Shown piece by piece: positions 1 to 33,271 of a DNA stretch of 33,271 nt (position 1 is its first letter; every line of letters begins with the position of its first letter). Under the pieces are notes generated by a model. That model saw only the letters and a program-made list of their open reading frames with translations. It was not told where the DNA came from and searched no databases. The position numbers and the translations under genes are program-made. Source of the stretch: an uncultured Chloroflexota bacterium (GTDB taxonomy: Bacteria; Chloroflexota; Dehalococcoidia; UBA2979); NCBI GenBank assembly GCA_903917615.1, contig CAIXBH010000160.1, positions 1 to 33,271 on the forward strand, given 5' to 3'.

Positions 1-1
1 C

Positions 2-340
2 GAGATGCAGGAAGCGGTGGGGCGGATCTACGTCGACCCGCTCATCAAGCAGTACGTCGTCGCCCTCGTCAACGCGACGCGCGATCACGAGTCCGTGTAC
101 CTGGGCGCGTCGCCCCGCGGATCGCTCGCGCTCATGCGCGCGACGCAGGCGCACGCGATGCTCGACGGCCGTGACTTCGTGCAGCCGGACGACGTGAAGC
201 TGCTGGCCTACCCCACCCTGGGCCACCGCGTCATCGTCAGCCCGAGCGCCCGCGTCCGCGACATCGACAGCGCGCAGATCGTCGACGAGGCGATCGAGCG
301 TGTGCCGGTGCCGGGTGTGCGCGCACGCGGCGGCGCATAG
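2..340 (+). CDS. MoxR-family AAA+ ATPase, C-terminal fragment (truncated by window start)
   Basis: Translation EMQEAVGRIYVDPLIKQYVVALVNATRDH...ASPRGSLALMRATQAHAMLDGRDFVQPDDVKLLAYPTLGHRV is typical of the MoxR lid domain; followed directly by DUF58. Confidence 0.88.
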   Translation, partial: EMQEAVGRIYVDPLIKQYVVALVNATRDHESVYLGASPRGSLALMRATQAHAMLDGRDFVQPDDVKLLAYPTLGHRVIVSPSARVRDIDSAQIVDEAIERVPVPGVRARGGA

Positions 341-392
341 CGGCACCACGCCGAGGAAGCCGCGGGTCGCCCGCGGAGCAAGGGGGGACGGA

Positions 393-1649
393 GTGACGCG
401 GTTCATCGGCGCCATCCGTCGTCACCAGAACGTCTCGCTTGCCGCGTTCCTCGCGGTGCTGTGCGCCGTGGTCGGATTCGCCACGGGCTTCTGGCTGCTC
501 TTCCGACTGTCCTATCTCGCGCTCTTTGCGATCCCGCTGCTGTACCTGTGGACGCGCGCGATGGCGCGCGGCCTGCAGGTGGAGGTGGAGCGCACCACGC
601 AGCGGGTCACGCAGGGCCAGGCGATCGAGGGCCGCATCATTGTCCGTTCGCGATCGCTCGTGCCGGCGATGTGGCTCGAGGTCGAAGACCCCTCTTCCGT
701 TCCGGGGCACGCCGCGAAGCGCGTGCTGACCCTCGGGCCGCGCGGGCTCGCGTCCTGGGCCTATCGCACACGTACGCGTGTCCGTGGGCTCTACACGCTG
801 GGGCCTGTGCGCGTCACCGCCTCGGACCCGTTCGGGTTCTTCCACATCACGCGGAGCTTCGGTGAGCAGTCGACGCTGCTCGTGTATCCGAACGCCCCGG
901 AGCTGCCGAACTTCTACATCCCGCCCGCGAACCTGCCGGGCGAGGGACGACTCCGCCGTCGCACGCACAACGTCACGCCAAACGTCTCCGGCCTGCGCCA
1001 GTACGAGCCCGGGGACTCCTTCAACCGCGTGCACTGGCCGGCGACGGCGAACCGCGGCGAGCCGATGGTGAAGCTGTTCGAGCTCGACCCGGCATCCGAC
1101 ATCTGGATCGTGCTCGACCTCGAGCGGCAGCATCACGCTGGCGAGGACGAGGAGAACACCGAGGAGACCGCCGTCTCGGTGTGCGCCTCCGTGGCGCGCT
1201 ACTTCATCGGCGCGAACCGCTCCGTTGGGCTGATCGCGTTCGGCGACGACCTTCGTATCAACGAGCCGGATCGCGGTCAGAACCACTACACGCGCATCCT
1301 CGAGTCGCTCGCGCTCGCGCGCGCCACAGGCGATGTGCCGTTGACGAACCTCCTCGTCGAGGAGTCGCGGCGGTTCGGCCGGCACACGACAGTCGTGGTG
1401 GTCACACCTTCACCCCGGCAGGAGTGGGCGCTGACGCTGATGTCGCTCGGGAGCCGCGGCGTCAAGGTCGCGGCGGTGATCATCGAAGCGGACACGTTCG
1501 GGGGCACGACGAGTTCGCTCGACGTGTACGGGACGCTCGCCGCCGGCGGCATCTACGCATACACGGTGAAACACAACGATGACCTCGAGCGTGCCCTCTC
1601 GGAGGGCAGCGACCCGAGCCTCGGGCGCATCGCGCCGGTCAGGCGGTAG
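393..1649 (+). CDS. DUF58 domain protein (VWA-like fold, MIDAS degenerate)
   Basis: Two N-terminal TM segments, then GEGRLRRRTHNVTPNVSGLRQYEPGDSFNRVHWPATANRGEPMVKLFE (DUF58 signature). GTG at 393 is a likelier start than 300, which overlaps MoxR. Confidence 0.9.
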   Translation: MTRFIGAIRRHQNVSLAAFLAVLCAVVGFATGFWLLFRLSYLALFAIPLLYLWTRAMARGLQVEVERTTQRVTQGQAIEGRIIVRSRSLVPAMWLEVEDPSSVPGHAAKRVLTLGPRGLASWAYRTRTRVRGLYTLGPVRVTASDPFGFFHITRSFGEQSTLLVYPNAPELPNFYIPPANLPGEGRLRRRTHNVTPNVSGLRQYEPGDSFNRVHWPATANRGEPMVKLFELDPASDIWIVLDLERQHHAGEDEENTEETAVSVCASVARYFIGANRSVGLIAFGDDLRINEPDRGQNHYTRILESLALARATGDVPLTNLLVEESRRFGRHTTVVVVTPSPRQEWALTLMSLGSRGVKVAAVIIEADTFGGTTSSLDVYGTLAAGGIYAYTVKHNDDLERALSEGSDPSLGRIAPVRR

Positions 1650-1651
1650 CG

Positions 1652-4063
1652 ATGGCTCACCAGGAGCCCACGTTCGATGACCTGTTCATGGACACGCTCG
1701 CGAAGCATCCCGAGCAGGTCGTGCGTTCCTCACGCTGGTTCGCCTCGATGGAATCGTGGGTCACCCTCGCGCTGCTGCTGATGGCGCAGCTGCCCGTCGT
1801 CGGCTCGCTGGAGACGGCGAACTGGGTGCAGGAGATGCCGTCGCTGCTCGCAGCGGCGATGCTCGGACTCGTCGTGGGCTGGCTCCTGGCGCAGTCGCCC
1901 GTTCCCGGTGCGATCGCAACCGTGCTCGGCGCGATCGCCACGGTCGCGTTCCCTGCCGGCCTCGTCTTGCAGCGCATGGTGCCGACCGAGTTCGACCTCG
2001 GCACGGGGTGGCAGGCGAAGTGGACGGAGTTCGTCCTGCGGCTGAAGGCGTGGGGCGACGCACTGGTCAATCACGGCATCTCCGCCGACCCGCTGCCGTT
2101 CGTGTTGCTGCTCGTGATGCTCGTGTTCCTCGTGGCGTATCTCTCCGCGTGGTCCGTCGTGCGCTGGCGGAATGCGTGGGTGGCGCTGATCCCCGGCGGG
2201 ATCGTGCTGCTGACGAACATCTCCTACCTGCCCGGACAGCCCTCGCTCGCGTTCATCGTGTATCTGCTCGCCGCGGTCATGCTCATCACGCGGATGGAGT
2301 TCCTGCGCGCGGTCATTCGCTGGCGCCGCGATCGCGTCCAGCCGCCCGATCTGATGTCCGTCGAGGTGCTGATCGCGGGCGCGGTTGTCGCGGTCGCGTT
2401 GGTCACGGCCGCATGGGTGGTGCCAACGGCGAATCACTGGGGCCCGGTCGCTTCGGCCTGGGAGAAGGTGATGGAGCCGATCAACGAGCGCGTCGCATCC
2501 CTCGGCGAGCTGTTCGTCGGGATCAACTCGAAGAAGCGCGTGCCGGCCCACGCGTTCGGTCCCTCGCTGCCGCTGCAGGGGAAGATGACGCTGGACGCGA
2601 CGCCGATCCTCGAGGTCACCGCGTCGGAACCCGGCAACCTCCGCGGCGCCGTGTACGACGAGTACACCGGCGGTGGTTGGAAGCTCTCCTCAGGTGCGTC
2701 GGCGCCGCTCCCGGGGACGACCGTACAGGCTGCCGAGTTTGGTACCGCCCAGACGCGCGCGCAGGTGCGCAAGCCGATCACGGCGCAGGTGAAGCCGCTG
2801 GTCACGGACGCGCCGGACAAGCGCCTGCTCGCTGTCGGTGATCCGCTCGCTGCGGACATGGCGGCGAAGGAAGTCCTGGACCCCAACCAGGCGCCGCTCG
2901 CGCTCGTGCCGAACGACTCGAAGGCAGTGCCGAAGGGGTACACGACGGTTGGGACGGTCTCGGCGGCGGCCGTGCCGACGCTGCAGGCCGCGGGCACGCA
3001 GTACCCGCCGCAGATCCTCGCCGAGTACACGAAGCTCCCGGCGGACTTCCCGTCGGAGATCCGCGCGCTGGCCACGCAGGTCATCGGCCCCGCGCGCACG
3101 CCGTACGAGGCGGCCCGCCGGGTCGAGAACTACCTGCGCACGACGTACACGTTCACGCTTGAGCCGCCGCCGGCGCCGCCGCGGAAGGATGCGGTGGCTG
3201 CGTTCCTCTTCGACCAGAAGGCGGGGTACTTCGACCAGTTCGCCTCGGCGATGGCCGTCATGCTGCGCACCGCCGGCGTGCCGACGCGCGTGTCGACCGG
3301 CTTCGCGCTCGACCCGGCGGACGTCGACGCGCAGACGAAGGCGTACAAGGTCTCCGAGCTGCGCGCGTGGGCGTGGCCCGAGGTGTACTTCCCGAACCTC
3401 GGCTGGGTCGAGTTCAACCCGACACCCTCCCGTGCACTCGTGCAGCGCGCAGGTGACGACACCGAGGCGCTGGCCGCGCAGGCGGCGGCGCTGGCTGCTC
3501 CGGCGACCAACGATAACCTCGACGGTCTGCTCTTCGACGATGACCCGTTTGCGGACGCGGGCGGCGCGGGCGTGACGCTGACGCAGTCGCCGCTTGGCCG
3601 TCTGGGCGCGATCGTCGTGCAGGTCGTCTCCGTGCTGCTCGTCGTGTCCGTGGTCGCGCTCGTGGTCGCGATCGTCGCCCGGGTGCTGTGGGCGCGGCGC
3701 TTCGCCGGGCTACGTCCGGCAGCGGCGCGCTGGGCGAAGGTGCAGCAGCTGGCGGCGTGGGCCGGTATCGCGCCGGCCGACTACCTGACCCCCGCCGAGG
3801 CGGCGCAGGCGCTCTCGCAGTCGGTCGGCGAGTTGTCGGCGCTCTCGGGCCTCGCCCGCGCGTTCACCCGCGACCGGTACAGCGCGGCGCACCTCGAGGC
3901 GGCCATCGAGCCGGAGCAGGAGGCGAAGGCGCGCGACGCCGAGTACGCGCACGTTCGCGCACGGCTACGGCACCTCATCACGCGGCGCGTGCTGCGTCTG
4001 GGTCGGGTCGAGCAGCGCGCGCTAGCGCGGCGGTACACCACGCCCGCCGCTGCGCGGCGTTAG
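1652..4063 (+). CDS. TgpA-like multi-TM protein with transglutaminase-like domain (catalytic residues apparently substituted)
   Basis: Multiple N-terminal TM helices, a transglutaminase-like core (YFDQFASAMAVMLRTAGVPTRVSTGFALDP...AWAWPEVYFPNLGWVEFNPTPSR), a late TM and a C-terminal domain; MoxR-DUF58-TgpA gene order. Confidence 0.88.
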   Translation: MAHQEPTFDDLFMDTLAKHPEQVVRSSRWFASMESWVTLALLLMAQLPVVGSLETANWVQEMPSLLAAAMLGLVVGWLLAQSPVPGAIATVLGAIATVAFPAGLVLQRMVPTEFDLGTGWQAKWTEFVLRLKAWGDALVNHGISADPLPFVLLLVMLVFLVAYLSAWSVVRWRNAWVALIPGGIVLLTNISYLPGQPSLAFIVYLLAAVMLITRMEFLRAVIRWRRDRVQPPDLMSVEVLIAGAVVAVALVTAAWVVPTANHWGPVASAWEKVMEPINERVASLGELFVGINSKKRVPAHAFGPSLPLQGKMTLDATPILEVTASEPGNLRGAVYDEYTGGGWKLSSGASAPLPGTTVQAAEFGTAQTRAQVRKPITAQVKPLVTDAPDKRLLAVGDPLAADMAAKEVLDPNQAPLALVPNDSKAVPKGYTTVGTVSAAAVPTLQAAGTQYPPQILAEYTKLPADFPSEIRALATQVIGPARTPYEAARRVENYLRTTYTFTLEPPPAPPRKDAVAAFLFDQKAGYFDQFASAMAVMLRTAGVPTRVSTGFALDPADVDAQTKAYKVSELRAWAWPEVYFPNLGWVEFNPTPSRALVQRAGDDTEALAAQAAALAAPATNDNLDGLLFDDDPFADAGGAGVTLTQSPLGRLGAIVVQVVSVLLVVSVVALVVAIVARVLWARRFAGLRPAAARWAKVQQLAAWAGIAPADYLTPAEAAQALSQSVGELSALSGLARAFTRDRYSAAHLEAAIEPEQEAKARDAEYAHVRARLRHLITRRVLRLGRVEQRALARRYTTPAAARR

Positions 4064-5848
4064 CTGCTGCAGGTCGTTCGCCCGTCCCGCCAGCTCCAGG
4101 ATGCGGCGGGCTTCGTCGGCGGTGACCTCGGGCCCGAGTTGCGCGAGCGCCGCGTCGAGCGCGGCAGCGGCCGCCGCCGCGGTGGCGGGGCCGGTCGCGC
4201 CGTTCGGCTGACCTGAGCCCTGTCCCGGCTGCCCTGACTGCTGCCCCGGCTGTTGCCCGGGCTGGGGTGTGCCTTGCGGGGCCGGCTGCTGTCCCTGCTG
4301 CCCGGGCTGCTGACCTTGCTGGCCGGGTTGCGGTGTCCCCTGCTGACCCGGCTGCTGCTGTGGCTGTTGCTGCGGAGCCGGGGGCGGCGGCGCGATCCTG
4401 CGGAGCACCAGCTCGAGGTTGGCTTTCGCGTCGCGGTCGGTGGGGTCGGCGCGCAGCACCGCCTCGTACGCGGCGCGCGCTTGGGCGAGTTCTCCGCGTT
4501 CCACCGCGATGTTGCCGCTCGTGTACGTCAGGCGCGCGGCGACGTCCGTGTCTTTGGTTGCGGCGAACGCTGCCGCCGCGGTGACGCCTGCTTCCTCGAG
4601 CCGCTTGAGTTGGAACAGCGCGTTCGCGATGTCGTAGTTGATGGCGGCGTCGCCGGGCTGATTCGCAGCGCGATACGCGGCAAGCGCGGCGTCGTAGCGC
4701 CGTGCCGCGTAGTCGCGATTGCCCTGCTCCACCTGACGCCAGGCCTCGGTCCCGGCGCAGCCGGCGAGCAGCAGCGCGACTGCGCCAGCAACCGCGGCCT
4801 GCGTGCCCGCGCGGCGGCTTCGATGTCCGCGCTCTGCCGGCGGTGTCGCCCCGCTGGATGCCGTGAGGAGCGCGTGGAGCAGCAGCAGCGCGAGCGCGGC
4901 GCCGAGGAACCACTGGAAGCGCTCGATGGGTGCGGGCTGATCGGCGCTCGCGAATTGCGTGGTGCGCAGGCGGCGGAACTCGACGGCGAGTCCAGGCGTC
5001 GTTGCGACCTCGCGGAACTGCCCGCCTGTCCCCTGCGCGATGCGTTCGAGCGGTGCGCGGGATGCGTGGGTCACATCCGTACCCCCGCTGCTCGCGGGCA
5101 GCGTGACGTCCGCGTCCGTGCCGGCGAAGACGGTGTAGACGGGGACGTGTTTGTCCTGCGCGCGCTGGATCGCGGAGGCGGCGCCCGCCCCGAGGTCTTC
5201 GCCGTCGGACACGAGGACGATCGCCTGCGTGCGCGCAGCGTCCTGCACCGTCAGGAGGTTCATCGCCGTCTCGATTGCGAGCCGCAGGTCGGTGCCCGGC
5301 TGCACGAGGGGCGCCTCGAGCTGCGCGCGGTCGATGAGCGTGGACAACGCCGGGATGTCGAGCGTGAGCGGTGCGCGCTCGAACGCGCTGCCGGCGAACG
5401 TGACGAGGCCGACGCGGTTGCCCTGCATGTGCGCGATCATGTCGCGCAGGCCCCGCGCCGCGGCACCCGCGCGTGAGGGCGCGATGTCCGTCGCGGTCAT
5501 CGAACGCGAGACGTCGAGCACGATGACGACGTCGATGCCGCGCTGCTCCACCGGCGCGGGGGCGCGACCCCAGCGTGGCCGCGCAATGGCGAGCGCGAGC
5601 AGTGTGATTGCGGCGAGCAGGAGCATCGTGCGCGCGCGACCTCGTGCGGGCGAACGTCCCAGCCGCAGAGCGGGCGCACCGCCGTAGCGCGCGTCCGCCT
5701 CCGCCTGCCGTCGGCGCAAATGTCGCTCAGCGAGGGCGAGCAGCGGCAGTGCGAGCAGCGCGATGAGGCCGAGGGGCTGCGCGAACCCGACGCCGGTGAC
5801 GGAGATCCACTGTTGCAGTGCGGCGGTCACGGCTGGCTCCGGAGCCAT
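4022..5848 (-). CDS. VWA-domain protein fused to TPR domain (BatB-BatC-like fusion) with Q/G/P-rich tail
   Basis: MAPEPAVTAALQQW...VEQRGIDVVIVLDVSRSMTATDIAPSR (MIDAS DxSxS), then TPR-like repeats (GNRDYAARRYDAALAAYRAANQPGDAAINYDIANALFQLKRLEEAG), then PGQQGQQ repeats. ATG at 5848 follows the upstream VWA gene. Confidence 0.87.
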   Translation of the reverse strand: MAPEPAVTAALQQWISVTGVGFAQPLGLIALLALPLLALAERHLRRRQAEADARYGGAPALRLGRSPARGRARTMLLLAAITLLALAIARPRWGRAPAPVEQRGIDVVIVLDVSRSMTATDIAPSRAGAAARGLRDMIAHMQGNRVGLVTFAGSAFERAPLTLDIPALSTLIDRAQLEAPLVQPGTDLRLAIETAMNLLTVQDAARTQAIVLVSDGEDLGAGAASAIQRAQDKHVPVYTVFAGTDADVTLPASSGGTDVTHASRAPLERIAQGTGGQFREVATTPGLAVEFRRLRTTQFASADQPAPIERFQWFLGAALALLLLHALLTASSGATPPAERGHRSRRAGTQAAVAGAVALLLAGCAGTEAWRQVEQGNRDYAARRYDAALAAYRAANQPGDAAINYDIANALFQLKRLEEAGVTAAAAFAATKDTDVAARLTYTSGNIAVERGELAQARAAYEAVLRADPTDRDAKANLELVLRRIAPPPPAPQQQPQQQPGQQGTPQPGQQGQQPGQQGQQPAPQGTPQPGQQPGQQSGQPGQGSGQPNGATGPATAAAAAAALDAALAQLGPEVTADEARRILELAGRANDLQQLTPRSGGRGVPPR

Positions 5849-6765
5849 GTGGCACGCAGCGCTGCCTCGAGCAGGAGCAGCGACACCGCTGCACCCGCGA
5901 TCCACGGCGCGTATTCCTGGAACGACGTGAACTGTCGTTCGCCCAGCTTCGACGTCTCGAGGTTGCTGATCTCGCTGTACGCCGCCTGCAGGTCGCTCTG
6001 CGTGCGAGCATCGAAGGAACGACCGCCCGTGGATTCCGCCATGTTGCGGAGCAACTGGCGGTCGACGCCGCCCGCCTCGTTGCTGAGGAACCCGATCGTG
6101 TAGACGCGGACGCCGAGTGCCTGCGCGACGCGTGCGGCATCGAGCGGGGTGATCTGTCCGGCGTTGTTCTCGCCGTCCGTGAGGAGCACGACGACGCGGC
6201 TCTTCGCGGGCGAGTCCTGCAGCAGTGAGGTCGCCTGCGCGAGGCCGAGGCCGATCGCGGTGCCGTCGGGGAGCAGTCCGGGTGCGAGGGATCGCACGCG
6301 CGCGTGTACCGCATCCATGTCGTTCGTCAGCGGTGAGAGCGTCAGTGCGCGCTGCTGGAAGATGACGATGCCGACGCGGTCGCCCTTCAGCGTGTCCACG
6401 AAGTTGCTCACGACCGTTTGTGCGGCTGAGATGCGCGTGCCCCCGCCGGGGACGCTCGATGTCATCGAACTGGAGACGTCGACGGTGACGACGACGTCGA
6501 TGCCCTGCTCGGGGAGCACCGTGATCGCGAGGCCGGCGCGGGGACGCGAGAGCGCGATGACGACGAGGACGATCGCCAGCGCACGCAGGACAAGCGGCAG
6601 CCGACGCAGGCGCAGCCGCCACGTGCGACGTGCAGCGGCGCGGAGCGGCGCGATCTCGGCGACGACGAGCGCCGGCGCTGGCCGCGCGGCGCGCGCCCAC
6701 TCGCGCAGCACGAGCACGGCGACGACCGGCAGGAGCAGCAGCACCCACGGCGAGGCGAGCGTCAT
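5827..6765 (-). CDS. VWA-domain membrane protein (BatA-like)
   Basis: MTLASPWVLLLLPVVAVLVLREWARA...QGIDVVVTVDVSSSMTSSVPGGGTRISAAQTVVSNFVDTLKGDRVGIVIF; MIDAS DVSSS. Start overlaps the upstream gene stop by 4 nt. Confidence 0.9.
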   Translation of the reverse strand: MTLASPWVLLLLPVVAVLVLREWARAARPAPALVVAEIAPLRAAARRTWRLRLRRLPLVLRALAIVLVVIALSRPRAGLAITVLPEQGIDVVVTVDVSSSMTSSVPGGGTRISAAQTVVSNFVDTLKGDRVGIVIFQQRALTLSPLTNDMDAVHARVRSLAPGLLPDGTAIGLGLAQATSLLQDSPAKSRVVVLLTDGENNAGQITPLDAARVAQALGVRVYTIGFLSNEAGGVDRQLLRNMAESTGGRSFDARTQSDLQAAYSEISNLETSKLGERQFTSFQEYAPWIAGAAVSLLLLEAALRATWLRSQP

Positions 6766-7748
6766 GCGGGCACCGCCTCGGGCGCAGGCGTCGCTGCGGC
6801 CTGCGGGCGCGAGAGCTCGACGATCTCGTACGCCACCGTCAGGTCGTGGTCCGCGGATGCGGGGTTTGGGTACTGCCGCGCGAAGATCGCGGCGTCGCAG
6901 CGTTCGAGGAGGCCGCCCACGAGACGCGCCTGCCAGCGGTCGACACCGTGCGCGATCATTCGCTGCTCGAGCTCGGTGGTGGTGAGCGCATGCGCGTTGA
7001 ATCCGAAGCGCGCGCTCAGGTACTGGCGCACCGCGAGCGCGATGCCGCCGTAGTAGTGCTGGAAGCTCTCGTCGTCGTGCGCGCCGGCGACGAGCATGTC
7101 GAGCGCCTCGCGTGCGGTCCGTTCGGGTGACACATCGATCACCGGCGCCTCCACGTGACGGGCGCGGCGGCGGCGCACCCAGAGCGTCACGAGGGCGGCA
7201 ATGATCACGACGGCGAGGGTCGCGGCACCGTAGATGGCCGGTCGCACCCACGCGGGCGGCGCGCCCGCCACGCCGAGCTGCGGCTTGAGCGGGCGCAGTT
7301 GTTCGTCCTTCTCGCTGCGGGTTGGCGTCACGATCAGCGTTGTCGCCGGACCGGCGAGATCGCCGTTGCTGCCGTCGGCGCGCAACCAGGAAAGACGGAC
7401 GGGACCGGTCGCGATCGGTTCAAGGAGGAACGGCTGCACGGTCCAGGTGAAGGTCGTGATCTGCCCCCCGCCGGCCGGGTCATCTCGTGTGACCGGCGTA
7501 CCCGTGTCCCGCACGTCGAGATGGTCGATTTGCGGCGCCGGCGCGTCGACGATCACGTCCGCGGCGTGACGCGCGGTGACCGTCATCGTCACGCGGTCGC
7601 CGATGCTGACCTGCGGCGGCGTGAAGGCGACGGTGACCTCGATGCTGGGCGCGCCGACAGGGGGGCGCTGCGCCATTGCCGCCGCCGGCAGGCCCACCGC
7701 GCACAGGAGTGCGAGCAGCGCGAACAGCGGAAGCGCGACGCGTGTCAT
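6762..7748 (-). CDS. BatD/DUF4381-like membrane protein with signal peptide
   Basis: Signal peptide MTRVALPLFALLALLCAVGLPAAAMAQ, beta-rich ectodomain, one TM (AATLAVVIIAALVTLWV) and a cytoplasmic domain; sits between DUF58 and VWA genes. Confidence 0.7.
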   Translation of the reverse strand: MTRVALPLFALLALLCAVGLPAAAMAQRPPVGAPSIEVTVAFTPPQVSIGDRVTMTVTARHAADVIVDAPAPQIDHLDVRDTGTPVTRDDPAGGGQITTFTWTVQPFLLEPIATGPVRLSWLRADGSNGDLAGPATTLIVTPTRSEKDEQLRPLKPQLGVAGAPPAWVRPAIYGAATLAVVIIAALVTLWVRRRRARHVEAPVIDVSPERTAREALDMLVAGAHDDESFQHYYGGIALAVRQYLSARFGFNAHALTTTELEQRMIAHGVDRWQARLVGGLLERCDAAIFARQYPNPASADHDLTVAYEIVELSRPQAAATPAPEAVPA

Positions 7749-8665
7749 CGAGACTGTGCCCGGCGGCGGAAGTACGCGGCGACCGGAGTGATCGCATCGC
7801 CCTCGATGTCGATTGCGATCTCTTCGACGCCTGCCTGCAACAGGGTCTGGCGGCGTCGCTCCGCGCGCGCGGCGCCGGCGGCGGCGTAGTCCGCGCGGAC
7901 GGAGGCGTTGCTTGTGTCCACCCAGAGCCGCTCACCGGTCTCCGCGTCCGCGATCGCGACCATGCCCATGTCGGGCAGCGCGAGGTCGTTCGCGTCGTTC
8001 AGCGTGAGGGCGATCATCTCGTGCCGCTGTGCGAGGCCGCGCAGCGATTCGACGTAGCCGTCCGCGAGGAAGTCCGAGATCACGAACACCATCGACCGGC
8101 GCCCGAGCACCTGCGCGAGGTAGTCCGCGGCCGCGCCGATGTTCGTGCCGCGCCCGATCGCGGGCGCCGCGGTGAGGACGTCGCGCACGAGGCGCAGTGC
8201 ATGGCGTGTGGTCCGCTTCGGCGGGACGTACGCATCGATGCCATCGCTGAACAGCAGGAGGCCAGCGCGGTCGTTGCTCTGCGTCGCGGCGAAGGAGAGC
8301 AGCGCGGTTAACTCGCCGGCGGCGCCCAGGCGGCCCGCGACCGGCCGGCCGACGAGGGACGACGCAGAGCTGTCGACGGCGCAGATCACCGTGAGGTCGC
8401 GTTCCTCGACGAACTGCTTCACCCACGGCGTGCCCATGCGCGCGGTGACGTTCCAGTCGATGAGGCGGACATCGTCGCCGTCGATGTATTCACGCGCCTC
8501 GGCGAATTCGATGCCCGAGCCGCGGAAGATTGAACGGTACTCGCCGCCGACGAGCGATGCGGTGAGGCGGCGCGTGCGGATCTCGATCGTGCGGATGCGC
8601 GCGAGCAACTCGGAGCTCAGTCCGATGGGCGCATCCGAGGATTGCGAGGAAGCGGTGGTGGCCAT
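7745..8665 (-). CDS. DUF58 domain protein (intact MIDAS)
   Basis: RSIFRGSGIEFAEAREYIDGDDVRLIDWNVTARMGTPWVKQFVEERDLTVICAVDSSASS, the classical DUF58 signature. Confidence 0.93.
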   Translation of the reverse strand: MATTASSQSSDAPIGLSSELLARIRTIEIRTRRLTASLVGGEYRSIFRGSGIEFAEAREYIDGDDVRLIDWNVTARMGTPWVKQFVEERDLTVICAVDSSASSLVGRPVAGRLGAAGELTALLSFAATQSNDRAGLLLFSDGIDAYVPPKRTTRHALRLVRDVLTAAPAIGRGTNIGAAADYLAQVLGRRSMVFVISDFLADGYVESLRGLAQRHEMIALTLNDANDLALPDMGMVAIADAETGERLWVDTSNASVRADYAAAGAARAERRRQTLLQAGVEEIAIDIEGDAITPVAAYFRRRAQSR

Positions 8666-8673
8666 CGCGCGGC

Positions 8674-9666
<993 letters not shown>

Positions 9667-9810
9667 CCGATCCTCCCCCTGGTCCGCGGTCGTGCCGGGA
9701 CCGGCGTGGCGGGACGAGTCCCCCGAATGGCACAAGTCTAGCCGAGCGCCATTCGCGCCGTGTTACCGAAGGAACGTCCAGCCAGGGGAATCGGACTCAC
9801 GCCGGGCGGG

Positions 9811-12800
9811 TTAGACCGCGCCCACCGCCGCGAGCGTCGGGGCAGGCTCGACGACGCCGATCTCGTGGGCCTCGCCGAGGACGCCCAGAAGCGCCTTGAG
9901 CCGCGGGAGGAGGATGTCGAGGCGTGCCGGGTCGACGCCGCCTCGTGCGAGGTGAGCCTCGCCCTCCGCCCGCAGGCGGAGGTGCAGTTCGACGGGCAGG
10001 TCGCCCGGGTACTCGTCCAGCGCGGCGCAGACGCGGCCAATGCGGCGCCGGTCGGCGCCCTCGTCCGTGGTCTCGTCCATGGCCACCACGAGGCGGCGCG
10101 GGCCTGCCTCCTGGGGGCGGGGCTCGACGGCACGTGGCTCGTACGTCGCTTCGTTCTCCGCGACGCCGGCGAAGGTCTCGTCGGGCGCGCCGGAGGGGAC
10201 GATGCGCAGGTCGGGACGCGCTCCCCTTGGCCCGCCTGGGACGCCTCCGGGGCCGGTAGGCGACGTCCCAGGCGGGGTGGGGAGCGGCCGGGGACCCGCA
10301 GGTCCGTTGACGCGGGTGGCGGCGACCCCGGTGCGCATCACGAAACGAGCCGGCGCGAAGTCAGCGGCGAGCTGACCCGCGTCGTAGTCATAGGCGCAGA
10401 GTTCGACGGCGGCGACGGTCAGGCGGTCGCCGCGCGGGCGCACGCCGACCTTGGCGAGGAGGACGACGCCCTCGAAGAGCAGGCCGCGCGAGCGGGCGGT
10501 CTCGTACTCGGTGTTCCAGACGGTCAGTTCCACCTGCCCGCTGAGATCCTCGAGCGTGAGGGCGGCGAATGGCTTCCCGTTCTTGGTGCTGAGCGACCGC
10601 ACGGAGACGACGGTCCCGGCGATCACCGCCTCCTGCCCGCCGAGTTCCTCGGTGAGCTCGGAGCTCTGGTGCGTCACCCACTGCGCAAGGCGCTGTGCTG
10701 CCGTCTGGAACGGGTGCCCGGAGACGTAGGTCCCGAGGACCTCCTTCTCCCATGCGAGGATCTGCGGCTGCGGGATCGACTCGTCGGTCAGCTCAAGGCC
10801 CGGCAGCGGCGTGTTCACCTCGTCGCCGAAGAGGTCGAACATCGAGGTCTGGCCGGTCTCGCGGAGGCGCTGCTCCTGCTGTGCGAGCGAGAGGATTCGG
10901 TCGACGCCGCCGATGACCGCGGCGCGCGGCGCCATGGAGTCGAGCGCGCCGGCCTTCGCCAGCGAGTCCAGCACGCGCTTGTTGAGGTCGCGCGCGTTGA
11001 TGCGCCGCGCGAAGTCCTCGACCGTCGCGAAGTCGCCCTTCGCGTCGCGGTCGGCGATGAGTCCCTCGACGCCGCCGAGACCGACGTTCTTGATCTGCGC
11101 GAGCCCGAAGCGGATGGCGGCGACGCCGTCCTCCGTCTGCTCGATGGAGAAGTTCGCCTCGCTGCGGTTCACGTCGGGCGGCAGCACCGGGACACCGAGG
11201 CGCGTGCACTCGGCGATGCCGGCAGCCACGCGCTCGGAGTTGCCGTTGGCCGCCTGCAGCACCGCAGCCATGTACTCGACGGGGTAGTGCGCCTTCAGGT
11301 AGGCGGTCTGGTAGGCGATGGTGCCGTAGCAGACCGCGTGCGCCTTGTTGAACGCGTAGCCGGCGAACGGCTCGATCTGGTCGAAGATCTGCTCGGCGAG
11401 GCGCTGCTCGTAGCCGAGCTTTGCGGCACCCTCGAGGAAGCCCGTGCGCTCCTCGAGCATGACGCTCGCGATCTTCTTGCCCATTGCCTTGCGCATGACG
11501 TCGGCCTGGCCGAGCGAGTAGCCCGCGAACTTGCGGGCGATCTGGAGCACCTGCTCCTGGTAGGTGATGACGCCGTAGGTCTCGGCGAGGATCGGCTCGA
11601 GGTCCGGGTGCAGGTAGTGCACCTTCGCGCGGCCGTGCTTCGTGTCGATGTACGTCGGGATGTGCTCCAGCGGGCCCGGCCGGAAGAGCGCGACCATCGC
11701 GGAGAGCTCGCGGATGTTCTGCGGCTTCAGTTCCACGACGTAGCGGCGCATGCCTGCGGATTCCATCTGGAACACGCCGAACGTTTCGCCGGCGCTGAGG
11801 ATCGCGGCGGTGTCCGGATCGCCATCCGGGATCTTCAGCAGGTCGACCCGCTCGCCGCGCTGCCGTTCGATGAGCTCAACCGCGTGGCCGAGGATCGTGA
11901 GGTTCGTGAGGCCGAGGTAGTCGATCTTCAGGAGGCCGATCTTGTCGATCTCGGCCATCGCGTACTGCGTGGTCGGGAGCGCGGTCTCCTCGTCGGCGTC
12001 CTTCTTCGTCGCGCGCTGCAGCGGCACGACGTCCGTCAGCGGCTCGCGCGAGATGACGATGCCGGCGGCATGCGTGCTCGCGTGCCGCGCGACGCCCTCG
12101 AGGCTGCGCGCGGTGTCCAGCAAGTCGCGCGTGGTGGACTCGTCCGCGTAGGCGTTCTTGAGGTCGGAGGACTGGTTGAGTGCCTCGTCGATGCTGATGT
12201 TCAGCGTCTCCGGGATCATGCGCGCGATGCGGTCCGCTGCGCCGAAGTCGAGGCCGAGCGCGCGCCCGCTGTCGCGGATCGCGGCCTTCGCACCCAGCGT
12301 CCCGAAGGTGCAGATCTGCGCGACGTGCTCGCGGCCGTACTTCTCCGCGGTGTAGCGGATGACCTCCTCGCGGCGGTCGTCGGCGAAGTCGAAGTCCACA
12401 TCGGGCATGCCGATGCGTTCCGGGTTGAGGAAGCGCTCGAAGACGAGGCCGTACTGCAACGGCTCGATGTCCGTCACGTCGAGCGTGTACAGGATGATCG
12501 AGGACGCCGCCGAGCCGCGCACGCCCATCGGGATGCCGTGCGACTTCGCGAACTGCGCGATGTCGCGGACGATCAGCATGTACTCGTTGAAGCCGGTGAC
12601 ATTCACGACCTCGAGCTCGTAGTTGAGCCGGTCCATGAGCGCCTGGGTCGGCGGACCGTAGCGGCGGCGGAGGCCCTCCTCGGTGAGCTTGCGGAGATAG
12701 TCGCGAGAGCTTGTGCCGGCCGGGATGCCCGGGTCGGGGAGCTGAGCGCGGTCGAACTGCAACTTGATGTCGACCGACTCCGCGATCGCCCACGTGTTGT

Positions 12801-13575
12801 CGGCGGCTTCCGGGTGGTCGGGGAACAGCGCGCGCATCTCCGCCTCGGAGCGGAGGTAGAACTTGTCGCTGTCGAGCTTGAAGCGGTTGGCGTCCAGCAT
12901 CGTGCTGTTGGAGCCGATGCAGAGCAGGACGTCGTGCGCGTGGTGCTGCTCCGGCGTCGTGTAGTGCGAGTCGTTCGTGAGCACCGTTGGCAGGTCGAGG
13001 GACTTCGCGAGGCGGAAGACGTCCGGCATCAGCTTCGTGAACTGATCCATCCCGTGTTCCATGACCTCGAGGTAGTAGCGCCCCTTGAACAGGTCGCTGT
13101 AGTACCCCGCGACCTGGCGCGCCTTCTCCTCATCGTCGCTGCGCAGCGCCGTCATGAACTCGCCCGACGGGCAACCCGAGAGCGCGATGATCCCCTCGTT
13201 GTGCTTCTCCAGCAGCTCGCGGTCGAGTCGCGGCCGGTAGTAGAAGCCCTCGAGGTGGGACGCGGAGGTCAGCTTGAGGAGGTTGCGGTAGCCGGTCTCG
13301 TTCTGCGCGAGGAGGGTGAGGTGGTACGGCCAGCGCACCTTCGGGTCACGGTCGAACCTCGACCCGGGGGCGACGTACGCCTCCATGCCGATGATGGGCT
13401 TGATGTCGTGCTTCTTGGCGGTCTGGTAGAACTCCAGCGCGCCGTAGAGCGCCCCGTGATCCGTGATCGCGAGCGCCTTCTGACCGAGATCCTGCGCGCG
13501 CTGCACCAGCGGCTCGATCTTCGAGAGACCGTCGAGGAGTGAGTACTCGGTGTGGGTGTGGAGGTGGGTGAACAT
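9811..13575 (-). CDS. dnaE: DNA polymerase III subunit alpha
   Basis: PHP domain (MFTHLHTHTEYSLLDGLSKIEPLV...AITDHGALYGALEFY), GVRGSAASS, PDVDFDFADDRREEVIRYTAEKYG, OB-fold region (VIAGTVVSVRSLSTKNGKPFAALTLEDLSGQVELTVW). ORF can extend to a TTG at 13605. Confidence 0.97.
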   Translation of the reverse strand: MFTHLHTHTEYSLLDGLSKIEPLVQRAQDLGQKALAITDHGALYGALEFYQTAKKHDIKPIIGMEAYVAPGSRFDRDPKVRWPYHLTLLAQNETGYRNLLKLTSASHLEGFYYRPRLDRELLEKHNEGIIALSGCPSGEFMTALRSDDEEKARQVAGYYSDLFKGRYYLEVMEHGMDQFTKLMPDVFRLAKSLDLPTVLTNDSHYTTPEQHHAHDVLLCIGSNSTMLDANRFKLDSDKFYLRSEAEMRALFPDHPEAADNTWAIAESVDIKLQFDRAQLPDPGIPAGTSSRDYLRKLTEEGLRRRYGPPTQALMDRLNYELEVVNVTGFNEYMLIVRDIAQFAKSHGIPMGVRGSAASSIILYTLDVTDIEPLQYGLVFERFLNPERIGMPDVDFDFADDRREEVIRYTAEKYGREHVAQICTFGTLGAKAAIRDSGRALGLDFGAADRIARMIPETLNISIDEALNQSSDLKNAYADESTTRDLLDTARSLEGVARHASTHAAGIVISREPLTDVVPLQRATKKDADEETALPTTQYAMAEIDKIGLLKIDYLGLTNLTILGHAVELIERQRGERVDLLKIPDGDPDTAAILSAGETFGVFQMESAGMRRYVVELKPQNIRELSAMVALFRPGPLEHIPTYIDTKHGRAKVHYLHPDLEPILAETYGVITYQEQVLQIARKFAGYSLGQADVMRKAMGKKIASVMLEERTGFLEGAAKLGYEQRLAEQIFDQIEPFAGYAFNKAHAVCYGTIAYQTAYLKAHYPVEYMAAVLQAANGNSERVAAGIAECTRLGVPVLPPDVNRSEANFSIEQTEDGVAAIRFGLAQIKNVGLGGVEGLIADRDAKGDFATVEDFARRINARDLNKRVLDSLAKAGALDSMAPRAAVIGGVDRILSLAQQEQRLRETGQTSMFDLFGDEVNTPLPGLELTDESIPQPQILAWEKEVLGTYVSGHPFQTAAQRLAQWVTHQSSELTEELGGQEAVIAGTVVSVRSLSTKNGKPFAALTLEDLSGQVELTVWNTEYETARSRGLLFEGVVLLAKVGVRPRGDRLTVAAVELCAYDYDAGQLAADFAPARFVMRTGVAATRVNGPAGPRPLPTPPGTSPTGPGGVPGGPRGARPDLRIVPSGAPDETFAGVAENEATYEPRAVEPRPQEAGPRRLVVAMDETTDEGADRRRIGRVCAALDEYPGDLPVELHLRLRAEGEAHLARGGVDPARLDILLPRLKALLGVLGEAHEIGVVEPAPTLAAVGAV
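10219..10286. repeat. Large palindrome within dnaE (8-bp outer plus 13-bp inner stem)
   Basis: CGCTCCCC-TTGG-CCCGCCTGGGACG (10219-10243) pairs with CGTCCCAGGCGGG-GT-GGGGAGCG (10264-10286); 20-nt loop. Confidence 0.85.
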
Positions 13576-13662
13576 CGGCGCGATTCGGCTGATACGCGTA
13601 CGCAATTACGCGAACGGGCGTACTACCCGTGCGGGTCTGCAAGATAACACGATCGAGCCGGC

Positions 13663-13935
13663 TCAGACACCCCGCTGTGCGCGCAGGGCCTTTCGCCAAG
13701 TCGGCTCGCGAAGGTCGTCTGGGCACAGCCCCGTCAGCGGATCTGCGTACCGGTCGTGGGGACCTCCCGCTCGGAAGTGGTTGTCGGACGTTCCTTCTGG
13801 ATCCGGAACCGAGTGGACATTCACGTCCATCTCGCCGCAATTACGACATCGTGGTGGATCAGACTTAGGGTATCGGCAGGCGGGTCCCCACCAATGCCGC
13901 CCGTCCGGGGCCATGAAGCATTCGAGGAGAGGCAT
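13663..13935 (-). CDS. Hypothetical 90-aa Cys-containing protein
   Basis: ATG preceded by AGGGGA at 5-nt spacing; this SD overlaps the yajQ stop. Protein has CRNCGE and other Cys/His residues. No recognised family. Confidence 0.5.
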   Translation of the reverse strand: MPLLECFMAPDGRHWWGPACRYPKSDPPRCRNCGEMDVNVHSVPDPEGTSDNHFRAGGPHDRYADPLTGLCPDDLREPTWRKALRAQRGV

Positions 13936-13944
13936 CGACGTCCC

Positions 13945-14442
13945 CTAGCGGTAGTTGCCGAAGGTGATCTCGACGCCCCAGTCCTCACCGCGGAGGCCGG
14001 CCATGGCGGCCTGGAGGTCGTCCCGGCTCGGGCCGGAGACGCGGACGGCGTCGCCCTGAATCTGGGCGGTCACCTTCTTGAACTTCTGGTCGCGGATGAA
14101 CTTCGTCATCTTCTTCGCGGTCTCGGCGTCGATCGCCTGCACGAGCTCGATCGTCTGGCGGACGGTGTTTCCGCCGGACTGCTCGAGGTCCTTCCGCTTC
14201 AGGTTCTGCGTCGGCACCTTGCGAGCGACGAGGCGGCCGATGAGCACGTCCCAGATCGCGTCCAGCTTGTACTCGTCCGTGGTGTGGATCGCGATCGTGT
14301 TCTTCGCGCGGTCGAACTCGATCTCGGCGAGGACGTTCTTGAAGTCGAAGCGTCCCGTGATCTCGCGCAGCGCCTGGTTCACCGCGTTGTCGACCTCCTG
14401 GAGGTCGCAGCCGGTCGTGATGTCGAAGGACTCGGTCGCCAT
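13945..14442 (-). CDS. yajQ: YajQ family cyclic-di-GMP/nucleotide-binding protein (DUF520)
   Basis: MATESFDITTGCDLQEVDNAVNQALREITGRFDFKN...VTAQIQGDAVRVSGPSRDDLQAAM; SD GAGGAT upstream. Confidence 0.95.
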   Translation of the reverse strand: MATESFDITTGCDLQEVDNAVNQALREITGRFDFKNVLAEIEFDRAKNTIAIHTTDEYKLDAIWDVLIGRLVARKVPTQNLKRKDLEQSGGNTVRQTIELVQAIDAETAKKMTKFIRDQKFKKVTAQIQGDAVRVSGPSRDDLQAAMAGLRGEDWGVEITFGNYR

Positions 14443-14446
14443 CGTC

Positions 14447-15667
14447 TTATCCTCGGTCGAGCTCGAACGCCGCGTGCAGCGCCCGTACCGCGTCGCCGAC
14501 CTTGTCGGCGTCCACGACGCAGGTGATGCGGATGTCGCTGGTGCTGATCATCTCGATGTTGATCTTGTTGTCGAAGAGTGTCTTGAACATCCGCGCGGCG
14601 TAGCCGGGCGCGCTCGCCATGCCGGTGCCGACGACCGAGACGGTGCCGAGGTCGGGCGCGGACACGACGCTGCTGCCGCCGATGACGGGGAGCATCTTGT
14701 TCACCACGTCGAGGGCGCCCTCGAGGTCGCCCGGGGCGACCGTGAAGGTCAGGTCGGTGAGGTTCTCGACGCTCGCGTTCTGGACGATCGTGTCGACGGA
14801 GACGTTCGCCGCCGCGAGCGGCTCGAAGATGCGCGCCGCGATGCCCGGCTGGTCGGGCACGCCGCGGACGGTGACCTTCGCGATGCGGTCCTGGTGGGCG
14901 ATCCCGCGGACCTTGTTTCCCTGCTCCATCGTCGTCTCCTTGTGGATCAGCGTACCGGGCGCTGATGCGTCGAACGTGCTGGCGACGAGGATGTCGACGC
15001 CATAGATCGCGCCAACCTCCACCGCACGCGCGTGCATCACGCGCGCGCCGGTAGTGGCCAGCTCCAGCATCTCCTCGTAGCCGATGTCCTTGAGCGGTCG
15101 CGCCTGTGGGACGACGCGCGGGTCCGCGGTGAAGATGCCCGGGACGTCCGTGTAGATCTCGCACGCGTCCGCGTGCAGCGCCGCCGCAAGGGCCACGGCT
15201 GTCGTGTCGCTGCCGCCGCGTCCCAGGGTGGTCACGTCGAAGTTTTCGGAGATGCCCTGGAAGCCCGCGACGATCACCACGCGACCGGCTGCGAGCTCGC
15301 GCTCCATGCGTCCGGTCTCGATCTCCGCGATGCGGGCGCGCCCGTAGACCTCGTCCGTGTGGATGCCCGCCTGCGCGCCGGTGAGGCTGATCGCGTCGAG
15401 GCCCTCTTCGTTGAGCGCCATCGAGAGCAGCGTGCTTGAGACGATCTCGCCGGTGGACAGCAGCACGTCCATCTCGCGCGCGACCGGGTGCGAGGTGATC
15501 TGCTGCGCGAGCTCGATGAGGTCGTCCGTTGTGTCGCCCATCGCGGAGACGACAGCCACCACGTCGTCGCCCGCGCGGCGGCGCGCGGCGATGCGGCCCG
15601 CGACGTGCTTGATCTTCTCCGCGGACGCCACGGAGGATCCGCCGTACTTCTGGACGATGCGGCTCAT
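14447..15667 (-). CDS. lysC: Aspartate kinase
   Basis: MSRIVQKYGGSSVASAEKIKHVAGRI; VTTLGRGGSDTTAVALAAALHADACEIYTDVPGIFTADPR; C-terminal ACT domains. Confidence 0.96.
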   Translation of the reverse strand: MSRIVQKYGGSSVASAEKIKHVAGRIAARRRAGDDVVAVVSAMGDTTDDLIELAQQITSHPVAREMDVLLSTGEIVSSTLLSMALNEEGLDAISLTGAQAGIHTDEVYGRARIAEIETGRMERELAAGRVVIVAGFQGISENFDVTTLGRGGSDTTAVALAAALHADACEIYTDVPGIFTADPRVVPQARPLKDIGYEEMLELATTGARVMHARAVEVGAIYGVDILVASTFDASAPGTLIHKETTMEQGNKVRGIAHQDRIAKVTVRGVPDQPGIAARIFEPLAAANVSVDTIVQNASVENLTDLTFTVAPGDLEGALDVVNKMLPVIGGSSVVSAPDLGTVSVVGTGMASAPGYAARMFKTLFDNKINIEMISTSDIRITCVVDADKVGDAVRALHAAFELDRG

Positions 15668-16545
15668 GCCACCACCTCCGCCCCCGTCGCGCTCATCGCC
15701 ACCACGCGCGCGACGGCCTCGAGGCCGTGCGCCGCGGCGACTTCGCGCATGGCCTGCGCGACGCCCTCGGCGTCCTTGCTCGCGAACGCGGCGACGGTCG
15801 AGCCACCGCCGGAGAGATACACGCCGTGGGCGCCCGCAGCCCGGGCGGCTTCGAAGATCGGGTACATCGCGGGGAACAGCGTGCTCCGCGCGGGCTGGTG
15901 GAGGACATCCTCCGTCGCGACGTTGAGGAGGTCGTAGCGGTGCTGGGTGATCGCGGCGACGAGCAGTGCCGCGCGGCCGATGTTGTGCACCGCCTGGTTG
16001 CGGGTCAGCCGGTCCGGCAGGCGCTTCCGCGACTCGTGCGTAGGCATGTCGAAGTCCGGGATGAGGAGCGCGACCTTCAGGTCGTCCGGCGGCAGGATCG
16101 TCGCGTGCACGGGCGTGTCGTCGTCCTCGACGACCACCTGCAGGCCCCCGAGCAGCGCGGGCGCGGCGTTGTCGGCGTGCCCCTCGAGCCGCGAGGCGAT
16201 CGGCAGCAGGTCCTCGAACGAGACCGGGTCGCCCAGCAGGCGGTTGGCGGCGACGACGCCGGCGACGCGCGCGGCCGCAGACATGCCGAGGCCGCGGCCG
16301 ACCGGCATGTCGCCCTCGTACGAGGCGCGGAGCGCCGGTCGAGCGACGCCGGCGTGCTCGTACACCGCAGCGGCGGCGGCGACGATCATTCGCTCCATCG
16401 GGTGCTCGGGCTCGAACGGCGCGCCATCGACCACGGTCACGGTGATCTGCGCGGTCCAGTCGAGGGCGACGCCCAGGCTATCGAAGCCCGGCCCCAGGTT
16501 GGCTGAAGTGGCGGGGACCCGCACGGTGACGCTGTGTTCAGGCAT
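15664..16545 (-). CDS. thrB: Homoserine kinase (GHMP family)
   Basis: VRVPATSANLGPGFDSLGVALD and PVGRGLGMSAAARVAGVVAANRLLG GHMP motifs; 4-nt overlap with lysC. Confidence 0.94.
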   Translation of the reverse strand: MPEHSVTVRVPATSANLGPGFDSLGVALDWTAQITVTVVDGAPFEPEHPMERMIVAAAAAVYEHAGVARPALRASYEGDMPVGRGLGMSAAARVAGVVAANRLLGDPVSFEDLLPIASRLEGHADNAAPALLGGLQVVVEDDDTPVHATILPPDDLKVALLIPDFDMPTHESRKRLPDRLTRNQAVHNIGRAALLVAAITQHRYDLLNVATEDVLHQPARSTLFPAMYPIFEAARAAGAHGVYLSGGGSTVAAFASKDAEGVAQAMREVAAAHGLEAVARVVAMSATGAEVVA

Positions 16546-16597
16546 GCGCTCAGTCTACATGCGCCGAACGTAACGGACTCCCGCGTTGAGGCGTGTT

Positions 16598-17278
16598 CTA
16601 GGCCTCGATGAGCGCTCGCAGCCGTTCCCACGCCGCGTATGTCACCTGCTGCGCGGGGTGCGTCGCGTCGAGGGCGAGCCAGCGCTCTGGCTCGGCAGCG
16701 GCGAGCTTGATAAAGCCCAGGCGGACGCGCCGATGGAAGTCGATGCCCAGCCGCTCCAGGTAGTCCAGCCCGCGCTCGCCGCGGGTGAAGGCCTCTTCCG
16801 GGGCAAGGTCCAGGAGGATGGTGAGGTCAGGCGTTAGGCCACCTGTGGCCGCCCGGTTTGCAGCCTCGACCACGCCGGCGTCGAGTCCGCGCCCGTACTG
16901 CTGATACGCGATCGTGGAGTCCGCGAAGCGGTCGCAGATCACCACGGCGCCCCGCGCGAGCGCCGGGCGGATGACCTCTGCGACGAGTTGCGCGCGCGCC
17001 GCGGTAAAGACCAGAAGCTCCGCTTCGGGTGCCGGCGCCGGCTCGTCGGGCGTGGCGGCGAAGAGCGCTGCACGTAGCCGTTCCCCGAGGGCAGTCCCCC
17101 CGGGCTCCCGGCAGGTCACCACCTCTCGCCCGGCCTCGGTCAGGAGGCGTGCGAGGGCCGCGAGCTGCGTCGACTTGCCGGCGCCCTCGCCACCCTCCAG
17201 GGTCACGAAGACGCCCGGTCTGCCTGTCCCCGCTCGTGAGGGGGGAGGGTGGTTCTGCTCCCCGTCCACGCCGGTCAT
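16598..17278 (-). CDS. tmk: Thymidylate kinase
   Basis: VFVTLEGGEGAGKSTQLAALARLL; CREPGGTALGERLR; CDRFADSTIAYQQYGRGLD. Exact start uncertain. Confidence 0.94.
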   Translation of the reverse strand: MTGVDGEQNHPPPSRAGTGRPGVFVTLEGGEGAGKSTQLAALARLLTEAGREVVTCREPGGTALGERLRAALFAATPDEPAPAPEAELLVFTAARAQLVAEVIRPALARGAVVICDRFADSTIAYQQYGRGLDAGVVEAANRAATGGLTPDLTILLDLAPEEAFTRGERGLDYLERLGIDFHRRVRLGFIKLAAAEPERWLALDATHPAQQVTYAAWERLRALIEA

Positions 17279-19008
17279 CGGCGCGAGGTGCCGGTGCTCC
17301 AGGGCAGGTCTCGGCCCGGGGGCGCCATCTCCTGCAGCACCGTCACGCGGCGGAAGGGCTCGTTCCCCTTCGAGATTGTGCGCAGGCCGTGGCGCGTCGC
17401 GAGCTCATGCTGCAGCCGTCGGATGTACGCACTCTGCGGGGTCAGCTCCACGCTGGATGCGCCGCGCATGGAGACGTCCGCGATCGCTTCCTCCGTCTCC
17501 CGCAGGGCCGCAGTCGTCGGGTCCGAGGTGTCGCCCTCGCCGCGAAGCGCCAGCAGCTGGCGCTCGATCTGCTCCGTCGTGTTGTTGCGCAGCACGTAGA
17601 TCGGGATCCCGCGCTCCTCGGCCTGCTTCAACGGGCCGCTGCGCTGGCGGTAGTACGGACGGAGGGTGAACACTGCGTCCGCGTCGCGCACGCTGTCGAC
17701 GATCGTGGAGCCGGACCGCGCGTTCGCGATCGCCGATTCGAGGCGGCCGCGTGAGACGCCGAACGGCAGGAGTCGCAGCGACGGCCCCGTGGGCGCGGCG
17801 TTGATCGTCTGGCGTCGTTCCGGTTCCTCCCGGGCGACCAGCGGCTCGTCACGGTTGCTGCGCAGCGGCATCCGCTCCACGGTCTCGATCTCGCCGCCCC
17901 GGCCGATCACGCGGATCTCCGCCTCGGCGTCGAAGCCGCGCAGGAGCGCGTCCACGGTGGCGGCCACGTCCTCGTGGATCGCGAGGCGCGCGAACGACTG
18001 GATCTCGATGAGCACCTCGAATGTCGGTGGCGACCGACGCTCGAGGATCGTCTTCTGCGTGCCGCGCCGGCGCGCTTCCTCGTCACCCAGGGTTACCGAC
18101 TCGATGCCGCCAATGAGGTCGGACAGGGTCGGGTTCTGCATGAGGTTGGAGAGCGTCGTGCCGTGGGCGGTACCCACCAGCTGGACACCGCGCTCGGCGA
18201 TCGTGCGCGCGGCGTCCGCCTCGAGGGCGGTGCCGATCTCGTCGATGACGATGACCTCGGGCGTGTGGTTCTCGACCGCTTCGATCATCACCTCGTGCTG
18301 GAGGTGCGGCCGCTGCACCTGCATCCGGCGCGAACGGCCGATGCCCTGGTGCGGGATGTCGCCGTCGCCGCCGATCTCGTTCGAGGTGTCCACGATCACG
18401 ACGCGCTTGCCGATCTCGTCGGCCAGCATGCGCGCGACGTCCCGCAGCATCGTCGTCTTGCCGACGCCGGGACGGCCGAGCAGCAGGATGCTGCGTCCGG
18501 ACTCCACGAGGTCGCGCATGATCGCTCCGGAGCCTGACACCGAGCGGCCGACGCGGCACGTCAGCCCCACGATGTGTCCGCGGCGGTTCCGGATCGCGGA
18601 GATCCGGTGGAGGGTGCGCGGGATGCCGGCGCGGTTGTCCTCGCCGAATTCGGAGACCTGCGAGACCACGGCGGTCAGCTCCTGCTCCGTGACCTCCTCC
18701 TGGGAGAGCACCACGTCGCCAGAGCGGTAGCGCGCGGTCGGCACGCGGCCGAGGTCGAGCACGACTTCGATGAGACCGCGGTAGCCCTCGCGCTCGACGG
18801 CCTCCGCGATGCGTGTGGGGAGGATGCCGACGAGGAGGCCGATCTCGAGGATCTCCTCCTCGCTGATCGGGGGCGGCGCGTCCTCGTCGCCGGGAGCGAG
18901 GTGCGGGTCGTCTATCTCGTCGCTCTCGTCGTCGAAGTCGTCGATGTCGAGCTCGTCGTCGAGGAACTCCTCGGTGTCCAATGGGTCGTCGTGGCGGTTG
19001 ATGTTCAG
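17275..19008 (-). CDS. SpoIIIAA/Ycf45-like AAA+ ATPase with acidic N-terminus
   Basis: [63 protein letters not shown] and [31 protein letters not shown]. Boundary inferred from a CTG at 19008 behind GGAGGAGG (19017-19024). Confidence 0.88.
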   Translation of the reverse strand: [577 protein letters not shown]

Positions 19009-19057
19009 GTGCCCGACCTCCTCCGGCGGCCTCTGCCGCCCACCCGCACGCCCGGTG

Positions 19058-19993
19058 TTACCCCCCGATGATGGGGATGCCGGCGCGTGCGTACCCTTCT
19101 TCGCGAACCGGACGCGCGACGCGCCGGCACAGCAACACGAACTCCTGCTGGGGGACCAGGCCGGCGGCTCGCAGCGCGGCCTCTTCCGTCGCGCCACAAG
19201 TCGAAATGAGCGCGACGTGCTCCGCCGCCTCGTCCAGGCGGATGGCGAGCGCCGCGACGAGCGTGCTCGTGGAGGCGGCGTCCGGCTCCGCGACCAGCGT
19301 GAACTGGCCCGTGCCGCGGGCGTAGCGCGCCGTGGCCTCGATGCGGCCAGCGCGCTCGGCGACGAGCGTCCCGTCACCACGTTCCTGCCAGTGACGGTCA
19401 CGCACAGCGTTCCACTCGTCCAGTGTCATCGCCAGAGATTGCCGCGCTGTTACGGGGAGCGATCGGGAGTAGACCTGGAACGCGGGGAACTCGTCCGCCT
19501 CGGTCCACTCGCGGATTGCCCCTCCAGCCACGGGGCCGCGGGCCAGGCGCCCCGCCCACAGGCGCTCGGTGACCACAACGGCGAAGCCGCAGCGCAGCGC
19601 GGCCTCGTGTGCCGGGCTGTCGATGCCCGTGCGCAGCACGACGTGGGTGACCTCCGCCTGCTCGGCGGCGAGGGCGATCTGATGGAGGAGGTCGCCCAGG
19701 ACTGCGCCGCCCGGACGCACCTCGTCCGCGTCGATGAGCGTGTCGATCTCCCATGCGCTCTTCGCGCTGAGCTCGCGTGCGGTGGCGATGCCGCTGATCT
19801 GGCGGCCGGCCATGCTCACCCACGTGCGGCGGCCGAGGTGCAGCCAGCCTGCGATGGCTGCGGCGAGGGGAGTCGGTGCTGCGGACGGTTCCGCGAGGCG
19901 CTCGCGCGTCACGGCGAGGTTCTCGCGCACCTCGCCGTCGAACGTGACGAGTGCCACGAGGTCCGTCGGACGGGGCGCGCGCGCTGCGTTCAT
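19058..19993 (-). CDS. Putative GNAT-like acetyltransferase (possibly tandem-domain)
   Basis: Two acetyltransferase-like segments (ISGIATARELSAKSAWEIDTLI...HEAALRCGFAVV and LVAERAGRIEATARYARGTGQFTLVAEPDA...EEAALRAAGLVPQQEFVLLCRRV). Confidence 0.6.
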   Translation of the reverse strand: MNAARAPRPTDLVALVTFDGEVRENLAVTRERLAEPSAAPTPLAAAIAGWLHLGRRTWVSMAGRQISGIATARELSAKSAWEIDTLIDADEVRPGGAVLGDLLHQIALAAEQAEVTHVVLRTGIDSPAHEAALRCGFAVVVTERLWAGRLARGPVAGGAIREWTEADEFPAFQVYSRSLPVTARQSLAMTLDEWNAVRDRHWQERGDGTLVAERAGRIEATARYARGTGQFTLVAEPDAASTSTLVAALAIRLDEAAEHVALISTCGATEEAALRAAGLVPQQEFVLLCRRVARPVREEGYARAGIPIIGG

Positions 19994-20002
19994 CGGGTCA
20001 TC

Positions 20003-20635
20003 TCAACGGCGCTCCGCGGGGACGGGCGCCGACTCCTGCACCATACGCACAAAGAGGGCGTGCATGCGGCGGTCGGCGGTCAGTTCCGGGTGGAAGGCCG
20101 TCGCCAGGAGGCGTCCCTCGCGCGCCGCGACGATGCGTCCGTCCGGGAGGCGAGATAGCACCTCGACCCCCGCGCCCGCCCGGATGATGACCGGTGCCCG
20201 GATGAACACGGCGTGGAAGGGCTCGTCGAGTCCCCTGATCTCGAGGTCTGCTTCGAAGGAGTCGATCTGGCGGCCGAACGCGTTGCGCTCGACGGTGATG
20301 TCCATGGCCGCGATGGGCGGTCGGTCGAGGTTCGTGACCTCGCTGGCCAGCATGATGGCGCCCGCGCAGGTGCCCCAGACCGGGAGGCCTTCGCGGATCC
20401 GCTGCCGCAGCGGCTCCATGAGGTCGAAGGCGATGAGCAGCCGGGCGATGGTCGTGCTCTCGCCGCCCGGGATGATCAGGCCCTCGACCGCGTGGAGCTG
20501 CGCGAGCGTCCGCACCTCGACCGCGCGCGCACCGCAGGCTTCGAGCGCCGCGATGTGCTCGGCGAAGTCCCCCTGCAGCGCGAGTACGCCGAGGAGCGCC
20601 CGAGGCGCGGTGTCGGACGGCGAGGAGGAGGTCAT
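20003..20635 (-). CDS. pdxT: Pyridoxal 5'-phosphate synthase glutaminase subunit
   Basis: [76 protein letters not shown]. Confidence 0.96.
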
Positions 20636-20645
20636 CCGCTTGCGG

Positions 20646-21599
20646 CTAGTTCCCCCGACCGGCGAGCAGCTCCGCCGGCGCCATCTGGGCCACCGAGATG
20701 CCGCGCATCGAGTCCGGGATGTCCATCGAGACCTCGGCGAGGATCTGCGGGTCGTCGAAGTGGGTCACGGCCTTCACGATCGCGCTTGCCATCGAGCGCT
20801 GCTCGTCCAGCCGCTCCCGCGAGCCCTCCGGGAATTCCTTGCCGGACTCGAAGATGCCGGAGCCCACGAACACGCCCTCCGCGCCCAGCTGCATCATCAG
20901 CGCGGCGTCTGCCGGGGAGGCCACGCCGCCCGCGGAGAAGTTCACCACCGGCAGCTTCCCGAGCTTCTTCACTTCCTGCACGAGGGTCAGCGGGACCTGC
21001 ATGTCCTTCGCGACCACGTAGAGTTCGTCGTCGCGCATGCCCTCGATGCGGCGGATGTCCGCCCAGACGGCGCGCATGTGGCGGACGGCCTCGACGATGT
21101 CGCCCGTGCCCGCCTCGCCCTTGGTGCGGATCATCGCGGCGCCCTCGGAGATGCGGCGAAGCGCTTCACCCAGGTTCCGGCAGCCGCAGACGAACGGGAC
21201 CTTGAAGTTGTGCTTGTCGATGTGGTGGACGTCGTCCGCCGGGGTCAGTACCTCGGACTCGTCGACGTAGTCGACGCCAAGGGCCTCGAGGATCTGCGCC
21301 TCGACGAAGTGGCCGATGCGGGCCTTGGCCATCACCGGGATGGAGACGGCGGCCTGGATCTCCTTGATCTTGCTGACGTGGCTCATGCGGGCGACGCCGC
21401 CCGCCGCCCGAATCTGAGAGGGGATGCGCTCGAGCGCCATGACGGCGCACGCGCCGGCCTCCTGGGCGACCACGGCCTGCTCGGCGGTCATGACGTCCAT
21501 GATCACCCCACCCTTGAGCATCTGGGCGAGGCCCGCCTTCAGGGTCCAGGTGGCCGTGCCACCGTGGCTGCCGTTTGCGTTGCCGTTGGTCGTGGTCAT
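20646..21599 (-). CDS. pdxS: Pyridoxal 5'-phosphate synthase lyase subunit
   Basis: [79 protein letters not shown]. Confidence 0.97.
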
Positions 21600-21666
21600 G
21601 GTGCTCCTGCGCCGCTGTGGAGGTGTGGTCTTCGGCCGTACCGTGCCGGTAGGGGGTCGTGCCTCA

Positions 21667-21672
21667 TTGTAC
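21667..21672 (-). promoter_or_regulatory. Candidate -10 element for pdxS (TACAAT)
   Basis: Minus-strand TACAAT in a GC-rich intergenic region about 68 nt upstream of the pdxS ATG; no good -35 seen. Confidence 0.4.
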
Positions 21673-21785
21673 CCCGCGACCCCACCGCGGGCCCGCCCCC
21701 GGGGGCGTTCTGGTCGACGAGACCACGCGATCTTTCGCGCATATTTACAGGGGTTCGCGTCTCCGCCCGCACCGCCACACTCGCG

Positions 21786-21814
21786 TTGACACCCACCGGG
21801 GGGCCGCCTAGCGT
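21786..21814 (+). promoter_or_regulatory. Sigma70-type promoter: TTGACA - 17 nt - TAGCGT
   Basis: Consensus -35 TTGACA at 21786-21791, 17-nt spacer, TAGCGT at 21809-21814, 36 nt before the ATG at 21851. Confidence 0.65.
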
Positions 21815-21850
21815 GTTCCCTCGTGCTCCAGTGCAGCGCGTGAGGACGCC

Positions 21851-22018
21851 ATGCGTCGAGGGAACCTGGTGATCGCGGTCCTGTCCGCGCTCGGTGCGGT
21901 GGCCTCCCTGGCCATCGCGGTCGCTCTCAATGACGCGGTCAGCCTCTACAGCGTCCTCGTCGTGGTGCTGGCCGCAAACGCGGCCGTGCGCTTCGAGATG
22001 GCGCGACGCGACTCCTGA
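21851..22018 (+). CDS. 55-aa predicted two-TM microprotein (below ORF-track cutoff)
   Basis: [66 protein letters not shown] 5 nt upstream, consensus promoter upstream, USP gene downstream. Confidence 0.65.
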
Positions 22019-22058
22019 GCAGACGGTCATCCGCAGGGTCGTCTAGGGGGCGACCGGC

Positions 22059-22532
22059 ATGGCGCACAACGAAGAACTCTCCGACGTCCACTCCTACCTC
22101 GTGCCGGTCGACGGCAGCGAGGCTTCATTCCATGCGCTTGGCTTCGTCTGCGACCTCGCGAAGCGCGGCAAGTGCACCGTCCACATCCTGCACGTGATCG
22201 AAGTGCCGCGCTCCGTGGCGCTCGACGCCGACCTCGATGCCGAGGTGCAGCGCGGCGAGGAGATCCTCGACCGGGCCGAGCGCGTGGCGTCCGAGCACGG
22301 CATCACCGCCGTCGGCGACCTGCTCCAGGCACGACAGGCAGGTCACGCCGTCGTGGACGAGGCCGTGGAGCGCGGCGTGAATGCGATCGTCATCGGCGTG
22401 GAGTACCACCGCCCGCTCGGCGAGTTCTCGCTGGGGCGGTTGCCGTCCTATGTCCTCGAACATGCTCCGTCGGAGCAGGTGTGGTTGATCCGCTATCCCG
22501 TCGCGGAGCCGTCCGGCAAGTCGGCCCGCTAG
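22059..22532 (+). CDS. Universal stress protein (UspA family)
   Basis: YLVPVDGSEASFHALGFVCDLAKRGKCTVHILHVIEVPRS...AIVIGVEYHRPLGEFSLGRLPSYVLEHAP. Confidence 0.88.
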   Translation: MAHNEELSDVHSYLVPVDGSEASFHALGFVCDLAKRGKCTVHILHVIEVPRSVALDADLDAEVQRGEEILDRAERVASEHGITAVGDLLQARQAGHAVVDEAVERGVNAIVIGVEYHRPLGEFSLGRLPSYVLEHAPSEQVWLIRYPVAEPSGKSAR

Positions 22533-22547
22533 CAGAGGAGGCGCCCG

Positions 22548-22955
22548 GTGCGCGTGCTAATCATGGGGTGCGGGCGCGTCGGCGCCGGCCTCGCCACACA
22601 GCTCGCCGACGAAGGCCACCAGGTCACCGTCATCGACATCGATGCCTTCGCGTTCCAGCGCCTCCTCCCCGAGTTCTCCGGCACGCGGCTGATCGGGTCC
22701 GGCACCGACGACCGCACGCTCCTCGAGGCCGGCATCCGCGAGGCGGATTGCTTCGTGGCGGTCGCCACCGGCGACAATCGCAACATCCTCGCCTCACAGA
22801 AGGCCAAGGAGATGTACGGCGTGAAGCAGGTCGTCACCCGCGTGAAGGATCCGCTCCGCAGCGAGCTGTTCGGACGCCTCGGGTTGCGCACCTTCAGCCC
22901 CACCAAGGTGGGCGTGGAACTGGCGCACGACGCGGTGTTCGGGGTGGGGGCGTAA
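22548..22955 (+). CDS. TrkA-N (RCK_N) NAD-binding protein, N-domain only
   Basis: MRVLIMGCGRVGAGLATQLADEGHQVTVIDIDAFAFQRL (GxGxxG Rossmann); ends at 135 aa without a TrkA-C domain. GTG start with AGAGGAGG upstream. Confidence 0.9.
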   Translation: MRVLIMGCGRVGAGLATQLADEGHQVTVIDIDAFAFQRLLPEFSGTRLIGSGTDDRTLLEAGIREADCFVAVATGDNRNILASQKAKEMYGVKQVVTRVKDPLRSELFGRLGLRTFSPTKVGVELAHDAVFGVGA

Positions 22956-22958
22956 CCG

Positions 22959-23633
22959 ATGTACATCATCGTCGTGGGTGGCGGAAACGTTGGGTACGGG
23001 CTCGCGCTTGAGCTCCAGCAGATGCCGGACCATGAGGTCACGATTGTGGAGCTGGGTGGCCGCCGCGCGGGCCAGCTGCACGCCGAGCTTGGCGAGATGG
23101 TCGTGCACGGCGACGGCAGCGAGATCGCGTTCCTCGAACGCGTCGGCGCCGGTCGTGCGGACCTCGTCATCGCGTGCACGGCGGATGACGGCGCAAACCT
23201 GGTCGCCTCGCAGGTGGCGAAGCACTGGTTCCACGTGAAGCGCACCATCGCCCGCGTGAACGACCCGCGCAACGAGGCGCTGTTCCTGCGCCTCGGCGTG
23301 GACTCCATCGTCTCGGCCGCTGGCGCGGTCCTCGCGCAAATCGAGGCGACGCTCCCGGAGCACACGATCATCCCGCTCATGGCGCTCGAGGGCTCTGGGC
23401 TGCACATCGTCGACATGCGCGTGCACGAGCGGTCCCCTGCGGCAGGTCACGCGCTCCGCGATCTCGAGTTCCCGCCGCAGGTGCTCGTGTCCGTCATCAT
23501 CGGCGCGGGCGGTGCGCGCGTCCCGGACGGCGACACTGTGCTGCAGCCGGGCGACGAAGTCATCGCTGTGATCCCGAGCGACTCCGACGCCGTGGTGCGC
23601 GCGATGATCGCCAGCCCGTCCGAGGGGGCGTAG
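22959..23633 (+). CDS. TrkA family protein (TrkA-N plus TrkA-C)
   Basis: MYIIVVGGGNVGYGLALELQQMPDHEVTIVE; C-terminal VLVSVIIGAGGARVPDGDTVLQPGDEVIAVIPSD resembles RCK_C. Confidence 0.92.
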   Translation: MYIIVVGGGNVGYGLALELQQMPDHEVTIVELGGRRAGQLHAELGEMVVHGDGSEIAFLERVGAGRADLVIACTADDGANLVASQVAKHWFHVKRTIARVNDPRNEALFLRLGVDSIVSAAGAVLAQIEATLPEHTIIPLMALEGSGLHIVDMRVHERSPAAGHALRDLEFPPQVLVSVIIGAGGARVPDGDTVLQPGDEVIAVIPSDSDAVVRAMIASPSEGA

Positions 23634-23638
23634 CCGTC

Positions 23639-24466
23639 GTGCGTCTCTCCCACCTCGGGCCGCGCGGTACGTACACCGAGGCAGCCGCGCTGCGCTTCCG
23701 CCCGGGCGCGGATCTCCTGCCTGTGCCCACGGTCATCGCGGCTATCGACGCGGTGCGTCACGGCGAGGCCGACGCGGCCGTCTGCGCGATGGAGAACTCG
23801 CTGGAGGGCTCCGTATCGATCGAGACGCTCGACCTGCTCATCCAGCCCGACTTCGATCTCCGCATCTCGGGTGAGGTGACGCTGCCGATCCAGCACGCGC
23901 TCGTCGGCGCCCCGGGCATCGACCTCGCCGCAGCCACCGTCGTCTACTCGCACCCGCAGGCGCTGGCGCAGTCGCGCCGCACGCTGGGCACCCTTGCCCC
24001 GCTCGCCCAGCCGCGGGCGGCGCTCTCCACTGCGGGCGCCATCGAGGCCGCGATGAAGGAGCCGGGCACTCTCGCCGTCGGGAACGAATACGCCGCCGCG
24101 CTCTACGGCGCCACGGTGTACGCGCAGAACATCGGCGATGAGCACGACAACACGACGCGCTTCGTCGTCCTCGCGAAGGAGGACGCCGCCCGCACGGGTG
24201 ACGACAAGACGTCGCTTGCGTTCACCACGCAGCACGATCGCCCGGGCTCGCTGGTCGAGGTCCTGGGGCTCTTCGCGCAGCGTGGTCTGAACCTGACGCG
24301 CATCGAGTCGCGCCCGACGCGTCGGCAGCTCGGGACCTACGTGTTCTTCCTCGATGTGCAGGGGCACCACGACGACCCGGTCGTGATCGAGGCGCTGGAT
24401 GCCACCCGGGCCATCACCGTCTGGCTGCGGGTGCTGGGGTCGTATCCTCGGTGGACGCAGGGGTAG
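23639..24466 (+). CDS. pheA: Prephenate dehydratase with ACT domain
   Basis: RLSHLGPRGTYTEAAALRF; AVCAMENSLEGSVSIETLD; ACT segment TTQHDRPGSLVEVLGLFAQRGLNLTRIESRPTRRQLGTYVFFLDV. GTG start. Confidence 0.94.
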   Translation: MRLSHLGPRGTYTEAAALRFRPGADLLPVPTVIAAIDAVRHGEADAAVCAMENSLEGSVSIETLDLLIQPDFDLRISGEVTLPIQHALVGAPGIDLAAATVVYSHPQALAQSRRTLGTLAPLAQPRAALSTAGAIEAAMKEPGTLAVGNEYAAALYGATVYAQNIGDEHDNTTRFVVLAKEDAARTGDDKTSLAFTTQHDRPGSLVEVLGLFAQRGLNLTRIESRPTRRQLGTYVFFLDVQGHHDDPVVIEALDATRAITVWLRVLGSYPRWTQG

Positions 24467-24507
24467 GCTGCGGGCCTGCCTGAGATCGTCCGCGCGAGGG
24501 TACCCCG

Positions 24508-25323
24508 ATGCCTGAGATTCCCGACCTGGAGGCTGTGCGCCACTACCTTATGCCCCGCCTCGCGGGCCTGAAGGTCACCAACACCGACGCTCCCATTCCC
24601 TGGCTCGTCCGCACCGGTGCCGATGCGCTTGCCAGCCTGGAGGGTCGTGCGTTCGGCGAGATACACCGCCTCGGCAAGTTCCTGATCGTTTTCGTGGACG
24701 ATACCCGTCTGCTGGTCATCAACCCGATGCTCACCGGGCGCTTCCACTGGATCGAGGCGACCGCGAAGAAGCCGGGCCGGCTGGGCGTGGTCGTTGGCTT
24801 CGACAACGGCATGGAGATGCGCTTCTCCGATATGCGCCGGATGGGCCGGTGGTACCTGGTGCCGCAGGACGGGCTCGCCGAGATCCCGCAGTGGGCCACG
24901 CTGGGGCCGGACGCAATGGCGATCACCGAGGAGGAGTTCCTCGGGCGGCTCAAGGCTCGCCGCGGCCAGATCAAGGCCACGCTGACGAACCAGGAGTTCA
25001 TGGCCGGCATTGGTAACGCCTACTCCGACGAGATCCTCTGGGAGGCCGGCCTGCATCCCCATCGCCGTCGCGCCACGATGAGCGAGGACGACCTCCGTGG
25101 GCTGTATGCCGCCATGCGCAAGGTGCTCGAGGAGAGCATCCAGATCGTGGACGCCACGGTGCAGGAGGAAGGGCTCGGCAAGAAGGAGGAATGGCGCCAG
25201 CACCTGAAGGTGCACCGCCGCCTCGGCGAGCCGTGTCCGCGCTGCGGCTCGGAGATCAAAGGGCAGGTGCGTAGCGGGAGCGAGACCAACTACTGTGTCG
25301 TCTGCCAGCCGCTCTTCGAATAG
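24508..25323 (+). CDS. Fpg/Nei-family DNA glycosylase
   Basis: N-terminal MPEIPDLEAVRHYL, FMAGIGNAYSDEILWEAGLHP (H2TH region), C-terminal zinc finger CPRCGSEIKGQVRSGSETNYCVVCQ. Confidence 0.9.
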   Translation: MPEIPDLEAVRHYLMPRLAGLKVTNTDAPIPWLVRTGADALASLEGRAFGEIHRLGKFLIVFVDDTRLLVINPMLTGRFHWIEATAKKPGRLGVVVGFDNGMEMRFSDMRRMGRWYLVPQDGLAEIPQWATLGPDAMAITEEEFLGRLKARRGQIKATLTNQEFMAGIGNAYSDEILWEAGLHPHRRRATMSEDDLRGLYAAMRKVLEESIQIVDATVQEEGLGKKEEWRQHLKVHRRLGEPCPRCGSEIKGQVRSGSETNYCVVCQPLFE

Positions 25324-25344
25324 CGGCACGCAGAGGGAGCGGGC

Positions 25345-26052
25345 ATGAAGGTCATCGGCAAGGACATCGGCGACGCGCTGGACGCGATGTACGCCGAGAT
25401 CGAGCAGCGTGTGAAGGTGGAGGCGCAGTGCGACCTCCGCGTGGTGCCCCTGGACGGTGGCTCGTTCTCCAGCGTGGACTGGGAGCCGGGCGTGGTGACC
25501 ATCGCCCTGCACAACGGCGTGCAGCGCCGCGCGCTTGCCCATGTCTTCGGCGTTGCGCTCCAGCACGTCCGCCAGCGCCTCGACCACTACCCCGAGGTAC
25601 GCGAGGCGGCGACCGACGTGTATGGCGGCGACCTCGTCCGCGTCACCCTGCGTGAGCTGGTCATGGCGCCGGAGGCCGAGGTGCAGCTTGCGCCGCTGAA
25701 CCTCGACACCACATGGGAGGTGCAGCAGCGTCACGCCGGCCTGAAGGACCTGCTGCAGAACGCGCCTCCCGACTGGAACGAGGCCGGCACGCCGGGCATG
25801 GCCTTCGCCGCGCTGCAGTACGCGCGCTTCGCCATCGAACACCCCGCTGACCTTTGGGCTGCGCTGAAGGGCCCCTTCACCGAGCACCTGCCGGTTGCCG
25901 CCGAGCGCGGTGAGGCCGTCGTCGCACGCGTGCGCGAACACGGCTGGGCGAGCGCCGGCGCATGCCTCGAATCCCTCGTGGCCGCGCGCGAGGAACTCGG
26001 CATCGGCGACTACGTCGCGATCGAGGACCTGCGCAACGGCACGGTGCTGTAG
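25345..26052 (+). CDS. Hypothetical protein; possible inactivated HExxH peptidase-like fold
   Basis: SD GGGAGC before ATG; ORF fits between the glycosylase and convergent HNH. LAHVFGVALQH resembles LAHELGHALLH of ImmA/IrrE-like peptidases without E and second H. Confidence 0.75.
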   Translation: MKVIGKDIGDALDAMYAEIEQRVKVEAQCDLRVVPLDGGSFSSVDWEPGVVTIALHNGVQRRALAHVFGVALQHVRQRLDHYPEVREAATDVYGGDLVRVTLRELVMAPEAEVQLAPLNLDTTWEVQQRHAGLKDLLQNAPPDWNEAGTPGMAFAALQYARFAIEHPADLWAALKGPFTEHLPVAAERGEAVVARVREHGWASAGACLESLVAAREELGIGDYVAIEDLRNGTVL

Positions 26053-26068
26053 AGCGCCGATTGACCTG

Positions 26069-26632
26069 CTAAGATGCAGCTGCCTCGGGCACATCGGTCG
26101 CGCCGGGCGGCGCACCGCGCCCCACCCATGACGTGACGAAGGGGCTCCACTCGCGGTAGCGCTCCAGATAAGGCGCGAACATTACCGCTGGGTGCGTCGA
26201 GGGGCGGCGCGGCTCCGTGAGGAGTTCCATGCGCGCCTCCTGAGGCGTGCGGCCGCCCTTGTGGTGATTGCATGCGCGGCACGCGGTGACGAGGTTCTCC
26301 CACACGTGCGGCCCGCCGCGATGCTTTGGCATGACGTGGTCGAGTGTCAGGTCTCCCCCACGGCGTCCGCAGTACTGGCACCGCTCCTGATCGCGCGCGA
26401 ACACCTCGCGCCGGGTCAGGCGTGGACGTGGGTGGGGGCGGCGCACGAAGTGGCGCAGGCGGATGACGGAGGGGGTGGCGTAGCGGTCGCTGGCACCGAG
26501 GATCGGCTCGTCCCCGCTTTCGAGGACTTCGGCCTTGCCGTGGAAGACGAGAACGAACGCGCGACCTACCGAGCACACGTTGAGGGGCTCGTAGTTCTGG
26601 TTGAGCACCAGCGCGCGTCGCTGGATCGCCAC
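26069..26632 (-). CDS. HNH endonuclease family protein
   Basis: RALVLNQNYEPLNVCSVGRAFVLVFHGKAEVLE...CQYCGRRGGDLTLDHVMPKHRGGPHVWENLVTACRACNHHKGGRTP. GTG at 26632 with GAGGGC upstream. Confidence 0.92.
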   Translation of the reverse strand: MAIQRRALVLNQNYEPLNVCSVGRAFVLVFHGKAEVLESGDEPILGASDRYATPSVIRLRHFVRRPHPRPRLTRREVFARDQERCQYCGRRGGDLTLDHVMPKHRGGPHVWENLVTACRACNHHKGGRTPQEARMELLTEPRRPSTHPAVMFAPYLERYREWSPFVTSWVGRGAPPGATDVPEAAAS

Positions 26633-26742
26633 CGCGCCCTCAATCCCCGCGCCGGCCGTGACCGGCGGCGTCCGTCTCTGGTGGGGAGGACGTTCGGAGT
26701 GTACCGGATTCGGGAAGCCCCCGAGCGCCAGGCCCCGAGCGG

Positions 26743-27327
26743 CTAGGGCTTCGGGGCGGGCTTCGCCGTGGGCGTCGCTCCCGGCAGGACGGGCGGCACT
26801 GCACTCGGGCCGAGGAGTCCCTGCCACTGGCTGAGCTGCTGAAGGGGGTTACGGAACTCCGCCGGAAGGACGAGCTCCACGAACGGCAGCCGGTCGAGGA
26901 AGACAGGGGCCAGCCTGGACTCGTGCACCGCGCGGGCCACCGTCGTCTGGGCCGGAAACACCGACACCACGATGAGGAACACCTCGACGAGGAGCAGGCC
27001 CTTCACGAACCCGAAGACGGCGCCTCCCAGGTGGTCGATAGGCCCGAGCATCAGGACGGCCGCGACCGACCTGAGGAACATGCCGATCACCTGTCCGGCC
27101 ACGGCGGTTCCGACGAAGATCGCCGCGAACGCAGCCAGGCGGCGCGTGTTCGGATCAGGCACGAGAAACTCGAGGTTCGTCGAGAGGTTGTCGTAGAAGA
27201 GTCCGGAGAGCATCAGGCCGGCGACCAGCGAGAGCAGCGAAATCGCCTCGCGGATCAGGCCGTTGGAGAACGCGCGGAACGTCATCCAGGCGAGTACGCC
27301 GGCGATCAGCAGGTCGACCCAGTTCAT
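26743..27327 (-). CDS. CvpA family membrane protein
   Basis: MNWVDLLIAGVLAWMTFRAFSNGLIREAISLLSLVAGLMLSGLFYDNLS...GPIDHLGGAVFGFVKGLLLVEVFLIV. Confidence 0.88.
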   Translation of the reverse strand: MNWVDLLIAGVLAWMTFRAFSNGLIREAISLLSLVAGLMLSGLFYDNLSTNLEFLVPDPNTRRLAAFAAIFVGTAVAGQVIGMFLRSVAAVLMLGPIDHLGGAVFGFVKGLLLVEVFLIVVSVFPAQTTVARAVHESRLAPVFLDRLPFVELVLPAEFRNPLQQLSQWQGLLGPSAVPPVLPGATPTAKPAPKP

Positions 27328-27372
27328 GACACCTCGACCGATCCGCCCGCCCGCAGGGATGTTAGCAGAACG

Positions 27373-28125
27373 CTACTCGAAGCCGAGGTGGCGCTCCCGC
27401 ATCGACACCCAGCGGTCGCGACCCTGCCCGAGGACGAGGTGGTCCAGCACCGGAATGTCGAGGAGCGTGCCGGCCTCGATGGCTGATCGCGTGAACTCAA
27501 TGTCGTCTGCGCTCGGTGCGGGGTCGCCGCTGGGATGGTTGTGCGCGAGCGCGATCTTGCTCGCGTTCAGGCGGACCGCCTCGCGGAAGACCTCGGCCAC
27601 CCGTCCCCCCGCCGCGCTCACGGTGCCGCGGTAGAGCACCGGTGCCGCGAGGACGTGGTGCTTCGTATCGAGCACCACCACCCGCAGTTCCTCCTGCGGA
27701 AGCAGCTCCATCTCGGCGTGTAGCAGACGCGCGATGTCTGCCGGGCTGGTCACCGTGGGGCGCGACGCGCCGTCCTCGAGCGCCACGCGTCTGCCCAGCT
27801 CGAACGCGGCCGCGATCGTCGTCGCCTTTGCCGGCCCGATGCCGTGCGCGCCGCCGAGGGTCGCGAGGTCTGTCGCGGCGACGCCGCGCAGGCCGCCGCG
27901 TTCATGCAGCAGCTGCGCCGCGACGGCCAGAACGTCCTCGCGTGCGGTGCCGGTGCGCAGCAGGATCGCCAGCAGTTCCTCGGTCTTCAGCGCGCCGGGG
28001 CCGAGGCGTTCAAGCCGCTCGCGTGGGCGCTCGGCGTCCGGCATCTCGGCCACGCGGACGCGATACGGTGCGGGCTCCTCAGGGCTCGATGCGTCGCGTG
28101 CGGGGCCGTCGCCACCGTGCTGCAT
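27373..28125 (-). CDS. radC: RadC family JAB-domain protein
   Basis: MPDAERPRERLERLGPGALKTEELLAILLRTG; SKIALAHNHPSGDPAPSADDIEFTRSAIEAGTLLDIPVLDHLVLG. Confidence 0.95.
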   Translation of the reverse strand: MQHGGDGPARDASSPEEPAPYRVRVAEMPDAERPRERLERLGPGALKTEELLAILLRTGTAREDVLAVAAQLLHERGGLRGVAATDLATLGGAHGIGPAKATTIAAAFELGRRVALEDGASRPTVTSPADIARLLHAEMELLPQEELRVVVLDTKHHVLAAPVLYRGTVSAAGGRVAEVFREAVRLNASKIALAHNHPSGDPAPSADDIEFTRSAIEAGTLLDIPVLDHLVLGQGRDRWVSMRERHLGFE

Positions 28126-28139
28126 CGGCGGGGGCGGGC

Positions 28140-28586
28140 CTAGCGAGTGGCCCGCTGCCCGCGATCGCGGGCGAGGCTGATGACCATCGTCGTGTGGGGC
28201 CAGTGCTCGACGACCACCTCGTCGCCCGGTCGAAGCTCGGCTGCCGCGATCGGACCGATCTCGAAGAGCAGCCGGTCGACCAGCATGTAGTCGACGCGCC
28301 CGATGAACAGGTACTTCGACTTCTTCCACAGCCGCGCGATCTGGCCGCGCGTCGTCGTGGGCTCGGCGCGCAGGTCGCGCAGCGTCGAGATCGCCTCGAA
28401 GTCCACGGCGATCGCGCAGATCGCGAGGATGATCGCCGGCATGAGCGACGCCGGCAGGTACTGCGCGGAGTACGCGACGAGGCCGGTGATCACGATGGCG
28501 GTCGGCGTGAGCAGGATCGCCCGGCGGACGAGCGCCGTGCGGTGGTTGGCGCGCTGCTCCAGGTAGTCGAGTTCTGCGTTGGACAT
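28140..28586 (-). CDS. Hypothetical two-TM membrane protein
   Basis: MSNAELDYLEQRANHRTALVRRAILLTPTAIVITGLVAYSAQYLPASLMPAIILAICAIAVDFEAI...; SD CGAGGTGACGG upstream. Confidence 0.7.
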   Translation of the reverse strand: MSNAELDYLEQRANHRTALVRRAILLTPTAIVITGLVAYSAQYLPASLMPAIILAICAIAVDFEAISTLRDLRAEPTTTRGQIARLWKKSKYLFIGRVDYMLVDRLLFEIGPIAAAELRPGDEVVVEHWPHTTMVISLARDRGQRATR

Positions 28587-28606
28587 CGGGCCGTCACCTC
28601 GAGGGG

Positions 28607-29173
28607 CTACCGCGGGATGGTGAGCGTATCGCCAACCTGGATCGCTGTGGGGTTCGTGATGTTGTTGGCACGCTGAATTGCGTCCACGGTGACCCCCGCC
28701 TGGTCGGCGATGCCGGTCAGCGTGTCGCCCGGCTTCACGGTGTAGGTGTTGTTCGCGGGCGTGGGACGGGGCGTCGCGGTCGCGCTGGCGGTCGGCGTCG
28801 GGGTCGCGGCCGCGCCCGACGCGCCGGAGGCGCCAGTCGTGCCGGAGGAAGCCGCTGCGGTGGCCGCGGGTGCGCCGCTCGCGGCGGCCGTTGCGGTCGT
28901 CTTCGGCGCGGCCGCCGTCGGCACGATCCCGGCGATGGAGGACGGCGGGCGATCCTGGTCCGCGCCTGAGGGCGGCAGGACGAGCAGCCACACGGCGACC
29001 AGCGAGCCCACGAGAAGCGCGAGGAGCGAGCCGCGGAAGACCCGGTAGGACGGCACGGCCAGTACGGGGTCGGCGCACCGCGCGCAGAGGGCGTCGCCGT
29101 GGTCGTCGCAGTAGAGCGCGCCGCACCGCGGGCACTCCTGCACGGCCTCCTGATCGCACCGGAAACACTGCAT
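28607..29173 (-). CDS. Zinc-ribbon / TM / LysM-domain protein
   Basis: MQCFRCDQEAVQECPRCGALYCDDHGDALCARCADP; TM SLLALLVGSLVAVWLLVL; A/T/S-rich linker; TYTVKPGDTLTGIADQAGVTVDAIQRANNITNPTAIQVGDTLTIPR (LysM). Confidence 0.87.
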   Translation of the reverse strand: MQCFRCDQEAVQECPRCGALYCDDHGDALCARCADPVLAVPSYRVFRGSLLALLVGSLVAVWLLVLPPSGADQDRPPSSIAGIVPTAAAPKTTATAAASGAPAATAAASSGTTGASGASGAAATPTPTASATATPRPTPANNTYTVKPGDTLTGIADQAGVTVDAIQRANNITNPTAIQVGDTLTIPR

Positions 29174-29265
29174 GTTCAAAGCCTATCACCGCTCCGGGCA
29201 GAGCCGCGAAGCCGCCTGCGGCGGGCGACCGTCAGGTACGGAGCGGAACGTTCGAGGCACCCCGA

Positions 29266-29306
29266 ACACAGAAACGGAGCACCGGCCGCCGCAGCCCGGT
29301 GCTCCG
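29266..29306 (-). terminator. Rho-independent terminator downstream of rplL
   Basis: Minus strand CGGAGCACCGG-loop-CCGGTGCTCCG (11-bp stem, 29275-29306) followed by TTTCTGTGTT. Confidence 0.75.
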
Positions 29307-29378
29307 CTTCTGGGAGATGCGTCAGGAAGATCGGTCGGGCCACAGACGCCAGCGGCGTCCGCGGCCGGCCGACACGGA

Positions 29379-29759
29379 CTACTTGAGCTCGACCTTGGCG
29401 CCGGCCTCTTCGAGCTTCGCCTTGGCAGCCATCGCCTCGTCCTTGGCGACCGACTCCTTGATGGGCTTCGGCGCGGCCTCGACGAGGTCCTTGGCCTCCT
29501 TGAGGCCCAGGCTCGTGAGCTCGCGGACCGCCTTGATGACGTTGATCTTGTTGTCACCGAAGTCGGTGAGGATGACGGTGAACTCGTCCTGCTCCTCGGC
29601 CGCGGCCGCACCGGCGTCGCCGCCCGCGGGCATCGCCATCATGGCCATCGGGGCAGCGGCGGTGACGCCGAACTCTTCCTCGATCGCCTTGTTCAGGTCG
29701 CGGAGCTCGATCAGGGTCATGCCCTTGATGATCTCCAGCGCGTCTTCAACCTTGGCCAT
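29379..29759 (-). CDS. rplL: Ribosomal protein bL12 (L7/L12)
   Basis: [68 protein letters not shown]. Confidence 0.97.
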
Positions 29760-29819
29760 TGTGTCCTCCTCACCGCCGTCGGCGGTTGTTCCCTGTTTGA
29801 ATGCCGACCGGTACCGCGA

Positions 29820-30353
29820 TTACGCGGTTTCGAGCTGCTTGGCGCGCGCCTCGATGAGGCCCGCGAACTTCCGCTGGGTTGCGAGGAGCAGCCCGGCGAA
29901 CTCCGAGATCTTGCCGATGACGTTGCCGGCCAGCTTGGCCGCCAACTCGTCGCGCGACGGCACCGTCGCGAGGTCCCGCACGTACGCCTCGTCGACGAGC
30001 GTGCCTCCGACGATCGCGCGCCGAATGGCCACCGCCGACTGGTCGTTCGCGCGGAGGAAGGCCGTGAGGGCCTTCGCCGCGGAGACCGGCTCGTCGAAGC
30101 CGACCACGATCGCCGTCGGCCCGTCGGCGAGGTCGCCGAACTGCGGCTTGCCGATGCTCTCGGCAGCGATCTTGAGCAGCGTGTTCTTGACCACCATCAT
30201 CTCCGCGCCGACGGCGCGCAGCTGCTGGCGGAGCTCGATCTGCTTCGCCATCGGGACGCCCTGGTACGCGGTCGAGATCGCGATCTCGGCGCGCTCGATC
30301 AATTGCTTGATCTCGGCGACCTGCTCAACCTTCTTCTGTGTGGGCAAACCCAC
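29820..30353 (-). CDS. rplJ: Ribosomal protein uL10
   Basis: PTQKKVEQVAEIKQLIERAEIAISTAYQGVPMAKQIELRQQLRAVGAEMMVVKNTLLKIAAE. Start is GTG 30353 or TTG 30347; the TTG has the better SD spacing. Confidence 0.95.
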   Translation of the reverse strand: MGLPTQKKVEQVAEIKQLIERAEIAISTAYQGVPMAKQIELRQQLRAVGAEMMVVKNTLLKIAAESIGKPQFGDLADGPTAIVVGFDEPVSAAKALTAFLRANDQSAVAIRRAIVGGTLVDEAYVRDLATVPSRDELAAKLAGNVIGKISEFAGLLLATQRKFAGLIEARAKQLETA

Positions 30354-30469
30354 CCCCTTCGTCGTGCGTCTCGGACCCCGTGCCCGTCTTCGGGCCCGAG
30401 ATCGAAATGCGCCCTGCACCGTCGATTCGGTGAGGGCGCGACACGCGACGGCGCTGGGCGCGTCGGGGT

Positions 30470-30575
30470 GGTGCGTATTCCCTCGCCTCGACGGGTGGCC
30501 GGTCTCGGCCGTTATCCCCCGCTGGGGGCCCGTGTTCTTCGGCGGCTGCCTCCCTACGGAGGCGCTCAGTCAGTA
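30470..30575 (-). ncRNA. L10-leader-like autoregulatory RNA region upstream of rplJ
   Basis: Minus-strand GCCTCCGTAGGGAGGCAGCCGCCGAAGAACACGGGCC...CACCCGTCGAGGCGAGGGAAT between rplA and rplJ, resembling the L10 leader family; boundaries approximate. Confidence 0.5.
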
Positions 30576-30629
30576 TGCCTGGCGCCGCGGTCCTCGTCCA
30601 GCGAGGTGCCGGGCGCCCAGAGCTCCGCG

Positions 30630-31349
30630 CTACGCCGGGACGGCGGAGCGCGTCTTCAGCTCGTTCAGGTCGAGGTGGACACCCGGGCCCATCGTCGAGG
30701 TGATCGATGCGGCACGAATGAGGTCGCCCTTGGCGCCCGTCGGGCGCTGCCGGTAGATCTCGTCCACCATCGCGTTGAGGTTATCCCGGATCTGGTCGGC
30801 CTGGAAGGACGCCTTACCGAGGATGACGTGCAGCACGTTGGTGCGGTCGATGCGGAAGTCCACACGGCCGGACTTCGCCTCGTTGATGCCGCGCGCCAGG
30901 TCCTCCACGTTGAGGACGGTGTTGTTACGCGGGTTCGGCATGAGACCGCGGGGCCCCAGGACGCGGCCGAGGCCACCGACCTTGCCCATCAGCTCGCGCT
31001 GGGCGATGGCGACGTCGAAGTCGAAGAAGCCACCCTGCACGCGCCGGATCAGGTCGTCGCTGCCGACGATGTCCGCCCCCGCGCGCTCGGCGATGGCGGC
31101 AGCCTCACCCTCGGCGAAGACCAGGACGCGCACGTCCTTGCCCACGCCGTGCGGGAGGATGACCGAGCCGCGGAGCACCTGGTCCGCGTGCCGGCCGTCG
31201 AGGCCCGTCTTCATGTGGAGCTCGACGGTCTCGTCGAACTTCGCGGTCGCGCACTGCTTCACGAGGGCGATCGCCTCGTCCAGCGAGTACGCCTTGTCCT
31301 TGTCCACCTGCGCGCGGAGCGCGCCGATGCGCTTCGGTTCCTTGGCCAT
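30630..31349 (-). CDS. rplA: Ribosomal protein uL1
   Basis: KAYSLDEAIALVKQCATAKFDETVELHMKTGLDGRHADQVLRGSVILPHGVGKDVRVLVFAEG; start overlaps rplK stop (TAATG). Confidence 0.97.
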   Translation of the reverse strand: MAKEPKRIGALRAQVDKDKAYSLDEAIALVKQCATAKFDETVELHMKTGLDGRHADQVLRGSVILPHGVGKDVRVLVFAEGEAAAIAERAGADIVGSDDLIRRVQGGFFDFDVAIAQRELMGKVGGLGRVLGPRGLMPNPRNNTVLNVEDLARGINEAKSGRVDFRIDRTNVLHVILGKASFQADQIRDNLNAMVDEIYRQRPTGAKGDLIRAASITSTMGPGVHLDLNELKTRSAVPA

Positions 31350-31771
31350 TACTCGACCTCGATCCCCATCGAGCGCGCAGAGCCCTCGATGATCCGCACT
31401 GCGTCCTCGATGTTGCCCGTGTTGAGGTCGGGGAGCTTGAGCTCCGCGATCTCGCGGACCTGCTTCGCGGTGATCTTGCCGGCCTTGACCTGCAGGTTCT
31501 TCGCGGAGCCCTTCGTGATGCCCGCCGCGCGTCGCAGCAGGTCAGACGCCGGCGGCGTCTTGGTCACGAAGGTGAACGAGCGGTCCTCGAAGATGGTGAT
31601 CTTCGCGGGGATGATCTGCCCGGTCTGGTTCTTCGTCTGCTCGTTGTACGCCTTGACGAAGTCCATGATGTTGATGCCGTGCGGGCCCAGTGCAGTACCG
31701 ACCGGGGGAGCGGGGTTCGCCGCTCCGGCGGGGATCTGCAGGGTCACGACGGTGCGGACCTTCTTCGCCAT
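31349..31771 (-). CDS. rplK: Ribosomal protein uL11
   Basis: [68 protein letters not shown]. Confidence 0.98.
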
Positions 31772-31864
31772 CCGATGCTTCCTTTCGCCAGGCCTCGCCG
31801 GCACCGTGCCGGCCTCGCCTCGCTCCCTCCGTCCCTCGAATGCCGAGGGGGTGGAGGTGTGTGC

Positions 31865-32467
31865 CTACTGTTTCTGGACCTGCAGGAAGTCCAGTTCCAC
31901 GGGGGTCTCGCGGCCGAACATGGAAACGAGGACGCGTACGCGCCCCTTCTCCACGTCGATCGCATCGACCACACCGATCATGTCGCTGAACGGACCGTCC
32001 GTGACGGTGACCGACTCCCCGATCTGGAAGCCGACGTTGATGCGCGGCGCCGCGGAGGTCATCTGCTTGAGGATCTTCTCCACCTCGGCATCGCCGAGCG
32101 CCTGCGGGCGCGAGCGGTCAGCCTCGTTGGAGCCGGCGAAGCCGGTGACGGCGGGGGTGTTGCGGACGACGTACCAGGAGTCGTCCGTCATCACCATCTG
32201 CACGAAGACGTAGCCCGGGAAGAGCTTCCGGGAGACAGTCTTGCGCTGCCCGTCCTTGATCTCGATCTCGTCCTCGGTGGGGATGATCACCTGGAAGATC
32301 CGGTTGCTCATGTCCATCGTCTTGACGCGCTGCTCAAGCGAGGTCTTCACCTTGTTCTCGTAGCCCGAGTAGGTCTGGACGATGTACCAAGCGCGCCCGT
32401 CGTCCGGCGTCTCCTCGTCGACCGCTGCGGTCGTGGCCGAGGCGTCGGTGGTGCTGAGGTCGTTCAT
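31865..32467 (-). CDS. nusG: Transcription termination/antitermination protein NusG
   Basis: RAWYIVQTYSGYENKVKTSLEQRVKTMDMSNRIFQVIIPTE...RKLFPGYVFVQMVMTDDSWYVVRNTPAVTGFAG; KOW-like GESVTVTDGPFSDMIGVVDAID. Confidence 0.97.
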   Translation of the reverse strand: MNDLSTTDASATTAAVDEETPDDGRAWYIVQTYSGYENKVKTSLEQRVKTMDMSNRIFQVIIPTEDEIEIKDGQRKTVSRKLFPGYVFVQMVMTDDSWYVVRNTPAVTGFAGSNEADRSRPQALGDAEVEKILKQMTSAAPRINVGFQIGESVTVTDGPFSDMIGVVDAIDVEKGRVRVLVSMFGRETPVELDFLQVQKQ

Positions 32468-32486
32468 GGGGATCTCCTCGCCGGTC

Positions 32487-32801
32487 CTAGCGGACCAGCA
32501 GGTGCTGGATCATCCAGCCGAACAGCAGGTCTGCCCCGCCCAGCACGACGCCGAGCGCGATGGAGACCACGATGACGACCGCGGTGAGGTTGGCCGTCTC
32601 CTGGCGGGTGGGCCAGGTCACCTTGCGGAGTTCGCTGATGATGTCGAGCGCCCAGCGCGGCTTCAGGAGCGAGCCGCGCTGCTGAGCGGCCTCTGCCGGG
32701 GTGGGTGGGGCGCTCATCGCGGCACGCGGCGGCTGCAACGCGCGCTGCGACTGCTGACGGCGCTCCGCGCGCTCTTGCGCGCGGCGCATCTCTCGTCCCA
32801 T
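32487..32801 (-). CDS. secE: Preprotein translocase subunit SecE (extended N-terminus)
   Basis: SELRKVTWPTRQETANLTAVVIVVSIALGVVLGGADLLFGWMIQHLL; between nusG and rpmG. Confidence 0.93.
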   Translation of the reverse strand: MGREMRRAQERAERRQQSQRALQPPRAAMSAPPTPAEAAQQRGSLLKPRWALDIISELRKVTWPTRQETANLTAVVIVVSIALGVVLGGADLLFGWMIQHLLVR

Positions 32802-32884
32802 GGTGAGTGTCCTGACTCCCGCCCTCGGGCGGTACTGGCGTCGCTGGACGGAGCCCCTCGCCGGAGGGGCGCCCTCAGGTGATC

Positions 32885-33049
32885 CTAGCGGGTTTCGCGG
32901 TGGGTGCGGGACACGCGGCAGCGCGGGCAGTACTTCTTCAGCTCCATGCGCTCCGGGTCGTTCCGCTTGTTCTTCTTTGTGACGTAGTTCCGCTCGCGGC
33001 ACTCCGTGCACGCCAGCGTGATGTGGTCGCGGTCGCCTGCCTTGGCCAT
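32885..33049 (-). CDS. rpmG: Ribosomal protein bL33 (54 aa, below ORF-track cutoff)
   Basis: Manual translation: [54 protein letters not shown]. Confidence 0.96.
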
Positions 33050-33105
33050 CGTTCGATCCTCTGTCTCAGACTGCCGCCCTCCCGCCGAGGAGGGCTCCCT
33101 CTGCC

Positions 33106-33128
33106 CCCTCCCCCACGATGGGGGAGGG
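33106..33128. repeat. Perfect 9-bp-arm palindrome CCCTCCCCC-ACGAT-GGGGGAGGG
   Basis: Direct reading of the tuf-rpmG intergenic region; flanked by a second palindrome CGCGGCCCC-C-GGGGCCGCG (33145-33163). Confidence 0.8.
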
Positions 33129-33171
33129 CGGGCGGAGGTGGGTTCGCGGCCCCCGGGGCCGCGGGTTCAAC

Positions 33172-33271
33172 TTACTCGATGATCTGGGTGACGACGCCAG
33201 CGCCGACGGTGCGCCCGCCCTCGCGGATGGCGAAGCGGAGACCCTCTTCGATGGCGATCGGGTAGATGAGC
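33172..33271 (-). CDS. tuf: Elongation factor Tu, C-terminal end (truncated by window end)
   Basis: Minus-strand translation [32 protein letters not shown]. Confidence 0.95.

Follow-up and report, generated by a model that had tools for sequence, protein, structure and literature searches.

The locus raises the question of whether a TgpA-like protein without its catalytic residues can still be a working member of the module that encodes it. The window (the whole stretch of 33,271 nucleotides analysed here, contig CAIXBH010000160.1 of an uncultured Dehalococcoidia bacterium) opens with genes in the order MoxR-DUF58-TgpA, and the third of these is an intact open reading frame of 803 codons with an ATG start (1652-4063, forward strand), as a preliminary description had stated, encoding a full-length TgpA homologue. 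We consider it probable that this gene encodes a pseudoenzyme TgpA that is folded, kept by selection and part of the module, performs no catalytic chemistry, and likely serves in binding or as a scaffold. The features discussed below are these.

1-340, forward strand: MoxR-type AAA+ ATPase, C-terminal part (AAA_lid_2, PF17863, 86 bits); the start of the contig (base 1) cuts the gene
300-1649, forward strand: DUF58 protein, second gene of the module (PF01882, 69 bits); its true start may lie downstream of 300
1652-4063, forward strand: TgpA-like membrane protein of 803 aa with a degenerate transglutaminase domain (Pfam, phmmer, AlphaFold2)
1748-2419, forward strand: N-terminal membrane helices, TgpA_N-like, residues 33-256 (predicted helices)
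2420-3601, forward strand: predicted extracytoplasmic region with the transglutaminase core, residues 257-650 (Foldseek, 6g4h/6g49)
3062-3421, forward strand: Transglut_core domain, residues 471-590 (PF01841, 82 bits; pLDDT blocks 94-98)
3230-3232, forward strand: F527 (TTC) replacing the catalytic Cys, at the start of helix 527-540 (alignment and model)
3368-3370, forward strand: W573 (TGG) replacing the catalytic His, on strand 572-580 (alignment and model)
3416-3418, forward strand: N589 (AAC) replacing the catalytic acid, right after strand 584-587 (alignment and model)
3716-3997, forward strand: C-terminal helical tail past the last membrane helix, residues 689-782, DUF4129 equivalent (helices in the model)

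An AlphaFold2 model of the protein, built on a 71-sequence alignment, has a mean pLDDT of 88 and places Transglut_core between membrane helices 33-288 and 651-683. The core is predicted with high confidence (94-98), so that the fold-defining surroundings of the altered residues do appear to be kept, as had been proposed. The top PDB matches by Foldseek are the TgpA periplasmic domain entries 6g4h (E 5e-12) and 6g49 (E 7e-12), with a TM-score by target of 0.65; erythrocyte protein 4.2 (8cs9_X) is a weak match (E 0.09), and a viral fold library gave no match at E <= 0.001. In the model a helix begins at F527, W573 is part of strand 572-580, and N589 comes just after strand 584-587; papain/transglutaminase folds place their catalytic residues in this way, at a helix start, on a strand, and after the next strand. 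The terminal parts are recognized less readily by profile, with TgpA_N (PF11992) scoring 12 bits in the window protein and 26 bits in a relative (L016), both below the cut-off of 30. DUF4129 (PF13559) exceeds its cut-off in three members of the clade described below (L118, L106, L108) and has no match in the window protein; a DUF4129-like tail is retained in clade members. An NCBIfam search returned no match.

Active transglutaminases and papain-like cysteine enzymes use a Cys-His-(Asp/Glu/Asn) triad, which is absent here. In a phmmer alignment to Pseudomonas aeruginosa TgpA (PDB 6g49), the Cys of GFC is matched by F527, the His of DAHAW by W573, and the Asp of VDPT by N589; a 29-sequence profile search gives the same alignment of the triad to 6g49. 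The codons are at the coordinates first assigned to them. That all three residues are replaced also holds, although the preliminary description took Asp to be the usual third residue and Chloroflexota TgpA normally has Glu. A misalignment hiding an intact triad elsewhere in the protein is hardly credible: three alignments concur, and a hidden Cys-His triad is impossible because the entire protein has no Cys and the domain has no His (the complete list is residues 3, 19, 141, 262, 300, 747, 767 and 774, with none in 301-746).

The survey family to which the genome belongs (f1; 44 genomes, 17 genera) has a TgpA relative in surveyed members of every genus but one (g5). Among 35 distinct orthologues from the family, W573 and N589 are invariant and position 527 is Phe in 33 and Ser in 2, with identity to the window protein falling as low as 33%. 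A sequencing error is excluded by this invariance over such divergence, and chance falls far short of explaining why every family orthologue examined has the F/W/N state (Ser for Phe in 2/35). Conservation in these orthologues peaks in the transglutaminase core (mean entropy 1.3 bits vs 1.6-2.4 elsewhere). The dN/dS between the window gene and its nearest relative is 0.24 (core 0.25), and for other close pairs in the family, at 85-94% identity, the full-length ratio is 0.12-0.22 and that of the core mostly lower, values to be read with dS being moderate and possibly underestimated in GC-rich genomes. The family was not found to hold relatives with the normal triad alongside decay of the gene here. 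A DNA pattern for the F-type motif was discarded as too strict, having picked up only 14 of 44 genomes.

No second TgpA scored above the family cut-off in the window's own genome, which is 88% complete, so that an active paralogue could be missing from it. The genome has a second weak Transglut_core match, a 405-aa ORF (L002), which was rejected as not a TgpA and resembles a family that we take to be the SirB1 type. Another f1 genome (G013) encodes a second TgpA of the Ser-His-Glu type.

Within the class, Dehalococcoidia, 122 distinct TgpA-like proteins with a family code were read: the triad is destroyed in 69, Cys-His-Glu/Asp in 24, Ser-His-Glu in 22, and partial in 6, and one is an outlier. 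Destroyed states include FWN, FYN, FFN, FFS, FYS, PYS and VLL, among others; two of the 69 are YYD proteins that keep Asp at the third place, with Cys and His gone. Elsewhere in the Chloroflexota, 60 of 64 distinct proteins are Cys-His-Glu, and in the other four Ser or Ala takes the place of Cys; none of the 64 has lost His or Glu. Eleven of 12 plasmid TgpA-like domains from other phyla are Cys-His-Asp/Glu; the twelfth, from the actinobacterium Nonomuraea gerenzanensis (L243, NZ_LT559118.1), is degenerate (S-M-Y), apparently through an independent loss.

In a tree of 189 proteins computed with the triad columns omitted, the 72 substituted proteins group together (support 97). A thinned 87-protein tree (mixture model, triad columns again omitted) places all 33 substituted proteins on one side of a branch with an SH-aLRT of 100, requiring one change; the Cys state needs 6 changes on this tree and the His state 2. 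The substituted proteins span 14 families of the class by survey family codes, sampled unevenly, with about half of the proteins from f1. By these trees a single loss of the triad took place, in the shared ancestor of a large clade of the class, and the Cys alone (to Ser or Ala) was apparently lost on several further occasions in the class. What had been described as a loss in this protein is thus correct for the protein and is wider in extent, marking a clade of at least 14 families that the preliminary description had not seen. We found no earlier description of the substituted clade: in a search of open-access papers, with subscription literature outside it, Dehalococcoidia and transglutaminase occur together in none.

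The class also holds the 22 Ser-His-Glu TgpA proteins (L129, L130, L131, L138, L140 and L147 among them), with three more elsewhere in the phylum; these may be serine-type enzymes or half-dead forms. A 2181-aa open frame in one genome (L052, G040:C60, 1985-8527, forward strand) carries two transglutaminase cores, both Cys-His-Glu, and another genome (G210) has a similar frame of 2346 aa.

A gene that had lost catalysis and was drifting toward a pseudogene could show the varied triad states of some sister families (PYS, VLL, VMA). This reading is highly improbable and is already contradicted: the ORF is intact in the great majority of f1 genomes searched, dN/dS is well below 1, the core is more conserved than the remainder, operon order is invariant, and the loss came before the 14 families diverged, too long ago for a gene merely drifting without a function.

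All 31 clade loci with sufficient upstream sequence have DUF58 immediately before TgpA and MoxR before that, both in the orientation of TgpA; L165, a further locus that lacks the pair, is an outlier outside the clade. The one genus without TgpA, g5, also lacks the module's DUF58. On the domains predicted, the whole architecture and gene order have outlived loss of the catalytic residues. Of the VWA metal site DxSxS, the window DUF58 protein (300-1649) retains the first Asp alone, a condition found phylum-wide beside any TgpA state; coupling of this MIDAS loss to triad loss was considered and rejected as unrelated, since DxSxS is also missing beside intact TgpA. The window contains a second MoxR-DUF58 module on the reverse strand (4022-9735), tail to tail with the first and composed of MoxR, a DUF58 protein with DSSAS, a DUF4381-like protein, two VWA/BatA-like proteins and a TPR protein. 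A second MoxR-DUF58 pair of the genome (L236, at G000:C62) offers no active partner, because no TgpA adjoins it; relatives of its DUF58 (L234, L235) are paired with MoxR and likewise lack TgpA.

If the gene is kept, the domain might still be enzymatic through other residues (e.g. D528, E577, N589, or a conserved Arg or Tyr) and catalyse a different reaction. Its standing as the most conserved part of the protein, with W573 and N589 invariant in f1, would suit this, but in a scan no nucleophile, base or metal-binding set emerged as newly conserved, and the only core residues fixed in the clade and not in Cys-type relatives are F527, N589 and P510. H530 occurs in part of the clade and is absent from the window protein, and normal TgpA shares the conserved charged residues, for which the fold is then sufficient explanation. 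We regard such an enzyme as quite improbable.

The domain itself could instead be irrelevant, the helices and tail serving the module and the core being kept only to fold between them. The triad positions vary among families after the loss (VLL, VMA, PLS, SLA, with f1 fixed as F-W-N), and four residues outside the core (M62, W172, G434, W694) are also fixed in the substituted clade and not in Cys-type relatives, both of which would suit this reading; these four are possibly linked to a changed role. Were the core no more than a spacer, however, one would expect it to be shortened or variable, and in f1 no segment is more conserved, which makes this reading unlikely.

The pseudoenzyme reading, in which the domain itself is retained for a non-catalytic role, is well supported at the level of sequence. 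A homologous predicted fold, loss of the catalytic residues and dN/dS below 1, the marks of a pseudoenzyme, were seen together here. The proposal of a non-catalytic pseudo-transglutaminase kept in its module has therefore held up: Cys is absent from the protein and His from the domain, the acid is replaced, and a TgpA-like model, a conserved core under purifying selection and an intact MoxR-DUF58-TgpA order speak for retention. The protein would have no activity of any kind and would act as a scaffold or ligand-binding subunit. Cys, His and the acid would all have been replaced once in the clade ancestor, the f1 site then becoming fixed as Phe-Trp-Asn. The cleft, now presumably lined by aromatic residues, could bind a peptide or envelope ligand without turnover, or the domain could form a rigid packing surface; with positions as variable as they are across the clade, a general structural role is a better fit than a single fixed mode of binding. 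Through its membrane helices and DUF4129-like tail the protein may hold the cytoplasmic DUF58 protein and MoxR ATPase or pass a signal to them, so that TgpA would be the module's outward-facing scaffold or sensor in the membrane. TgpA may contact DUF58 or MoxR, going by gene order and joint absence in one genus.

More tentatively, at least 14 Dehalococcoidia-like families may run the MoxR-DUF58-TgpA module with a non-catalytic TgpA, the core job of TgpA being to bind and scaffold and catalysis being dispensable or secondary; we hold this possible but doubtful. If true, binding or scaffolding would be the core TgpA job in a very widespread module. A clade that dropped the triad and kept the protein, its partners and their order is a natural experiment in which catalysis and structure, as roles of TgpA, come apart, and it predicts that TgpA can go on supporting the module even without catalysis. 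Annotations as 'transglutaminase' in these lineages would be wrong as to activity.

Pseudoenzyme transglutaminases are already known. Erythrocyte protein 4.2 (EPB42) is a catalytically dead transglutaminase that serves as a structural protein at the membrane; it differs from the window protein in being an animal protein without the TgpA membrane parts. Bacterial precedents are RloB and the inactive domains of polymorphic toxins. RloB is an inactive transglutaminase fused to seven membrane helices, with an ATP-grasp protein and a secreted aspartic protease as partners (PMC12239564), whereas the partners in the window are MoxR and DUF58, RloB being compared by description only. Polymorphic toxins have inactive transglutaminase domains without one or more of C, H and D, for which peptide binding for surface anchoring was proposed (PMC3482391); they share the loss of catalytic residues and differ in context, being N-terminal in secreted toxins with RHS repeats next. 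In sequence as in fold, the top match for the window protein is P. aeruginosa TgpA (PA2873), which is cotranscribed with two upstream genes (PA2875-PA2874), has a periplasmic domain with demonstrated transglutaminase activity, and is reported to be essential (PMC3507681). The two proteins share membrane helices, an extracytoplasmic Transglut_core (6g49/6g4h) and two upstream genes, but the Cys-His-Asp of P. aeruginosa TgpA is missing in full from the window protein.
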